From Sphingobacterium composti (GTDB lineage: Bacteria; Bacteroidota; Bacteroidia; Sphingobacteriales; Sphingobacteriaceae): 64,000 bases of DNA. Of the stretch, positions 1 through 64,000 are shown one piece after another (within the stretch, counting starts at the first letter, position 1; each line of letters begins with the position of its first letter). The DNA lies in NCBI RefSeq assembly GCF_009829075.1, contig NZ_WUQZ01000010.1, positions 1 to 64,000 on the forward strand, in the 5' to 3' direction. Made by a program: the position numbers and the translations under genes. The notes below the pieces were generated by a model. The model made no database searches. It saw only the letters and a list, made by a program, of their open reading frames with translations, and was not told the origin of the DNA.

Positions 1-54
1 ATACATAAGATTATTCTAACTGATGAATCAAACCTGTACAACGCTATTAATTAG

Positions 55-123
55 TGGTGTACTTTGGAGCGGAATGACTGGTGTACTTTGCTGTGGAATG
101 GTGGTGTAGTATGGTCCGGAATA
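55..123. mobile_element. Terminal repeats of an IS21-like element (end fragment)
   Basis: Three imperfect 22-base direct repeats start at 55, 79 and 102. Each begins TGGTGTA and ends in GGAAT or a close variant. Multiple short repeats inside the termini, bound by the transposase, are a known property of IS21-family elements, and this TGGTGTACTTTG-like wording is what I recall from Bacteroidota members. Bases 1-54 are open in one frame to a TAG at 52-54 and could be the tail of a transposase or IstB gene, but 17 codons are too few to identify. The rest of the element lies left of the window. Confidence 0.5.
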
Positions 124-239
124 TTCAGTAACCACCTTAGTTTCAAAATAAATCATTTTGGTTCAAAATATGGTTCACTTCTGAATATTAGGTATCAAAG
201 AACTGAATGATAAAGATTTAAGACTGAGATGCATATCCT

Positions 240-281
240 CTCATAATCTTTTGGTCACTGGTTCGAGCCCAGTTGGGAGCA
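240..281 (+). tRNA. 3' half of a tRNA-Met(CAU) gene, without its 5' half
   Basis: The fragment starts with an anticodon loop CTCATAA (anticodon CAT), continues with the 3' anticodon strand TCTTT and a TGGTC variable loop, has a perfect T arm (ACTGG / CCAGT around TTCGAGC) and ends in an acceptor strand GGGAGCA. The bases before the loop (ATCCT) cannot pair with TCTTT, and no D arm or 5' acceptor strand is present in the upstream 239 bases. The similarity therefore begins exactly at the anticodon loop, a common crossover site of tyrosine integrases. It marks the left junction of the integrated element and is not a functional tRNA as seen here. Confidence 0.8.
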
Positions 282-287
282 CTGAAA
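270..287. repeat. attL core, 18-bp direct repeat
   Basis: The 18 bases CAGTTGGGAGCACTGAAA are identical to 14148-14165 and cover the 3' end of the tRNA-Met acceptor stem. Together the copies bound about 13.9 kb that carries integrase, primase, relaxase and MobC at the right and cargo at the left, as expected for attL and attR of an integrative mobilizable element. Confidence 0.75.
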
Positions 288-326
288 AAGCCTGTAAGTT
301 ACTAACTTACAGGCTTTTATTTTTTA
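286..326 (+). terminator. Intrinsic terminator beside attL
   Basis: A perfect 15-bp stem (286-300 with 304-318) with a 3-base loop is followed by ATTTTTT. It lies directly behind the tRNA 3' end. It also has a short T tract on the minus strand, so it can stop transcription arriving from the KAP gene. A nearly identical hairpin recurs at 19324-19355. Confidence 0.8.
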
Positions 327-328
327 TC

Positions 329-360
329 AGGGGGCTATTTAGGGGGCAGTGATTGTAACA
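329..360. other. Putative integrase arm-type sites, left end
   Basis: Two AGGGGGC boxes start at 329 and 341, twelve bases apart, followed by TTGTAACA (353-360). The same doublet with the same 12-base spacing occurs at the right end (14014 and 14026, with TTGTAACA at 13995-14002) and, degenerate, at 19365 and 19377. Repeated short boxes at fixed spacing near both ends fit arm-type sites of a tyrosine integrase or sites for an excision factor. The role is inferred. Confidence 0.5.
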
Positions 361-385
361 ACTTTAATTTTAAAATATTAAAAAA

Positions 386-2872
386 CTATTTGTTATAGTA
401 TTTCAAAAATTTATTATGTAATTGTTCATCATCTACATACTTTGCAAAAGTTGTTGACTTATTATATAAATAAAACTCATCAATATAATGTTTTAGAAAT
501 TCAAGATGAGGGATATTTGGAGCAGTATAGCTTTTATTAATTAGTTTATTTGTTTCAGATTCTGAAAAAAGAATTTTGATATAATTGGATATTATAATTT
601 CTCTTGTATAATCATCATAATTTCCAGACCATTTTTTACCAATTAGTGTTTCTTCAATTAATTTAATGAAATTATTATCCCTAGAAACATAATCTTTGAC
701 AATATTTACAATTCTATCATCATACACATAATGATCATTCATAATCTCTACGGTTGATAATTTAAATAATTCAAAAACCTTTTTTACGTCTTCATTTCTA
801 ATGATTAAATTTTTTAGTGTATTTATATATAATTCTAAAATCACCTCTTTAAATTCACTGTTTAAAACCTTGTTATCTTCAGCATCTAATCGTAAAATTC
901 TTAATACAATATCAGAAACCACTTCTAAGTAGACGGTTTTATTTTTACCATTTCTATCTTCTTTATAAGATTCTAGCACATCTCTTAATAATCCATATAA
1001 TTCATCGGGTAAAGGGATTTTATTGAGAAATCCTGAGATAATTACATCACGTGAGAATTTCGGATCTTTTAAATTTAGTAAAGCAGGCATTAAGTTTTTA
1101 TCTTTATTATCACTTAAATAGATTAAAAGTATGCTAAAAAGATCTTTTTTAATCATTTCATCTTCTGACAGCCACTCGTTGAATTTATCTGCAATCTCAA
1201 AATTTGACTTTTCAATTGTATCAAAAAATTCGACTATACTTAAGCCATAATTTGCATAATTAAAGTACAATAATCTATTTTCTCTAGAGTAACCTTTTAT
1301 ATTATTTTTATTTGACCCTAAAAGCTCTAATAAATTTTTAATATGCAAAATTTGACATTTCGAAATTTTATCAATATTCAATTCTTTTTGACAAGGATCA
1401 TGATTAGATTCATCTTCTTGTATGAAAGAATTTATAAAATCTACATTATTAAGTATTCGATTATATACAATAGTGTTACTAGATTTAATAGCTTCCAGAA
1501 TCAATAAATCTGTATAATCAATATTACCTCTCAATTTATTATAAGCAATTTTAAAAGAATTAATTAATCGATTTACTTGTCTTAAATTTCTAATCATTGC
1601 TGCAAAAGATTCATTTCTTAATAAATCACTTAATGAATCAATTAATTTTGAATCGTTAAATTCACTCTTAAATTTATCTAAAATGGTTTTTTCATATAAA
1701 TCATTACTTAAGATAGGGAGTGATATTAATACATTGAAAATTTTTTCTATATACTTTGCATTATCAATTTTAGAGTTTACATAATCTATATCAATCCCTG
1801 CTATAAAAAATGTATTAGCAAAATTTGCTGAATTTCTAATCAACTTTAGTACACTCATTAACTCTTGGCTATCAAGCCTATCCGTATCATCAACTATTAT
1901 GATTATTTTTTTACGAGAAAGTTGTAATTGACAGGAAATCTCTTTCTTAAGATCAAATAAAGACTTACTTCCCCCCATTAGTTTAACGAGTTTAAGAGAA
2001 AGATTTAATTTATCATTTTCATAACTATCAGATATTTGACTAACATAATTTTCTATGTCGGTAGTTAATTCTTTATTCAAGAATTTGGTCGATGATATAA
2101 ACTCAGAAAAAAAGGCATCTATCAAATTACTTGAATCATACTGCCAAGGATTGAATTCAATAATAATGTAATCATCACGATAAACTTCCAAATCCCTTTT
2201 AATTAAATTTGAAAAAAATGTCTTACCATCCCCCCAATTACCAACAACACCGACATTAAAAGCTTGTTCAGTTTCTGTGTTATGTATAAATTTAATAAGC
2301 TCACTACTTAATCCTGAAAAATTTAAAAGATCTGATGCACTACTATTATCTAATACGAACTGGTAATCTTTATTTTCAGTATCTTTTCTAACATAATATA
2401 ATGACCACTTACTAGTATAAATAATTAATGTAATTAACATACCAAAGGCTAATAGTTCAACATGATCCGAAAGTTCAACTTCCCAAAATACACTATTAGA
2501 AATAAATACATTGAATACATAAATTATGACAATTGAATACCATAGAGAATTTATTGTTATTAAATAACCATGTCTCAGTCTATTAAATATTACTCTTGCA
2601 ATATTTAAAACAAAAATATAGATTACTACAATAAGTAAGTTTTCATTGATTTTGAAATTTGATTTTAAAAACACTAGTAAACTTTTAACATGACTATTTA
2701 AAATATAATCATCAAAACCAACCAATGTCATAGCAAATAAAAAGCACAAAATTGCTTTTGATAATTTGAATTCTTTTAAATATTTTTTTTCATCAAATTC
2801 ATATTGCCACATTGGTCGAAATAGTCTTTTAAAATTTAATGATTCCAAAGCTTTATCAAGGAAATTTATCAT
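386..2872 (-). CDS. KAP-family P-loop NTPase with N-terminal membrane segments
   Basis: This 828-residue protein has about four hydrophobic segments in its first 160 residues (near 38-58, 78-96, 104-125 and 139-157). A Walker A motif GNWGDGKT follows at 211-218, the KAP signature EFNPWQY at 239-245 and a Walker B stretch ending VDDTDRL near 323-333. KAP NTPases are membrane-associated ATPases, and several occur beside restriction or other defence genes. The C-terminal half (about 400-828) is helical and unassigned. The gene begins two bases after the stop of the restriction-methylation gene on the same strand, so the two are probably co-transcribed. It sits at the left edge of the mobile element, next to attL. 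Family assignment is firm. A defence role is inferred from the neighbourhood only. Confidence 0.85.
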   Translation of the reverse strand: MINFLDKALESLNFKRLFRPMWQYEFDEKKYLKEFKLSKAILCFLFAMTLVGFDDYILNSHVKSLLVFLKSNFKINENLLIVVIYIFVLNIARVIFNRLRHGYLITINSLWYSIVIIYVFNVFISNSVFWEVELSDHVELLAFGMLITLIIYTSKWSLYYVRKDTENKDYQFVLDNSSASDLLNFSGLSSELIKFIHNTETEQAFNVGVVGNWGDGKTFFSNLIKRDLEVYRDDYIIIEFNPWQYDSSNLIDAFFSEFISSTKFLNKELTTDIENYVSQISDSYENDKLNLSLKLVKLMGGSKSLFDLKKEISCQLQLSRKKIIIIVDDTDRLDSQELMSVLKLIRNSANFANTFFIAGIDIDYVNSKIDNAKYIEKIFNVLISLPILSNDLYEKTILDKFKSEFNDSKLIDSLSDLLRNESFAAMIRNLRQVNRLINSFKIAYNKLRGNIDYTDLLILEAIKSSNTIVYNRILNNVDFINSFIQEDESNHDPCQKELNIDKISKCQILHIKNLLELLGSNKNNIKGYSRENRLLYFNYANYGLSIVEFFDTIEKSNFEIADKFNEWLSEDEMIKKDLFSILLIYLSDNKDKNLMPALLNLKDPKFSRDVIISGFLNKIPLPDELYGLLRDVLESYKEDRNGKNKTVYLEVVSDIVLRILRLDAEDNKVLNSEFKEVILELYINTLKNLIIRNEDVKKVFELFKLSTVEIMNDHYVYDDRIVNIVKDYVSRDNNFIKLIEETLIGKKWSGNYDDYTREIIISNYIKILFSESETNKLINKSYTAPNIPHLEFLKHYIDEFYLYNKSTTFAKYVDDEQLHNKFLKYYNK

Positions 2873-2874
2873 AT

Positions 2875-5800
2875 CTACACCTCCAATACTTTATCAATTT
2901 CCTTCATTAGTCGATCTGTTTCTGTTAGAGCGACGATCATTTTTTGGTAATGCAAGACATCATCAAAGTCCAGTTCGCGGTCTTTACGGTCTTTGAGCCA
3001 TTTTTGAGCAGGTTGGTAGCCTCCTATATAGAAGTTCCAAGCAAGTTCGGACACCTTATCGAAATACTGTGCTTCGTTGATATAGACTTTGCCATCTTTG
3101 AATACTGGCTTGCCTACGATATTGCTACCTCCTACTGGATAAGAAGTAATCAAATCTTCTACTTTTTTGTTTTCTAAAAGATGTAGCTCTCGTATTTGTC
3201 CACCAAGCTCAACCAATTGCCAAAATGCTGTCGCATCCGCAGGATAAGGCACTCTCGGAAAATCTATCTTCAAGAATTCCTTGTATTTCTCGCGATAAGC
3301 TGGCGAATGTAATACCGCATAGATATAGTCTAAAAGATCTATTGGTGCAAATGTATTTTCTGTATCTTCTTTCTCGTTGGTAAACGTTAGCCCCAATCCT
3401 TTTGCTATTTCAGCTACAATTTCTTTGTTTAGATTTGGAATACGTTCTTGTTGTTCGTCTGTACTTAATTGTCCATTGGTTTCGGGATATAAATAAAGAG
3501 GGAATACTTGACAGCCTTCTTTAGTTTTATTTGAAATAAAACATTGATCTGATATTTTGTCAGATATAAAAATATGGTAAAAATCATTACTAGCTAATTG
3601 CCTAACACTTATTAACGAATAATTTTTTGATTTTTCTTTGAAATTCCCTAGTACTTTTGTATTTAAACGAGCTACAAACTTATCATCATAATAAACGTAT
3701 CTCGTATCAAAGCATCTATAATTTTGAATTCTAAATTTAAAATCATTTATTCCTTCTTTTTTTAGATGTTCCCTCGCCAAAAATAGATTCCATTTGTCAT
3801 TATCTTTTAGTTTTAAATTGTATTTTTCACTTAAAACATCATCAGATAATTCTGGATTTAAAAAATCCAGCAATCTATTTCTTACACTATCAATTTCAAA
3901 ATCAGTTATAAACTTATCTTTTTTTGTAAGTAAACCTAATGAATTAATTACAAACAATTCATTTAATGCAATATTTTGCATATAAATATTTTGTAAGGAC
4001 ATGTCCTTAGTAACCATAAAATAATTCGGAGGATTACTTTCTAATTTTGAAAAAGAAATTGCTTTAATATCATTTTCAATCAGAAATTCATATTTCCTCT
4101 CTCGCTTACCAAACAAATCATAGTGATATACTTGACCTAATTCATCTTTAGCTTTTTTCCCGGTTTTGACGAATAGATTAATGGAAACCCCTTGCATTAT
4201 ATCAAATACATTCTGGTCTATACCTCCATCGTGAGCAGTTTCTTTCTTTTTCGCATTACCATGCAAATCTATGGTATAGATTTTATCATAAGTTTTGAGC
4301 AAATTCCATCGCATTCCTCTAAAAGTTGGATTATCCAAAAAGCCATGTGGATTGATAAAAGCCAAAATACCCGAACCATTCTTCTCGATGAAATGTTGTC
4401 CAAAACGAATGAATTTCACATAATCATCATTTATAAATTTCGAATTTTGCTCTTTAAGTTTTTCTTTTCCTCCTGGCTCCTTCTTATAATCCTCCATCAA
4501 ATCCATTATCCACTTACCCTTATTAGCAGACTCTCCACTATATGGTGGATTACCTATTATAACCATCACTGGAGTATCTTTCTTTACTTCATTGGCTTGA
4601 TTGGATTCGTCAGATAGCCAAGAGCTAAATAAGGTATTCGAATCAGGATGGGCCTCTTCGAGCGAATTGGTCAAGAAGATACGGAAACGTTGATTGTCTT
4701 CGGCTACATAACCAGTCTCCGACAAGAGCATATCCATCTTAAGATGAGCCATCGCATAGGAAGCCATCAAGAGCTCAAATCCATTCATACGTGGTATTAG
4801 GTCTTCTTTGACATACTTCTGCCACATGCCTTCCATGCCTTTGAATTTGCTGTGTATATGCTTAATGGTCTCCGCTAAGAAAGTTCCTGTACCCGTAGCT
4901 GGATCGAGTACCTGTACACGATGCACTTCACGTTCGTAATCGGTTACACCGCCTTTGTGACGCTTATCGGCAGATTGTACCTTGACTTTGATTTTCGTTT
5001 TTGAATTATCGGCCAATCCTTTTAAAAGTCCAAACTCATCTTTCAATATATCATCTACTGCACGTACAATGAAATTAACTACAGGCTGTGGTGTGTACCA
5101 CACTCCCCTCGCTTTGCGTAAGGATTTATCATATTCGGCTAAGAATGTCTCATAGAAATGAATAATTGGATCCTCCATCTTGGTCGAGCGTCCAAAAGTC
5201 TTCATGATCTTGGCCACATCTGTAGCTAAGAATATTGTCACCAATTCGTCCACTATCCAGACAATACGGCTATCTACATCAAATCCCGCAATATCTTGAA
5301 ATAACTTACGCAAAAAAGGATTAGATTTAGGAATCAGCTCCGCAGCTTCCATACGTGAGAATGTCGGCAAAGATGGATCATGATATCGTGCTGCAAACAT
5401 ACCATAAGCTATCGTCTGTGCGTATATATCTGCAAATGAACGATTGGTAATATCGTGTATAAGCATCTGCTTAAACGAAAGCATTTGCCCCTTTAGCGAA
5501 GAATTTTGCTCTTGAGCATCATCATAATCTAAGGACTGTTCGATCACATTAGCCATCAATCGAGCTTTACCAGCCATCAGTTGCGCTAGCTTTGTCGGTG
5601 ACTTGATAGTCTGCGTGATGGTTTCAGCAAAATTTTTGATTAAAGTCTCGAACTGCTCAAAATTAGCATTTAAGCCGATAATATTTCCATTCTCGATTTG
5701 AGCGATGCGAATCTCTACCACAAACTCACCATCTTTATAAAACACAAAATGCAGGTAATCTGTAATAATTAGATTGGACAATCCTAATCGGTAACGATCA

Positions 5801-6069
5801 AATTGCTCTTTTAAAGTCTTGCTCTTTAAGTCGACATTAATATCCTTTGCTTCAATGTAGCCGATAGGGATATTGGCTTTACCTTTGGTCAACACATAAT
5901 CTGGAGCTCCACACTCAACACGAGCTGGCTCATTAGTTACTAATATATCTTGGGGTAATATTGATGCTAATAATCGTTGCAAATCTCCTCTGTATGAATG
6001 CTCACGCGCATTCCCTGTAGCATAAAGTCGATTTATATTCTCAATGTATTGCTGTACTGAAAAATCCAT
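2875..6069 (-). CDS. Single-chain restriction-modification enzyme (type ISP/IIG-like)
   Basis: This 1064-residue enzyme carries nuclease and adenine-methyltransferase parts in one chain. A PD-(D/E)XK nuclease site is visible near the N-terminus (PD at 56-57, EAK at 73-75). The methyltransferase has WYTPQPVV near 324, the AdoMet-binding motif DPATGTGTF at 389-397 and the catalytic NPPY at 507-510, the mark of N6-adenine methylation. The C-terminal 350-400 residues should recognise the target. I see no helicase motifs between nuclease and methylase, so it is shorter than classical type ISP enzymes of about 1,500-1,600 residues and closer to type IIG/IIL design. It is divergent from the gene at 6175 and is followed two bases later by the KAP ATPase. 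Cleavage and specificity cannot be read from the sequence. Confidence 0.9.
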   Translation of the reverse strand: MDFSVQQYIENINRLYATGNAREHSYRGDLQRLLASILPQDILVTNEPARVECGAPDYVLTKGKANIPIGYIEAKDINVDLKSKTLKEQFDRYRLGLSNLIITDYLHFVFYKDGEFVVEIRIAQIENGNIIGLNANFEQFETLIKNFAETITQTIKSPTKLAQLMAGKARLMANVIEQSLDYDDAQEQNSSLKGQMLSFKQMLIHDITNRSFADIYAQTIAYGMFAARYHDPSLPTFSRMEAAELIPKSNPFLRKLFQDIAGFDVDSRIVWIVDELVTIFLATDVAKIMKTFGRSTKMEDPIIHFYETFLAEYDKSLRKARGVWYTPQPVVNFIVRAVDDILKDEFGLLKGLADNSKTKIKVKVQSADKRHKGGVTDYEREVHRVQVLDPATGTGTFLAETIKHIHSKFKGMEGMWQKYVKEDLIPRMNGFELLMASYAMAHLKMDMLLSETGYVAEDNQRFRIFLTNSLEEAHPDSNTLFSSWLSDESNQANEVKKDTPVMVIIGNPPYSGESANKGKWIMDLMEDYKKEPGGKEKLKEQNSKFINDDYVKFIRFGQHFIEKNGSGILAFINPHGFLDNPTFRGMRWNLLKTYDKIYTIDLHGNAKKKETAHDGGIDQNVFDIMQGVSINLFVKTGKKAKDELGQVYHYDLFGKRERKYEFLIENDIKAISFSKLESNPPNYFMVTKDMSLQNIYMQNIALNELFVINSLGLLTKKDKFITDFEIDSVRNRLLDFLNPELSDDVLSEKYNLKLKDNDKWNLFLAREHLKKEGINDFKFRIQNYRCFDTRYVYYDDKFVARLNTKVLGNFKEKSKNYSLISVRQLASNDFYHIFISDKISDQCFISNKTKEGCQVFPLYLYPETNGQLSTDEQQERIPNLNKEIVAEIAKGLGLTFTNEKEDTENTFAPIDLLDYIYAVLHSPAYREKYKEFLKIDFPRVPYPADATAFWQLVELGGQIRELHLLENKKVEDLITSYPVGGSNIVGKPVFKDGKVYINEAQYFDKVSELAWNFYIGGYQPAQKWLKDRKDRELDFDDVLHYQKMIVALTETDRLMKEIDKVLEV

Positions 6070-6174
6070 TTATTTAAGCGAATGAATATGGTTTAAATTG
6101 TTTTAAAATTAGTTAAAATAAGTGAAAGGAATGATTTATCTTTCGAAATATTAAAACTCAACAAATCTTAAATT

Positions 6175-7008
6175 ATGAATACTTTATTAGATATAGACAA
6201 AATTGTAGGATACCTATTGCCTCTTAAAGAGAAACTTCACCGACTTTATAATTGGAATGCTAAAATTGACAGATTAGTGGAACTTCAAATTATCGATAAT
6301 GCGCAACTGATTTCTTGGAACAGTCTATCTAACTTTGAAAAAGAATTAAAAATAAAACACACTCTAAATCAACATTTGAATGATGCAAACTCAGTAAATT
6401 CCGTCGATAGTAAATTTGATGAATTATGTTTATGGATAATAAAAGATTGGGGAGGCATAAATCTTAATAAAGAGGTAGTAAAACCTTTGGTTAATCAATT
6501 TATAAATAAAAAAGACTGGGGTTTCAATAAAATAGCAAGTATTTCAAAAGTAGCTTCTTTTATGTTTCCAGAAGAATTTATCATATATGATTCAAGAATT
6601 GCCTATTCATTAAATTGGATAATTCTTAAAACCAATGCTGGTAATAAATACTTCCCTATTCCTGAAGGTAGAAACTCAAAAATGACTTCATTTGATATGA
6701 ATACGTTAATTCATATCAAACATGCTAATAATTTCTTTACAAATGACCACCAAGAATTATTGGGTAAAAATAAATTTATCAGTAAAAGAGATCAGATTAT
6801 CTACTTCGATAAAAAGGATGCATACAAACGTCTAAATAGACTCATCAAAGAGATAAGCGTAAAATTATGGGATGGAGATTTAGAAAAGACACAAAAATTG
6901 TTCTATACAGAAATGTTATTATTTTCTATAGCGGACAACGTGATTTTTCAAGACATAGTAAAACATTTTATGGATAATAATTCAATTTTCCAGAATTCAT
7001 CAGAATAA
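6175..7008 (+). CDS. Hypothetical protein, possible OGG-like fold
   Basis: This 277-residue soluble protein has no signal peptide or membrane segment. The centre has a stretch near residues 120-145 reading KVASFMFPEEF then IIYDSRIAYSLNW. It resembles the helical core of proteins annotated as 8-oxoguanine-glycosylase-fold (OGG-like), where a conserved Asp follows a hydrophobic strand before an Arg-x-Ala helix. I rank this as a weak lead, because no helix-hairpin-helix lysine is obvious. The gene lies head-to-head with the restriction enzyme (105 bases between starts) and eight bases before a PD-(D/E)XK-like gene, so these two form a pair. A role in DNA processing or defence is inferred from position. 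Confidence 0.6.
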   Translation: MNTLLDIDKIVGYLLPLKEKLHRLYNWNAKIDRLVELQIIDNAQLISWNSLSNFEKELKIKHTLNQHLNDANSVNSVDSKFDELCLWIIKDWGGINLNKEVVKPLVNQFINKKDWGFNKIASISKVASFMFPEEFIIYDSRIAYSLNWIILKTNAGNKYFPIPEGRNSKMTSFDMNTLIHIKHANNFFTNDHQELLGKNKFISKRDQIIYFDKKDAYKRLNRLIKEISVKLWDGDLEKTQKLFYTEMLLFSIADNVIFQDIVKHFMDNNSIFQNSSE

Positions 7009-7016
7009 CATTTTCA

Positions 7017-7628
7017 ATGAAATACGATAGAGATTTAGCACTACAAACTCGTATCAACACGCATCTAAGTCGAATTACAGGTATCGAAAAGGACTATTAC
7101 CAAGACCTTTCAATAAGTGATATTTTTGAGCTTAAAACAGTATTGGCCGACATTAATAATATGCTTACTTACAAAACAACAATGTATGCAGCTGAGTGGT
7201 TGATAGATTTTTTTCAACTAGATAAAGTTTATAGTAAAAAGTTACTGGAACTAATTAAAACTACAAAACCGAATAGCAATGGATTTGATATCAATATTAT
7301 TAATAAAAATTTGAAAGTTGTAGCAGAAGTCAAATGTATTAATCCCATCAACCTAGGTCATAAGTTTGGATCAGCTCAAAAAAACTCTATAATATCTGAC
7401 TTTCAAAAACTTAATAATGGAAAGAAAAAACGAAGTGGAGATAGTATAATCGATAATACAAAAGATTTTTACAAAATTTTATTTTTCTTAGATAACGATC
7501 ATAGAGTAAGCACTGCAATTCATGACTTAGTCAAACGAACTGATTTTAAAATAAAAATATTATCAACCGAAAGCTTTTGTATGATGGATAAAGAACATAT
7601 TTATATAAAAATTCTATCTGAGATATAG
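7017..7628 (+). CDS. Putative PD-(D/E)XK nuclease
   Basis: The 203-residue product has the spacing of a PD-(D/E)XK nuclease core in its middle: GFDI in one strand followed about a dozen residues later by VVAEVKC, giving Asp and Glu-x-Lys as the metal-binding set. The N-terminal third is helical and the C-terminus has alternating strands. There is no membrane segment. It follows the OGG-like gene by eight bases, so the pair is probably one transcript. Proteins of this size and motif are often small restriction endonucleases, but I see no partner methylase on this strand. The family call rests on the motif alone. Confidence 0.6.
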   Translation: MKYDRDLALQTRINTHLSRITGIEKDYYQDLSISDIFELKTVLADINNMLTYKTTMYAAEWLIDFFQLDKVYSKKLLELIKTTKPNSNGFDINIINKNLKVVAEVKCINPINLGHKFGSAQKNSIISDFQKLNNGKKKRSGDSIIDNTKDFYKILFFLDNDHRVSTAIHDLVKRTDFKIKILSTESFCMMDKEHIYIKILSEI

Positions 7629-7636
7629 TAATTCCT

Positions 7637-7644
7637 TATCTTTA
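7637..7644 (+). promoter_or_regulatory. Possible -7 promoter box for the structured leader
   Basis: TATCTTTA matches the Bacteroidota -7 pattern TAnnTTTG in all but the last base. It lies where transcription would start at about 7650, just before the hairpin beginning at 7670. No convincing -33 TTTG is visible, so confidence is low. Confidence 0.35.
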
Positions 7645-7651
7645 CAATAAT

Positions 7652-7845
7652 AATTTATTAAACAAAGTAGCGTAAGCTATCCTTGTGGTTTAACTGAAAC
7701 TGCGACCTTCAATTAAACAACCACTGTAAGGATAGACTTACGCCCGTGCCTGATATTGGGCGTGGGCTAAGTCTGTCTGGTTGTTTGGTTGTCGCAGACC
7801 ACAGTTAAGGACATGATCTTAGTTTCACGCCTTTCTTTATTTCTC
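7652..7845 (+). ncRNA. Candidate structured RNA / 5' leader (intact copy)
   Basis: This non-coding stretch can fold into two domains. The 5' hairpin pairs 7670-7684 (GCGTAAG + CTATCCTT) with 7728-7743 (AAGGATAG + CTTACGC), extended by GTGGTTTAA (7685-7693) with 7713-7724. The 3' domain pairs GGCGTG + CTAAG (7759-7771) with CTTAG + CACGCC (7818-7831). The apical loop of the first contains CTGCGAC (7700-7706), the exact complement of GTCGCAG (7791-7797) in the loop of the second. TTAACTG (7690-7696) can also meet CAGTTAA (7802-7808), in competition with the top of the first stem. This gives a loop-loop pseudoknot. The next gene begins at 7860. A second copy lacking the 5' half is at 18623. I do not recognise the family. 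It is not a riboswitch class I know. Confidence 0.65.
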
Positions 7846-7859
7846 AAAATAAACTTAAA

Positions 7860-9053
7860 ATGGCACAAGAAAGATTTTATTACACTTCCAAAAGCTCCCC
7901 TTTACTTTCAGTTGATGAGTCCATAATAATTCAGATTTTGACAATGTATGAAGATGGAACTTCGGTTGGCTTGATTAAGGAAACATTCCCAGATGTTAAG
8001 ATTAACAAAAACCTTTATATGTTTCTGCCTTATATAATCACCGATGATATTTGTGACTGTGGTAAACCTTTGTACAGAAAAACAAAAGGGAGAACATCAT
8101 TCGCTGAAGAACTTACCTATTGCCCTGCTTGCAAGCATGATGGAACCCCCGAATGTTTATGTAAAACTTGCGTTTTAAAAAGAAAAAATGAGCTTGAGGC
8201 TAGAAAAGTACAATTTTATAAAACTTGGGATAGTTATTATGATAAAACTTATAACTCAGCTATTGAATTAAGTAATCTAAGTACTTATGAAGAAGTTCAA
8301 TTAGTTATACTCATTCACGAATACTTTAATAAAGAATCAAAATCCTTCGATTTCATACATGCTCGTCTAATGGAAGTAAATTTCGGTATACGCCAACTTC
8401 CTACGGAAATCTTTAAATTCACTAAAGCATTTATTGATAAAAAGATCCTAATTCCAGAAAAAGAAGTCGAATATTCAACCTCGCTCGATCATTACGGTGA
8501 TTTAGGTCTTTTTCAACCTCAACTAAGTTTGGCTAATTGCCAATGGACACTCAATTTAGCGAAAGATGGTAACACTTTGACTGTAGGAGAAATCTTCAAT
8601 TATCTTATCAAAAAAGATTACACAGCTGCTCAACGTGAGATATTTTGGAAAGAATGCTATCAAGAAAGTATAATCAACTACTTTGAATATAGCACCAGAA
8701 ACTATGCGAATTTTGATCTTATTAAACAAAATTTAGAATTAATCGCAGATGAACTATTTAATCACTACAGTTTATCAAAAGCCTACAGATTAATCTATTA
8801 TGGTATACAACGAACATTAACCCATAAAGCAAAATATAGTACAACTATCAAAAGTGCAAATAGCTATCTGCGAAACTTGATGCTATCGAATATTGAGAAG
8901 TACAACCTTCCAGAACATAAGCCAAATTTAAAAGACTTCAATCTTGTAGAATTATCAGAATCCTACTTCACGCATTATATCAAACGCTACATTTTGCGAA
9001 GTAGTCAAGAGTATTTCTATTACAACTTGGCTGACATTAGACACAAATTTTAA
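7860..9053 (+). CDS. Cysteine-rich (zinc-ribbon-like) protein downstream of the structured leader
   Basis: This 397-residue protein is of unknown family. Near residues 65-105 it has a cysteine cluster: CDCGKP, then YCPACKH, then CLCKTC, which looks like one or two zinc ribbons. A long, mostly helical region rich in Tyr, Glu and Lys follows, with no membrane segment or signal peptide. I see no reverse-transcriptase, HNH, RuvC or helicase motifs. The start at 7860 is supported by the second partial copy, where the same leader is followed by a start encoding MAQ and a matching Phe-Tyr at residues 6-7. The gene is monocistronic between the nuclease-like gene and a lipoprotein. Partnership with the leader RNA is inferred from the joint duplication of leader and start. 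Confidence 0.7.
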   Translation: MAQERFYYTSKSSPLLSVDESIIIQILTMYEDGTSVGLIKETFPDVKINKNLYMFLPYIITDDICDCGKPLYRKTKGRTSFAEELTYCPACKHDGTPECLCKTCVLKRKNELEARKVQFYKTWDSYYDKTYNSAIELSNLSTYEEVQLVILIHEYFNKESKSFDFIHARLMEVNFGIRQLPTEIFKFTKAFIDKKILIPEKEVEYSTSLDHYGDLGLFQPQLSLANCQWTLNLAKDGNTLTVGEIFNYLIKKDYTAAQREIFWKECYQESIINYFEYSTRNYANFDLIKQNLELIADELFNHYSLSKAYRLIYYGIQRTLTHKAKYSTTIKSANSYLRNLMLSNIEKYNLPEHKPNLKDFNLVELSESYFTHYIKRYILRSSQEYFYYNLADIRHKF

Positions 9054-9073
9054 TCACATAAAACTATTAAATC

Positions 9074-9586
9074 ATGAGAACAATTATCAAAATTTCATTC
9101 CTTCTGGTCGCGCTTATCAGCTTTTCTTGCAGCAAGAACAATAATGATAACCCAAGTCCGAATCAATCAACTAAAAAGGTCGTAGAAGTAAAAATTAGTT
9201 ACGGATCGAACTATGCTGATTATGCAGCTAATCTAGGTTTACAAGTAGCTAGTGTGGACGCTGACTTGAAAAGTGATTTCAAGTTTGTAGGCATAAATTC
9301 TACTTTATCGATATTTCATGAAGCAAGCATAATACATCAAGCCAACGTATCCCCGATCCCTAGCGCTACATCAAGTATCAAAACTTCCGCTACTGTTAGT
9401 ACCTTCACTATTTCATCAGTCTTTACCAATTTGAAAGAAAATGCTAAACCGCTAACAGTGACGTATGAATTTTATGTAGACAGCAAAAAGACAACAACTA
9501 AAACACTTGTCTTTGAGCAAAATGATTATGCCGCTAAATCATTGATTCTGGATGTTACAAATCCAAAAGAACTAATTGAAAACTAA
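9074..9586 (+). CDS. Small lipoprotein, unknown function
   Basis: The 170-residue product starts with a lipoprotein signal (MRTIIKISFLL, lipobox ISFSC, Cys about residue 19) followed by an Asn/Ser-rich linker. The mature part is predicted to be beta-rich. It lies 20 bases after the cysteine-rich gene and could share its transcript, and an intrinsic terminator follows. Lipoprotein export to the outer membrane is likely from the signal. No functional domain is recognised. It is cargo of the mobile element. Confidence 0.7.
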   Translation: MRTIIKISFLLVALISFSCSKNNNDNPSPNQSTKKVVEVKISYGSNYADYAANLGLQVASVDADLKSDFKFVGINSTLSIFHEASIIHQANVSPIPSATSSIKTSATVSTFTISSVFTNLKENAKPLTVTYEFYVDSKKTTTKTLVFEQNDYAAKSLILDVTNPKELIEN

Positions 9587-9596
9587 ACATTTAAAA

Positions 9597-9632
9597 ACAA
9601 ACAGCATTATATATTTATATAATGCTGTTTGT
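9597..9632. terminator. Bidirectional terminator-like hairpin
   Basis: A 14-bp perfect stem (ACAAACAGCATTAT with ATAATGCTGTTTGT) around an 8-base loop lies between the convergent lipoprotein gene and relaxase gene. No strong T tract follows. The next 40 bases are an AT-rich series of TATATA motifs. Confidence 0.6.
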
Positions 9633-9673
9633 ATATATTTATATAACTCTTGAATATATAATTATATAATAAT

Positions 9674-10855
9674 TTAACGCCTCATCCTTCTTCTTTTTCT
9701 TCTTTCCTCTTCATCTATTTGTTCAGCGCTAACACTACCAAGTAAGCCACTAAGATTGCTAATAAGGGAATTTGAATCATGAGATAGCCCGTTAGAAATA
9801 GATTCTTCAATCTCTGACTCTGTTTCTTCATCTGTGCGATCTCCGTGAGAATGGGCTGTAAATCTTGAATCACCTCCTTTTCTGTCATTGAATTCATTTT
9901 CTGATACAGTATATTTTGATTCTTTATAACTTTTACTTGATATTCCGATAGTTCGATCATCGCCAATTTCACTTCCTCTATTTGCTTTGTTAAGCTCAGT
10001 TTCAAATCTTGATCTTGTATCAATGTTTGTTTGACGAACTGTTTCGCCATCTCTGCTTTGTTTGCCATAATTTAGATTTTGAGATAAATTATTCCATTTA
10101 AATTGATTTCCAAGCTTTTGACCTTTAGCTATAAATCCATTTTGACTGATATAAGTTATACCAGAAACTCTTCCTGTGCTGCTGGATTGATTAAACAAGA
10201 GGTAAATTCCATTCAACTTACAATTCTCTATAAACGACTGTATATCTACAGAAACACCTAATGCTGACTTAACTTTTTCTTGCATTAAAATTCTTTCTGA
10301 GGGATGTCCAGTGCGTTGAATCATTTCTAGCTCATCTTTTGTTGGTGCTCGATCTAGTGCTTCATGAGACGATCTAACCTTTTCTAAGTTAAAGCGTATC
10401 TCAAGTTCTCTACAGACCGCTTCGCTCCTTCTGTAATTATTGGAATCAGAAACTACATGTACTTTACCTTGCTCATTAATCGATAAACGATGTAATAAAA
10501 GATGGATATGTATATGATTATGATCTTCTCCATCGTTATGTTTGTACAAGACAAATAAATTATCATCCGTAAAACCCATTCCTTTTTTATAAGCTTCAGC
10601 TATAGCTATTAAATCAGCATTTCTTAAATGTGTATCCTTCTCAGAAAAACTTAATGCAACATGATATCCATCATTTGTCAACTTGGAATTTAGTTTATTC
10701 AGCATTCCAATTTCTTTCATAATTTCTGCCTTATTATATTCCAGAAAATTATGACCCAAGACTTCTGCACGATGAGATTTATCTTTAAGTTTAAGCTTGT
10801 TATCATTATAATCTAATGCTGCAGCAAAACTGTGTACTTTTTGCATTGCTATCAT
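9674..10855 (-). CDS. Relaxase / mobilization nuclease
   Basis: The 393-residue relaxase nicks oriT and pilots DNA in conjugal mobilization. The metal-binding motif HNHIHIH is at residues 112-118, preceded by EKDTHLRNAD near 72-81, typical of the MobA/VirD2 family of Bacteroidota. Relaxase identity stops at about residue 250. The remainder is a polar, Ser/Glu/Arg-rich, probably disordered tail ending in an Arg-rich stretch. Its start overlaps the stop of mobC by four bases (10852-10855), the usual coupled arrangement. A 117-codon ORF in another frame on the same strand occupies almost the whole tail. No transfer machinery is present, so the element is mobilizable rather than self-transmissible. 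Confidence 0.92.
   Translation of the reverse strand: MIAMQKVHSFAAALDYNDNKLKLKDKSHRAEVLGHNFLEYNKAEIMKEIGMLNKLNSKLTNDGYHVALSFSEKDTHLRNADLIAIAEAYKKGMGFTDDNLFVLYKHNDGEDHNHIHIHLLLHRLSINEQGKVHVVSDSNNYRRSEAVCRELEIRFNLEKVRSSHEALDRAPTKDELEMIQRTGHPSERILMQEKVKSALGVSVDIQSFIENCKLNGIYLLFNQSSSTGRVSGITYISQNGFIAKGQKLGNQFKWNNLSQNLNYGKQSRDGETVRQTNIDTRSRFETELNKANRGSEIGDDRTIGISSKSYKESKYTVSENEFNDRKGGDSRFTAHSHGDRTDEETESEIEESISNGLSHDSNSLISNLSGLLGSVSAEQIDEEERRKRRRMRR
9715..10068 (-). CDS. Nested overlapping ORF: coiled-coil protein with C-terminal membrane anchor
   Basis: This ORF lies entirely inside the relaxase gene, same strand, shifted by one base (787 bases, 262 codons plus one, from the relaxase start). It encodes 117 residues with protein-like organisation: an ATG start (MANKAEMAKQF), a charged amphipathic helix or coiled coil over about residues 10-85 with regular Leu/Ile spacing, and a hydrophobic segment (LMIQIPLLAILVAYLVVLAL, near 96-115) ending in NK. 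The relaxase frame over the same DNA is low-complexity and polar, as expected where one frame is free to vary. This argues for a real overprinted gene, perhaps a membrane-tethered mobilization accessory protein. That role is inference. Confidence 0.6.
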   Translation of the reverse strand: MANKAEMAKQFVKQTLIQDQDLKLSLTKQIEEVKLAMIELSEYQVKVIKNQNILYQKMNSMTEKEVIQDLQPILTEIAQMKKQSQRLKNLFLTGYLMIQIPLLAILVAYLVVLALNK

Positions 10856-11190
10856 AAACTGTATATTTTAGATTTTATCATTTGGAGAATTGCGTACAAT
10901 TCAGTCATTATGGAATTATCAATTTCTGAAATTCGACTTTGATTAATAGCTTTTACATATTGATTAAAGTTTACTCCAATTTTTCTTAGCTGTTGGTAGG
11001 TTTGGACATCTAGAATAGGTTGAATAGACTCAGGAGTTTTAGCCTTCATCAGTAGTGAACGTATTACTTCTGGGCTATTATTCTTAGTAGCAAAAACTAT
11101 TGCATCGAGCTTCCTTTTCTCTTTTATATTTAAACGAACTTTTACCTCGAAAATTCGTTTTTCTTCTTTACTTAGCAGTTTTCTTTTCAT
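10852..11190 (-). CDS. MobC-like relaxosome protein
   Basis: The 112-residue protein has the layout of MobC-family relaxosome accessory proteins: a basic N-terminus, a ribbon-helix-helix-like part (FEVKVRLNIKEKRKLDAIV), and the C-terminal QTYQQLRKIGVNFNQYVKAI region that I associate with plasmid mobilization relaxosome proteins. It would bind oriT and help the relaxase open it. The gene overlaps the relaxase start by four bases and is preceded by a strong hairpin (11213-11253) that may be part of oriT. Confidence 0.85.
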   Translation of the reverse strand: MKRKLLSKEEKRIFEVKVRLNIKEKRKLDAIVFATKNNSPEVIRSLLMKAKTPESIQPILDVQTYQQLRKIGVNFNQYVKAINQSRISEIDNSIMTELYAILQMIKSKIYSL

Positions 11191-11212
11191 AATTAAACGA
11201 AGTGCAATTTTT

Positions 11213-11253
11213 TGAGCAAGCGTTGAAGAGGGACTCTCAACATGGCTTGCTCA
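11213..11253. other. Imperfect palindrome upstream of mobC, oriT candidate
   Basis: TGAGCAAGC (11213-11221) pairs perfectly with GCTTGCTCA (11245-11253). Inside, GTTGA + GAG pairs with CTC + TCAAC around a GGA loop with one bulged A. No T tract follows on either strand, which argues against a terminator. Its place just before mobC-relaxase is where mobilizable elements often keep oriT. No nic site can be assigned by eye. Confidence 0.5.
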
Positions 11254-11261
11254 CTTTCAAG

Positions 11262-12191
11262 CTATTTCTTATTTAGTAAGTAATCCCCTACATCCTTATA
11301 GTCTTTGTAAAATCCATTTAGAGGGATTACTTTATCAGGATATTTATTCATTAATGCATTCAAAATTTCCATTCCTGCAGGATCATTGTCTGTGCTAGCG
11401 TATAAAGTGTCGTATGTAGCTGAATACTCTGACAATACCTCAAACACCTTCAACTTGGTAGAGACCGAGTTCATGATGATAAAGTCATTCTTCAGCTCCA
11501 TTTTCTTATTAAGGCATAACTTTGGGTAAAGGCTTAATAAAGACACAAAATCGCTCCAGCTTTCCAAAATCACTACGCTAGAAGAGCCATTCTTTATATG
11601 AGTGATATCTTTGGCTACAAGACACATTTTGTGCCGTACAAAGTCTTGTTTAGCCTTATTCCAGTATTCCCAACTCAACTCGTAGCCTTGACTGTCATTT
11701 TCAAAACCGACAGCATAGTAAACCTTATTATTTATCTTAAAATGAACTTCACAGAGATACCTCCAATATTGCTGATGGATCCTTCTTCGATTCAGATATT
11801 TTATGAGATTAGGGTTTTGGATTTTTTTAATAGCTAGGATTTCATAACGATCTTTGTCTTCTTTTTTAGAAAGCTGATTACGTTCTTTTTTTTGCTTAAT
11901 AAAAGAAGAAGTTAGATCAAAGGAATCCAGTAATGACAAAGCATGTTGAACTGAACAGCGATAATATCGAACCATGTAATCTACAACATTACCTGCCTCT
12001 CCTGTCCCCCAATCCTTGTATGTGTTGTCATCCTCATTCACGACAAAACTTGCTGTCCGTTCTTCTCTAAACGGACTAATGAACCAATGGCATTTTTTGC
12101 CTTTATTATTTCTCGAATACGACTCTTTATACCCTTGTTTGTGGAGTATTGAGAGTAGTGATATTCTTGTATTAGCAATTGAGCAATTCAT
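11262..12191 (-). CDS. Toprim-domain primase with CHC2-like zinc finger
   Basis: The 309-residue protein resembles small DnaG-like primases of Bacteroidota mobile elements. The N-terminal part has a CHC2-type context: KKCHWFISPFREERTASF followed by WGTGEAGNVVDYMVRY. The C-terminal half is a Toprim domain with the acidic ESWSDFVS motif and the DxD-type STDNDPAGME. It would prime replication of the transferred strand or of an excised circular form. The upstream 250 bases hold TGATGA repeats that could be its binding or origin region. It is shorter than chromosomal DnaG and lacks a helicase-binding domain. Confidence 0.85.
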   Translation of the reverse strand: MNCSIANTRISLLSILHKQGYKESYSRNNKGKKCHWFISPFREERTASFVVNEDDNTYKDWGTGEAGNVVDYMVRYYRCSVQHALSLLDSFDLTSSFIKQKKERNQLSKKEDKDRYEILAIKKIQNPNLIKYLNRRRIHQQYWRYLCEVHFKINNKVYYAVGFENDSQGYELSWEYWNKAKQDFVRHKMCLVAKDITHIKNGSSSVVILESWSDFVSLLSLYPKLCLNKKMELKNDFIIMNSVSTKLKVFEVLSEYSATYDTLYASTDNDPAGMEILNALMNKYPDKVIPLNGFYKDYKDVGDYLLNKK

Positions 12192-12237
12192 GAGTTTTAA
12201 GTCTAATACCTATATTTAGGGTCGTATTTTCTAAAAA

Positions 12238-12459
12238 GTTTGATGATTTGATGACAATCAGATGCAATAAACTGAACAACAATAAATTAAGATGTCATCA
12301 AACCGTCATCAAACCATCATTTTTTGATGACACTTGATGATTGATGACGGTAATTCTAAAATAGTTTGATGATTGATGATACTTTGATGATTGTTTGATG
12401 ATTATTTAAATAACTAACAATCAATATATTAAACATAACAATCATCAAATCATCAATAT
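12238..12459. repeat. TTTGATGA repeat cluster (iteron-like)
   Basis: About thirteen copies of TGATGA or its complement TCATCA, many extended to TTTGATGA or TTGATGATT, lie in both orientations between the primase start and the integrase stop. The last two overlap the integrase stop codon. Such clusters are typical of iterons or of operator arrays for the downstream gene. Placement directly before the primase suggests an origin of replication or autoregulatory site. This reading is inferred. Confidence 0.6.
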
Positions 12460-13995
12460 TTTACGCAACTCGTAACCTTTTAATGTATAATACCTACCTT
12501 TCAGATGAGCTTCATAAATTATTCCTGAGGTATCATACTTATAAGTTGTGTAATTAAAAGTGTTATCTGACAATGGAATCTTCCAATTATCTATGATCCG
12601 TTTTACATCACCTCTTGTGAGTTTTATGTTATTACTCCGCAGCAATTCTATTGCATCCTTATTCGTAAAATGAAACTCTTCCAAATTATAGGAATCCATT
12701 ATTTCAGAAATAACATTTAAAAGTTCTAATTCAATTTTATTACGAAATCTACCTTTAATCTTTAAAAGAGCTCCCTTATTCCATTTACTCATTTCATCTA
12801 CTAGATATTTTCCTTCTAGCTTAACGTACCGTCTAAAGCTTCTTTCATCTTTATGATTACTAATTGTCTTAACGACACGCTCTGGAATCCCCAATTCAAG
12901 AGAAACCGAAATGAAAGTTTTCCTCATTACATGGCTTGTTATCAACTCAAACTTATAAAACTCACGTTTTTCAGCAATAGCTCCACGAAATCGTGTTAAA
13001 ACAATTTTCTTATCCCATCCAAGTAATTCACAACATTTTTTCAGATTTATATTAAGCTTAGTACTCGTTATTTTGGGAATAGGTTCATAGATTGTTCCTT
13101 TATACCTTTCAATTAATTGCTTTAAATGATCACTAATTGGGACTAAGTGATTAAATGTTTTTGTTTTTTGAATTGTAATATTTATCAAATCATCTTCTAA
13201 TATAGCGTCACTGACAGCATAAACATCACAATGTCTTAATCCAGTAAATGCTCCAAAACAAAACATGTCACGCGATCTATTTAAAGCTCCATTTTCAAAT
13301 TCATAATTAAACAAAATCATTAACTCATCATAAGTTAAACGAATGACTTCTATTTCATTCTCAATCCTTTTGAGCTCTTTATAATAAAGGTTATTATGAT
13401 AATTTCTTTTAAGTCCCCATGTCATAAATGTTTTTAATACAGCGATAATTCTGCTATAATAATTATTTAAATACCTTTTTTCGTTAAAGCAATAATCCAT
13501 AAAAGCCTCTTCAAACCTATAATCTATAGTATCAAAACGAACTGGGAATTTAGTAAAATCCTTGAATTGGAAAATTTTGTGTTTACAAGTAGTTATTTTC
13601 TTTATTGTACTTTTTGCTTTAGTATTTTTACATACGTAAATGTACTCATCAAAAGCTTGAAAGAAATCAATAGCTACAGATTTATTATTAGACTCGAACC
13701 GATCTAAAAACTCTTTTTCGGAAAACTCTATGTTATTATACTTGAAGAACTCAAATATATTATCAACCTTATCTTTAATCTAAAACAAGGCTTTATTCCA
13801 TTCCTTATACTCCTTAGCAAATGGATGATTTTTAGAATAAACGATTGTTTCCGTTTCAGAATCCCAATCATCTAATGCAGACTTAACTTCTAAATTCTTA
13901 CGAATTCTAATTTTCTCATGTTTCACTACCAATCTAATTGGTGCTAGTCCAATTTTTGACACTTTGTCTTTTCTAATTTCAAAATTATACCTCAT
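12445..13995 (-). pseudogene. Tyrosine integrase interrupted by one in-frame TAG
   Basis: The frame is open from the start MRYNFEIRK (13995) through 12445 except for one TAG at 13780-13782. The first part is an Arm-DNA-binding domain (IRLVVKHEKIRIRKNLEV). After the stop the same frame continues (IKDKVDNIFEFFKYN) through a SAM-like core-binding domain into the catalytic domain, with Arg in FGAFTGLRHCD, an HVMRKTF box and ISNHKDERSFRRYV supplying His and Tyr. About 516 codons without a frameshift means one nucleotide separates it from an intact gene. I prefer 13995 over 14022 as start because the AGGGGGC boxes lie just upstream. Either the element is immobilised, or the stop is read through, or it is a sequencing error. 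Confidence 0.85.
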
Positions 13996-14033
13996 TGTAA
14001 CAAACTTTAATGTAGGGGGCAATACAGGGGGCA
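13995..14033. other. Putative integrase arm-type sites, right end
   Basis: AGGGGGCA boxes start at 14014 and 14026, twelve bases apart as at the left end, next to TTGTAACA (13995-14002). They lie directly upstream of the integrase start, so they could serve both recombination and autoregulation. The role is inferred from repetition at both ends. Confidence 0.5.
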
Positions 14034-14147
14034 GAATTTTTATTAAAGCCTATTAAAATGGATTAAAGACTCTGAAAACAAATTCATAACAAACTGTATT
14101 TCAATACACTAAAGTATATTAAAATAAACTAAAAAATCAAATTAGAA

Positions 14148-14165
14148 CAGTTGGGAGCACTGAAA
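14148..14165. repeat. attR core, 18-bp direct repeat
   Basis: Identical to 270-287 (CAGTTGGGAGCACTGAAA, the tRNA-Met 3' end). It is directly followed by a different terminator hairpin (14163-14191), probably the original terminator of the tRNA gene that stayed with the chromosome. Confidence 0.75.
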
Positions 14166-14191
14166 TCCTCACAGAAATGTGGGGATTTTTT
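14163..14191 (+). terminator. Terminator behind attR
   Basis: AAATCCTCAC (14163-14172) pairs with GTGGGGATTT (14179-14188, one T-G pair) and runs into a T6 tract. It is probably the ancestral tRNA-Met terminator. Confidence 0.7.
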
Positions 14192-14398
14192 GTATATAAA
14201 CCTATGCTAATGCTGTTTTAACGTCGTTTTTAATTCTTTCGCCTAACGAGTGGTTAAAAAATCTATTATTTAATATATATAACAAATATACTGTAAAAAT
14301 AGCGAATTTATATGCGTTTTGTCTCGCTCATGTCTCGCAAAAAATCAAGCGCTAATCCCCTATTTTAGAAATCTTATAATAAAAAAATTTAGAAGGTA

Positions 14399-14521
14399 TA
14401 TATTGTTGCACACTTTTTAATACCCCTAAGGCGTCTTAAAAAGTGTGCAACAATATACAAATAGAACAATCATCTTAATACAGCTCGTTGTCCTGCGAGT
14501 TGAGTGAAGGTCGTTGAAGAA
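14399..14521. repeat. Repeat copy A with a perfect 22-bp palindrome
   Basis: Arms 14399-14420 and 14436-14457 are perfect inverted repeats of 22 bases (core TTGTTGCACACTTTTTAA) around a 15-base loop. The following 64 bases, through CGTTGAAG, are nearly identical to 16576-16636. Copy B (16518-16636) repeats the whole arrangement with a decayed palindrome. The two copies lie in the same orientation around a degraded gene module. No gene is present between 14192 and 14762. Confidence 0.75.
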
Positions 14522-14762
14522 TGTAAATTTAATTTTTTAATCCGAAATGTTTATCATGGCATAAGATGTATATAATGTCATCAAATCATTCCCATAGCGG
14601 GCAATGACATTAGAAAAACCAGAGTCTAAGACTTAGCATTTGTTTGTTCTAATTGACATCGAATGTTATGTGTAAAAATTATAGCGAGCACTTTCTTTAC
14701 AATTTATGAACTGTGGAAAATTTATCAATTTAATTACTGACTAACATTTTAGAAACGGTATT

Positions 14763-15884
14763 TTAAAGGTTTTCCTGCGGATGGAATTGCATCAACCTAC
14801 CTTTAGGGTCAATTTTTACTGAATAATAATTTCCATTGTAATAATAGCCTTTGTCATTTTGAATGTGAAATCCTTTACCATCTCTCAGACGACTTTCAAT
14901 AGCATCTTTATTTGCCTCTAATACAATATTGATAATTCTCCTTATATCTTTTAAGGCATATTGGAAACCTGTACCCTGACCTTTTGAAGATTCGTTGATC
15001 AGGAATTTCTTATAGTGTCTCAAATAGATGTGTATGAAACGCTCAAAATCCCAATAAACATGTTGTGTCCATCCCCAGAGCGTTAAAGTTTCCGCTTCAA
15101 ACCCGTAGACCAACTTCATCAATTCCATCCAAGCTTCTTTGTTTTTTGTTTCAAGTTTATTTATATGTTTGGGTGCAATACCCAAATGACGACATATAAA
15201 AGCGATCCGTTCTTTCCTACGGTTGCCAAGTGCGGTGTTCAGTGCGGCCTTAAAAGGGCTATTCTTTCGATCTGCATATACCATTGTTGTCAAAGAGGTA
15301 ATCAGCACATCATCATAAAACTTTCCCGTTTCAGGATTTATTAAAAAAGCTTTTTTATCATCGTCTGAAAGTTTCTCGGGTTCTAATAGGAGCAGTAGGC
15401 TATAATATTTTTGTTTTTCAGATGGAATTAATGGAATACCCTCTTCTATTCTTTTTCTAAAAATCAATAATTGCATCCTTTCCCCATCAAACAAATCAGG
15501 GCTAAACTCAACATTGATTGTATTCGGAATATCTTTAATTCCCTCATTGTCATATTGATTTTTGATGGGGCCTATATCTAGCATACTTAGCCGTCTGATA
15601 TCCCTTGCCATAAATCCTTCTGTTTTGAGCAACTCATTTTTTTCGACATCCTGCAAAGCGCCATCGAGTAATACTAAACCATCGTCATTACCTATATTAT
15701 TGGAATTCATCTCAAGTTTTAATTTTGCACGCTCTGACGGTGTATAAATAATATAACCATATACAGTATTACCATACTTTTGATAAGCTTCCGAGCCATA
15801 ATAAAAATCAAATATGGCATAGCGATCAAACTGACCAACTTGAATAAAAATATTCTGTATCGAATGATTTAAAGGTAAATCCAT
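14763..15884 (-). CDS. Hypothetical protein, perhaps a secreted effector-type protein
   Basis: This 373-residue protein belongs to no family I can name. The N-terminal third (residues 1-110) is beta-rich. The middle (about 225-330) is helical and Trp/Tyr-rich, with MKLVYGFEAETLTLWGWTQH. The last 45 residues, with RDGKGFHIQNDKGYYYNGNY, end in short aromatic-Gly turns reminiscent of toxin-domain tails. There is no signal peptide or membrane helix. Remnants of two further genes on the same strand lie immediately upstream, the first ending 13 bases before this start. It was therefore the last gene of an operon whose other members have decayed. Effector function is speculative. Confidence 0.55.
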   Translation of the reverse strand: MDLPLNHSIQNIFIQVGQFDRYAIFDFYYGSEAYQKYGNTVYGYIIYTPSERAKLKLEMNSNNIGNDDGLVLLDGALQDVEKNELLKTEGFMARDIRRLSMLDIGPIKNQYDNEGIKDIPNTINVEFSPDLFDGERMQLLIFRKRIEEGIPLIPSEKQKYYSLLLLLEPEKLSDDDKKAFLINPETGKFYDDVLITSLTTMVYADRKNSPFKAALNTALGNRRKERIAFICRHLGIAPKHINKLETKNKEAWMELMKLVYGFEAETLTLWGWTQHVYWDFERFIHIYLRHYKKFLINESSKGQGTGFQYALKDIRRIINIVLEANKDAIESRLRDGKGFHIQNDKGYYYNGNYYSVKIDPKGRLMQFHPQENL

Positions 15885-15896
15885 AGTTTATTAATG

Positions 15897-16055
15897 TTAT
15901 TCTTCGTATGGTCTGTTTGCCCAATCAATTAACTGCTCAATTCCATTTCTAGCCCTTAGGAAAAATGGTAAGCCTGACGGGTCAACATTATCATTGGGAT
16001 TTGCTAGCTTCTTCAAACGAATTGTCTGCTTCAATGATTTCGGTTTCTTTGGTGA
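15897..16055 (-). pseudogene. C-terminal gene remnant upstream of the 373-residue protein
   Basis: An open frame of 52 codons without an ATG ends at 15897 and reads protein-like: LKKLANPNDNVD, then PSGLPFFLRARNGIEQLIDW and NRPYEE before the stop. It is preceded by an in-frame stop at 16056-16058. It ends 13 bases before the next start, so it is probably the tail of a deleted gene from the same operon. Its family is not identified. Confidence 0.5.
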
Positions 16056-16144
16056 TTATCAGTTAATAAATATATCTTATACTAAGATACCAATTAAGTA
16101 ATAATGGAGTATAATTCAAAACTGATTAATAAACCGTAAGAATT

Positions 16145-16322
16145 TTACTTTCCCAATTTGCGTATGTTCTTTTGCTTTTTTGTACAATCGTTCTTCGGTT
16201 TATTGGTTTCTTTTGTATTAATATCATATTGAACAGTGCTATCTTTCAACTGACTTAATCGCTTCAAATCCTCCAACAAAAGGTTCTAGTTTCGTGCCTG
16301 CGGGATCACAAACAAAATCTTC
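16145..16322 (-). pseudogene. Second decayed gene remnant with a frameshift
   Basis: Two overlapping open frames read like one broken protein: FVCDPAGTKLEPFVGGFEA in one frame, and LLEDLKRLSQLKD continuing to a Lys-rich end (KKQKNIRKLGK) in another, ending at the TAA at 16145-16147. The shift lies around 16255-16290. There is no start codon. It belongs with the remnant at 15897 as part of a vanished operon. Nothing else coding is visible between 16056 and 16517. Confidence 0.4.
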
Positions 16323-16517
16323 TTAGAAATGAGAAGTTTTTGTTTATAGCCACATCAGAATTATTTAAGCTAAAAATCTAAAATTAAACAGTTAATTAAT
16401 CTTATTAATAACACTTAATTCAAAAATAGATAAAAATCTGATTTTCATCTAATAACTTTGCACGTCATTCTTTTACATAAATAATACCATATAATTTAGT
16501 GTCTAAATACCTAAAAT

Positions 16518-16636
16518 CAAATTGCACACTTTTTCATCCCCCTAAGGGGTCTTAATTTTCTGCAACAATTTACAAATAGCACAATCATCTTAATACAGCT
16601 CGCCGTCCTGCGAGTTGAGCGAAGGTCGTTGAAGAG
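16518..16636. repeat. Repeat copy B
   Basis: Counterpart of 14399-14521. The outer part (TTGCACACTTTTT, then CCCCTAAGGGG, then TGCAACAATTTACAAATAG) is degenerate, while 16576-16636 is nearly identical to copy A. The pair brackets 14522-16517 in direct orientation. Confidence 0.7.
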
Positions 16637-17004
16637 AAATGCGCAAGCATGATTCAACGATATCTATGAAATAGACGAAGACTGTTGGCGATATTTTTGT
16701 TTCAAAAATCGTGACAACATCGAAGCCTGAGCGATTCGCAGGCGAGCCAAAGTCTAAAAGCAATTGGATTTTGACCAGGTATGCTAATACTTTGTCAAAA
16801 GACAAAAGAGCTTTTATGAAGTGTAGGGATTACCAAAGCATGAATTATGACAAACAGTGAAACAATAAATTAGAAATTGTGAGTATCACTATTTTTAATT
16901 TATGAAGTTTGGCGTATATTCATGTCGGGAATTCCGAAACGGAATGCCTTATTTCCATTGTTAGTTAATTTGGTATCAATCCTTTAAATAAATATGTTCT
17001 GTAT
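16637..17004. other. Gene-free stretch with several hairpins
   Basis: No convincing gene. Hairpins include GCCTG/CAGGC (near 16725-16743) and a CAAAAATC/GATTTTTG-type arm near 16690-16715. The 71-codon frame over 16590-16805 on the minus strand overlaps repeat copy B and lacks protein-like features. The stretch may be the non-repeated part of the same repetitive element. Confidence 0.35.
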
Positions 17005-17553
17005 ATGATAATTTCAAAAAAAATAATTTCGGCAAATCTTGTCGTGATTTTATTATTAGGAATCGTTAATCATTTAAGTGCTCAAATTAAAGCTGAACCA
17101 TCGAAAGGAGACACTTTCGAGTATATTCTTCATGAGATAAATGATTTCTCTTATTATGGTAATGATTCTTGGCCTCTTTATGATATTGAGGTTAAATCTT
17201 ACGATAAAAGGAATAATACTATAACTGTCATTCATTTTAATCCATTGGTAAAATGTAAATATGTAGAAACTTTAAATTTAGATAATATTAAGTCAGTTTT
17301 TTTATATGATAATGCTTTATACAAAGTTAATTTAGATACAAAAAAAAGTAACAGAACTAATATGCTAAAAATTACATTTAAGAGTAAAAGCAATAAAGTA
17401 GACATATCATGTGAAGATGGCACTATACTTGATAATTATAAAGATGAAATTTCCATAGCAATTTACGACTATGATAGGGCTTTAAAATTTGAGAGAGCTA
17501 TTCTTCATATGATTAAATTATCTGGAAACAAATTTAACCCAAATTTATTCTAG
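17005..17553 (+). CDS. Small secreted protein, unknown function
   Basis: The 182-residue product starts with a signal peptide (MIISKKIISANLVVILLLGI, cleavage probably after LSAQ near residue 27). The mature 155 residues are beta-rich and hydrophilic with an excess of Asp, Asn and Lys. No lipobox and no known domain. It stands alone and is followed by a terminator. The codon bias is AT-rich like the surrounding mobile DNA. I cannot assign a function. Confidence 0.6.
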   Translation: MIISKKIISANLVVILLLGIVNHLSAQIKAEPSKGDTFEYILHEINDFSYYGNDSWPLYDIEVKSYDKRNNTITVIHFNPLVKCKYVETLNLDNIKSVFLYDNALYKVNLDTKKSNRTNMLKITFKSKSNKVDISCEDGTILDNYKDEISIAIYDYDRALKFERAILHMIKLSGNKFNPNLF

Positions 17554-17679
17554 AGGTAAATGTATTACCTGTTATGAATTTCTTTTAGGCTATCTTACAT
17601 AAGCGAAAGGTGCGATTTTTTTGTGAGGATTCTGTTGGAAGTGTTTAATATCTCCTATTTACAATAAGTATAAATACAA

Positions 17680-17726
17680 AAAAATACTAACGTTATAAAG
17701 TCCTGGTTTATATCGTTAGTATTTTT
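17680..17726. terminator. Bidirectional terminator
   Basis: AAAAATACTAACG (17680-17692) pairs perfectly with CGTTAGTATTTTT (17714-17726), a 13-bp stem ending in T tracts on both strands. A second stem, GTTAATG/CATTAAC (17740-17766), lies closer to the stop of the minus-strand gene. Confidence 0.7.
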
Positions 17727-17772
17727 AGTTATATCAAAAGTTAATGATCTAAACCAGACCATTAACAGTATT

Positions 17773-17964
17773 CTATTTCTTAGACTTTCTTGAGGTACTG
17801 TAAGTCGTAGATGGATTTTTTGTAGCAGTGGTTTTAGTCACATACCTTCCAGTTTCGGCACTTCGATATTGTTTAGAGTTACGAGATTTAGATGATTTAG
17901 TTTGTGCCATTGAACTAGCGATAGAAAAACAAACGATTAAAATTGATGTTAGTAAATATTTCAT
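17773..17964 (-). CDS. Short secreted basic protein
   Basis: I place the start at 17964 (MKYLLTSILIVCFSIASSMA), which gives a clean signal peptide. The frame is open to 18030 but the extra residues look untranslated. The mature ~43 residues are basic and Ser/Thr/Lys-rich, with QYRSAETGRYVTKTTATKNP, a pattern I have seen in short conserved Bacteroidota proteins of unknown role. Surface or periplasmic location is likely. No partner is evident. Confidence 0.6.
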   Translation of the reverse strand: MKYLLTSILIVCFSIASSMAQTKSSKSRNSKQYRSAETGRYVTKTTATKNPSTTYSTSRKSKK

Positions 17965-18146
17965 AATTATATTAATTTTCAACCAATATAATAAAAATCC
18001 TTCATCGCTTACAATCAAAAGTTCGCACATCTCAATTTCTAATTCCTAACTAGCTTTCAGAATATTTACAAAATTGGACTTCAAAATTAACGCTTATAAC
18101 CTTTCGGAATTTTAGAATCCATTCTTTTTTTTAACTTTAGCTTATT

Positions 18147-18629
18147 ATGAAATACAACCTAGAGTGGTTAAAAGACCAAGTGAACCAAGGTCGTAATACT
18201 AACAATATATTTTTCTGGAGAGAATTCCCTAATACAGAAATAACAAAATCTTGCTTAAGTCAATGGTATCATGCACCATTCACATCAAATGAATTTACTT
18301 TCAATACCACCGAACATTACATGATGGCAAGGAAAGCACTTCTATTCCGTGACAAAGAAACATTTATTAAAATAGTTAATGCTAATACACCTAGTGAAGC
18401 AAAATCATTAGGCAGGCAAGTCAAAAAATTTGATGAAGCGATATGGAACGAACATAAGTTTGACATTGTAGTTAAAGGTAATTTATTGAAGTTTTCTCAG
18501 AATAAGCCTTTAAAAGATTATTTACTAAGTACAAATGATAGCATTCTTGTTGAAGCTAGTCCATATGACAGAATTTGGGGAATTGGGTTAGATGAAAATA
18601 GTCCTCACGTAAATGATCCATTGGGCTAA
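18147..18629 (+). CDS. NADAR-family protein, C-terminally truncated
   Basis: NADAR (YbiA-like) proteins act on ADP-ribosyl compounds, from riboflavin-pathway intermediates to ADP-ribosylated guanine in DNA. Family marks here are FWREFPNTEI early, CLSQWYHAPF, the ATLT-equivalent TTEHYMMARKALLF near 55-70, LGRQVKKFDEAIW near 95-107, and SPYDRIWGIGLDENSP near 143-158. Full-length members continue with a WKGxNLLGxALMxVR-type segment. Here the frame ends at 160 residues with DPLG and a stop exactly where sequence shared with the structured RNA leader begins (18623). The last 20-25 family residues are missing, so the gene was cut at a recombination junction. Function of the shortened form is doubtful. 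Confidence 0.8.
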   Translation: MKYNLEWLKDQVNQGRNTNNIFFWREFPNTEITKSCLSQWYHAPFTSNEFTFNTTEHYMMARKALLFRDKETFIKIVNANTPSEAKSLGRQVKKFDEAIWNEHKFDIVVKGNLLKFSQNKPLKDYLLSTNDSILVEASPYDRIWGIGLDENSPHVNDPLG

Positions 18630-18716
18630 GTCTGTCTGGTCTTTTGGGTATCCTAGTACCTCAGTTAAGGACATGATTTTAGTTTCACGCCTTTTTTATT
18701 ACTCAAAATAAACTTA
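18623..18716 (+). ncRNA. Second, 5'-truncated copy of the structured RNA leader
   Basis: From GGGCTAAGTCTGTCTGGT onward this matches 7765-7857, including CAGTTAAGGACATGAT, TTTCACGCC and CTCAAAATAAACTTAAA. The 5' hairpin is absent because the similarity starts at the NADAR junction. The loop segment that is GTTGTCGCAGACCA in copy 1 reads GGTATCCTAGTACC here, while both flanks are conserved. A start codon with the same first residues (MAQ) follows at 18723. Confidence 0.65.
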
Positions 18717-18722
18717 AATATT

Positions 18723-18788
18723 ATGGCACAAAGCAAATTCTATTCTCCATCAGGCTTTAAAAATCCTACAAAAATTTCAATATTATGA
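18723..18788 (+). pseudogene. N-terminal stub matching the cysteine-rich leader gene
   Basis: Twenty-one codons starting MAQSKFY (compare MAQERFY at 7860) end in TGA at 18786-18788. The stop overlaps the next ATG. It seems to be the leftover start of a relative of the 7860 gene, with the body deleted. Confidence 0.5.
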
Positions 18789-18937
18789 AAGGTTGTATTA
18801 CAGGTTTCATAGCTATTCTGTTGAGTACATATATCTCAATGGCTGGAATCTTTACTAAGCATGAAGGCCGGTCTCTTTTGTATATCGCTATCATTTGGAT
18901 ACTATTCTTTATTATAAATAAACCTCGTAAACGATAA
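18785..18937 (+). CDS. Small two-helix membrane protein
   Basis: A 50-residue ORF with two hydrophobic segments (ITGFIAILLSTYISMAGIF and LLYIAIIWILFFII) separated by a short charged loop and ending in KPRKR, a positive-inside tail. Its ATG overlaps the stop of the stub before it, and it ends four bases before the next start. Such short proteins may be real (holin- or toxin-like) or chance in decayed DNA. Confidence 0.45.
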   Translation: MKGCITGFIAILLSTYISMAGIFTKHEGRSLLYIAIIWILFFIINKPRKR

Positions 18938-18941
18938 TATT

Positions 18942-19322
18942 ATGGAATTACCTCAACACTATATGCATATTAAGAATATGCTGAATCTAACATTATTTGG
19001 CTCGACAAATAAGGATGATGAATTTATTACATCTGAAAAAATAGCTATTCATCCAAATTATGTCAAATACCATAAGGAATTTAAAGACCAAGATATTCTA
19101 GTTGACAATGACTATCTCAGAGAGTGTATTAAGTTCTATTTAGAAGGATTAAATAATTCGGAAAAAAAAGAAATAGTAAAAATTGTCGAGGAGAATCCTC
19201 TTTTAGTTTTTGCTTTGACTATTCTGCAACAGTATAGAAAAACAAAAAAATCTGAATCGGTAAAGAGTATAGAAGCCGATTATGAGACCTATCTTCAAAA
19301 ATCAAAAGTACCAGAGCACTAA
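18942..19322 (+). CDS. Hypothetical protein next to an element-end remnant
   Basis: The 126-residue soluble protein is acidic and Lys/Glu-rich with a helical C-terminal half (KKEIVKIVEENPLLVFAL). No motif is recognised. It follows the small membrane protein by four bases and shares the ATATTATG start context used by the two preceding frames, so the three look like one former operon. The last codons (GAGCACTAA) coincide with the GAGCACT of a tRNA 3' end-like junction at 19314-19320, so the C-terminus may have been recut by an insertion. Confidence 0.5.
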   Translation: MELPQHYMHIKNMLNLTLFGSTNKDDEFITSEKIAIHPNYVKYHKEFKDQDILVDNDYLRECIKFYLEGLNNSEKKEIVKIVEENPLLVFALTILQQYRKTKKSESVKSIEADYETYLQKSKVPEH

Positions 19323-19398
19323 GAAAGCCTGTAAGTTAGCAACTTACAGGCTTTTATTTTTACTAGAGGGCTCTATAGGGGGGGGCGGTGTTTGTAAC
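19314..19398. repeat. Third copy of the element-end signature
   Basis: GAGCACT is followed by a 14-bp hairpin (19324-19337 with 19342-19355), then AGAGGGC at 19365 and an expanded AGGGGGGGGC at 19377, twelve bases apart, then TTTGTAAC. The order and wording match 277-360 at attL. This looks like the left end of a related element that used the same integration site, now reduced to an end fragment. Confidence 0.7.
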
Positions 19399-19404
19399 GA
19401 TAAC

Positions 19405-19620
19405 CTAATAATTGCATTCAATTTTTATAGAAATTTCTAGCTCCATTTCATTTTTTAACTCTAAATGCTTTTCCATTACTGATTCTCTTGATATTTGTGA
19501 ATAAACAACCTTCTATCTAATTTTTAAATAAAAATTATCAAAGTCCAAATCAATGGATCCATTTTGATTAGTTTCTATAAATAATTGACTCAATAAAGAA
19601 CTATTTACAATAGCCTTTGT
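19405..19620 (-). pseudogene. C-terminal gene remnant with in-frame TAG
   Basis: The minus-strand frame reads protein-like (LLSQLFIETNQNGSIDLDF, then a TAG at 19513-19515, then SVMEKHLELKNEMELEISIK) and ends at 19405. No start codon. It stands relative to the third element end as the KAP gene stands relative to attL, so it is probably the tail of that lost element's first cargo gene. Confidence 0.4.
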
Positions 19621-19661
19621 TCATTTTATATAACAGAAGTATAACATTAAACTGAATAATT

Positions 19662-20222
19662 ATGGCAAAACTAGATGGAAAAAGAATTGCAATATTAACA
19701 GAAGATGGTTTTGAAAAAATTGAACTAACTAGTCCTAAAGATGCATTAGCAGATGCTGGTGCTCAAGTTGACATCATATCTCCGAAAGAAGATATAGTTC
19801 GTTCAAAACAAGGAGATGCTTGGGATGAAGATTTTAAAGTTGATATACCTTTAAAAGACGCCGATGTCTCTAATTACGATGGCTTATTAATTCCTGGCGG
19901 AGTAATCAATCCTGATAAATTGCGGGTAAACGAGGAGGCATTACGTTTTGTTAAAGCTTTTTTCAGTGCAGGAAAACCAGTGGCAGCTATATGTCATGGA
20001 CCACAAGTGTTAATTGACGCAGAAGTCGTTGAAGGTAGAAAGTTAACTTCAGTTGAAGCTATCAAAAGGGATTTGATTAATGCTAAGGCTTTATGGGAAG
20101 ATAGAGAGGTAGTCACAGATCAAGGATTAGTTACTAGCCGAACACCTGACGATTTACCAGCTTTTAATAAAAAAATTGTCGAGGAATTTGCAGAAGGTAT
20201 ACATGCTGGACAGCACGAATAG
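19662..20222 (+). CDS. DJ-1/PfpI family protein (type 1 glutamine amidotransferase fold), copy 1
   Basis: The 186-residue protein has the DJ-1/PfpI fold: RIAILTEDGFEKIEL near 8-22, GLLIPGGVINPDKLR near 68-82, and the nucleophile elbow AAICHGPQVL with Cys near 110. Members act in protein or glyoxal detoxification or as intracellular peptidases (PfpI/YhbO type). It is followed by a terminator and then an OsmC-family gene. The same gene order recurs at 45084-46213, where the product differs at about 27 of 186 positions by eye. A stress role fits family knowledge. The exact substrate is unknown. Confidence 0.9.
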   Translation: MAKLDGKRIAILTEDGFEKIELTSPKDALADAGAQVDIISPKEDIVRSKQGDAWDEDFKVDIPLKDADVSNYDGLLIPGGVINPDKLRVNEEALRFVKAFFSAGKPVAAICHGPQVLIDAEVVEGRKLTSVEAIKRDLINAKALWEDREVVTDQGLVTSRTPDDLPAFNKKIVEEFAEGIHAGQHE

Positions 20223-20246
20223 CCTCCAACGTAGAGTCCTAAACTT

Positions 20247-20280
20247 AAAGCTGCTTTTAATGAAAGGCAGCTTTCTTTTT
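20247..20280 (+). terminator. Intrinsic terminator after DJ-1 copy 1
   Basis: AAAGCTGC (20247-20254) pairs with GCAGCTTT (20267-20274), followed by CTTTTT. It separates the DJ-1 gene from the OsmC-family gene. Confidence 0.75.
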
Positions 20281-20308
20281 ATACCGAACATTATTTACTT
20301 TTAACCAT

Positions 20309-20785
20309 ATGAATCATCAGCATACTTTTACCGCAAATTTAAAATGGAATAAAACTGAGGCAACAAATGATAATTCGAAAAAGGTTTATACAAAGAATCA
20401 TATTGTCGAGATTGAAGGAAAACCTGATCTAGCTGTTTCCGCTGCTAAAAGCTTTAAAGGAGATCCGAGTAATTATAACCCCGAAGATTTGTTACTTACG
20501 AGTCTTATGTCTTGTCATATGATGTCCTATTTATATGTTTGCCAACTACATAGTATTGATGTAATATCCTATCAAGATAATGCAACGGCAGCTTTAGAAA
20601 TTTATTCTGATGGTTCGGGAAAAATTATCGAAGTTATTTTAAATCCAATTGTGATAATACGAGATAATATTCACGTAAATTTAGCTATTACCTTACATCA
20701 ACAAGCGAATAAACTTTGTTTCATCGCCAATTCATGTAATTTCCCTGTTATTCATCATCCTAAATGTAGTGCTTTTGAAGAATAA
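20309..20785 (+). CDS. OsmC family peroxiredoxin-like protein, copy 1
   Basis: The 158-residue protein belongs to the OsmC/Ohr family, which reduces organic hydroperoxides with two cysteines. Visible are SFKGDPSNYNPEDLLLTSL leading to the first catalytic Cys in MSCHMMSYLYVC near 70, and the second in FIANSCNFPV near 143. It is cytosolic, with no signal. It forms a pair with the upstream DJ-1 gene although a terminator lies between them. A paralogue is at 45740 with the same neighbour, roughly 60% alike by eye. Confidence 0.9.
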   Translation: MNHQHTFTANLKWNKTEATNDNSKKVYTKNHIVEIEGKPDLAVSAAKSFKGDPSNYNPEDLLLTSLMSCHMMSYLYVCQLHSIDVISYQDNATAALEIYSDGSGKIIEVILNPIVIIRDNIHVNLAITLHQQANKLCFIANSCNFPVIHHPKCSAFEE

Positions 20786-20864
20786 TATAGTTTATTAGTA
20801 CTTCAATGCATCACAATACTTGACATTCAGAAGAAGTTGTTTTTTCAAAGCCATTCTGAAAATG

Positions 20865-20872
20865 TAATTTTG
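20865..20872 (+). promoter_or_regulatory. Putative -7 box before the aldolase gene
   Basis: TAATTTTG matches the Bacteroidota -7 consensus TAnnTTTG, 24 bases before the start codon. The nearest upstream TTG (20837-20839) is at a longer than usual spacing. Confidence 0.4.
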
Positions 20873-20895
20873 TAGATCAAAAGATGTAAGACAAG

Positions 20896-21933
20896 ATGTT
20901 TAGCTTTAAAAATGATTATTCTGAAGGTGCACATATCAATATTCTTCAGAAATTAATTGATACAAACTTAATTCAACAGCATGGCTATGGTGAGGACGAC
21001 TATTCCATACAAGCTAAAGATTTACTTTGTCAGAAATTAAATAAGCCCGATGCATCAATCTTTTTTCTTTCTGCAGGTACACAGAGTAATTTAATAGTAA
21101 TTGCCTCATTATTACGTATTCATGAAGCCGTAATAAGCGCTAAAACTGGACATATCTACGCAAATGAAACAGGAGCAATTGAGGCTACAGGACATCGAAT
21201 TATCACCATTGAGACAGACAATGGCAAACTAAATCCCGCTCAAATTGAAAAAGTTTTGGTAGAATATACCTTACGACCACATGTGGTAAAACCAAGAATG
21301 GTCTATATTTCAAATTCTACTGAGATTGGAACAATATATTCTAAGTCCGAATTAGAAGAACTGTCCACTTATTGCAAGGCTAACAGTTTGCTATTATATT
21401 TAGATGGGGCAAGGTTAGGTCATGCTTTGATGGCATGTAATAACGATTTGAAGATTTCTGATATAGCTAACTTTACGGATGTTTTCTATATTGGAGGCAC
21501 CAAAAATGGTGCTCTATTTGGTGAAGCTGTAGTGTTTAACAATCCTATTTTAGCTGAAGATTTTGATTTTATTCTAAAACAAAAGGGAGCTCTATTAGCC
21601 AAAGGCAGAACGTTAGGCATTCAATTTTATGAATTATTTCATAATGACCTTTATTTTGAATTAGCAAGCCATGCGAATCAATTGGCGCAAAAGATAGCAA
21701 ATGCATTTGAAGATTGCGGATATAGCTTCCTGACACGATCACCTACAAATCAAATCTTTCCTATTTTACCTCATAAATTTATAAGTCAATTACGTATAAA
21801 CTATGATTTCTATAATTGGAAATCAATTGATGATAATCATGACTCAGTACGTATAATCACTTCATGGGCTACACCTTTAAATGTTGTAGACGAATTTATT
21901 TTTGATATAAAACAATTGGATTCCAATCTTTAA
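20896..21933 (+). CDS. Threonine aldolase-like PLP enzyme
   Basis: This 345-residue fold-type I PLP enzyme belongs to the threonine aldolase / beta-eliminating lyase family, which cleaves L-threonine or allo-threonine to glycine and acetaldehyde. Seen are FLSAGTQSNLIVI near 56-68, the cofactor-stacking region HIYANETGAIEATGHR near 87-103, LLYLDGARLGHAL near 171-183 (PLP-binding Asp and Arg), and FYIGGTKNGALFGE near 202-215 with the Schiff-base Lys. Length fits the family. It is transcribed alone and convergent with the glutaminase-family gene. Confidence 0.88.
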   Translation: MFSFKNDYSEGAHINILQKLIDTNLIQQHGYGEDDYSIQAKDLLCQKLNKPDASIFFLSAGTQSNLIVIASLLRIHEAVISAKTGHIYANETGAIEATGHRIITIETDNGKLNPAQIEKVLVEYTLRPHVVKPRMVYISNSTEIGTIYSKSELEELSTYCKANSLLLYLDGARLGHALMACNNDLKISDIANFTDVFYIGGTKNGALFGEAVVFNNPILAEDFDFILKQKGALLAKGRTLGIQFYELFHNDLYFELASHANQLAQKIANAFEDCGYSFLTRSPTNQIFPILPHKFISQLRINYDFYNWKSIDDNHDSVRIITSWATPLNVVDEFIFDIKQLDSNL

Positions 21934-21943
21934 AAAAAATAAA

Positions 21944-21968
21944 AGAGCTTGATATCCCATCAAGCTCT
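21944..21968 (-). terminator. Terminator of the glutaminase-family gene
   Basis: AGAGCTTGAT pairs with ATCAAGCTCT (10 bp). On the minus strand a TTTTATTTTTTTT tract follows the stem. Confidence 0.75.
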
Positions 21969-22016
21969 ACAAACACTGATTTACTTATATATACTAATAA
22001 TGATTATTCAATTTGA

Positions 22017-24512
22017 TTATTTGTAACGTTCTGCCAACGTCTTCATGAAAAATCCTCCTACTACACTTCTCGCTTTGAAATTCTCGCGAATACCAGTTTG
22101 TCCATTATAAAAATCATTCAGTGGAACTCTAGTTTCTGCATTCAAGGCATGGAAATATACACGATCTACTAAAGCATCAAATTGAGATTTGTTAGGTGCA
22201 AATGTCGCTGTCCACATAATCCAATCGTTCTTAGTAAAAGCACTTCTGTTGTCAAGTGGTACGCCATATTTCATTTGTTTGGTCAAATAGTAGTTGATTT
22301 CCTTATCATAAACTTCTTGTGGAAAGAGATTTAGCTTCAATACTTTGTCCCACACTAAATTATATTTAAGACTCCAAGTATTCTTATTATCAAATGTCAA
22401 AGCATAATGGTCGCCTGCATCAGCCATTTTCATCCAATTTTTTACCATTTCATCTGCAATAGCTCTATACTTTTGTGCAGTTTGATTTTCACCAATAGCT
22501 TCAGCCATTTGCGCATAACAAGCAATTCCAACTATAGCTTTTACAGATAAATTTACATTACGTGCTAAATGTCCTGCAAAATCATCTGTACATAATTGTG
22601 TTTTCGGATCAAAACCTTCTTTTACCAAATAGTCTGTCCACATCGTGAGCGTCTTCCAATGCTTTTTTGCATAGCTCATATCTTTCTGTACATGAGCAAT
22701 TGCTGCAGTAAGGATAACCATATTGCCCGATTCTTCTACTGGCATGGGTTCTCCATAAGTCTGACCATTAGCCAATGGATAAGTTCCTAAGTCATGTGCC
22801 GCCCACTCGTAAGGATATTTTCCACTTTCAGTGAAATAAAATATTCCTGTAAGCATACCTTTCAACAACTCTGGATTATATAACAAATACAATGGTGCTG
22901 ATGGATATGTTACATCTACTGTATTGATGAATCCCCCACTATTATTCTCCTTGGACAACCATAGTAATTCTTTCTCAGGACTTTCAACCAAGGTATGTGC
23001 TGCAATACTTTGTCGGTAAGCTAATACATTTAAGTGTGCATATTTGACTCCACCAGCTTTTACAGCTTCAGCTTGCATCTGTTTATCAAAAGCTCTACAT
23101 TTTGCCAGTATCTTATTATAATCTAATGCGGCTTGCGCTAATTGATCTTCAAACACAGCATTGCCAGTGCGATTCCAATATGGGCGTAAATTCTGTTTAA
23201 AATATTGTATTGCCAATACCTCATCATAGCCCAATTGAATAAATTTACTTGTTTCATTTTTAGTTACTTGGTCAAAAGCTAATACTGTATTTAGTGCTAA
23301 GTTTTTACCTTTTAAAGCACGTGTCGATGTCTTTCCACTGCGAAAATCTGCTAATGCCTTTGAACCTTCTGTTAGATATTGAACTGCTTTATCTTTATTT
23401 TGTGTCACAACATAAAAATATCCCCAGTCTATTCGCATATCATCTGCAGCTTTCTGTAGAAATGGTTGCTCTACAGTACCCACTTTTAAGATGTTAAGGT
23501 TTTTTGCTATATATTGCTTCGCCTCTACTTCTTGGCTAGGTCTGTACACCGCGATATTTGAAGATGCGGATAAGAGAACTTTTGCTGTATGTGTTTTATT
23601 ATCGTTGGATTTCAGACTATAAGTGATATAAGAAACAGGTCTTGCCAATACATCCAAATCATCCATTAAAAGTGGAGAAGTAAACATAACTTTTAAATCA
23701 ACCGCCCCTGCTTTGAAATTGTAAATTGTACTTGTCGCCGTAAACTCTACTCCTGTCTGCTTTGCGACTTGCATTTTTGGTCCGGTCTCTTTTGGTTTAT
23801 TTACTAACCCAAAATCCAAATAACGTCCTCCTGCTGAATTCTTTAAGTGAATAGCAATGATATTGTTTCCTTTCTTTAGGTCAGATTTTTGAAGTGGAAT
23901 ATGTGTGAATGTGCTTGTCCAGCCAATTTTACTGTACACAGATTTACCATTTAAATATACCTCTACATTATCATCGTGATTTAATTTCAAGAATAATTCA
24001 TTTATAGTACTTACATCCGAAATGTCAAAAGTACGACGTACCCAGATTTGATCAGAATTCCATCTTGTCTTGTAATCACCATTATCTCCAATCGGTGCTG
24101 CACCATTTTTCCAATTACTAGCATCATATCTCAAGGATTTCCAGTCACCTTTTGGCTCTTGTAGCGTATAGTCAACTGTAAACGCTTTTTCTTCAGCCGT
24201 ATGAAGAAGAGGAGTATAATAAGCAGGCTCTTTACCCATAAATCGATACAATTGTCCATCGACCTCCACTACTCCCAATAAAGAATTATCCGCATCTGTC
24301 CAATGTTTAGTCACAGAAGCATGTAATTCATCAGTCATTGACCAAATACTAAAATTAGGGTTATGCGTAATTAATGGATAAGCGGGCGCAATTCGTTCTT
24401 GTGCATTAACTTGGATAAAATTGAAGAACAAAATGAACCCAGCAATGATGTAGATGTAAAAGGTAGTTAGTGTAGGGATCAGCGCAATCTGCCTAGCAAA
24501 AAAAATATTCAT
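22017..24512 (-). CDS. Secreted glutaminase-family protein (DUF4965/DUF5127 type)
   Basis: The 831-residue protein starts with a hydrophobic signal segment ending near NAQ (about residue 37). ERIAPAYPLITHNPNFSIWS opens the region typical of Bacteroidota glutaminase-family proteins related to fungal GtaA. The family core follows with TKNETSKFIQLGYDE, and the C-terminal (alpha/alpha)-barrel-like part has GTYPLANGQTYGEPMPVEES and GGFFMKTLAERY. Residues about 125-240 (WVRRTFDISDVS to YLDFGLV) look like an inserted jelly-roll domain, as in carbohydrate-binding modules. It would be periplasmic or surface-exposed and act on glutamine, peptides or a related substrate. True activity is unproven for most bacterial members. 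It is monocistronic with its own terminator. Confidence 0.82.
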   Translation of the reverse strand: MNIFFARQIALIPTLTTFYIYIIAGFILFFNFIQVNAQERIAPAYPLITHNPNFSIWSMTDELHASVTKHWTDADNSLLGVVEVDGQLYRFMGKEPAYYTPLLHTAEEKAFTVDYTLQEPKGDWKSLRYDASNWKNGAAPIGDNGDYKTRWNSDQIWVRRTFDISDVSTINELFLKLNHDDNVEVYLNGKSVYSKIGWTSTFTHIPLQKSDLKKGNNIIAIHLKNSAGGRYLDFGLVNKPKETGPKMQVAKQTGVEFTATSTIYNFKAGAVDLKVMFTSPLLMDDLDVLARPVSYITYSLKSNDNKTHTAKVLLSASSNIAVYRPSQEVEAKQYIAKNLNILKVGTVEQPFLQKAADDMRIDWGYFYVVTQNKDKAVQYLTEGSKALADFRSGKTSTRALKGKNLALNTVLAFDQVTKNETSKFIQLGYDEVLAIQYFKQNLRPYWNRTGNAVFEDQLAQAALDYNKILAKCRAFDKQMQAEAVKAGGVKYAHLNVLAYRQSIAAHTLVESPEKELLWLSKENNSGGFINTVDVTYPSAPLYLLYNPELLKGMLTGIFYFTESGKYPYEWAAHDLGTYPLANGQTYGEPMPVEESGNMVILTAAIAHVQKDMSYAKKHWKTLTMWTDYLVKEGFDPKTQLCTDDFAGHLARNVNLSVKAIVGIACYAQMAEAIGENQTAQKYRAIADEMVKNWMKMADAGDHYALTFDNKNTWSLKYNLVWDKVLKLNLFPQEVYDKEINYYLTKQMKYGVPLDNRSAFTKNDWIMWTATFAPNKSQFDALVDRVYFHALNAETRVPLNDFYNGQTGIRENFKARSVVGGFFMKTLAERYK

Positions 24513-24829
24513 ACGGAAATAAAAATTTTAGTCTATAATTCGTTAGTTTTTCAAATTCTTATAGCTGTTCGTCTATCAACAATCTATAAAGATTTATGAA
24601 TAACAAATAAAATAGTAATATTTTAAAATAAACCATCACTTTGTCTCGTAATTCCGTCAATTCTTATCACAGTAGTAATCCCACACTATAATTTGATATT
24701 TATAGAGTCAAACAGTCCTATATTAGGATATGAACACCGAACAAAAAAACACGTGAATATAAACTATCTCAATAGTCAATGGTTCATTTTACAAGCAGAC
24801 GCATCCAAAATTACTTAATAGACACAGAT

Positions 24830-25573
24830 ATGTTAACTACAGATAAGGAAAAGCAAGAGTCAACCGCATTTTACAAGAAAGCATTAGAAATGCTGAACTC
24901 CAGTGAATGTCAATTTATGCTAGGTGGTGCCTTTGCTATGTTTCGGTACACGGGCATTTTTCGTGACACAAAGGATTTAGATATATTTTGTAAAAGCAGC
25001 GAATACCCGCGTATACTCAAATATTTTGCTGAAAAAGGTTATCGCACCGAAGTAACGGATGCGAGGTGGTTAGCTAAAGTATTTCATGGAGATTATTTTA
25101 TTGACATCATATTTGATACCGTAAACAACATCTGTACGGTCGATGATTCATGGTATGAACGAGCCACCATTGGAGAATTCGCCGCTGTACCTGTTAAGTT
25201 TATACCAGTGGAAGAGCTTATTTGGTGTAAAATCTATGTACAAAACCGAGAAAGAAACGACAATGCAGATGTTAATCATATTCTGCTGAAATATGGCGCA
25301 AATGTGGATTGGAAAATCCTTTTTCAGCGCCTAGACACGCATTGGCATCTCCTACTCGCACAACTTCTCATATTTCAATTTGTATATCCCTCCGAGTATA
25401 GAGATATCATTCCTAAATGGCTTTTTGATGAATTGATTCGGCGAGCTAATGAACAGTATGAATTGCCTGCCCCTATTGAGCGTGTATGTAGGGGGCCGCT
25501 AATCGACCAAACACAATATCAGGTGGATGTAAAAGAATGGAATTATAAAAGCTACACTATAACCACTGTCTAA
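24830..25573 (+). CDS. Nucleotidyltransferase-like protein
   Basis: The protein has 247 residues from the start chosen at 24830 (MLTTDKEKQES). The frame is open to 24779, but the additional residues do not look conserved. The minimal nucleotidyltransferase motif is clear: FMLGGAFAMFRYTG followed by RDTKDLDIF (Gly-Gly and Asp-x-Asp pair), with a third acidic strand at YFIDIIFD. Such MNT-like proteins range from antitoxins and toxins (AbiEii/MenA-like) to aminoglycoside-type transferases. It precedes a metallophosphoesterase by one base, so the two are co-translated. The biological role is unknown. Confidence 0.75.
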   Translation: MLTTDKEKQESTAFYKKALEMLNSSECQFMLGGAFAMFRYTGIFRDTKDLDIFCKSSEYPRILKYFAEKGYRTEVTDARWLAKVFHGDYFIDIIFDTVNNICTVDDSWYERATIGEFAAVPVKFIPVEELIWCKIYVQNRERNDNADVNHILLKYGANVDWKILFQRLDTHWHLLLAQLLIFQFVYPSEYRDIIPKWLFDELIRRANEQYELPAPIERVCRGPLIDQTQYQVDVKEWNYKSYTITTV

Positions 25574-25574
25574 T

Positions 25575-26312
25575 ATGGCTAATAGAAAGAAAACTAAAAT
25601 TGCAGCAATGGCTGATATACATACAAAAATCACGGATAAAGGAATATTGAGAAATGCCTTCGAAGAAATAAATGAAAATGCAGATGTGCTTGTCATATGT
25701 GGTGACTTAACCGATACTGGGGATGAAGAAGAAGCGCAAATATTGGGCGAAGGACTCGAAGTGCTGCGTATTCCTGTGATTGGTGTTCTGGGAAATCACG
25801 ATTACGAAAAAGGACGGCAAAAAGTAATTAAGCAAATACTATCAGAACATAAGATGACAATATTAGATGGTGAATCTATTGTCGTACAGGATGTAGCCTT
25901 TGCTGGAGTAAAAGGATTTGGTGGAGGCTTTGAACATTATATGTTGTCTTTATTCGGAGAAGATATGATGAAACAATTTGTTCACGAGGCAGTTAATGAA
26001 TCTTTGCAATTGGATCGAGCCCTTACGCGATTAGAACAGGAATGTCCCGATTTGCCCAAAGTGGTGTTAATGCATTATGCACCTATAAAAGATACCATCA
26101 TCGGCGAACCAGAACAGCTTTTCCCATTTTTAGGATCATCACATTTAGCTGAACCATTAACCCGTAGGCAGGTATCACTCGCTTTTCATGGCCATGCACA
26201 TGCCGGCACGCACAAGGGACAAACAACTAGTAAAATTCCTATATACAATGTTGCGCTACCAGTATTAAGGAAAATAAATAAGGAGCAACATTATATTATT
26301 GTAGAAGTATAA
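25575..26312 (+). CDS. Metallophosphoesterase
   Basis: The 245-residue calcineurin-like phosphoesterase has the metal-binding motifs in order: ADIH near 13-16, CGDLTDTG near 40-47, GVLGNHDYEKG near 69-79, VLMHYAP near 163-169 and FHGHAHAG near 201-208. It is cytosolic and would hydrolyse a phosphomono- or diester. It starts one base after the stop of the nucleotidyltransferase, a tight pair that suggests addition and removal of a phosphate-type group, although that link is inferred. It is convergent with the regulator gene (26 bases between stops). Confidence 0.88.
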   Translation: MANRKKTKIAAMADIHTKITDKGILRNAFEEINENADVLVICGDLTDTGDEEEAQILGEGLEVLRIPVIGVLGNHDYEKGRQKVIKQILSEHKMTILDGESIVVQDVAFAGVKGFGGGFEHYMLSLFGEDMMKQFVHEAVNESLQLDRALTRLEQECPDLPKVVLMHYAPIKDTIIGEPEQLFPFLGSSHLAEPLTRRQVSLAFHGHAHAGTHKGQTTSKIPIYNVALPVLRKINKEQHYIIVEV

Positions 26313-26338
26313 CTAAAAACCGTAATTAAGCTGTAGGA

Positions 26339-29197
26339 TTATAAAGTAGAGAGGTATTCACCTAAGCTTATCTTAGTAGGTATGTTTAATTTTTTTCTAA
26401 GACGATAACGGTGTATTTCAACACCTCTTACAGAGATACTTTGTAATTGAGCAATTTGTTTAGTCGAAAAATTGAGCCTTAAATAAGCACAAACTTTCAA
26501 GTCATTACGAGAGAGTTCAGGATGCTTTTGTTTTAACCTACTGAAGAAACCATCATTTAGTTCATCAAAATGCGATGCAAACTGATCCCAATGGGTAGTA
26601 TTGTTTTCTACATCCTTAAGTAGAGATGTGATACGACTTAAATCGGTATCCTGATCGATATGGGCAAATTTCGAAAGCTCCACACGTAATTTTGTAAGCG
26701 CACCAGAATTTTCCATAAGCTGCATACTTGTGCTTGCAAGTTCTTTGGTTTTAGCCAATACTTCATGTTCCAATTTCTCATTCTGTAGCTTTACAATTTC
26801 TTTTTCATTTTTATCCACCTCTAATTGATGAATATATCGAAGTTGTTCCATTTCTTTTTCATACTTGAGTTGCTGATTTTCCCACGCTCTTTTTTGCATG
26901 TTATACGCGTAATAAATGACTAGTATAAGCAGTAAAAAATAGAACAGATAAGCCCAAATGGACTTATACCAAGGTGGCAATATGCGAAAATGAAAGGAGC
27001 TAATTTCTGATTCTTGATTGAGGTTATTTTTAACTTTTATCTTGAAGTTATATATCCCACTCGGAAGATTTGTATAATCCTTTTCTGTATTACTAGACCA
27101 AGGAGACCATGTCTTGTCGTAACCTTCCAACCAAAAACTATAGGACACATGTTCATAAATTCCAAAATTGGGCGACGAAAACTCAAAATGAAATGAGTTG
27201 TACATGGAATTCAATACAATAAGGTCCTTCTCTGTAGTCCCTCCATGTAGTACGCTATCTTGATTTCCTATGGCAACTATAGAAGAAATTAACGCTTTAG
27301 GACGCGATCTTTCCTTCATATACTTTTGAAAATTTACATGCAAAATACCTTTTTCAGATCCGATGTACACATTTTGATCATCGTAAGCATATATATTTTC
27401 AAATCCAGAGGTATGCATACCTTCTATTTCTGGGAAATAGATTATTTCATATTTCTTTGTATCATAATCCAGTTTAGCTACACCAACTTTTTTCTCACTA
27501 CAAAACCAAATGTTCCCTTTTCGGTCTTCCATCAGGTATTTTACTGGAATATTATTGAAAACATCTAGACGCGAGGATGCATAAAACCTACCTTGTGCAT
27601 CATCATATTCATAAAGACCATTTTGGGTAGCGAATACAATTCCTTGCCCAATTTTATATACATAATTTTGATAGCTAGACGGTAATCCTTCCTTTTGTGT
27701 AAAAAGCTTGGTGTCGTAATTGGTTTGAGCCTCGTTTACTTTAATCTGGTATATTCCACGGTAAGGATGAGAAGCCCAAATATATTTATCATCCAATTCT
27801 AAGAAACGAAATGAGTCAAATGTTCCTTTCAATTTCCGAATCAAACTGAATTTATTTCCATCATACCCAAGCAAATCAAGTCCATGATATGTACCCACCA
27901 AACTATATTTGATGGGATAAACCGCAGATAATGGCAATGTAAGCCAAGAGCCTACACCGTTAATTATTGGATTTATTTTATCTTCATTGATTTCTAGTAT
28001 GCCTGTATTATGGGTTAACAACAAATGTCCATTCAATTCATTTAAGCGCCATGCCTCTCCACCATCGCTACCGTTTACCAATTGAAATTTTCCAGGTGAT
28101 TGACTTTGATCAGTAATATTCTTATTTAACATCGCCCTATACACACCATTGGATGAAGACAAATAAAGACTATTATCAAATACACGAGTTGAATACCCAG
28201 TGACATCGTATTCAATGTTTGGACGAAGGTAGCGTATACCAGCTCCATAACTTATTACTGCGATAGCGTTATCTATAGCGGCCCAAATATTTTGTTGATT
28301 GTCAACAAATACAGTCGAAACATTTTTATTTGATAAGCCTTCAGTAACACCGATTTGTTCTAAGAATTTACCTTCACGTAAGGTTCGAATCATACACCCA
28401 TCCGTAGCAGTAGCGAATACATATGTATAGTCATCAATCTTCGCAAATGAAGGGGTGTATAAGGTATGACTTGGTGAAGCCGAATGCGGTGTCAGATTCT
28501 TGTTGTGTAGTAAAAATGATTTGTTGTTCTGCAAAAATACTAGCGTACTATCTTTTGTAATATCCAATATTCCAGCGATTTTGGCCTTTTGAAAATGTGT
28601 TGCTTTGGCCACATTAATCCATTGGTTATTCTCAAAAGACAATAAACCGTTTTCTCGTTCTTGTGCATACAATTTGCCTGATACATGGTCCATATATTCC
28701 CACTCCACTGATGCAGGATACACTTTTATTTTATTGGACTGGAAACAGAAAATATAATTGGATGACATAAAGTAAATGCCATTTTCATATTCTACCGTAT
28801 ACCAGACATCCGCAAACTGTCGATAGGCTTCAGGAATTAGCGAATAAAGTGATGTATATTGGAGTCCAGTCTGTTTGGTTTGTTCAAAATACCCAAATTC
28901 TCCTTGACCACCGACATAGATTCGATCTTTGTCAGCAATGTATATTGAGCGAACTATTGTCTGATTGGGTAATTTGTATTGTTTCCAATATTTTCCATCA
29001 AAAGTCAACAGACCTTCATTATTACCAAAATACATTATTCCTTTGCTATCTTGACGGATATCATAAGTGCGACTCCCACCCTGAAAAACAGACTTTCCAT
29101 AATTATTTACAAGCGGAGCACCTAATGGATTTTGAGCCATAACAGTACCAAAACCTAGAAAAAATAAACAGAATACAAGTAGGTTTAATCGATTCAT
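26339..29197 (-). CDS. Membrane-bound regulator: beta-propeller sensor, Y_Y_Y domain, LuxR-type HTH
   Basis: The 952-residue protein has a signal peptide (residues 1-21), a periplasmic propeller-like sensor of repeated strands (YDIRQDSKGIMYFGNNEGL and the later NIWFCSEKKVG are Reg_prop-type), a Y_Y_Y domain around 665-735 (YSFWLEGYDKTWSPW), one transmembrane helix around 745-765, a coiled coil to about 840 and a C-terminal LuxR-like helix-turn-helix (LRLNFSTKQIAQLQSISVRG). There is no histidine kinase or receiver domain, so sensing is coupled directly to DNA binding or to a protein partner. It is divergent from the SusC gene at 29379 and is the likely local regulator of the glucan locus. Confidence 0.88.
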   Translation of the reverse strand: MNRLNLLVFCLFFLGFGTVMAQNPLGAPLVNNYGKSVFQGGSRTYDIRQDSKGIMYFGNNEGLLTFDGKYWKQYKLPNQTIVRSIYIADKDRIYVGGQGEFGYFEQTKQTGLQYTSLYSLIPEAYRQFADVWYTVEYENGIYFMSSNYIFCFQSNKIKVYPASVEWEYMDHVSGKLYAQERENGLLSFENNQWINVAKATHFQKAKIAGILDITKDSTLVFLQNNKSFLLHNKNLTPHSASPSHTLYTPSFAKIDDYTYVFATATDGCMIRTLREGKFLEQIGVTEGLSNKNVSTVFVDNQQNIWAAIDNAIAVISYGAGIRYLRPNIEYDVTGYSTRVFDNSLYLSSSNGVYRAMLNKNITDQSQSPGKFQLVNGSDGGEAWRLNELNGHLLLTHNTGILEINEDKINPIINGVGSWLTLPLSAVYPIKYSLVGTYHGLDLLGYDGNKFSLIRKLKGTFDSFRFLELDDKYIWASHPYRGIYQIKVNEAQTNYDTKLFTQKEGLPSSYQNYVYKIGQGIVFATQNGLYEYDDAQGRFYASSRLDVFNNIPVKYLMEDRKGNIWFCSEKKVGVAKLDYDTKKYEIIYFPEIEGMHTSGFENIYAYDDQNVYIGSEKGILHVNFQKYMKERSRPKALISSIVAIGNQDSVLHGGTTEKDLIVLNSMYNSFHFEFSSPNFGIYEHVSYSFWLEGYDKTWSPWSSNTEKDYTNLPSGIYNFKIKVKNNLNQESEISSFHFRILPPWYKSIWAYLFYFLLLILVIYYAYNMQKRAWENQQLKYEKEMEQLRYIHQLEVDKNEKEIVKLQNEKLEHEVLAKTKELASTSMQLMENSGALTKLRVELSKFAHIDQDTDLSRITSLLKDVENNTTHWDQFASHFDELNDGFFSRLKQKHPELSRNDLKVCAYLRLNFSTKQIAQLQSISVRGVEIHRYRLRKKLNIPTKISLGEYLSTL

Positions 29198-29378
29198 GAT
29201 GTAAGCAATAGGCTAATGATGTATTGTTGAAGTAGGCTAAATATAGCTAATTTAATGCAAACAAGCGTACATGATGTATAAATGATGTAGTATAAGACTA
29301 GGTTTTAACTTACCATTGCACCTAATTTTGAGCAACTGAATTATAAACCAATTTTCTACACTTTTAATTTTAGCGTGC

Positions 29379-32300
29379 ATGAAAAACAAATTACTGAGCT
29401 ATGCCTTAGTTATTACAATGTCTTTTATACCTGGAATCATTCTAGCACAAACAAAGACTATAACGGGCAAGATTTACAATGAACAGGGAGCCGCCATTGC
29501 AGCAGCGACCATACGTGTTAAAAACACAAACACTAGTGGAACAAGTAGTACAGATAACGGAACCTACACCCTCCAAGTTTCAGAATCAGCAGATTCATTA
29601 ATTGTTTCTGCAATAGGCTATTCAACCAATACTGTCGCTATCCGTGGCAATGTGATTGATATACAATTACTCGTGAGCAGTGCTCAAAATTTAGATGAAG
29701 TCATTGTCGTTGGGTATGGTACGCAGCGTAAAGGAGATCTGACTGCGCCTATTGCAACCGTCGATATGCAGGAAGTATTGAAAAGAACAGTGTCCTCTCC
29801 TATGGATGCATTGCAAGGAAGTGTAACAGGATTACAAATTGTGAGTGCAGGCGCTCCCGGATCTACACCTACGGTTCGTATTCGTGGTGTAGGATCTTTT
29901 AATAACGAAAGCCCGCTTTATGTCGTTGATGGAATGTTTATGGATAATATTAATTTCCTTAATCCCAATGACATCGCTGATATATCCGTATTAAAAGATG
30001 CTTCGGGTGCAGCTATTTATGGTGTGCGTGCTGCAAATGGTGTGATTATCGTCACAACTAAGAAAGGTACGTTGAATATGAAAACAAAAGTTAGCTACAC
30101 GGGCTATGCAGGTTTTCAATCAGCCACCAACTTACTCAAAATGGCAAATGGAGAACAGTATGCAAAATACGCGACTGCTGTGGGTAATCAAGCTATAGTA
30201 GACAACTCCATCACAAAATTTGGCGGGCAGAATGGCGTTCCAACCACCAATACCGATTGGTACAACGAGTTATTACGTTCAAACGCATTAATTCAAAACC
30301 ACAATATCGAAGTCCAAGGCGGTAGTGATAAGATTACATATTCCTTCGGTATGAATTATGTGGATCAAGATGGAATCATGGATGCGAAGAATTACGATAG
30401 AAAATATAATATCCGTACCCAAACAGAAGCACGAGTAGCATCGTGGTTGAAGATTGGATTCACTGCACATTTAAATAATTTCAATGCTTTCTCCCCAAAT
30501 AGTACGGCTTTCAGACAGGCTTACTTTGCTTCGCCACTTTACCCGTCCCATGATCCAAATTTAGAATTAGCAGATCCAGTAAAGTTTGGTTCTAGCACTA
30601 GTCTAGGAATGACGTCTGGCTTTTGGTTTAATAACCCATTGGCTACGGCATATTACAACCATAATGCGACTAAAGGCATACAAATATTGCCAAGCGCGTA
30701 CATAGAAGCTCAATTTTTAGAAAACAAACTAACTTTTAGGTCGCAATTAAGTCAACGCTACCAGTCCACACATAATATTCAATACAGCCCGGTATACTAT
30801 ATCGATAATGATCAGCGTAACCAACGGTCTTATTTACGTTCTGGACAAGGTAGAAATAGCAATTATATAGTAGATAATTTGTTGACTTACAAAGATGGCG
30901 CGGACAAACATCATTGGACTATCTTGCTAGGTCAATCTACACGTGAAGAGCGTTGGCGCGATACCTGGGTATCGGCGAATGATGTTCCGCAGGCTGAAGA
31001 ATTTTGGTATGTAGGACAAGGTGCGCAAGGTATTGGATCGGCAACTGGGTATGGTGAAGGAGGACTTCGTAATGCTGGCGTATCTTTCTTCACAAGAGGG
31101 ACTTATGATTACGACAATAAATATTTATTGACAGCTACATTCCGTGCAGATGGTAGTTCCAAATACCAAACTAAGTGGGGCTATTTTCCTTCCGTAGGTC
31201 TAGGTTGGGTAATAAACCGTGAGAAGTTCATGGAAGATCAATCCCTATTTGATCTATTGAAAATAAGAGGAAGCTGGGGGCTGTTGGGTAATGATGGTAT
31301 TCAACCCAATGCTGGCTATGGTATCGTGAATTCAGGTAATAATTTCTCCGGTATATTTGGTAGTACGGGATCAGCAAACGGTGTCCGTGAACCAGGTTAT
31401 CGTGTAGGTAGATTCTTCACACAAGTACGTTGGGAAGTCGTGGAAGAATGGGATGCAGGTCTTGACTTTGCCTTATTAAATAATCGTCTTGAAGGTACTG
31501 TAGATTACTACTACCGCCAGACCAATGACCTTGCTTTCAGCCGCCCTATTCCATTTATGTGGGATCGCGTCTATGGAAACTGGGGATCTGTTGCAAACAG
31601 CGGCTGGGAAGTTTCGTTAAATTGGAAAGATCAAGTTGGACAGTTCGCCTATAAATTAGGAGCAAATGCGACTACATTAAACAATAAAGTACTTGATATT
31701 GGTGCATTAGCTAATATTCAAAATGGATTCCCTGAATGGAGTGCTGAATTTCCAACACGTATAGTGCCAAATGAACCAATAAATTATTACTACGGTTATG
31801 AAGTTGCAGGGGTTTATCAAAATCAAGCTGAAATAGCAGCAGACCCAATCGCAAGCGCATACAATGAAGCGAACCCTGGTGCGCCAATTCAACCCGGTTA
31901 TTTGCGCTACAAAGATCAGAATAGCAATGGCGAATTGGATGAAGCAGACCGTATTAACCTCGGAAACTACCTACCTAAATTAACGTATGGCTTCAACATT
32001 GGAATGTCGTATCAAAAATTTGATTTGAGTGTTGCCTTACAAGGTGTTGCTGGAAATAAAATCCACAACCTAAACCGTGCTATGCGTAGAAAATATCCAC
32101 AAATGAATGCGGATGCAGCTTTTATGGATAACCTGTGGACGGCAGAAGGTTCTACAAACGAATATCCATCGGCGCAAGGTTCTGTAGCATCTTGGAATCT
32201 ACAAGCAAGTTCTTTCTTTGTAGAAAGCGGCGCATATTTACGTATTCAAAATATACAGTTAGGTTACAACTTTAATTTGAATACTATTCCTGTTCGTGTA

Positions 32301-32435
32301 TTCGCTACTGCGGATCGTCCTGCGATATTCACACGCTATAATGGATTTACACCAGAAGTGTCAGGAATGGGCTTTGATACGAATGTATACCCTATTGCAT
32401 CCACCTACAGTTTCGGTTTTAACGTGACATTCTAG
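29379..32435 (+). CDS. SusC-family TonB-dependent outer-membrane transporter (glucan locus)
   Basis: The 1018-residue porin imports oligosaccharides with the SusD lipoprotein, powered by TonB. Signal peptide 1-23 (MKNKLLSYALVI), a carboxypeptidase-regulatory-like domain at about 25-105, the TonB-box region DEVIVVGYGTQRKGD near 107-121, the plug with SPLYVVDGMFMDNIN and AAIYGVRAANGVIIVTTKKG, then the 22-strand barrel, ending in the aromatic TYSFGFNVTF. There is no STN domain, so it is not a FecR-type transducer. The SusD gene follows after 31 bases. Substrate assignment to beta-glucan comes from the enzyme gene downstream. Confidence 0.95.
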   Translation: MKNKLLSYALVITMSFIPGIILAQTKTITGKIYNEQGAAIAAATIRVKNTNTSGTSSTDNGTYTLQVSESADSLIVSAIGYSTNTVAIRGNVIDIQLLVSSAQNLDEVIVVGYGTQRKGDLTAPIATVDMQEVLKRTVSSPMDALQGSVTGLQIVSAGAPGSTPTVRIRGVGSFNNESPLYVVDGMFMDNINFLNPNDIADISVLKDASGAAIYGVRAANGVIIVTTKKGTLNMKTKVSYTGYAGFQSATNLLKMANGEQYAKYATAVGNQAIVDNSITKFGGQNGVPTTNTDWYNELLRSNALIQNHNIEVQGGSDKITYSFGMNYVDQDGIMDAKNYDRKYNIRTQTEARVASWLKIGFTAHLNNFNAFSPNSTAFRQAYFASPLYPSHDPNLELADPVKFGSSTSLGMTSGFWFNNPLATAYYNHNATKGIQILPSAYIEAQFLENKLTFRSQLSQRYQSTHNIQYSPVYYIDNDQRNQRSYLRSGQGRNSNYIVDNLLTYKDGADKHHWTILLGQSTREERWRDTWVSANDVPQAEEFWYVGQGAQGIGSATGYGEGGLRNAGVSFFTRGTYDYDNKYLLTATFRADGSSKYQTKWGYFPSVGLGWVINREKFMEDQSLFDLLKIRGSWGLLGNDGIQPNAGYGIVNSGNNFSGIFGSTGSANGVREPGYRVGRFFTQVRWEVVEEWDAGLDFALLNNRLEGTVDYYYRQTNDLAFSRPIPFMWDRVYGNWGSVANSGWEVSLNWKDQVGQFAYKLGANATTLNNKVLDIGALANIQNGFPEWSAEFPTRIVPNEPINYYYGYEVAGVYQNQAEIAADPIASAYNEANPGAPIQPGYLRYKDQNSNGELDEADRINLGNYLPKLTYGFNIGMSYQKFDLSVALQGVAGNKIHNLNRAMRRKYPQMNADAAFMDNLWTAEGSTNEYPSAQGSVASWNLQASSFFVESGAYLRIQNIQLGYNFNLNTIPVRVFATADRPAIFTRYNGFTPEVSGMGFDTNVYPIASTYSFGFNVTF

Positions 32436-32466
32436 GCTATTTTAAGAAATAATTAAGAAGAAATTT

Positions 32467-34011
32467 ATGAAAGCTTTAAAATATATACTACTCAGCAGCT
32501 GCATAGGACTAGTAAGTCTACATACGAGTTGCGAAAAGTTTTTAGATAAACCGTTGGAAAATCAACAGCGTTCCGAAGAAATTGACTATACCAATCTAGC
32601 ATACATGTACGCACCTGTATCTGGTGTGTACAGGTCTGCAGCAGATGACAATCTTGTACATTGGATTGACCTTTCTATACGTGCTATGCGTGATGATGAT
32701 TACCAACAAGGTGCGCCTAATCCAAACGATAACCCCGAATTGATGGGAATCAAAAACTTTCAAAGTGATGTGACCATTCAATCGTATTGGGGACTTAATC
32801 AATCCTGGATCAGTTATTACAGCTTAGCTATTGCAGCGAATAATGCTTTGATGGAATTGGATGAGTTTGAAAAGAATATTCCGTCAGGTAATGCAGAACA
32901 ATTAAAACTCAACAAACAGTACAAAGCTGAAGTACGTTTCTTACGCGCTTATGCACACCTTTTAGCATCACGCATTTTTGGTGACGTCCCTATTCTATCC
33001 GACAGTGGAGATATTGCACGACTGACGACCATAGGCAAGAGTACAATGGCTGAAGTCCGTGAATTTATCATCAATGAGATGAATGATTGTATTGCTGATT
33101 TAGAAGATGTACGTCCAAACCAGTCCAAACATACCGGTGCTGTGACAAAATATTCTGCTTTATTGTTGAAAGCAAAGGCTGCAACAGATTTAGCGAAAAA
33201 TGACAATGCAAGTCCGTATTGGGATCAAGTGTTAGAGGCTACCGATCAGATAATTCAAAGTGGAAAGTTTTCGCTTTATACGGATTTATACAACTTATTC
33301 AAAAAGCCAGGAAAATTAAGCAATGAATCCTTATTCGAGTTACAATATTCTGATTTTGGTGTAGGTACAGGAGATATCGTGCGCCCAGGTGTTGACTGGG
33401 GGACTTTCTTCAGGTGGCAAGGACCATCGGGTAATCAACGTGGTAGCGCGATATCCGGCGCAGGCTGGATTCCTCCTTCACAGAATATCGTAGATTTCTT
33501 GACGACCAGAGGTGATGCATTGCGATTAAAAACGACCATCTTAACATATGGCGCGACAGAAGACACCTTTGTGGAGACTCCAGATGGCGACAAAATCTAC
33601 GGCAATCCTTTCGGAATAAAATACTTCAATGGTAAGGCTTATATGCCCGCCAATCAAATGACAGAAGGAAGATTAGAATATGGAGCAAATAACAATGTAC
33701 GCATATTGCGTTATGCTGATGCCCTTTTGTTGAATGCTGAAGCACGTGTACGCAAAGGTCAAAATGGTGACACACCGTTTAATCTCGTACGCACAAGAGC
33801 TAATATGTCTACTATCACTGGTGTCACCTTGGATCAAATATTGGATGAACGCCGAGCAGAGTTTGCATGTGAATGGTGGGGAGAGCGTTTTAATGACTTG
33901 GTACGTACAGGCCGTGCACAGCAAGTGTTTGGTTCTAAATTTACACCAGGAAAAAGCGAATTCGTGCCTATTCCGCAAACACAAATTGACGCCAACTCTA
34001 ATTTCAAATAA
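32467..34011 (+). CDS. SusD/RagB-family glycan-binding lipoprotein
   Basis: The 514-residue surface lipoprotein forms the lid of the SusC transporter. The lipobox is LHTSC (Cys about residue 22), followed by EKFLDKPLENQQ. The tetratricopeptide-like helical core shows YKAEVRFLRAYAHLLASRIF near 150-170. The C-terminal family signature is ILDERRAEFACEWWGERFND, followed by the ending VPIPQTQIDAN. It sits directly after susC and before a terminator, and the glycosidase gene follows. Confidence 0.95.
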   Translation: MKALKYILLSSCIGLVSLHTSCEKFLDKPLENQQRSEEIDYTNLAYMYAPVSGVYRSAADDNLVHWIDLSIRAMRDDDYQQGAPNPNDNPELMGIKNFQSDVTIQSYWGLNQSWISYYSLAIAANNALMELDEFEKNIPSGNAEQLKLNKQYKAEVRFLRAYAHLLASRIFGDVPILSDSGDIARLTTIGKSTMAEVREFIINEMNDCIADLEDVRPNQSKHTGAVTKYSALLLKAKAATDLAKNDNASPYWDQVLEATDQIIQSGKFSLYTDLYNLFKKPGKLSNESLFELQYSDFGVGTGDIVRPGVDWGTFFRWQGPSGNQRGSAISGAGWIPPSQNIVDFLTTRGDALRLKTTILTYGATEDTFVETPDGDKIYGNPFGIKYFNGKAYMPANQMTEGRLEYGANNNVRILRYADALLLNAEARVRKGQNGDTPFNLVRTRANMSTITGVTLDQILDERRAEFACEWWGERFNDLVRTGRAQQVFGSKFTPGKSEFVPIPQTQIDANSNFK

Positions 34012-34047
34012 GCGTATTCTCTAACACAAACAATACTATTAATTTAT

Positions 34048-34084
34048 AGGGATTGCTATACATATAATTAGTTTAGCAATCCCT
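34048..34084 (+). terminator. Hairpin after SusD
   Basis: AGGGATTGCTA pairs perfectly with TAGCAATCCCT (11 bp, 15-base loop). The 3' side is pyrimidine-rich (TCCTTCC), not a pure T tract, so it may be an attenuating or RNA-stabilising hairpin that sets the enzyme gene apart from the transporter genes. Confidence 0.55.
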
Positions 34085-34150
34085 TCCTTCCACAGCGTAA
34101 AGTATCACACTAATGCTTAAATTTATAATCCAATTACATACGTATCTAAA

Positions 34151-36217
34151 TTGTTTCTCATGACTGTAAACAAAATACATCTTCTCATTTTTACTATTTT
34201 AGTATTTGTCACACAGGTATTTGCACAGAAACCTATTCCTGTCAAAATTGAAAAAACTAAAGATGGTTTTCAATTAATACGAAATGGTGAACCTTATTTC
34301 ATAAAAGGTGCTGGTGGTACAAGCTACATCGAGAAACTAAAAGAATATGGTGGCAATTCAATCCGCACGTGGAGCAGCACGAATGCTCAAGCAATCCTTG
34401 ATGAAGCGCATCGCTTGGGACTTACCGTCACGCTTGGACTCAGTACCGCTACAGAAAGACATGGTTTTAATTATGACGATGCCGACGCAGTCAAAAGCCA
34501 ATTGGAAAGATTGCGTGAAGAGGTTATAAAATATAAAGACCACCCTGCGTTACTGGCATGGGGAATTGGCAATGAATTGAATCTACATTACAGCAATACA
34601 AAAGTATGGGATGCGGTAGAAGATATTGCCAAGATGATAAAGTCCGAAGACAAGAATCATTTAGTCACAACTATGTTAGCTGGTATAAATCAAAAAGAAA
34701 TTGATCTGATAAAGTCTAAATGCCCTTCACTTGATTTGATAGCTGTGCAAGTGTATGGAGGATTGGCAGGTGTACCAGAGCAGATACGCAAGGTTGGTTG
34801 GGATAAAGCATATATAGTGACGGAATGGGGACCTACAGGCCATTGGGAAGGTCCACAGACACCATGGAAAGCCAGCATTGAGGAAACTAGTAAAGAAAAA
34901 GCTGCGGTTTACAAAAGTCGTTACCAAGCATCTATCGCGTCAGACAAAAGCTGCTTGGGGTCATACGTCTTTTTATGGGGCCAAAAGCAAGAGCGTACAC
35001 CTACCTGGTATGGTTTGTTTACCGAAGATGGCTTAGAAAACGAAGTTGTAGATGTGATGCAATATTTGTGGACAGGCAATTGGCCAAGCAACAGAGCACC
35101 ACGATTGGATTCTTTACGTTTAGACGGCAAGCAAGCAACTGACTATATCTATCTTAGATCGGGAGAAAAGTATACTACACAGGTATTTGTTGAAGATCCC
35201 GACAACGACAAAATGAATGTACGCTGGGAAATTCTTCACGAAAGTACAGATCTGAAAGAAGGCGGTGATCGTGAAAGCAGACCTGATCGTGTAGACGGCA
35301 TCTTGACAGAAGTTTCCTTTGGTAAGGCGACCATCATAGCACCAACAAAAGCTGGAGCTTATCGCATTTTTGTTTATGTCACCGACGGCAATAATCACGT
35401 AGCTACAGCCAATATTCCGTTTTACGTTACGGCATCAACCAATGCAATTCCAGTATCTTCTTCAGTAAAATACACATTTGAAACTACCCCTTCTTGGGCG
35501 GATGAATTTAATTATACCGGATTACCCGATCCCACCAAATGGTCTTATGATGTAGGCTCCTTGTATAACGGTTGGGGCAATAATGAACTGCAATACTATA
35601 CCCAAGCAAATCCTAAAAATGTATTTGTAAAAGACGGTAAACTAAAAATTACAGCGCTAAAGCAAAAAAAAGATGGTCTAGAATATACCTCTACACGTTT
35701 GGTAAGTAAATCTAAAGGTGATTTTGTATATGGACGATTTGAAGCAAGAGCTAAAGTCCCTAAAGGTAGAGGCACTTGGCCCGCTATATGGATGCTGCCT
35801 ACAGAATCAAAATACGGTGGTTGGCCTAATTCTGGAGAGATTGATATCCTAGAACATGTCGGCTATGATATGGACGTCGTTCATATCTCTGTGCATACCA
35901 AAGCGTATCACCATTCAATACAAACACAAAAAACATCAACCAAGAAAATACAAAACGCTTCCGAGCAATTCCACTTGTATCGCATTGACTGGACTCCTGA
36001 CTACATCAAAGGCTTTGTCGATGACGTAGAAATTTTTCATTTCGAAAATGAAATGAAATCTTACCTCGAATGGCCTTTTGACCAAAAGTTTCACTGGCTT
36101 ATCAATCTCGCGGTTGGCGGTTTTTGGGGTGGGCTTAAAGGAATTGATGAAAAGATATTTCCTGCATCATTCGAAGTCGACTACGTACGTGTGTATGATT
36201 TAATTGAGGTTGATTAA
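34151..36217 (+). CDS. Two-module secreted beta-glucanase (clan GH-A barrel + GH16 laminarinase type)
   Basis: The 688-residue protein has a signal peptide ending at FAQ (residue 26). The first module (about 30-310) is a TIM barrel like GH2 C-terminal domains or GH158, with acid/base E142 in GIGNELN and nucleophile E225 in VTEWGPTG. Residues about 315-430 form an Ig/PKD-like linker domain (FVEDPDNDKMNVRWE). The second module (about 445-688) is GH16: DEFNYTGLPDPTKW, GTWPAIWMLP, and the catalytic EIDILE at 563-568, whose extra residue is the beta-bulge of laminarinases. Both modules would attack beta-1,3-glucan, perhaps at different linkages. It follows susCD and completes the locus. Confidence 0.9.
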   Translation: MFLMTVNKIHLLIFTILVFVTQVFAQKPIPVKIEKTKDGFQLIRNGEPYFIKGAGGTSYIEKLKEYGGNSIRTWSSTNAQAILDEAHRLGLTVTLGLSTATERHGFNYDDADAVKSQLERLREEVIKYKDHPALLAWGIGNELNLHYSNTKVWDAVEDIAKMIKSEDKNHLVTTMLAGINQKEIDLIKSKCPSLDLIAVQVYGGLAGVPEQIRKVGWDKAYIVTEWGPTGHWEGPQTPWKASIEETSKEKAAVYKSRYQASIASDKSCLGSYVFLWGQKQERTPTWYGLFTEDGLENEVVDVMQYLWTGNWPSNRAPRLDSLRLDGKQATDYIYLRSGEKYTTQVFVEDPDNDKMNVRWEILHESTDLKEGGDRESRPDRVDGILTEVSFGKATIIAPTKAGAYRIFVYVTDGNNHVATANIPFYVTASTNAIPVSSSVKYTFETTPSWADEFNYTGLPDPTKWSYDVGSLYNGWGNNELQYYTQANPKNVFVKDGKLKITALKQKKDGLEYTSTRLVSKSKGDFVYGRFEARAKVPKGRGTWPAIWMLPTESKYGGWPNSGEIDILEHVGYDMDVVHISVHTKAYHHSIQTQKTSTKKIQNASEQFHLYRIDWTPDYIKGFVDDVEIFHFENEMKSYLEWPFDQKFHWLINLAVGGFWGGLKGIDEKIFPASFEVDYVRVYDLIEVD

Positions 36218-36233
36218 TATAAATGAAATGTCT

Positions 36234-36274
36234 AGCCCAAAACAGAAATTCTGCATTTGGGCTTCTTGTTTTTA
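36234..36274 (+). terminator. Terminator of the glucan locus
   Basis: The AGCCCAAA + CAGAA arm pairs with TTCTG + TTTGGGCT, followed by TCTTGTTTTT. It lies 17 bases after the glucanase stop. Confidence 0.75.
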
Positions 36275-36341
36275 ATCACTTTGCTAAAAGCATGAATTCT
36301 TTAGTTCAGTTATGATCTCTGTCATGCAGTAATCCCCATAC

Positions 36342-36605
36342 TTAATCTGCAATATTAAACACCTCACCTACCAAGTCATCTTCACTCAAATAATCTATAG
36401 CAAATTGTATCAACAACATTGATGGCTCCATATCCAGGGTGGGATCCAACTAATCAAACTCACTAAGATGCGCACACAAATTATCTATACGCTCTGGAAA
36501 CCATTCCACATTTTCGTTCGACAATTTATTGTTCGAAGTCAATAAATTATATCCCTTTGATTTCAGGTATCTCAGATTCTTATGGTTTAGTTTTTCGAAT
36601 CGCAT
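36342..36605 (-). pseudogene. Small ORF interrupted by an in-frame TAG
   Basis: This 88-codon frame starts at ATG 36605 behind a strong AGGAGGG, unusual for this phylum. It reads protein-like (MRFEKLNHKNLRYLKSKGYN, EWFPERIDNLCAHLSEFD), meets TAG at 36450-36452 and continues in frame (SMLLIQFAIDYLSEDDLVGE) to TAA at 36342. Both halves have sensible amphipathic composition, so a single nonsense mutation of a small acidic protein gene is likely. Family unknown. The rest of 36606-37036 holds only repeat-like DNA. Confidence 0.5.
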
Positions 36606-36830
36606 AATATGTAATAAATAAGTAATCAGTTCGCACAGTGATTTTCCCTCCTATAGATTGTATGCTAATGAACAGCCTTAATAATATTTAGGTTCACAAA
36701 AAGACAACGAGATTTAATTTAGGAGCTCCTCGATGGAATAATTCTCATATAATCGAATAATCCGTGTTTGAAATTAAAAGACCTTTAAAATCTGGGACGA
36801 AGAGCTACTTGCGCTTTAGCGAGACTACAC

Positions 36831-36861
36831 TTTCATTCCGAACAAAGGAGGAATCTCTCCC
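36831..36861. repeat. Dispersed intergenic repeat, copy 1
   Basis: TTTCATTCCGAACAAAGGAG followed by GAATCTCTCCC. Related copies are at 42758, 43042 and 43303. The shared core is TCATTC(C/T)GA, a variable dinucleotide-rich gap, then AGGA(A/G)GAATCT. Such elements are frequent in intergenic DNA of this group. Confidence 0.65.
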
Positions 36862-37036
36862 TAATATACATTAATCATCGATTATAATGTCTTATCGAAC
36901 ACTAGGAGAAATCTAAAAATAGACTATTCCTACGTTCATCAAGAGCTGTAAATCCTCTAATCAATACCCCGTCATTGTGTAGAGACGCGACTGGCAATCT
37001 ATAATTATAATGCTAGGTATTAATCAATATGCCGTA

Positions 37037-39001
37037 TTATTCTTGGACATAGTAAATCCATCCCACATCAGTTTGAAAAGTAATTCCTATCTTTCTTTTG
37101 ACCACCTCTCTTAGATGATCAATATCGATACTGCTTAAATATAAATCCATAAGTACTCCCTCTCTCATGCCATATATACTAGATGGGATTCTCTTGAATT
37201 TAGTACCATTTAATATGATTCTGTTGATACTTTTCAACCCTATTAGTGGTTCAGGAAATGTGGTGAATTGTGTATATCCAAAATCTATTTTCTCTAGTTT
37301 ATCTAAGTTAGCGAATGATACGGGTAATGTATTTAATTTTGAAAACGTAGCCCTAACCTCTTTCAAGTTTTTTAAATTACCAAATGACGCAGGTAGAATA
37401 GTGATGGCGGAACTACTCAAATCAATATATTCAAGCGCCGACAGACCTCCAATGCTTTCAGGCAATTTTGTTAGCGATGGGGATACGCTTAAAAACCTAA
37501 GTTTCTTTAAATTTGATATTTCCTCTGGAAGAGCTGTGTAAGTACCTCCTAATGTCAAAGATTCAAGTTGACTAAGATTACCAAATGAGGCAGGAATACT
37601 TTGCAATGTACCACTTGAAATTGTCAAGAAATTTAATGAAGGCAATCCCCCAATACTTTCTGGCAAATTGTATAAGTGATTCGTAGTAATTTCAAAATGA
37701 TTTAATTTTTTAAGATTACCAATTTTCGAAGGTAAATCAATACGTCGGATATCTTGATCTTGAAATATTAATCTAAGGAAGTTAATATTACTACAAGCAG
37801 ATAATGTTTCGGGTATATATGATTTTTTAACGATTAATTCTAAAAACTCTAAATTTTTAAGGTTACCAATATTATCTGGAATATCTGTAACCATACTACT
37901 TAGATGTTTAAGGTTTTTTAAACCACCTAGTGTTCCGTTGAAGTCAACCATACCTACATAGCGAATGCTACAATTTTCTAATGACTCCAGTTTTGCAAAA
38001 GAGCTTGGTAGTTTGAATGTATAGTTTTCGAGTACACGCGCAGGGCTTATAATAAGTGTTTTTAATTTCTTTAAGTTACCAATGTTATCAGGCATGACTA
38101 AAAATTCACCGTTATGATCCATGTCTAAATACTCAAGATTATGATAGTGATCTCCCAAAACCTTAGGTATTTGACCTACAGACGACCCTCCTAATATAAG
38201 TTTACGTAAGTGTTTTAGTGCTCTTATTGATGGAAATTGATTTTCATGCTCTAATATCCATGCAGTACCACTAGCCTGAAGATTCAATTCTACTACGCGC
38301 CCTTGGTTATCTTCTACCACACGGGAATTGCCACGACGCGTTTGCAATTCTTCTAATGCCTCATCCTCCTGATATTCACCTGTAGTAACTTGTTTTGTAA
38401 AGACAAAATCTTTACCCGCATATCTTACAGTGTATGTTGCTATGTAAGTAGTGTGCGAAAATCCATGAAGTTGAATACTTGGCTTATTTTCATCAGGCTC
38501 AGACACACCATCATGATATCGACTCCAAATATATCCATAGGGTTTATCAAATGACCATTTCCCCCTGTATTTGGGATCTACCTGAAAATGTCTGATTGTC
38601 TGAAAATGTGAAGGAGTTGTCTCCACTATCTCCAGAGACAATGTTGGTATTTTAACATCTATAGTAGTCGAATTATTAGATCCTCCACCTCCCTTGACGG
38701 TCCATTCTAGACGGTAGCTCTCTCCAGGAATACCCACAAATTTGCTGAATGGATTTGTTACATCTTCAAAATATACATACTCTTCCATTACCTCTCCGCT
38801 GATTATCTTCCACGTTCCAGATTCGTTGGGCTGCAGCGCTCGTGCTTGGAGTTGGATAGTAAAATCACTCACTATCTCTGGCGCATGAACGGAGGTGTTG
38901 TAATCCTTTTTTAAAATATCCTCATATTCAGTCTTTTTACATGAAATTACAATACACAACGAAACAATAGCTAATAGCAAATAATAGAATCTTCTAGGCA
39001 T
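37037..39001 (-). CDS. Leucine-rich-repeat surface lipoprotein
   Basis: The 654-residue protein has a lipoprotein signal with lipobox VISC (Cys 21, KKTEYED follows). An N-terminal Ig/PKD-like region (about 30-215) leads into some 15 leucine-rich repeats of about 23 residues (about 255-640), of the form LPxSFGNLxxLExLxLxxxx, e.g. LPASFGNLKNLKEVRATFSK. LRR lipoproteins of Bacteroidota are usually surface-exposed binding or adhesion proteins. It is the last gene of a four-gene minus-strand operon, five bases after the small FN3-like lipoprotein. No enzyme domain is present. The ligand is unknown. Confidence 0.88.
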   Translation of the reverse strand: MPRRFYYLLLAIVSLCIVISCKKTEYEDILKKDYNTSVHAPEIVSDFTIQLQARALQPNESGTWKIISGEVMEEYVYFEDVTNPFSKFVGIPGESYRLEWTVKGGGGSNNSTTIDVKIPTLSLEIVETTPSHFQTIRHFQVDPKYRGKWSFDKPYGYIWSRYHDGVSEPDENKPSIQLHGFSHTTYIATYTVRYAGKDFVFTKQVTTGEYQEDEALEELQTRRGNSRVVEDNQGRVVELNLQASGTAWILEHENQFPSIRALKHLRKLILGGSSVGQIPKVLGDHYHNLEYLDMDHNGEFLVMPDNIGNLKKLKTLIISPARVLENYTFKLPSSFAKLESLENCSIRYVGMVDFNGTLGGLKNLKHLSSMVTDIPDNIGNLKNLEFLELIVKKSYIPETLSACSNINFLRLIFQDQDIRRIDLPSKIGNLKKLNHFEITTNHLYNLPESIGGLPSLNFLTISSGTLQSIPASFGNLSQLESLTLGGTYTALPEEISNLKKLRFLSVSPSLTKLPESIGGLSALEYIDLSSSAITILPASFGNLKNLKEVRATFSKLNTLPVSFANLDKLEKIDFGYTQFTTFPEPLIGLKSINRIILNGTKFKRIPSSIYGMREGVLMDLYLSSIDIDHLREVVKRKIGITFQTDVGWIYYVQE

Positions 39002-39006
39002 GGGAC

Positions 39007-39408
39007 TTATTGTGTTGTGAAATTATAAACATCTGAAACCACGATTCTATTTACCATATCTTCAACCGTTATTTGGTAGTAGTATTTTTGTTTTGCTGAT
39101 AATGGATTCAAAAAAACTTTACAACCATAATTTTGATCTAATACCGCTGTATAGATTTGCCCGTTCTGTGTAATTCTATTAAAAGAATTTAGACTGTTGC
39201 TTAATCGAACGGTTACTTTTTTGTACTCGAATGCTGCCAATTTGAAATTAATAATATACTGTCCATCTTGATATTCAATGCGATTACTCAGATTTACAAA
39301 AGCATCTACCTCACGTACAATTTTCTCTGGCTTGCATGATAAGAAGAGCAGCAGAAAAACTATGATATATTTTGATGGTTCAAGAAACTTAATTGAATGT
39401 AATTTCAT
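39007..39408 (-). CDS. Small FN3-like lipoprotein
   Basis: The 133-residue lipoprotein has signal residues about 13-25 and lipobox LFLSC. The rest is a single beta-sandwich of about 100 residues ending AKQKYYYQITVEDMVNRIVV and VYNFTTQ, the strand pattern of fibronectin type III domains. It overlaps the 3' end of the preceding gene by 20 bases and precedes the LRR gene by five, which ties it to the same transcript. Likely part of a surface complex. No specific role can be read. Confidence 0.72.
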   Translation of the reverse strand: MKLHSIKFLEPSKYIIVFLLLFLSCKPEKIVREVDAFVNLSNRIEYQDGQYIINFKLAAFEYKKVTVRLSNSLNSFNRITQNGQIYTAVLDQNYGCKVFLNPLSAKQKYYYQITVEDMVNRIVVSDVYNFTTQ

Positions 39409-40969
39409 ATACCCCTCCAGATGTTGAATTGCGATCAGCGAATAAATAATATTTTCCTTTATGTTTTACTATATCATTTAAAGAATAATTTGAAAGGGGT
39501 GTGCGCATAAATACTTGCTCAAACGAATACGTGTTCACATCAAAAAACACATGATAATTAAGATCAAAAGATAAAAGTAACTTATTATCGTATTCCATGA
39601 TATGTTTTGGCATATAAGAGAATGGTGAATACTCATCCCCCACCATCAGCACTTCTTCAAATTCAAAGTTTGAGGAATTAACTTTATAATACGCTAAAGT
39701 CTTACCTATCACATAACCTTGCACCACTAAATCTTTTAATGCAAATGCATATAGCTCCCCTTTTACTGAAATAAATTTGTAACTTGACAGTGCTTTTGAG
39801 AATGTTGTCAAATCTTCAAACGCATCGGTTGCCGGATTATAACGAGCAATATAGTTTTCTACCCTAGGTATAGGCATAGTAGGCTGCCCATTCACGAAAT
39901 CACTAATTGTATACGCTTGATAAACTGTACTATTATGGATAAACATAGTACCATGCTCATAATCATGTGCTGTAGGCCACTTATGTTTTCCGTAATAATA
40001 TACTTTAAATTCTTTTTTCTTTAAATCAAATGATTGAGAGTAGATCTCATTCCCATCATTATGTTGATTTGGTAAAATATGACTATAAGGAAGGTTCTGA
40101 AAAAATATCTTGTCACCCATTACCTTACTCTGATCAGCTAATGTACCAATATAATAAGGGATTTCTACCATTCGTTCAAAACTGTTATTATTCTCATTGA
40201 AGGTAGAAACATAATTACCATCAAAATTGTAAAACTGATTATTTACGGACACAAAATACCGACTTATTATATTTGTTTTCTTTGCGTGTATCTCCCTCTT
40301 TATTCCCTCATAACGAAAATCTACAATTTTTCTTAATAATTCCTGGTTTTCAAATCCGATAATTATGGTTTGTTTACTATCATAGCCAATGGTATACCTC
40401 CCTGACACCGTTATTTTAAATTTACCAGTACTCTGTCTAACAGGATATGATTTGTGAAGTTCTACGCTATTTAAATATATTTGCAAATCTTTCAAGTTTA
40501 CATTCTGCAAATGCTCACCTTCAAAACTTACTTGAAATTCACCCATGTCTCCATATTTGACTTGCTCTGTATTCCAGTCAATTGAGAATCCTTTAGGAAA
40601 TTCTGTCGTAGTAGTAGCTTCCAAAATATTATTGGATAGATAAACGACTCCATCCATTACATAGTAAGCCTGAATTATATAAATCGTGGATGGTACTAAG
40701 TTATTTAATTCTACATAGAATTTACCATCCTGACGAATAGCTTTTACAGAATGTGATTGATTGGGTTTATTTTTTTCATAATACTTGACACCCGTTTCTG
40801 TGTAGCCATAATTAGATAGTTTATAATCTAATCCTATTCTATTATCACGCACAAGCTGTATCTCTTCATCTTGTATCTCAGGAATTAGTTTTACAAGTTC
40901 TGTTTTACAACCGACCAATAATAACGTAATAAACAAACTAACGATATATAATCCTCTACAATGTACCAT
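39389..40969 (-). CDS. Lipoprotein with FN3/IPT-like domains and kelch-like propeller
   Basis: The 526-residue lipoprotein has lipobox LLLVGC (Cys about residue 21). Residues about 30-120 resemble an FN3 domain, about 130-230 an IPT/TIG-like sandwich (GEFQVSFEGEHLQNVNLKDL), and about 235-526 a kelch-type beta-propeller with repeated aromatic-Gly blades (YIARYNPATDAFEDL, FEEVLMVGDEYSPFSYMPKH). Such proteins bind ligands or partners at the cell surface. The start overlaps the upstream gene by 14 bases and the stop overlaps the next by 20, so translation is coupled throughout the operon. Confidence 0.78.
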   Translation of the reverse strand: MVHCRGLYIVSLFITLLLVGCKTELVKLIPEIQDEEIQLVRDNRIGLDYKLSNYGYTETGVKYYEKNKPNQSHSVKAIRQDGKFYVELNNLVPSTIYIIQAYYVMDGVVYLSNNILEATTTTEFPKGFSIDWNTEQVKYGDMGEFQVSFEGEHLQNVNLKDLQIYLNSVELHKSYPVRQSTGKFKITVSGRYTIGYDSKQTIIIGFENQELLRKIVDFRYEGIKREIHAKKTNIISRYFVSVNNQFYNFDGNYVSTFNENNNSFERMVEIPYYIGTLADQSKVMGDKIFFQNLPYSHILPNQHNDGNEIYSQSFDLKKKEFKVYYYGKHKWPTAHDYEHGTMFIHNSTVYQAYTISDFVNGQPTMPIPRVENYIARYNPATDAFEDLTTFSKALSSYKFISVKGELYAFALKDLVVQGYVIGKTLAYYKVNSSNFEFEEVLMVGDEYSPFSYMPKHIMEYDNKLLLSFDLNYHVFFDVNTYSFEQVFMRTPLSNYSLNDIVKHKGKYYLFADRNSTSGGVYEITFN

Positions 40970-42437
40970 TCTCTCGTGTTCTTATGTAGACAAAATTGTT
41001 ATTTTCGTAGGTATACGTAGTGGCGTAATGTAAAAACACATTAAACGATCCATTACTATTTTGAGTCAATGCACTAATAGCATACATTGGTAGTTTATCA
41101 TATGTTAGCAGGTTAATCCTATTCATATTTTTATCATAGGTATTGATATAGGAAGTAAAGTTGATTTTAAAGCCTTGGATTATACCATATAGTATAATAT
41201 TTCCATTTTTATCAAAGAAGCCAGAGGTAGGCTGAAACTCCGAGTAACTTTCATTCTTTAAATGCAATTGACCTTCTGTCGAAAATTTAAAATACCGTAA
41301 AGAATAACTGTAGTAGTTTTTACCAAATAAGTATAAATTATCTTCCTTATCGATCAAAATAAAATTCATGCCGTAACCAAAGTGTTCATATTCACCATTT
41401 AGCGATCCATCAAATTTAAACTCTTTTATAAACTTTCCTTCTGGGTCTGCTTTATGCACAGTAATTGTATTTGACTCATTCGCAAAAATGTAATACATAT
41501 TACCTTTACTATCTGTTACAATTGACTTTATTACACCATTGAACTCTCGGGTATCTCTTTTCCACAAGAGACCAAGGGATTGGAAGTCTACTTTCAATAA
41601 TTTATAATTGCTAGTACCTATAATCAACTCATTAGTAGAACTAGTATACTTGACAGAAGAAATGTTTTCGTGCTCATCAAACACGGATACCAAATCTTTA
41701 ATCTCAACATGTTGACCATTATTAATGTTGATCTTCCATAGAACCTTGCCACTTACGATTACTGCTTGATTCAAAGTCTCGTTAACGGCGAGAGCTGCAC
41801 TAGAAAAATCCACTGGATAATTATTAGTTGAAAGTAATCTGTACCACAGTACATTTCCCAATCTATCTAAACGAAATGCAATGAACTTAAATGATTCATA
41901 AGCATACCGACTGGGATGCTGTAATAATCGAATGATGATATGTCCTTCATCTTTTAGTTTGCTGACTGGGGAAAATCCTGTTAAAGATGTATTTTCGAAT
42001 ATCTGAAATTCTTTATAGAATGTATCTGAAGTGACTGTTTCCTGTGGTAATGTTTTGGTATTTGTGATGATTTGAATTTTCTTGTCTGTTTGTGATTTAG
42101 CGACCACCTTTATCTCATAGTCAGTTCCCTCTTCTAGATGGATAAATGTATATTTATGCGAAGTCACCCCACTCACCATCAGACGATTATTCAAGTACAA
42201 ATCGTATTCTATCTTTTTAAAGGCAGAACTTATAACAGGAGTCCATTCAAATTCAATAAAATCCATCCCTGCACTATTAATTTGGATAGTAGAGTTTTGC
42301 AATTGTTCAGTTTCCTCTTTATACTCATCGCCCCTTTCGACTATTTCTTTTTTTGTACAATTGAAAAATAAAGTAAGAAAGAGAAAGGATGTAATTAATT
42401 TAAAAAAGTGCGGTTTTATATCAAGTAGTATTTTCAA
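40956..42437 (-). CDS. FN3 lipoprotein with beta-propeller, first gene of the lipoprotein operon
   Basis: The 493-residue lipoprotein has a signal peptide and lipobox LFFNC (Cys about 27). An FN3 domain lies at about 48-130 (FIEFEWTPVISSAFKKIEYD, EGTDYEIKVVAKS). The rest forms propeller-like repeats (NVLWYRLLSTNNY, LWKRDTREFNGVIKSIVTD, FIKEFKFDGSLNGEYE) of PQQ/WD-like type. It opens the four-gene operon 42437-37037, whose members are all exported lipoproteins. No transporter or enzyme is linked to it, which suggests adhesion or matrix binding. That is inferred. Confidence 0.78.
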   Translation of the reverse strand: MKILLDIKPHFFKLITSFLFLTLFFNCTKKEIVERGDEYKEETEQLQNSTIQINSAGMDFIEFEWTPVISSAFKKIEYDLYLNNRLMVSGVTSHKYTFIHLEEGTDYEIKVVAKSQTDKKIQIITNTKTLPQETVTSDTFYKEFQIFENTSLTGFSPVSKLKDEGHIIIRLLQHPSRYAYESFKFIAFRLDRLGNVLWYRLLSTNNYPVDFSSAALAVNETLNQAVIVSGKVLWKININNGQHVEIKDLVSVFDEHENISSVKYTSSTNELIIGTSNYKLLKVDFQSLGLLWKRDTREFNGVIKSIVTDSKGNMYYIFANESNTITVHKADPEGKFIKEFKFDGSLNGEYEHFGYGMNFILIDKEDNLYLFGKNYYSYSLRYFKFSTEGQLHLKNESYSEFQPTSGFFDKNGNIILYGIIQGFKINFTSYINTYDKNMNRINLLTYDKLPMYAISALTQNSNGSFNVFLHYATTYTYENNNFVYIRTRENGTL

Positions 42438-42757
42438 CTGTTATTAAGGGTTTTAATTGTAGTTAAGCTAGTTGATTCAAAAGTAATTAATTTCTATAGA
42501 TAAATAAAAAATACCTCAAAATAATAGCAATAGCTTATGCTATGACAAAGCTATACCAAAAACTTTCATTTACTATTATCCTCAATGTCAGAACTTAACA
42601 TTAACCATAGCACAAGAAAAGCCCTCGGATATTTAGCTTCGTTGAGCTAATAGATTCGGTTTGGCGTAAAGAAATCAACGTCATAATAGCATAAAGCAGA
42701 TTAAAAATTGGAAAAGGCTTAAAACTTACAAAGATGTACTCGTATTTAAAATTTAAA

Positions 42758-42790
42758 CTGTCATTCTGACCAAAGAAGGAATCTCTCCCC
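42758..42790. repeat. Dispersed intergenic repeat, copy 2
   Basis: CTGTCATTCTGACCAAAGAA followed by GGAATCTCTCCCC. Closest to copy 1 in its CTCTCCC end. Confidence 0.65.
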
Positions 42791-43041
42791 AATCAAAATT
42801 AACCATAGATTAAAGTTAATTTCGACAATAGGATAAATCTAAAAACACCTTGTATTGTCCTCTAAGGCCGGACAGGCATCATAGTTTCCTTCGAAGATTG
42901 CTTTGCAATTTTGACTACTAAAGTATTCAAAACTCATACGCTGTACCGTTTCGGCACAATGGCTCACTTTTCCTGCTATTGTCGATCCGTTAAGACGATA
43001 TTTAAGTGTTTTTAAGGATTATACTTGAATTTAAAATTTAC

Positions 43042-43071
43042 TCTGACATTCCGACAAAAGGACGAATCTCT
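43042..43071. repeat. Dispersed intergenic repeat, copy 3
   Basis: TCTGACATTCCGACAAAAGG followed by ACGAATCTCT, preceded by GAATTTAAAATTTA as in copy 2. Confidence 0.6.
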
Positions 43072-43302
43072 ACATTAAATACATTATAAGCACCTGCTAA
43101 AAGAAACGGCTCAAATATGTTTAGCGGTAAAGAGAAGATTTTAGCTAAAATATCCAAGCCTTGACTGTTATGGATATGTGTTTACTTTTGGTATCCATTA
43201 GCTCGGCTTTAAGCCTTCGGTTTGCATACTTTTGTCCTCAAGGAAAAAATAATGAGCCACTCGCTGCTTGAGCGAGATTAAAAAATTTAAAATCTTTTGC
43301 CT

Positions 43303-43329
43303 TTTGTCATTCTGACGACAGGAAGAATC
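43303..43329. repeat. Dispersed intergenic repeat, copy 4
   Basis: TTGTCATTCTGACGACAGGA followed by AGAATCT, again behind an AATTTAAAATCTTTT stretch. Confidence 0.6.
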
Positions 43330-43506
43330 TAAACAGAATTGATGTATGTTATTATATTCTTATTTCTTTTCCTATGTCCGCTATGCCCGAAACTAAAACA
43401 TTAACATTTATAAATCCATCCCACATGCATTGCCCATGCTAATACAATAGTCAATAACATTTCTACTAATTAAAATAACCAATCAGTAACTTTAAAGTTC
43501 TGGGGC

Positions 43507-43689
43507 TTATAATTCTTGTAGCTCATCGTCTGTCCAATTCAATAAATCCTGCAAAACATATACGGGGCTTCCCTTCTCATCCAGTTGCTCAATATAATCT
43601 ACTATCTCGCCATCTACTTTAATAGCAACACCTTCTTTCAAAACATGAAAATCGCTATTGATCAATTCTTGAATTTCTTCTCTTGTCAT
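43507..43689 (-). CDS. Small acidic protein, unknown function
   Basis: A 60-residue ORF of even, protein-like composition: MTREEIQELINSDFHVLKEG, a short beta pair (VAIKVDGEIVDYIEQLDEKG), and a C-terminal helix DLLNWTDDELQEL. It is acidic and soluble, with no signal. The ATG is preceded by an AT-rich stretch as usual in this phylum. It stands alone in a gene-poor region. I cannot name a family, but a chance ORF of this composition seems unlikely. Confidence 0.55.
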   Translation of the reverse strand: MTREEIQELINSDFHVLKEGVAIKVDGEIVDYIEQLDEKGSPVYVLQDLLNWTDDELQEL

Positions 43690-43746
43690 AATTGTTCTAT
43701 GTATTATGCAAAGAACAAGAAGAGTATTATTTTAGTTTAGTGTTAT

Positions 43747-43788
43747 AAATATATAGCTTACACTTTTGGTGCAGGCTATATATTTTTT
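43747..43788. terminator. Terminator-like hairpin
   Basis: AAATATATAGC pairs with GCTATATATTT, followed by a T tract on the plus strand. It lies upstream of the small minus-strand gene, so it may be left over from a lost plus-strand gene. The remaining 43789-44128 shows no gene. Confidence 0.45.
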
Positions 43789-44128
43789 GTTTATAAAAAT
43801 TATTATTTTAGAGAATTAAATATAGCAATCCTTGCTATATAAATCCACCGCCATTTTTCTCCTTATTTAGGACGCTTCTGAATCAAATTCATATATCCCA
43901 TACATTAAATAATCACTTTTACACCCTACCTTCAAAGCCACTCACCATGGTATGGACGAATCATAAAATACAATTTGTAATACGTTCAATTTTAGATAAA
44001 CGTTCTGCAAGTTTAGGTTTGGTAAGCATAGTACCGACGATATCATGATTTGCGATATTGCAGAATATTTTGCAATTTCTCACTCCGTTCAATAGGACAC
44101 TGTTGCTGAGGTTTTCAGAAATAAAACA

Positions 44129-44943
44129 CTACTTATTCCATTTCTTAATAGCCCGTAGCAATAAAGGGTAAGCCGGATAATCCATATCGTGGCCATATCC
44201 ATCCAATTCATAGAGTTCGACATTGGTATTGCCGTGCAACTTCAGCATACGTAGTAGGTAAGCATTCTCCTCATAGCGTCCCATCATTTCCAATTCCCTA
44301 TCGCCAGTCAACAATAGCGTACGTGGCATATCCTTCCTCACCCAATACAGTGGCGAGAGTTCATCAATCTTAGGTTGCAATTCAGGCATCCCTAATTCTT
44401 TACGTGCAGTGAAGTGTGTGATAGTTTGTGCTCTAAATGATATTACTCCAAATAATTGATTGGCATCAAGTCCTCGTTTGCGGAGGTAGTCTTGATTTAA
44501 AGTCAGCATTAATGAGAGGTATGCTCCTGCCGAATATCCGCCTATAATTATTTTTTGTTTGCTACCACCCAATTGTTCAATATTATCAAATGTCCATTTC
44601 ACCGCATCGGCAGCATCCTCAATAATATCGGCTACTTTCGCTTTTGGAGATAAACGATAACCTACCGCTACAACAGCATATCGTTATTTTTCAAATAAGA
44701 AGGAATCTCTTTGTTTCCTCCGGTCAAACCTCCACCATGAAACCACAGTACCGTGACAAAATCCTTTTTGTTAGCAGGGAAATATACATCCAATTTACAT
44801 TGCGCCTTACTGTAAGCGTCCGTATTGGGGGTATAACTAATATCTTTTTGATGGGTATACGTGGTCTCCTGCGCATAAATAAAAGAGGTATGAGACACAA
44901 AGCTAAAGACAAGAGATATTAAAGCGATAATATAGATTTTCAT
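44129..44943 (-). pseudogene. Alpha/beta hydrolase (carboxylesterase type) broken by a one-base frameshift
   Basis: Read from 44943, the first frame has a signal peptide (MKIYIIALISLVFSFVSHTS), SKAQCKLDVYFPANK and the oxyanion motif WFHGGGLTGG, then stops at DMLL. The second frame takes over within about six bases (44677-44682) with AVVAVGYRLSPKAKVADIIE, the nucleophile elbow GGYSAGAYLS, the Asp strand TLLLTGDRELE and the His motif GYGHDMDYP. One missing base in GATATGCTG accounts for the break. Everything needed for a secreted esterase of the BD-FAE-like family is present in two pieces. It is either a recent pseudogene or a sequencing error. Confidence 0.82.
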
Positions 44944-45083
44944 AGGTACAGTGTTATAATTATTACAATATAGAATTTCTAAAGTACGAATAAAATATAT
45001 AATGATTTTAACTTTTGTCAATTGATTCCGAACTAAAAGAGGACTCTATTGTTCAAAATAAGAGAACTAAAAAAAGGTATATT

Positions 45084-45644
45084 ATGAGAAAATTAGATGG
45101 AAGACGAATCGCAATTTTGACAGAAGATGGATTTGAACAAATGGAGTTGACAAGTCCAAAAGAGGCTCTAGTAGAGGCGGGTGCTCAAGTTGATATCATA
45201 TCTCCGCAAGAAGAAAAAGTGCGGTCTAAAAAAGGTGATGATTGGGATGAGGACTTCAAAGTAGATTTTCCTTTAGCAAGTGCCAATGTAGACGATTACG
45301 ACGGGTTACTAATCCCAGGTGGTGTGATTAACCCCGACAAACTACGTGTGAATCAAGACGCTTTATCTTTTGTAAAAGCATTCTTTAGTGCAGGAAAACC
45401 TGTTGCAGCTATTTGCCATGGGCCACAGGTACTCATAGATGCAGAAGTTGTAGAAGGACGTAAAATCACTTCCGTAGGCGCTATCAAAAAGGATTTAATT
45501 AATGCAAAAGCACTTTGGGAAGACAGTGAGGTGGTCACAGATCAAGGCTTGGTAACGAGTCGTACCCCGGATGACTTACCTGCATTCAACAAGAAGATCG
45601 TAGAAGAATTTGCAGAGGGTATTCATAAGGGTCAACACGCCTAA
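45084..45644 (+). CDS. DJ-1/PfpI family protein, copy 2
   Basis: Paralogue of the gene at 19662: same 186-residue length, same start context (MRKLDGRRIAILTEDGF), same GLLIPGGVINPDKLR and AAICHGPQVL nucleophile motif. The start at 45084 is chosen because it aligns with copy 1. The frame is open from 45015. By eye about 27 positions differ, clustered around residues 40-70, while the active-site half is almost invariant. It lies downstream of the divergently placed broken hydrolase and is followed by a terminator and an OsmC-family gene, as in copy 1. Confidence 0.9.
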   Translation: MRKLDGRRIAILTEDGFEQMELTSPKEALVEAGAQVDIISPQEEKVRSKKGDDWDEDFKVDFPLASANVDDYDGLLIPGGVINPDKLRVNQDALSFVKAFFSAGKPVAAICHGPQVLIDAEVVEGRKITSVGAIKKDLINAKALWEDSEVVTDQGLVTSRTPDDLPAFNKKIVEEFAEGIHKGQHA

Positions 45645-45677
45645 TAATGAAAATATTCATTATCTAAATATATTGGT

Positions 45678-45713
45678 AAAAGCTGTTTCTTAATTGAAAT
45701 GGCTTTTATTTTT
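45678..45713 (+). terminator. Intrinsic terminator after DJ-1 copy 2
   Basis: AAAAGCTGTTTC pairs with GAAATGGCTTTT (12 bp including two G-T pairs) followed by ATTTTT. Its position matches the terminator at 20247. Confidence 0.75.
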
Positions 45714-45739
45714 AAGAAGTTTGTTACTTTGTAATTGCA

Positions 45740-46213
45740 ATGAAAAATAAGCATACATTTGAAGCGACACTCACTTGGGAGAAAATACAGCAGACAGCAG
45801 CTGATGCGGTTGCAATTTCAACAAAAAGCCATACTGTTCATATCCAAGGGAAAGCTGATCTGGCAGTATCTGCCGCTAAAGCCTTCAAAGGTGATCCATC
45901 CATGTACAATCCCGAAGATCTACTCTTGAGCAGTTTGGTATCCTGTCATATGATGTCTTATCTCTATGTCTGCGCCCAACATCAGATTGAAATCATATCC
46001 TATACCGATCATGCACAAGCTATCCTTGAAACTTATCCAGATGGATCGGGCAAAATTATAGAAGTGATATTAGCTCCCAAAGTGGTTATACAAGATAGTG
46101 CTACCATTGAGCTAGCAAATTCCCTACATGCGAAAGCTAATAAATTATGTTTTATCGCTAACTCTTGCAATTTCCCTGTGCAGCACCAGTCACAGTGTAC
46201 AGCGGAATACTAA
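45740..46213 (+). CDS. OsmC family peroxiredoxin-like protein, copy 2
   Basis: The 157-residue paralogue of 20309-20785 keeps the first catalytic Cys in VSCHMMSYLYVC and the second in FIANSCNFPV. It also keeps AFKGDPSMYNPEDLLLSSL. The N-terminal 30 residues and the variable loops differ more than those of the neighbouring DJ-1 copies, so the two genes have diverged at different rates. It would detoxify organic hydroperoxides in the cytosol. A terminator separates it from its DJ-1 neighbour in both loci. Confidence 0.9.
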   Translation: MKNKHTFEATLTWEKIQQTAADAVAISTKSHTVHIQGKADLAVSAAKAFKGDPSMYNPEDLLLSSLVSCHMMSYLYVCAQHQIEIISYTDHAQAILETYPDGSGKIIEVILAPKVVIQDSATIELANSLHAKANKLCFIANSCNFPVQHQSQCTAEY

Positions 46214-46400
46214 AATGGCGCACATACCTAAAGATAAAGAGCTGAATTTCTGTACACTTAAGACAATGGAGATTTAGATTCTGAGAATTTTAATTCGCTG
46301 AATTAATTTAGCTTTGCATATCTTTACCGAGTCATGCAATGAAAGGTTGTTATAGCTAAAACTGCATGATCCAAATCTAACCTATTCTGTCTTAGAAAAA

Positions 46401-47015
46401 GTGAATACCGATAGTCCAAATATTTATGAAGAAGTTGATCTTTTGCTCGAACATTTAGCAAATGGCAATCAGACTGCTTTTGAATATATTTTCAACACCT
46501 ATTATCCCCGTATTTGCCTGTATGCTGCTCCCTTTGCTACCGAAGATAAACAAGCAGAAGACATTGCCAAAGAAGCTTTTATACGCATTTGGAACAGCGA
46601 CAAAAGATTTAAATCCATAGAGCATCTTAAAAACACGCTCTACCTGAGCACCAAACAAATAGGCATTAATCACCAAGTTGCGCATCAGCGCACGCTGCAA
46701 CGTGAAGAAAAGTATTACAGCATACAGCAACCCTATGAAGATCATCATTTGCAACATATGATTCAGTCGGAGGTAATGGGCGAACTGTATGAAGCGATAA
46801 ATAAACTACCGGAGCAAGCAAAGGCTGTCATCGTCTCTACCTACTTGGAAGGCAAATCAAATCAAGAAGTAGCAGAGGAAATGAACATCTCTTTGCAGAC
46901 TGTTAAAAATTATAAAATGCGCGCGCTGAAGCAATTGCGGCAGCATTTAGCACCGGACACTTTTCAGCTATTGCTATCCGCATATTTTATTTTCGAAAAA
47001 ATCACATCGGACTAG
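46401..47015 (+). CDS. ECF RNA polymerase sigma factor (FecI-like)
   Basis: The 204-residue sigma-70 family factor starts at a GTG (46401). Region 2 covers about 20-90 (FEYIFNTYYPRICLYAAPFA, AFIRIWNSDKRF) and region 4 about 130-190, with LPEQAKAVIVSTYLEGKSNQ and the HTH EEMNISLQTVKNYKMRALKQ. It is the Bacteroidota type that pairs with a FecR anti-sigma factor and an STN-bearing SusC. It opens the cluster 46401-56705 and probably transcribes it when the receptor is occupied. Confidence 0.93.
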   Translation: MNTDSPNIYEEVDLLLEHLANGNQTAFEYIFNTYYPRICLYAAPFATEDKQAEDIAKEAFIRIWNSDKRFKSIEHLKNTLYLSTKQIGINHQVAHQRTLQREEKYYSIQQPYEDHHLQHMIQSEVMGELYEAINKLPEQAKAVIVSTYLEGKSNQEVAEEMNISLQTVKNYKMRALKQLRQHLAPDTFQLLLSAYFIFEKITSD

Positions 47016-47063
47016 GTACTATTTCGTATTGGCGCGGTAATATACTACAAACAACTACCGCGT

Positions 47064-48233
47064 ATGCACCTAAATGAAGATCCATTACGTATCAGTATAC
47101 TCATCCAGAAAAAAATCAACAACAGTCTATCTGCTGCTGAAGAACAGGAGTTAGTAGAGTGGCTGGATGAGAAACCTGAACATGCAGCGCTATATGCCCG
47201 TTGTTTGGATAAGTCTGTGCAACAAGAATCTTATCGCTACTTTACTCATGTAGATACAAAAAGTGCTTGGAAAGACATTCTTCCTGCTATTGAAGCTAAA
47301 GAAACTAAAAGTAAGGCTATTCTTACGCGCAACTTGATACGCTATGTAGCTGCAGCTTGTGTGCTCATTATTGGGCTTTTTGTAGCACTACCCTACTTAA
47401 CTAAAAATAGCATTACGGAAGAAACAGATCTAGCAACTGTGGATTATTCCCCTGCAGAGAATAAAGCCATATTAAAATTATCTGACGGTACGACATTAAC
47501 ATTAGACACGCAGCACGAAGAGGTAGCTATTGCTGGAAACAGTATCAAATACAGCGATGGCAAAGAGCTTGTTAATACGGATGACATCTCTTCTGCTATT
47601 ATTTCTACACCTAGAGGTGGATATTACCGCGTTGTACTACCTGATGGTACCAAAGTACAATTAAATGCAGGTAGCTCCCTTACTTATCCTCTTACATTTA
47701 CGGGTAATACGCGCGAGGTATGGGCGACAGGTGAACTTTATTTTGAAGTTACGCCTGATAAAGCGAAGCCTTTTGTGGTACATACAGAAGAGCAGGTGTT
47801 AAAAGTATTAGGAACTAAATTCAATGTCAATTCGTATGCTGAAGCGAAGACAGTTAAAACTTCATTAATAGAAGGAAAAGTACAAATCGCTTCTCCAACA
47901 CTAAAACCAATAGTACTTACCCCTGGACAACAGAGTATTGTGAAGCCTAATCGTATCCAAGTGAAAAACATAGACCCCGAGCAAGCAACAGCTTGGATTC
48001 ATGGAAAGTTTAATTTTGATGGTAAACGTTTACGAGAAGTGATGCACGAACTATCGCTGTGGTATGACATTGATGTAGACATCGATGCAGATGTGCCTGA
48101 AGTCGAGTTTTTTGGTGGTATCTACCGAGACAACAACCTATCGACTATACTATCGCTATTGGAACAAAATGAAATTGCCTATAAACTAACTAACGATAAA
48201 AAATTACTAATCACCAAAGTCAAACCGAAATAA
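47064..48233 (+). CDS. FecR-family anti-sigma factor
   Basis: The 389-residue protein has a cytosolic N-terminal sigma-binding part, one transmembrane helix around 92-112 (YVAAACVLIIGLFVALPYL), a periplasmic FecR domain at about 180-280 (YYRVVLPDGTKVQLNAGSSL, EVWATGELYFEVTPDKAKPF) and a C-terminal DUF4974 domain (FNFDGKRLREVMHELSLWYD). It holds the sigma factor until the STN domain of the neighbouring SusC signals. It starts 48 bases after the sigma gene stop. Confidence 0.93.
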   Translation: MHLNEDPLRISILIQKKINNSLSAAEEQELVEWLDEKPEHAALYARCLDKSVQQESYRYFTHVDTKSAWKDILPAIEAKETKSKAILTRNLIRYVAAACVLIIGLFVALPYLTKNSITEETDLATVDYSPAENKAILKLSDGTTLTLDTQHEEVAIAGNSIKYSDGKELVNTDDISSAIISTPRGGYYRVVLPDGTKVQLNAGSSLTYPLTFTGNTREVWATGELYFEVTPDKAKPFVVHTEEQVLKVLGTKFNVNSYAEAKTVKTSLIEGKVQIASPTLKPIVLTPGQQSIVKPNRIQVKNIDPEQATAWIHGKFNFDGKRLREVMHELSLWYDIDVDIDADVPEVEFFGGIYRDNNLSTILSLLEQNEIAYKLTNDKKLLITKVKPK

Positions 48234-48384
48234 TATGAAGCAACAAATAAGAAAAGAATAATCTAAAAAATGGAAAAACAGAGAAGTGCTGCAACACCTC
48301 CCTGTTTAAAAGTTAGTTCAGTAAGTTATTGAGCTATCTACATGTGTAAGTAACAGAACTCAAAACTAAACCTTAACAAATTTA

Positions 48385-51300
48385 ATGAATTTAAATTACT
48401 TATTACGAGTGATCAAATTAACCGCATTTCTGTATTTTATCGCATTCCTTCAGCTTAGTTATGCATCCTACTCCCAAACTATTACCTATACCTCTAATAG
48501 GGAGTCCTTGGAAAATATACTACAAGTCATCAAGAGACAGACACAATATGAAGTTCTGGGAACGAAGGCTATGCTGGAAGGAAGTAAAACTGTATCCATA
48601 GCGGCAAGAAATATGCCTTTGGATGCCTTTTTAAAACAAATATTTGATAAGCAACCTGTAGGTTACAAAATCGTTGATCGCACCATCGTATTGACCAAAA
48701 ACAAAAATAGCTCCCCTATATCTATCTCCCTTCCCAAAGAAGAAGAAATCCAACAGGGAATTACAATCACGGTGACAGATCAAAAAAAAGCGCCTATCGC
48801 AGGTGCCACTGTGTCATCCACGCAAGCTGACTTGGGTAAGACTGACAATAAAGGGGTATTCAAATTAAACGAACGCCCACAAGATGGAATTGTCATCATC
48901 AAGATGCTTGGTTTCGAGAGTTTAAGTTATAAACTAAATGATAATCAGCAAACATTGCAGATTGCATTACAAGAAGATTTAAGTGAAGTGAGTGAGGTTA
49001 TCATTACTGGCTACCAAACGATTAACAAAAACTCCTTTACAGGAACTGCAATCACAAAATCCGGGGAAGAGCTTAGACAAGTAAATCCACAAAACGTCTT
49101 GCAGGCCATGCAAGTATTTGATCCTTCATTCAAATTATTGGACAACAATCTTTTGGGATCGAATCCCAATGCAATGCCTAACATCACGGTACGTGGTACC
49201 TCTGCACTTCCTACGGGCAACAATGAAATCTTGCGTCGTGATAATATAATTACCAACACCAATATGCCGGCTTTTATTTTAGATGGCTATGAAGTTGGGG
49301 TAAGCAAAGTACTCGACTTGGATATGACGCGTATTGAGTCCGTAACGATTCTAAAAGATGCAGCTGCTACAGCAATATATGGTTCAAGAGCAGCAAATGG
49401 CGTAGTAGTGATTACAACAAAGGTTCCACAAGAAGGAAAATTACGCGTAAGCTATTCGCACGAGACCAATGTGAATGCGCCGGATTTATCAGACTACAAT
49501 TTGTTAAATGCAAGTGACAAATTGGAATACGAAAGATTAGCTGGACTATACAGTAACGTTAATCAAAACATCGCTCAGATCGAATTGGATAAAGTCTACA
49601 ACAATAAGTTAGCGAATGTGGTTGGAGGTATCAATACGGATTGGATCGCTCAACCTGTACGTACTGCAGTAGGACAAAAGCATGCGCTATACCTTGAAGG
49701 TGGCGCATCGACATTCAGGTATGGTATTGATTTACGCCACCAGACACGTCCTGGCGTAATGAAAGGTTCTGCCAGAAATCAGTATTCGGGCGGTGTAAAC
49801 TTAAGTTATAACCTGAATAATAAAATCAAGTTTCAAAATGAACTCACGATAGCAGCAGTACAAGGCATAGAGTCACCATATGGCAATTTTGCCAATTACG
49901 CACGTATGAATCCATACTACCGAATGACTGATGATAATGGAAATATACTGCAACAGGTGGACGAGTGGAACCGCTATTACAGCAATGGCTCTTCCTACGG
50001 TGAAAATGTTTTAAACCCACTGTATAATGCAACACTAAGTAATTTTGATCAATCTAAATACACAGAGGTGATGAATAATTTGGCGGTAGACTACGAAATC
50101 ACACAAGGTCTTCGTCTACGTGGTCAGTTAAGTTTATTAAAGCGTATGAGTCTTTACGACAGCTTCCTTTCGCCTAAATCAAACGAATTCTTTCACTACC
50201 CTACTAGCCAAACAGATCAAAAAGGAAGTTATACAAGTGGCAATAACGATGAAATCTATTGGGATGGAAACATCAGACTGAACTGGGTGAAAAACATCGG
50301 ACAAAACAATATTAACATTGTAGCTGGATCAAATATCCGCAGTGATTTTTCGGATTACCGTTCATTCACAGCACATGGATTTGCTAACGATAGATTCACA
50401 AGTATTGGATTTAGTAAAGGATACCTTGAAAATGCAAAGCCCTACAGTAGTCTTAATCAATCTCGTCTACTAGGTGCATTCTTGAGCGCAAACTATTCCT
50501 TTGCAAACACGTATTTATTTGATGCAACAGTTCGCGCCGATGGTTCGTCTAAGTTTGGTTCCAATAATAGAGTTGCGCCATTCTGGTCAACAGGTATAGG
50601 TTGGAATGTTCACAATGAATCGTGGTTTGATGTGGCTTCGATATCTCAATTACGCTTTCGTGCGACTACTGGTGTGACAGGAGCTGTTCAGTTTTCACCG
50701 TATATGTCCCGTACGACTTACGCCTACCAACAAGACAATTGGTACTCTTCGGGTATTGGTGCTATTGTGAATAATTATGGTAATGACAACCTTAGCTGGC
50801 AAAAAACAAGATCTACGGATTTGGGTATCGATTTAGCCTTATTCAATGACAGAATTACTATTTCACCCCGCTATTACTACAAGCTTACCAAGGATATCTT
50901 AGCGGATATAAACATCGCACCATCTACAGGCTTCGTATCCTACAAAGAAAACTTAGGTGATATGCAGAATAAAGGCTATGAATTAAACTTCAATGCATTC
51001 GCGCTTAAAAAACAAGATTGGACGTTGAGTTTTATGGCCAACTTTGTACGCAATGAAAATAAGATTGTAAAAATATCTAATGCACTGAAAAGTTATAATG
51101 ACCGCGTTGATGATGCCCAAGGAGACAATTCATTGATGGGTGTTCCCCTATTACGTTATAACGAAGGTCAATCAGTAGATGCAATTTATGCTGTACCTTC
51201 ATTGGGTATAGATCCTGAAAATGGTAAAGAAATCTTCTTAACAAAAAACGGTACACTTTCCTACGATTGGGATGCTAAAGATATCACTGTAGTAGCAGTA

Positions 51301-51756
51301 GCTACTCCAAAGGCAGAAGGCTTCTTCGGAGCTACATTGCGCTACAAGCAGTTTACAGCAGTGACGTACCTTCAATTACGTGTTGGTGGTAAATCGTACA
51401 ACCAAACAATAGTGGATCGTGTGGAAAATGCTGACCCACGCTACAATGTTGACGATAGAGTATTGGCAGAAAAATGGAAGCAACCTGGAGATCATACATT
51501 CTACAAAAGTATCAGTGATCTCGGACAGACACGTGTATCCTCTCGCTTCATCATGGATGATAATTTACTCAATCTACAGTCCCTGTTTATATCTTATGAA
51601 GCGAATCCAGAGTTTGCACAGAAACTAAGGTTATCAAACTTAAGAATCAGTGCGACAACGAATGATTTAATGCGATGGTCTTCTATTCAACAAGAACGCG
51701 GAATAAGTTATCCATTTGCACGTAGCGTTAGCTTCGCATTACAAGCCGCTTTTTAA
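48385..51756 (+). CDS. SusC-family TonB receptor with STN signalling domain
   Basis: The 1123-residue transporter has a signal peptide at about 1-32, an STN domain at about 35-112 (TYTSNRESLENILQVIKRQT, VGYKIVDRTIVLTKN), a carboxypeptidase-regulatory-like domain at about 128-205, the TonB-box region SEVIITGYQTINKNSF, a plug with MPAFILDGYEVGVSKVLDLD and AATAIYGSRAANGVVVITTK, and a barrel ending ARSVSFALQAAF. The STN domain contacts the FecR C-terminus and makes this a transducer as well as an importer. The substrate is not indicated by any linked glycosidase. A thioredoxin and a DUF4843/PKD set follow. Confidence 0.95.
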   Translation: MNLNYLLRVIKLTAFLYFIAFLQLSYASYSQTITYTSNRESLENILQVIKRQTQYEVLGTKAMLEGSKTVSIAARNMPLDAFLKQIFDKQPVGYKIVDRTIVLTKNKNSSPISISLPKEEEIQQGITITVTDQKKAPIAGATVSSTQADLGKTDNKGVFKLNERPQDGIVIIKMLGFESLSYKLNDNQQTLQIALQEDLSEVSEVIITGYQTINKNSFTGTAITKSGEELRQVNPQNVLQAMQVFDPSFKLLDNNLLGSNPNAMPNITVRGTSALPTGNNEILRRDNIITNTNMPAFILDGYEVGVSKVLDLDMTRIESVTILKDAAATAIYGSRAANGVVVITTKVPQEGKLRVSYSHETNVNAPDLSDYNLLNASDKLEYERLAGLYSNVNQNIAQIELDKVYNNKLANVVGGINTDWIAQPVRTAVGQKHALYLEGGASTFRYGIDLRHQTRPGVMKGSARNQYSGGVNLSYNLNNKIKFQNELTIAAVQGIESPYGNFANYARMNPYYRMTDDNGNILQQVDEWNRYYSNGSSYGENVLNPLYNATLSNFDQSKYTEVMNNLAVDYEITQGLRLRGQLSLLKRMSLYDSFLSPKSNEFFHYPTSQTDQKGSYTSGNNDEIYWDGNIRLNWVKNIGQNNINIVAGSNIRSDFSDYRSFTAHGFANDRFTSIGFSKGYLENAKPYSSLNQSRLLGAFLSANYSFANTYLFDATVRADGSSKFGSNNRVAPFWSTGIGWNVHNESWFDVASISQLRFRATTGVTGAVQFSPYMSRTTYAYQQDNWYSSGIGAIVNNYGNDNLSWQKTRSTDLGIDLALFNDRITISPRYYYKLTKDILADINIAPSTGFVSYKENLGDMQNKGYELNFNAFALKKQDWTLSFMANFVRNENKIVKISNALKSYNDRVDDAQGDNSLMGVPLLRYNEGQSVDAIYAVPSLGIDPENGKEIFLTKNGTLSYDWDAKDITVVAVATPKAEGFFGATLRYKQFTAVTYLQLRVGGKSYNQTIVDRVENADPRYNVDDRVLAEKWKQPGDHTFYKSISDLGQTRVSSRFIMDDNLLNLQSLFISYEANPEFAQKLRLSNLRISATTNDLMRWSSIQQERGISYPFARSVSFALQAAF

Positions 51757-51775
51757 CCACTTAAATTGTTTGAAA

Positions 51776-53275
51776 ATGAGAAAATCACTACCAATATATA
51801 TTCTGCTCACGCTTTTACTAAGCACATCATGTGCAAAATGGTTAGATATACAACCCGAAACAGAGATCGACAAATCGGCACTATTCACAACAGAAGATGG
51901 GTTTAAAGAAGCCCTGCTGGGTGTTTATATCCGAGGGAGTAAAACCGATCTCTATGGCAAAGAATTGACTGTAGGTACGCCAGAAGTCCTAGCACAAAAC
52001 TATACCATCTCTTCATTTGATCCGTATCGCTACAAAGCGACAGCAGAATTCAAATACGATGATCAATATTTCGTGGGCAGAAAAGATAACATTTGGAAAG
52101 GCTTATACCATGGTATTGTCAATGCCAATTTGATATTAGAGAACATAGATCAAAAACGTAACCTATTTAGAGGAGACAATTACAACCTTATCAAAGGTGA
52201 GGCCTATGCATTACGTGCGTATATGCATTTTGATTTGTTACGTCTGTTTGCACCTAGCTTCAAGCAAAGCGCTACTGCGGAAGCTATTCCCTACGTAACT
52301 TCATACTCGAATCTATCTACTCAGTTCGCTACTGTAACAACGGTTATTGATTCGGTAGTAAATGACTTAGAGAAAGCTAAGGTATTACTAGAGAAAGACC
52401 CAATCATATCGAAGCTTTACGTTATCGGGTATCCCAATGAAACCGATACATTGGCCAATTCAGAAATGACCAATCCGGATTTGTTCCTACAGAATCGCAG
52501 GCACCGCTTGAATTATTATGCCGTATGTGCTTCTTTGGCTCGCGTATATTTGTATAAAGGAGATTATACCAAGGCGCTTTTAAATGCAAAAATCATCATT
52601 GATAGCAAGAAATTTCCGTGGACAAATGCCACCGACTTTATTGCTGTTGAAGAAAAAAATAAGGATAAAATTCAATACAAAGAACTTCTATTTGGCTGGT
52701 ATATTCCGACATTGAATGACGACCTTAACACCTATTGGTTTTCCAATGGAACAAGTGGAATGCACCTGGATCAGAATGATACACGCACAATCTATGAAAT
52801 TTCTACTGTTGGTGCTACAGATATGCGTTATACGCAGTGGTTTTTGACAGTAAGTAGTGGAACCGACTATGTATCTGAAGTGGTTAAATACCGTAGAAAT
52901 TCTCTTTCGGATGGTGCTGCTGCCAACTTACATTTCTTGATGGCCCCAGCTATCAAATTGAGTGAGGTGTATTTGATAGCGGCAGAAAGCAGTTTTGATA
53001 CTAACCCTACCCAAGCGCGTCAATATTTGGATGAACTGCGTATCAATCGCGGAATTGAACAACCTACGACCATTACAACAAAGGATGCCTTTATTACTGA
53101 AATTTTGAAAGAAATTCGAAAAGACAATTACGGTGAAGGTCAACTTTTCTATGCTTATAAAAGATTGCATCGTGCAATAAATGGTCTAAAAGGAACTTTA
53201 ATACAGCCAGACAACAAATTCTTTGTATTACCGCTGCCTGATGACGAGATCATATATGGTAACCAAAAAAAATAG
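51776..53275 (+). CDS. SusD/RagB-family lipoprotein
   Basis: The protein has 499 residues from ATG 51776 (MRKSLPIYILLTLLLSTSC), which gives a lipoprotein signal with Cys 19. The frame opens earlier at 51716, inside susC, but that would add a tail without signal character. Family marks: KWLDIQPETEIDKSALFTT, then IKGEAYALRAYMHFDLLRLF and NYYAVCASLARVYLYKGDY, and the C-terminal ILKEIRKDNYGEGQLFYAYK with LPLPDDEI. It pairs with the STN-SusC just upstream. Confidence 0.94.
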   Translation: MRKSLPIYILLTLLLSTSCAKWLDIQPETEIDKSALFTTEDGFKEALLGVYIRGSKTDLYGKELTVGTPEVLAQNYTISSFDPYRYKATAEFKYDDQYFVGRKDNIWKGLYHGIVNANLILENIDQKRNLFRGDNYNLIKGEAYALRAYMHFDLLRLFAPSFKQSATAEAIPYVTSYSNLSTQFATVTTVIDSVVNDLEKAKVLLEKDPIISKLYVIGYPNETDTLANSEMTNPDLFLQNRRHRLNYYAVCASLARVYLYKGDYTKALLNAKIIIDSKKFPWTNATDFIAVEEKNKDKIQYKELLFGWYIPTLNDDLNTYWFSNGTSGMHLDQNDTRTIYEISTVGATDMRYTQWFLTVSSGTDYVSEVVKYRRNSLSDGAAANLHFLMAPAIKLSEVYLIAAESSFDTNPTQARQYLDELRINRGIEQPTTITTKDAFITEILKEIRKDNYGEGQLFYAYKRLHRAINGLKGTLIQPDNKFFVLPLPDDEIIYGNQKK

Positions 53276-53278
53276 AGT

Positions 53279-54100
53279 ATGAAAATTGAAACTATAACTA
53301 CCTACATATTGATAAGTATAGCTTTAAGCATACTTACTTTTTCCGCTTGCAAACAAGCCGAACCTTTACTATACGACCGTGATGCGAATATTTATTTTGA
53401 TTTGCCTTCGGCACAGAAAGACAGTATAGTCTACACATTCGCATATAATATGAATAAGGCTTCTGATACGATTTACATACCAGTAAGCCTATCTGGAATT
53501 CGTGAACCAAAAGAGCGATTTTATTCGGCATATGTGGAGCAAGACTCCTCTACAGCTGTGGAAGATGTGCATTTTGAAAAGCTAGCTCTACAGTACAAAT
53601 TAGATGTTGGAGCGGGTAAAACATTCTTACCCTTGGTGATTTACAATGTCCCTGATTTGGAAGAAAATTCCGTTTCGTTAATCATCAAATTAAAGGAATC
53701 AGCTGATTTTAATATTGAGAATCCTAAAATCATTAAAGCTAAAGTTGTTTTTTCAGCCCGCTTGGAACAACCTATTTGGTGGAGCATGTGGCTGCAAGAA
53801 TATTCCAGAACTAAACATCAATTATTTATAATTGCTACTGATCAAACAACCTTGACCACAGAAGGTCTTGACGCACCGAAGAACCTATATTTTGCCGACA
53901 TGTTACGTGCGATGCTGAACAATCCTTTTCAATGGGTGGATAGAAATCCGCAAAAAGGATATGAATTATCTACAAAAGATAATGGTGCTACCTATGACTT
54001 TTACCATAAGGATAACCCAAGTCGTACGATTACCTTGAAGAAAAATGTTGGATCTGGACAATATCAATTTATTGACGAATTAGGAAGGGAGGTTAGATAA
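53279..54100 (+). CDS. DUF4843-type lipoprotein
   Basis: The 273-residue lipoprotein has lipobox TFSAC (Cys about 24), then KQAEPLLYDRDANIYFDLPS, which matches the opening of DUF4843 proteins that accompany SusC/SusD pairs. A beta-sandwich (about 40-150) and a C-terminal part with WWSMWLQEYSRTKHQLF follow. It is probably surface-exposed and part of the transporter complex. It begins three bases after the SusD stop and overlaps the next start by one base. Confidence 0.82.
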   Translation: MKIETITTYILISIALSILTFSACKQAEPLLYDRDANIYFDLPSAQKDSIVYTFAYNMNKASDTIYIPVSLSGIREPKERFYSAYVEQDSSTAVEDVHFEKLALQYKLDVGAGKTFLPLVIYNVPDLEENSVSLIIKLKESADFNIENPKIIKAKVVFSARLEQPIWWSMWLQEYSRTKHQLFIIATDQTTLTTEGLDAPKNLYFADMLRAMLNNPFQWVDRNPQKGYELSTKDNGATYDFYHKDNPSRTITLKKNVGSGQYQFIDELGREVR

Positions 54101-55545
54101 TGATAATACATGTAAACTATAAACTAAAACTAATTGCTGCGGTATGTTTGAGCGTATTTATCACACTCACGGCATGCTATAAAGACAAAGGTAATTACGA
54201 ATACGATATGCCTGTTATTCCCAAAGTAGAGGGACTCGACACCTTGTATTATGCAAATGTAGGTGACAGCCTTATTATTAGTCCTATTTATAAAGATATA
54301 GCGCCTGAAGACATTGAAGCAAATTGGGAAATAGCGGTACCTGAAGCGGTAAACTACGATCAATACAAGTATACGGGAAATTCACTGCGCACGATTTTTG
54401 GCTTGCAAGCTAAACTATACAATGCGCGACTTACACTAACCAATAAATCAAATGGAATTAAATATTTCTACGACTTCAAAATTCAAGGGAATACCGAATT
54501 TTCTAAAGGAACTTTGGTTTTGAGTTTAGAAAATGGAAAGTCTCAACTTTCTTTTATCAAACCAAATGGAGACGTCCAGGCGCGCATTTACGAGTCCATT
54601 AACCTAAAGCCACTTCCTGATAATCCTTTGTCAATTCATTACATGACAAATAAATTTACAGGTAATACCCCATTAGGCTATTGGATCATAAGCAAAAATG
54701 GAGGCGTACGATTGAATGTGAATAACCTTGTACAAGAAGAATTAAAGCCTGGAACGTTGGAAGATAACTTCTTCCTGGCTCCTAGTCCATTAGAAGTAGG
54801 TAGTTTGCAAATGACACCCAACGGCGTACTTATGGGTGTGATAAATGGCAAATTCTATGGAGGTACCACCAATACATGGGATCAAGCTAATACCTACGGT
54901 ATGTTTGGCTCCTATGCGGATGGCGACTATGAACTTCACAACAATTTTATTTTGACGAATGTGAATGACAACCTTAGTATGATTGCTTTTGAGAAGAACA
55001 AAAAGCAGTTTCTTCGATTAAACAATTATGGCTCGCCGATGTATTTTGGAACACAATATTCGGTAATGGTAGCTGATATTTTTGATCCAATGAATCTAGG
55101 CCTAGATTTATTACATATGGTTCAAATAAATAATACGGACACCTATGCCTACGCAAAAGACCAAGCGGGTGTGGTTTATGAATTGAAGTTTAATGTGAAT
55201 TTTAATGGACCCTTTACATTTACACCGGTCCATAAGAAGACATTTTCCAATCAGCAGATCATTACCCCTAACAGTAAAATCATTGCGACGCGTATTGGAT
55301 ATATTTTTATTGCCAGCGGTAATAAAGTATTTCGCTACACACCGCTTAACGGTAATATACTTGAGATAGACACTAAATTTCGAGACAACGTAACGATGCT
55401 TAAACTTTCGGATGATGAACAAACATTAATCATGGGATCAGGTTCTACACTTTTCTACACAAACATTTCGACAGGAAATAATGGAATACTCCTGAAAAAA
55501 ATTGAAGGTATTCCAGGTACAGCAGTTGATATAACTTGGCGATAA
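54100..55545 (+). CDS. PKD-like family lipoprotein
   Basis: The 481-residue lipoprotein has lipobox TLTAC (Cys about 26) followed by YKDKGNYEYDMPVI, the typical opening of Bacteroidota PKD-like lipoproteins. A PKD-like sandwich covers about 35-130. The rest is propeller-like with repeated blades (TPNGVLMGVINGKFYGGTTN, RLNNYGSPMYFGTQYSVMVA, MLKLSDDEQTLIMGSGS). Such genes regularly follow DUF4843 genes. It shares one base with its upstream neighbour. A role as an extra surface binding subunit is inferred. Confidence 0.85.
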   Translation: MIIHVNYKLKLIAAVCLSVFITLTACYKDKGNYEYDMPVIPKVEGLDTLYYANVGDSLIISPIYKDIAPEDIEANWEIAVPEAVNYDQYKYTGNSLRTIFGLQAKLYNARLTLTNKSNGIKYFYDFKIQGNTEFSKGTLVLSLENGKSQLSFIKPNGDVQARIYESINLKPLPDNPLSIHYMTNKFTGNTPLGYWIISKNGGVRLNVNNLVQEELKPGTLEDNFFLAPSPLEVGSLQMTPNGVLMGVINGKFYGGTTNTWDQANTYGMFGSYADGDYELHNNFILTNVNDNLSMIAFEKNKKQFLRLNNYGSPMYFGTQYSVMVADIFDPMNLGLDLLHMVQINNTDTYAYAKDQAGVVYELKFNVNFNGPFTFTPVHKKTFSNQQIITPNSKIIATRIGYIFIASGNKVFRYTPLNGNILEIDTKFRDNVTMLKLSDDEQTLIMGSGSTLFYTNISTGNNGILLKKIEGIPGTAVDITWR

Positions 55546-55568
55546 ACACTATTTAAAAAATACATACT

Positions 55569-56705
55569 ATGAAATCATTATATACATTACTTGCAGCACT
55601 TTTGGTTAGTAATCTGTCGCTGGCACAAGACAACAATTTCCAAATCGACGGAAAAGCACCTAAAAGTTTGGATGGTAAAAAAATATACTTAGACTATGTC
55701 AACAACGGCTATTCTGTTGCGGACTCAGCCATAATCAAAAATGGTAAATTCGCTTTCAAGGGTCAAGTAGAAGAACCTAATTATGCCCGTATGATACTAG
55801 ACAAGGAAGGTCTTGGCAAAATGAAAACGCAATACAACGGTGATCGTCTTTACTTTTATATCGGAAATGAAAAGTATAAATTTTCGGTAACTGATTCGAT
55901 AAAAACTGCAGCAATTACAGGTTCTGCCTTACATCAAGCATTTCAGGAATACTTGGATTTTATTGGCGGTGATTTTATGAATATTATTAATAAAGCAAAT
56001 GCTACGTTTAATGCTGTACCACAAGATGCAGCCGATAAAAATGAACAGTATGCAGCCATCAAATCAAAATTTGATAAAATATTTGATGATAGAACAGATA
56101 AACAATTGGAGTTTGCGAAGATTAATACCGATTCATTTTTTGCTGCAGAAGCATTAACAGAAGTAGCAAATAAAAAAGGTACTCAAGCTATAGAGCCTAC
56201 TTTCCTTGAACTGAATCGTGCAGTCAGAACTTCTATAAAAGGAAAAGAATTAGAATCTCGTATCCTAGCAGACAAAAATATTGTTGTGGGTAGTATGGCC
56301 CCAAATTTTTCGCAGCCAGACAAAGATGGAAAAATGATTCAGTTGGCAGACTTCAAAGGTAAATTTGTACTCCTTGACTTTTGGGCGAGTTGGTGTGCGC
56401 CTTGTAGAGCTGAAAACCCCAATTTAAAGAAGGCTTATATTAATTTTAAACCAAAAGGATTAGAGGTTTTTGCCGTATCAATAGATGAAAACAACGGTCG
56501 AGAAGCTTGGCTAAAAGCTATTAAAGATGACGATTTACCTTGGATACATGCTGCAGACTTAAAGGGTTGGCGAAATGAGGCCGCGGTCCTATATGGTGTT
56601 CGAGGCGTACCACAAAATTACTTAATAGACCCATCTGGTAAGATCGTTGCTATAAATCTAAAAGAAGAAAATCTGCATAAAGTATTAGCAGAACTCGTCA
56701 AGTAA
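55569..56705 (+). CDS. TlpA/AhpC-like thiol-disulfide oxidoreductase with DUF4369 domain
   Basis: The 378-residue secreted thioredoxin-like protein has a signal peptide 1-19 (MKSLYTLLAALLVSNLSLA), an N-terminal DUF4369 domain at about 22-120 (FQIDGKAPKSLDGKKIYLDY), a helical linker, and the redoxin domain at about 235-378 with GSMAPNFSQPDKDG and the active site WASWCAPCRAE (Cys-Ala-Pro-Cys). The cis-Pro is in GVRGVPQNYLID. It would keep thiols reduced in the periplasm. It is the last gene of the sigma-SusCD cluster, ending in a strong terminator. Confidence 0.92.
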   Translation: MKSLYTLLAALLVSNLSLAQDNNFQIDGKAPKSLDGKKIYLDYVNNGYSVADSAIIKNGKFAFKGQVEEPNYARMILDKEGLGKMKTQYNGDRLYFYIGNEKYKFSVTDSIKTAAITGSALHQAFQEYLDFIGGDFMNIINKANATFNAVPQDAADKNEQYAAIKSKFDKIFDDRTDKQLEFAKINTDSFFAAEALTEVANKKGTQAIEPTFLELNRAVRTSIKGKELESRILADKNIVVGSMAPNFSQPDKDGKMIQLADFKGKFVLLDFWASWCAPCRAENPNLKKAYINFKPKGLEVFAVSIDENNGREAWLKAIKDDDLPWIHAADLKGWRNEAAVLYGVRGVPQNYLIDPSGKIVAINLKEENLHKVLAELVK

Positions 56706-56740
56706 TAGTGTCCAAAAACATTTTGATCCGTTGAAATGTT

Positions 56741-56781
56741 AACCAGGTTACAGGCTAAGTCCAGTAATCTGGTTTTTTTTT
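56741..56781 (+). terminator. Terminator of the sigma-SusCD-TlpA cluster
   Basis: AACCAGGTTAC (56741-56751) pairs with GTAATCTGGTT (56764-56774, one G-T pair) and is followed by a T tract. Confidence 0.85.
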
Positions 56782-56836
56782 AGAGAACTTTTTAAGGCTA
56801 AGGTTGTTCGACATTAATAAACAGAAAGGATTGAGA

Positions 56837-57505
56837 ATGGGAATAAATGGAAATACAAATAATACTTTAAACTCAACAAAAAAAAACCTATCAAGAAATA
56901 AGCGAATTCCAAAAATTCTTGAAAATCAAATTCTAAAGGCTTTATCTCATTATCCAGAGTTAAAGCGTACCAATATACGATTTGTTTTTACCCGAAAATT
57001 GAAGTCATCTATTATGGCAGCTAGGCCTGTTGTTCATACCTTACTTGGCCCCAGGGGTAAAAGAGCATATGAAATCCTGATTAAACCCGTATTTAAATTG
57101 ACGCATACCATACAACCAATTCACCGTATATCCGATGAAGTCTTGATTGGATGGATAGGCCATGAGCTAGGACATATTATGGATTATGAACAGCGTTCTA
57201 CATTCAGTGTAGCAAAATTTGGTTTATTATATTTGATTTCTAGACCTTATATCCGTAAAGCTGAACGTGTGGCTGATACTTTTGCTGTTAATCGAGGAAT
57301 GGGATCCTATATTCTGGCAACAAAAGATTATATTTTGAGCAACAGTGAATTACCTCAGAAATACAAAGATAAAATAGCAAAGTTATATTTATCACCCGAT
57401 GATATTGTAGAATTGGTAGCTAAGATGGAAAAGAAAAAATCAAATGCAAATCGAGAAGAGCTAATAAAAGAAGAAACCGATATTGTGAAAGAAATTAAAT
57501 CATAA
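56837..57505 (+). CDS. M48-like zinc metalloprotease-like protein
   Basis: The 222-residue protein starts at ATG 56837 (MGINGNTNNTLNSTKKN), eight bases behind AAGGA. The upstream TTG at 56804 is less likely. The metal motif HELGH lies in GWIGHELGHIMDYEQRS near residue 120, with the third ligand Glu in RKAERVADTFAVNRG, the HExxH...E arrangement of gluzincin-type peptidases. A hydrophobic stretch between them (FGLLYLISRPYI) may sit at the membrane. There is no signal peptide, and the C-terminus is a charged helix. It stands alone between a terminator and the convergent GH3-family gene. Target unknown. Confidence 0.72.
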   Translation: MGINGNTNNTLNSTKKNLSRNKRIPKILENQILKALSHYPELKRTNIRFVFTRKLKSSIMAARPVVHTLLGPRGKRAYEILIKPVFKLTHTIQPIHRISDEVLIGWIGHELGHIMDYEQRSTFSVAKFGLLYLISRPYIRKAERVADTFAVNRGMGSYILATKDYILSNSELPQKYKDKIAKLYLSPDDIVELVAKMEKKKSNANREELIKEETDIVKEIKS

Positions 57506-57536
57506 AATTTCTTATACAATATCAGTTTACTACTAA

Positions 57537-59054
57537 TTATAAAGTCTTAATATAATTTTCAAATTCCTGGAAATCTTCTTCTTTCATGACACGAGGAATT
57601 TTTGTTTGTCCTCCCAACTTTTTAAATTTTTCACTCCAAGCGTAGAAATGCGTGACTGGTATTACATTTACCTGAATTTCATCTAACGCTTGATTTCTTG
57701 CAACTTTGTAATTTTTATTGGAATCTTTCAATTCTTGATCTAAAGTTTCTTTAATTTCCGAAGACACTAAGATCTTATCTGCACCCAAATACCAACGATT
57801 AATGTTTTTATCGCCATCTTTTATCGAAGCAACCGTAAATTCACTAATGTGAAGATTAAATTTTTCTTCCAATTTCTGAATGGCATTATTCATTTGATGA
57901 ACTGAAAGCTGTTCACCTACTACATTTAAAAAATGCTTGGTGCGTCCACTGATAATAATTTCAGCACGTTCTTTGTCTGTAAACATTACTGTATCACCAA
58001 TCATATATCGCCAAGCCCCCGATACAGTAGAGATTAAAAGCACGTATTCCACATCTTCTTCTACTTGATCTATGGTCAGCACTTGCGCGGATGATTTAAC
58101 AGAGCCGTCTTCATCCATATTTTCGTCAACAAATGGTACAAATTCAAAAAATACGCCATTATCAACTATAAGTGCCATACCATTAGTATTTGGCCTTTTT
58201 TGAGTTGCTAGGTATCCTTCAGATGCCAGATAAGTATCAATATAAATCATGGGATGCGCGAATAGTTTTTCAAAACTTTTGCGATAAGGACCAAACGCTA
58301 CCCCCCCAGTCGTATATACACGCAAATTTGGCCAAATGTCATGAATTGTTTCAACGTTATTGTAACGAATTATCTCCTTCAATAAAATTTCAGACCACGA
58401 TGGAATACCTGACATACTGCCAATATCCCAATTTTTAGCTGCTTTAATTATTTTACCAAGACGTTCATCCCATTCCTTACTAGCTGCAATGTGACGCCCA
58501 GGCTTATAAAATTTTCGAAACCATAAAGGAATATTGGCAGCTGATATACCGCTAATTTCACCTTCTAAAAATCCATTGTTATCCTTCAATTGTGTGCTAC
58601 TACCAAGCATCATAATATCCTTTTCGAAGAAATCAGCGGGTAAATCAAAGTTTTTAAGACTAAGAATTTGTTGAATCCCAGATTTTTTAATTGCATCAAT
58701 CATGTCATCGGTTACGGGAATAGCCTTACTATTACTAGTTGTGCCACTACTCAAAGCAAAATACCTCTGCCCTCCTGGCCAAGTAATATTTTCATGCCCC
58801 TGATGAAGATAATGCCACCACTGCTCATGAATTTTGTCGTAATCATAAATGGGAACTTCTGATTGAAAGGCCTTGATTGGGTCTGTTTCCAAAAGAATAT
58901 TTGAAAAATTGTATTTTCTTCCAAATGCTGTTTCTTTTGCTCTGTTGAGCAAAGAAAGCAAAACTTCTTGTTGCGCTTTTATTGGATTAGGATCTGAACT
59001 AATTATACCAGAAACGCCAATTGCTCGTTTTATAATCTCACCAATTATTGCCAT
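57537..59054 (-). CDS. GH3 auxin-responsive promoter family protein (acyl-adenylate enzyme)
   Basis: The 505-residue protein is of the GH3 family, ATP-dependent acyl-amide synthetases of the ANL-like type. The ATP/AMP motif is FALSSGTTSNSKAIPVTDDM near 101-120. Further marks are RVYTTGGVAFGPYRKSFEKL near 247-266, SEGYLATQKR near 278-287, the YMIGDTVMFTD motif near 352-362, and SGRTKHFLNVVGEQLSVHQM near 371-390. In plants GH3 proteins conjugate amino acids to jasmonate or auxin. Bacterial homologues are common in Bacteroidota, with unknown substrates. Full length and apparently intact, it is transcribed alone. Confidence 0.9.
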   Translation of the reverse strand: MAIIGEIIKRAIGVSGIISSDPNPIKAQQEVLLSLLNRAKETAFGRKYNFSNILLETDPIKAFQSEVPIYDYDKIHEQWWHYLHQGHENITWPGGQRYFALSSGTTSNSKAIPVTDDMIDAIKKSGIQQILSLKNFDLPADFFEKDIMMLGSSTQLKDNNGFLEGEISGISAANIPLWFRKFYKPGRHIAASKEWDERLGKIIKAAKNWDIGSMSGIPSWSEILLKEIIRYNNVETIHDIWPNLRVYTTGGVAFGPYRKSFEKLFAHPMIYIDTYLASEGYLATQKRPNTNGMALIVDNGVFFEFVPFVDENMDEDGSVKSSAQVLTIDQVEEDVEYVLLISTVSGAWRYMIGDTVMFTDKERAEIIISGRTKHFLNVVGEQLSVHQMNNAIQKLEEKFNLHISEFTVASIKDGDKNINRWYLGADKILVSSEIKETLDQELKDSNKNYKVARNQALDEIQVNVIPVTHFYAWSEKFKKLGGQTKIPRVMKEEDFQEFENYIKTL

Positions 59055-59403
59055 AATATAGAATTTTACTATAGAACAATCAAATTTTATGGCGGTTGAA
59101 CTCTGTACGTATAATAGTAACTACTAATAAAACAATAGCACGCTAATCATTAATATTCTTCCTAACAAAATATACTTACTGGAATTATAAAGAACCTTAT
59201 AAAAACTTCGTATACCCTTATTGTCATCCAATACCATAACTCAGGATTACTCATTTAATATAACCTAAAAATTCCTAAGACTGATCTTAAGACATAAATA
59301 CTTACATTTTTAAAATTCAAAATAGATGGTTCTTTAATTTGAATTAGAAAGGATCTAAATCACCTTAAATTTTATAAAAATATTATCCAATTTAAGAATG
59401 GAC
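59055..59403. other. Gene-free intergenic stretch
   Basis: AT-rich DNA between two minus-strand genes. I see no ORF, strong hairpin or repeat. It should contain the promoter of the GH3-family gene near 59060-59100 and the end region of the LytTR-like gene. Confidence 0.5.
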
Positions 59404-60354
59404 TTATTTATAATTTTTTAATTCTTGATGTACGCTATCTTTAAAATTTCGGCTTATAAAAAGGTATGACTGTCTTTTGTCCTTACTAGAATTATATCCC
59501 TCATTAAAAGATTTTATATGCTTATACTTTTCTTCCAGGTCATCTTTAAGTGTTATATACTCTTGATTTCCTTTCTTTACTATTCCTTTAATAAAAAATT
59601 TATTTATCCAAATCCACCTGTTGCATTGCAGCATAAAATCACTGTTTTTCAGCTCATTAATAATATCCCTATTTTCATAAGACTCCCAGGTGCCATCATG
59701 TTTAAATATTATTGTGGATTCTTTATTTACCTTTAAAACCGCAAGATTTAATTCAAGCTCAGCAAATTCTCTTTTAAAATCATTTGAAGACCACAAATCA
59801 TTTTTGATCTCTATTTTTTCATTATTTTGAGACTTTAGAGTTTCTTCATTAGTATTATTTAACTCGATCTGATCATGGCTACCTATTTTTGAACTTGTTT
59901 TACTAGTTTTTAAGATTCTATTTTGATCGTAAAAATAGTATACCAAGAGCCCTAGTGTGGTAATACATAAAATATTAATTACCATGTAATATTCAGTTTG
60001 CATGTAGCCACTACGATTAAAATCTAGATTTAATAAGGAAAAAATAATTTCCATCAATGCTGTAAAGACAAAAAGGGGAAATAATATCCCTACAGCTAAC
60101 CTTGATACAATAAATAGTAATATGTGTTGATTTTCAGAATGATGAATATTATGGTGAAACCTTAAGGAGAGTTTAAAGTAGTAATACAATAAGCCAACAC
60201 CAATTAGGAACATATACCAGAATTGAAAACTCTGCATTGCTTTTAATATAGGAATTGATTGACGCGCAACTAGGATATAAAACGACAAAATTGTAGATAA
60301 TAGCAAAAGTATAATGTTAATATGAATTTTTCTACACATAAAATATGCTGCCAT
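59404..60354 (-). CDS. Membrane protein with divergent LytTR-like DNA-binding domain
   Basis: The 316-residue protein has four hydrophobic segments in its first 150 residues (near 9-29, 42-61, 77-103 and 125-144), a charged linker, and a C-terminal domain of about 90 residues (215-300). There, FKHDGTWESYENRDIINEL and FMLQCNRWIWINKFFIKGIV follow the LytTR strand pattern (F-x-R-x-x-R-x-x-hydrophobic-N in typical members). Four-helix membrane LytTR proteins are known in Bacteroidota as one-component regulators. The similarity is weak, so the DNA-binding call is tentative. It is monocistronic. Confidence 0.6.
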   Translation of the reverse strand: MAAYFMCRKIHINIILLLLSTILSFYILVARQSIPILKAMQSFQFWYMFLIGVGLLYYYFKLSLRFHHNIHHSENQHILLFIVSRLAVGILFPLFVFTALMEIIFSLLNLDFNRSGYMQTEYYMVINILCITTLGLLVYYFYDQNRILKTSKTSSKIGSHDQIELNNTNEETLKSQNNEKIEIKNDLWSSNDFKREFAELELNLAVLKVNKESTIIFKHDGTWESYENRDIINELKNSDFMLQCNRWIWINKFFIKGIVKKGNQEYITLKDDLEEKYKHIKSFNEGYNSSKDKRQSYLFISRNFKDSVHQELKNYK

Positions 60355-60627
60355 AGGTTAGAAGTATTAAAATATAATTAAATAATATACTTTTAACAAA
60401 TTTTTCCCAATAAAACCTAATCAGTATTTAACTAAAGTAAGCTCCAAAATTGTATTTGAGTAGAATTCTATTTCCAAAAATATTTGAAATTTTCATCCTA
60501 TCATTGATAACATGCAGTTGGGGATAAAATAATGCATTTGAGGCTATAATCCAAGATGCAGAATAGATTATTGGGGGCCATGAGTGCTAATTTTATCCTA
60601 ATAATTTCATTTCAAAACAACTACATT

Positions 60628-61050
60628 ATGGAAAAACACCCATTAACAAATCTCGGAATTGCTCAGCTAATAGCTGAACTTTACGCTTTAAATGACGCTC
60701 AATTGCAAGTAGAAATTGATTCAATTCTATTAGATTTTGACAGCTGGATATTAAATCATATTGAGCTAAATATTCATCAGCAAAATTATCTCTCGCAGCT
60801 TCCTGTTGAAGTAAAAACTTGCATTCAGGTACAAGTAGCTAATAGTATGACTCTACGCTCACCTATTATTTTTACCAAAGCTGTTCCAATGTCGAATCCA
60901 TCTGATCCAGAACCTCCTAAAGAAGGAAGGGGAAAGCTAATTGGACTTAAAAGTACTACAGCTAATAATTATAATAGTGTTATTGGATTAGTAAATCAAG
61001 ACATACTTGAAATTGATATTAGTTACGCTAAAGAAGAGGATACCAAGTAA
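60628..61050 (+). CDS. Hypothetical small protein
   Basis: The protein has 140 residues from ATG 60628 (MEKHPLTNLGIAQLIAELYA). The frame opens at 60556 but the added part looks untranslated. The N-terminal 75 residues are helical (LNDAQLQVEIDSILLDFDSW, LPVEVKTCIQVQVANSM). The rest is a Pro/Gly/Ser-rich linker (PSDPEPPKEGRGK) and a short hydrophobic-acidic tail. There is no signal peptide. I know no family. The layout of a helical leader and a low-complexity tail could suit an adaptor or a peptide precursor. A strong hairpin follows directly. Confidence 0.5.
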   Translation: MEKHPLTNLGIAQLIAELYALNDAQLQVEIDSILLDFDSWILNHIELNIHQQNYLSQLPVEVKTCIQVQVANSMTLRSPIIFTKAVPMSNPSDPEPPKEGRGKLIGLKSTTANNYNSVIGLVNQDILEIDISYAKEEDTK

Positions 61051-61056
61051 ACAACA

Positions 61057-61099
61057 AATTTTAGCTGGGAGATTGATTTAATATCTCCCAGCTAAAATT
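61057..61099. terminator. Long hairpin after the small protein gene
   Basis: AATTTTAGCTGGGAGAT (61057-61073) pairs perfectly with ATCTCCCAGCTAAAATT (61083-61099), 17 bp, with AATTTT-like runs at both ends. It probably acts as a terminator. Confidence 0.7.
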
Positions 61100-61541
61100 C
61101 TTACTGAGGAACACTTAATACAAAGCAGCAAGAGAATTGATTACTTTTATACTGTCCACTAGAGCCTAAAATATCTTGGTTTTATTAAAAAGTTGCAGCT
61201 ATTATTTGGTGAAGATCTGTGACAATGTCATTTTTTAATAGGTGATTAAGGGTAAATTATATTTACTTAAAAGTGTTGTATAATAATTACTAGAAATAAT
61301 ACTAATTAATTATTAATAGATTTTTCAATAATCATGTCAATGAAAACGAGTCATCTATTAAAGCAGTGATTTTCTTTAGGGAAAGAAGAACTTAAAATTT
61401 TCGAAATTAAATAAATAAAATTCACAACATACTTTTTTTAAGCATTTCTTAATTAAGCGCTGAGCTATCAGATCGAGCATCAATCTTTAATTACTTAAAA
61501 GATAAAAACTAAAAAATAGAACCAAATAAAAACCATCAAAA
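61100..61541. other. Gene-free upstream region of the Crp/Fnr gene
   Basis: About 440 AT-rich bases with no ORF of quality. A motif-like TTTTTAATAGG and several AATTAATTATTAAT palindromic stretches near 61290-61320 could hold operators. Nothing specific can be assigned. Confidence 0.4.
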
Positions 61542-62153
61542 ATGGTAGTTATAAGAAATAACAATCTTACATTTCGAGCACTTTTAGCTTTTTGGAAAAA
61601 GCATAGTACTATTGAAATGCATCACATAAATTGGATAAAGGAAAATATAGAAATAATAAAACCACTTTCTAAGGGAGATATTATCTACTTACAGGGTCAA
61701 AAGCAAAAATATGTCTATTTCGTATCCCATGGCGCAATTGCAAGAATTATATATGATTCGAATTACAGAATACATATACTAAGTATAGCACTGCCTGAAA
61801 TGGCTTTAATGAGTACTGTACATTTATTTAGTTCCACTCCTTCCGTAGGTAATATCATTGCACTACATGCAAATACTAGAATTATTAAAATTCCATATAA
61901 AGCACTAAAACATGTACAGCAGGATATTCCAGAAGTCAATACATTAGTCAGCATACTGAATAACAAAAAGAAAAAACAACTGGCTCAACTACGTATTTTG
62001 AGTAGCATCAGCAGCACAATCGACAGATACTTATATTTTGCTGAAAACATGAAAAATCTAAAAGCTTCATTAACCCATAAAGAAGCGGCACAGCTATTAG
62101 GAATATCAATAAACTCAATTTACCGGGCATTAATTAAATGGAGAAATAGATAA
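61542..62153 (+). CDS. Crp/Fnr-family transcriptional regulator
   Basis: The 203-residue regulator has a cyclic-nucleotide-binding-like beta-barrel (about 30-125: IKPLSKGDIIYLQGQKQKYV, YFVSHGAIARIIYD), a dimerisation helix (about 130-155) and a C-terminal Crp-type helix-turn-helix (SLTHKEAAQLLGISINSIYR). The cAMP-contact residues of E. coli CRP are not evident, as in most Bacteroidota members, so the ligand is unknown. It precedes the MauE-like gene by about 100 bases on the same strand and may control the redox-peptide-SusD group. Confidence 0.85.
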   Translation: MVVIRNNNLTFRALLAFWKKHSTIEMHHINWIKENIEIIKPLSKGDIIYLQGQKQKYVYFVSHGAIARIIYDSNYRIHILSIALPEMALMSTVHLFSSTPSVGNIIALHANTRIIKIPYKALKHVQQDIPEVNTLVSILNNKKKKQLAQLRILSSISSTIDRYLYFAENMKNLKASLTHKEAAQLLGISINSIYRALIKWRNR

Positions 62154-62254
62154 AGTACTCTAAATTAATCCCATTAGTGAGTAGTTTTTTCATATGATAC
62201 AGTTTCGAAATTTGAATTATAGGTCCTATCTCCTATTTTATAAAATTAGAAACT

Positions 62255-62692
62255 ATGAAAAAACAGACATATATACTTGTAGCTATTACGTTTCTTTTAC
62301 TAATACTATGGGTTCCAGTTAGTTTAAACAAGATTGCTGATTTTGAAACTTTCAAGAACAATATTTATAATCAGCCATTTAACAAATACGTAGCTAAATT
62401 TATTATTTACAGTATTCCATTATTAGAAATTACTACAGTAATATTTATTGTCGTTCCAAAATATAGGTTGTGGGGATTCATATTATCGACTTTATTAATG
62501 AGCGTGTTTACATTATATATTGCTGCAGCGCTGCTAAATGTTTGGGATAAATTACCATGTGGCTGTGGCCTTATAATTTCTGGAATGAACTGGGATGAAC
62601 ATCTATTATTCAACTCAATCTTTTTAATCCTGAGTGTGACAGCTTGGTATATACAGTTCTCACTTCAAAAAACATCTTCAATTAAATTATAA
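62255..62692 (+). CDS. MauE/DoxX-like membrane protein
   Basis: The 145-residue protein has four predicted membrane helices (about 6-24, 48-67, 74-97 and 114-137). A cysteine pair LPCGCGLIISGMNWDEHLLF lies between helices 3 and 4, the layout of MauE/DoxX redox-associated proteins in Bacteroidota, which pass electrons to periplasmic thioredoxin-like partners. It is followed by a DUF6520-like peptide gene and then a convergent SusD gene. A redox role comes from family knowledge. The partner is not in the window. Confidence 0.78.
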   Translation: MKKQTYILVAITFLLLILWVPVSLNKIADFETFKNNIYNQPFNKYVAKFIIYSIPLLEITTVIFIVVPKYRLWGFILSTLLMSVFTLYIAAALLNVWDKLPCGCGLIISGMNWDEHLLFNSIFLILSVTAWYIQFSLQKTSSIKL

Positions 62693-62903
62693 AATATCAT
62701 CAATGAAAATAAAACTTCGGAATCTAGATTCTAGGTTAATTTAGGTAAAGGGCATCGCCAGCCAAATGGTTTTCAGAATATCCAAATGTGAACTTTCAGG
62801 CATCGAACAAAAAATGAGAGTTGTTGGATAACAAAAATGGACTATCCTATTAGATAGCCCAAATAAGCAAATAAAATTTTACTAACAATGTAAATCAAAC
62901 ACT

Positions 62904-63221
62904 ATGAAAAACATTAAAAACTATGCAATGGCTTTGGTAGCCTTAGTCATTGCTGCTACAAGTCTGACGCTTATGTCATTTGTTAAAAAGGAACAATCTT
63001 CGAACTGGTATCCTGTGAATACTTCTGGTATCATTTCATCAACTCCACTATCTTCCCCGCCAAGTAATAGCCCTGATGATCCATGTAGTACTGCTAAAAA
63101 CACCGATATGTGCGCGATAGAAATTGAATTGAACCCAGCAAATCCCTTCCCAACATCTGTTACTCAAGCTCAAACCGATCATAATGTAACCGATGAAGCA
63201 TATAGCCGATTAGTTGAGTAA
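62904..63221 (+). CDS. DUF6520-like small exported protein
   Basis: The 105-residue product has a hydrophobic N-terminal segment (NYAMALVALVIAATSLTLMS) and a Ser/Pro-rich mature part with two cysteines (DDPCSTAKNTDMCAIEIELN). This short exported pattern beside MauE-like genes matches DUF6520 proteins, often found in Sphingobacteriaceae near SusC/SusD genes. The function is unknown, and the cysteine pair could be a target of the neighbouring redox protein. It ends at a bidirectional terminator. Confidence 0.65.
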   Translation: MKNIKNYAMALVALVIAATSLTLMSFVKKEQSSNWYPVNTSGIISSTPLSSPPSNSPDDPCSTAKNTDMCAIEIELNPANPFPTSVTQAQTDHNVTDEAYSRLVE

Positions 63222-63231
63222 AAATTAAAAG

Positions 63232-63257
63232 AGAGCTCCAATAAAATTTGGAGCTCT
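63232..63257. terminator. Bidirectional terminator
   Basis: AGAGCTCCAA pairs with TTGGAGCTCT (10 bp, 6-base loop). It separates the convergent DUF6520-like and SusD genes. Confidence 0.75.
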
Positions 63258-63265
63258 TCCTTTAA

Positions 63266-64000
63266 TTATCTTATATTTTGTTGCACTCCAGAAAATTTAA
63301 TGACATATTCAGGAATTGGCATAGTATACCTATTATCAAATGGAGGAAGTGTATAAATTTGATTATCTAATTTCCTTGTTAATATCATTTTTGCACCAGA
63401 GGTGTTATTAAATCTTTTCAAGTCTTCCCATCTATTTGATCGCAAGACCATTTCTTTACGCTTTTCTTTCAATATCAATTCTATCAATTGATCTTTAGAA
63501 ACTTCATATTGAGGAACATAACTTAATTTATTTATTCGTTTAATTTTCAGATTATTATACAATGATAATGCTACATCTAATTTATCAATTCTTGCGGCTG
63601 CTTCCATTCCAATTACATAAACTTCATTAAGTGATATTCCAGAGAACATAAACAAATTACCTACATAACTACCTTTGAAAGTCTTATTTCCGAGTCCATT
63701 ATCTCTAAAAAACATTCCCAATCTAAGATCATCATTAGAGTATGTTACTAATAAATTTGTATCAATACATAATCTACTTTGAGCTAATGCTGAGATAGAT
63801 GGTTGCCATGAATTAAATAGAATTTCTTTATTATTTAAACCATATGCAGGAAATGGATAAGATCTAGATGCATCTAATTCATTATAATCAATTAATTCAG
63901 CATTCATTTTTAAGCAAAGATCTGCATTATGAAAAGCTTTCTCATAATCTTGAAAATACAAATATACTCTTGCCAAAAGTGCCAATACACTTTGTTTTGA
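63266..64000 (-). CDS. SusD/RagB-family protein, 3' part (runs off the window)
   Basis: The last about 245 codons of a SusD-family gene. The frame stays open to the window edge and reads SKQSVLALLARVYLYFQDYE at its start, the conserved helix found in the middle of these lipoproteins. It continues with NKEILFNSWQPSISALAQSR, VYVIGMEAAARIDKLDVALS, the signature LILKEKRKEMVLRSNRWEDL and the ending TMPIPEYVIKFS. The signal peptide and N-terminal half, and presumably a susC partner, lie beyond base 64000. Confidence 0.92.
   Translation of the reverse strand, partial: SKQSVLALLARVYLYFQDYEKAFHNADLCLKMNAELIDYNELDASRSYPFPAYGLNNKEILFNSWQPSISALAQSRLCIDTNLLVTYSNDDLRLGMFFRDNGLGNKTFKGSYVGNLFMFSGISLNEVYVIGMEAAARIDKLDVALSLYNNLKIKRINKLSYVPQYEVSKDQLIELILKEKRKEMVLRSNRWEDLKRFNNTSGAKMILTRKLDNQIYTLPPFDNRYTMPIPEYVIKFSGVQQNIR

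Follow-up and report, generated by a model that had tools for sequence, protein, structure and literature searches.

Within the window, by which we mean the whole 64,000-nucleotide stretch of Sphingobacterium composti DNA that was analysed, a strongly self-complementary non-coding segment precedes a gene for a cysteine-rich protein, and this raises the question of whether the two form a single functional unit, as an earlier sequence-only reading had proposed, or whether the RNA has a wider role. The segment at 7670-7842 represents one copy of a family of structured RNAs that matches nothing in Rfam, and it is the RNA rather than the protein that is the actual find. Base pairs of two mutually exclusive folds have been kept in this family, which makes the element a likely switch for transcription of the gene behind it. 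Our preferred reading, with a probability of about 0.5, is that the copies constitute a Bacteroidota-wide leader family acting in cis as a transcription attenuator, in which one fold would stop transcription into the gene and the other would permit it.

The RNA element in the window

The 199-nt stretch at 7652-7850 folds with -75.8 kcal/mol, compared with -43.4 +/- 4.1 kcal/mol for 200 dinucleotide shuffles (z -8.0), none of which folded equally well, so that the density of pairing noticed at the outset is indeed beyond chance. Both pairs of complementary 7-mers on which the sequence-only reading was based (CTGCGAC/GTCGCAG and TTAACTG/CAGTTAA) are present in the sequence. Its two hairpin domains exist as one of two alternatives, but the minimum-energy fold of the window copy is a single long rod, with which the two hairpins compete. 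Likewise, the proposed loop-loop pairing is a genuine and covarying long-range interaction, but in the rod it takes the form of nested ordinary helices. The rod also contains a third helix and the pairing of 7734-7749 with 7758-7773, and its helices are borne out by compensating changes in homologous copies. Equilibrium folds of growing transcripts of the window copy contain the early hairpin at lengths of 76-106 nt and the rod from 112-118 nt. The parts of the element are collected in Table 1; in this copy, the U-rich stretch is interrupted (TTTCTTTATTT) and the promoter box is inexact.

Table 1. Features of the RNA element and its surroundings in the window (own-versus-cross z, result of the alignment-free helix test described below).
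Feature	Position	Strand	Remarks
Promoter -7-like box TATCTTTA	7637..7644	+	7 of 8 positions of TAnnTTTG; about 26 nt 5′ of the RNA core
Structured RNA core and U-rich tail	7670..7842	+	R3 match 7670-7836, 139.3 bits, E 1e-29 (this copy is among the 46 used for building R3)
Strand 1	7670..7684	+	With strand 2 (early hairpin, fold I); first bases with strand 4 (fold II)
Helix L1, 5′ side, TTAACTG	7690..7696	+	Partner 7802-7808; own-versus-cross z 20.1 (50 copies) and 12.5 (22 further copies)
Helix L2, 5′ side, CTGCGAC	7700..7706	+	Partner 7791-7797; z 14.8 and 7.8
Helix L3, 5′ side, AAACAACCA	7715..7723	+	Partner 7778-7786; overlaps 3′ side of early hairpin; z 11.6 and 6.6
Strand 2	7728..7749	+	Partner strand 1 in fold I, strand 3 in fold II
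Strand 3	7758..7773	+	Partner strand 4 in fold I (terminator-like hairpin), strand 2 in fold II
Helix L3, 3′ side, TGGTTGTTT	7778..7786	+	Alignment-free tests and covariation
Helix L2, 3′ side, GTCGCAG	7791..7797	+	Alignment-free tests and covariation
Helix L1, 3′ side, CAGTTAA	7802..7808	+	Alignment-free tests and covariation
Strand 4 (7818-7831) and U-rich stretch (7832-7842)	7818..7842	+	U-run in the family; window copy 9 T of 12, longest run 3
397-aa Cys-rich protein gene	7860..9053	+	Cys clusters present; no Pfam, NCBIfam or PADLOC family
Second RNA copy, 5′-truncated	18622..18696	+	R3 match 18549-18696, E 0.0023

Three further DNA-level matches are found in the genome of the window, namely a copy at C2:87015 that precedes a 92% identical protein, a copy at C14:18354 without the full protein, and the 3′ half at window position 18622. 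The same genome carries a more diverged copy at C45:5979 and a weak one on C23 (E 0.0025). Within 18622-18940, the RNA 3′ half is followed by a 21-codon remnant starting MAQSKFYS (18723) and then by a small membrane-type open reading frame (ORF); by eye, small ORFs of this type also lie behind the RNA in L003 and L017.

Distribution of the family and sampling of copies

Three covariance models, built from 10 (R1), 13 (R2), and 46 (R3) copies, were used for searches, all within Bacteroidota; the genome counts that follow are model matches, only part of the loci having been read individually, and those of the large scans are lower bounds because few candidates were scored per genome. In the genus, R1 gave matches in 10 of 93 genomes, among them diverged copies that precede other genes. 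For R2, the figures are 85 of 301 genomes at the family level and 53 of 295 at the class level. With R3, matches were obtained in 23 of 198 genomes of the phylum, seven of these outside the class, as well as in 22 of the 30 genomes around G294, and each of 18 genomes of genus g25 carries 1-7 copies. Among the R2-derived loci, 46 were read, and all 43 that were kept match R1 over its full length and on the same strand (weakest E 0.0018). Besides L018, two IMG/VR contigs carry the RNA, and one of them, with its large ORFs, looks by eye like part of a phage.

Aligned relatives show compensating changes, as in CTGCGAC/GTCGCAG of the window versus CTAGGA/TCCTAG in L003. Two sets of copies were analysed. 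The 50-copy set consists of L001, L003, L010, L014, L040, L042, L051, and 43 of the 46 loci L061-L106, from which the near-duplicates L068 and L080 and the copy with an insertion of about 50 nt (L095) were removed; L002, L009, L011-L013, L015, L017, L041, L059-L060, and the truncated L004 and L016 lie outside it. The 22 further copies are the 24 loci L127-L150 minus L127 (the weak own-genome match, E 0.0025) and L128 (the same place as L081). Strand 4 and the U-run were usable in 48 of the 50 copies (L089 and L100 have no anchor), and the strand-4 anchor is present in 17 of the 22. Across all 72 copies, the median identity is 53% (range 37-94%).

A search of the whole window against Rfam 15 gave no matches, and among 50 loci (4 + 20 + 14 + 12, one of them the window's own) searched at lax E-values, no match overlapping the element was better than E 0.5, in agreement with the initial impression that the leader does not fit a familiar riboswitch, 6S RNA, or tmRNA.

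Covariation evidence for two mutually exclusive folds

Four strands are common to both folds, and the pairings 1:2 and 3:4 (fold I) exclude 2:3 and 1:4 (fold II). In an alignment fitted to the rod (fold II), 90.8% of 2296 cells are paired, a fraction reached in none of 500 shuffles, and double changes occur in 49 of 52 pairs; in L1 and L2, three or four kinds of Watson-Crick pair are seen at most positions, and 99.1% of the cells of L2 are paired in alignment A9. The corresponding alignment fitted to the hairpins (fold I) has 89.4% of 1542 cells paired (0/500 shuffles), with double changes in 28 of 32 pairs and 90.2% of cells paired in the 3:4 helix. Alignment A8 contains one wrong-strand row (L084) among 51. 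Each of the two pairing tables rests on an alignment fitted to its own fold, and since such alignments favour that fold, an alignment-free test was added in which the best helix between two regions is compared within one copy and across different copies. In the 50 copies, this test gave z values of 9.3 for the early hairpin, 7.2 for 2:3, and 10.1 for 3:4, alongside those of L1-L3 in Table 1. In the 22 further copies, none of which had entered any model, the test covered the early hairpin, L1-L3, and 3:4; z reached 5.5 for the early hairpin and 5.4 for 3:4, and each helix had 0 of 3000 permutations as good. These copies were found by R3, a model that holds L1-L3 but neither the early hairpin nor 3:4, and the latter two therefore constitute independent tests.

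A stricter version used as swap partner the nearest relative with less than 85% identity (n = 72). The copy's own helix was better in 67 and worse in 4 cases for L1, 57 and 6 for L2, and 55 and 16 for L3, compared with 45 and 26 for the early hairpin, 42 and 26 for 2:3, and 39 and 19 for 3:4. The last three are thus backed moderately, and far less than L1. Given these counts, the rod is very secure, whereas the early hairpin and the terminator-like hairpin are more moderately supported. Averaged over the copies, folding as a rod gains about 11 kcal/mol relative to the two halves taken separately, and the rod is the more stable form in 70 of the 72 copies, so that fold I needs kinetics or a partner. 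By eye, the unpaired stretches GAAAAC, GGGU, and GUACCUC are conserved across copies.

A possible additional pairing lies beyond the U-run and bears on whether the leader might act on translation or mRNA stability rather than on transcription, the rod gating ribosome access or protecting the message. In many copies, a hairpin before the start codon presents a GGGAC loop that could pair back to GUCCC of strand 4 (4:5), with z 5.3 in 48 copies of the first set, and the median distance from the RNA to the first ATG-started ORF is 46 nt (an ATG being present in 47 of 50 copies). In the 17 copies of the new set, the 4:5 pairing reached only z 1.4 (307 of 3000 permutations), it is missing in the window copy, and action on translation or stability would leave the U-run and the 3:4 covariation unexplained; we consider this reading unlikely.

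Promoter box, U-run, and distance to the gene

The flanks of the element are compatible with a transcribed leader. The exact sequence TAnnTTTG, which we take to be the promoter -7 motif, occurs upstream of the RNA in 20 of 54 copies at -100 to -50 and in 12 of 54 at -50 to 0, versus 1-3 of 54 in farther bins. In later regions (20 fetched, L183 dropped) it lies within 120 nt upstream in 16 of 19 copies, and the same holds for 17 of the 22 further copies; the 300 nt downstream of the RNA contain it in only 4 of 19 and 3 of 22, so that the evident promoter of the gene is that of the RNA itself. At the 3′ end of the element, a run of at least four T within 12 nt after strand 4 is present in 34 of 48 copies, compared with 11% of control windows, and a U-run follows strand 4 in 16 of 17 further copies. 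Two features by which an attenuator is recognised are found in the family: ahead of the gene, a hairpin that resembles a terminator and is followed by a U-run, and a conserved alternative pairing (2:3 with L1-L3) that excludes this hairpin.

In the first set, the nearness of a real gene is well above chance, since an ORF of at least 100 aa starts within 110 nt behind the RNA in 32 of 50 copies, compared with 2 of 50 on the other side and 8.3 of 50 expected at random upstream points. When ATG-started ORFs of at least 25 aa are counted, 42 of 50 copies have one behind the RNA, compared with 16 that have one on the opposite side and 21.6 expected at random upstream points, placing the chance level at 16-22 of 50; among the 22 further copies, only 12 have such an ORF within 110 nt.

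The same flanks would also suit a stand-alone small RNA of about 180 nt, produced from the promoter box and the 3:4 terminator, for which fold I would serve only to end transcription; the freed RNA would refold to the rod and act in trans, and the gene would be reached by leaky read-through or from other promoters. The stability and strong covariation of the rod, the prominence of the U-run, the ten further copies lacking a nearby ORF, and the SusC genes (see below) that start hundreds of bases away all agree with such a product. Against it stand the 32-to-2 asymmetry of ORFs of at least 100 aa, mostly unrelated genes, and the scarcity of a second promoter box; moreover, the long-range helices vary freely in sequence and therefore offer, short conserved loops aside, no obvious constant site at which common targets could pair. 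An independent small RNA is the main rival of the attenuator reading, but clearly the less likely of the two.

The proposed switch

Returning to the attenuator reading, a two-state leader with a promoter box and a terminator-like end before a variable gene has the anatomy of a transcription attenuator. Four strands would exchange partners. In fold I, strand 1 would pair with strand 2 as the early hairpin, leaving strand 3 to pair with strand 4 in a hairpin that is followed by the U-run and would resemble an intrinsic terminator. In fold II, strand 2 would pair with strand 3, L1-L3 would zip the arms into the long rod, and strand 1 would close on strand 4, by which the terminator hairpin would be blocked. 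Depending on the fold adopted, transcription would end before the gene or run on into it; in the window, the controlled gene would be that of the 397-aa zinc-ribbon-like protein of the mobile element.

Judging from sequence, a leader of about 165 bases is predicted to be transcribed before very different genes in many Bacteroidota, and it is perhaps a riboswitch-like class. A broader and more tentative proposal, which we hold less probable than the attenuator itself, is a phylum-wide class of RNA switch in which this bistable four-strand device, placed before SusC/SusD operons, secreted proteins, phage genes, and mobile cargo, would answer to one common signal. Covariation of two folds across Bacteroidota without an Rfam entry would represent a sizeable gap in the knowledge of gene control in this phylum, and if the switch is real, outer-membrane nutrient-uptake operons and horizontally acquired genes would be tied to one shared signal. 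The alignments yield the exact mutations for testing the switch.

Genes associated with the RNA in other genomes

The genes behind the RNA are mostly unrelated, comprising SusC/SusD operons, lipoproteins, a methylase, and mobile-element cargo, and the occurrence of one RNA before such genes fits a cis-acting device. Among 47 downstream ORFs (the longest ATG ORF of at least 70 aa starting within 400 nt), no Pfam family occurs in more than two. The products include an ECF sigma factor, a response regulator, a LytTR regulator, a DNA methylase, a PLD-like protein, and a phage tail collar protein, together with secreted and lipoprotein-type proteins recognised by eye. In families f22 and f54, SusC, SusD, and, behind SusD, a protein of 809-875 aa follow the RNA in four of six regions (L191, L192, L194, and L195), and Pfam Plug and CarbopepD_reg domains were found in two of the SusC genes. 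At these four loci, the distance from the RNA to the start of the gene is 275-493 nt, and here a released small RNA is as likely.

In four of the six regions L190-L195, the other side of the RNA carries a small gene in divergent orientation, 74-84 aa long and HTH-like by eye, and a secreted-type ORF of 91-94 aa with cysteines lies on the other strand in three of the four SusC/SusD regions, the fourth region ending earlier.

Genomic context also bears on an explanation at the level of DNA, according to which recombination, transfer, or the exchange of cargo would take place at the element, folded as single-stranded DNA or as a cruciform. Copies of the element occur on viral contigs and within mobile elements. 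Of the 20 regions compared in genus g2, 5 have an upstream gene in common and differ in the downstream ones; in addition, the opposite strand scores 24-38 bits with R1 because the element is near-palindromic. A site of this kind is nevertheless very unlikely, as the orientation relative to the gene, the near-fixed distance to the promoter box, and the U-run on one strand fit an RNA, as do the G-U pairs kept in all 11 copies of alignment A2. In 10 of the 20 regions L107-L126, a gene for a protein of about 600 aa (P-loop-like by eye) is found upstream of the RNA, which suggests that these regions share the backbone of a phage or mobile element and that the cargo following the RNA changes.

Comparison with known RNA classes

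Transcription attenuators and the expression platforms of riboswitches are antiterminator/terminator leaders, and the family resembles them in having exclusive 1:2, 2:3, and 3:4 pairings and a terminator-like hairpin with a U-run between a promoter box and a gene. Unlike them, it has neither a common leader-peptide frame nor an Rfam aptamer, its downstream genes are very diverse, and its antiterminator is a rod of about 50 pairs. A peptide-leader attenuator of the trp type was rejected, as each frame is free of stops in at most 12 of the 72 copies; an ATG is present in the first 70 nt of 40 of the 72, and an internal ATG ORF of at least 10 codons in 36.

Type III toxin-antitoxin systems consist of tandem RNA-antitoxin repeats before a toxin gene, the RNA being specific to that gene. 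Both these systems and the IscB omega RNA/HEARO are similar to the family in that, within mobile elements, a structured RNA precedes a protein gene. The former were rejected because 7600-7900 contains one two-copy 9-nt direct repeat only and no tandem repeats, and because the family RNA is not specific to one gene, given the varied downstream ORFs and the shuffled RNA and protein types described below. An IscB/HEARO omega RNA was set aside in the absence of an Rfam match, of IscB/HNH, and of a Pfam match for the 397-aa protein, and a retron because a Pfam scan of the 10 proteins encoded at 386-13500 detected no reverse transcriptase.

In the available parts of the literature searched, no described RNA was recognised as this family, although the candidates of PMC8040213 and PMC9723704 may overlap with it. 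PMC8040213 describes three palindromic candidate RNAs of 106-132 bp from gut-metagenome Bacteroidetes, HMP2_4205, HMP2_1032, and HMP_4078, of which the first two have predicted terminators, the neighbours of the trio being TPR, TonB, or phage genes; phylum, palindromy, and neighbours are shared with the family, and part of the two may overlap, the comparison being by description only. In Flavobacterium psychrophilum, structured 5′ regions and conserved small RNAs such as Rfp18 have been reported with measured expression (PMC9723704); these too are from Bacteroidota and include some structured leaders, so that an overlap, again judged by description only, may exist. GUCCY-hairpin, Flavo-1, 6S-Flavo, and Pedo-repair are Bacteroidetes motifs listed in PMC2864571. 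The last three are in Rfam, where the element has no match, and the GUCCY sequence also occurs in strand 4 of many family copies, GUCCY-hairpin having no Rfam number and being compared by description only. MRSC-65-2 (PMC11109978) is a single long stem with strong covariation, often in dozens of copies per genome and in diverse phyla. It is like the family in its long covarying stem and in sometimes lying near mobile-element genes, whereas the family has two alternative folds and 1-7 copies per genome in genus g25.

The cysteine-rich protein and the mobile element

The protein encoded directly behind the window copy was rightly described at first as cysteine-rich and of no recognised family. 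There are 18 proteins related to it, and in an alignment of 18 sequences (the query and 17 relatives, without the partial P0004), C65, C67, C88, C91, C99, and C104 are invariant and C101 nearly so. The structure model is of middling confidence (pLDDT 75.7), and a Foldseek search with it gave no significant match; nucleic-acid binding is a guess from the Cys clusters.

The suggested check, which was to collect the upstream regions of homologues and build a covariance model, bore out the RNA: it lies directly upstream in all eight inspected loci with a full or frame-broken protein (L001, L002, L010, L011, L012, L014, L015, and L018; L011 and L018 are near-identical, and metagenome-only proteins and a 31-aa match in G663 are outside the count), with compensating changes in the stems and the long-range helices. 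This association, together with a neighbourhood in which a KAP NTPase and a type IIG restriction enzyme are encoded, is what an RNA-protein defence or addiction module of leader RNA and zinc-ribbon protein would lead one to expect. The converse does not hold, as only 3 (L001, L010, and L014) of the 42 first ORFs behind the 50 copies match the protein-family profile, the protein has no PADLOC match, and the same genus has copies without the protein (L003). Moreover, RNA and protein types are shuffled in Sphingobacterium. Like RNAs accompany differing proteins in L001 versus L009 (RNA 96%, first 105 aa 38%) and L010 versus L013 (RNA 96%, first 105 aa 28%), and like proteins accompany differing RNAs in L001 versus L002 (RNA 84%, protein 87%). 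This shuffling argues against an RNA-protein addiction unit, and the initial proposal of such a unit now seems highly improbable.

The mobile-element setting noted at the outset is supported. Genes for a relaxase, a MobC-like protein, a CHC2/Toprim primase-like protein, and a tyrosine integrase at 9674-13500 form a mobilizable element adjoining the RNA. On the minus strand at 386-6069, a KAP-type NTPase gene lies beside that of a type IIG restriction enzyme-methyltransferase (PADLOC REase_MTase_IIG, 1171 bits). Directly behind the 397-aa gene, at 9074-9586, a lipoprotein with a PLAT/LH2 and C2-like domain (PLCC) is encoded.
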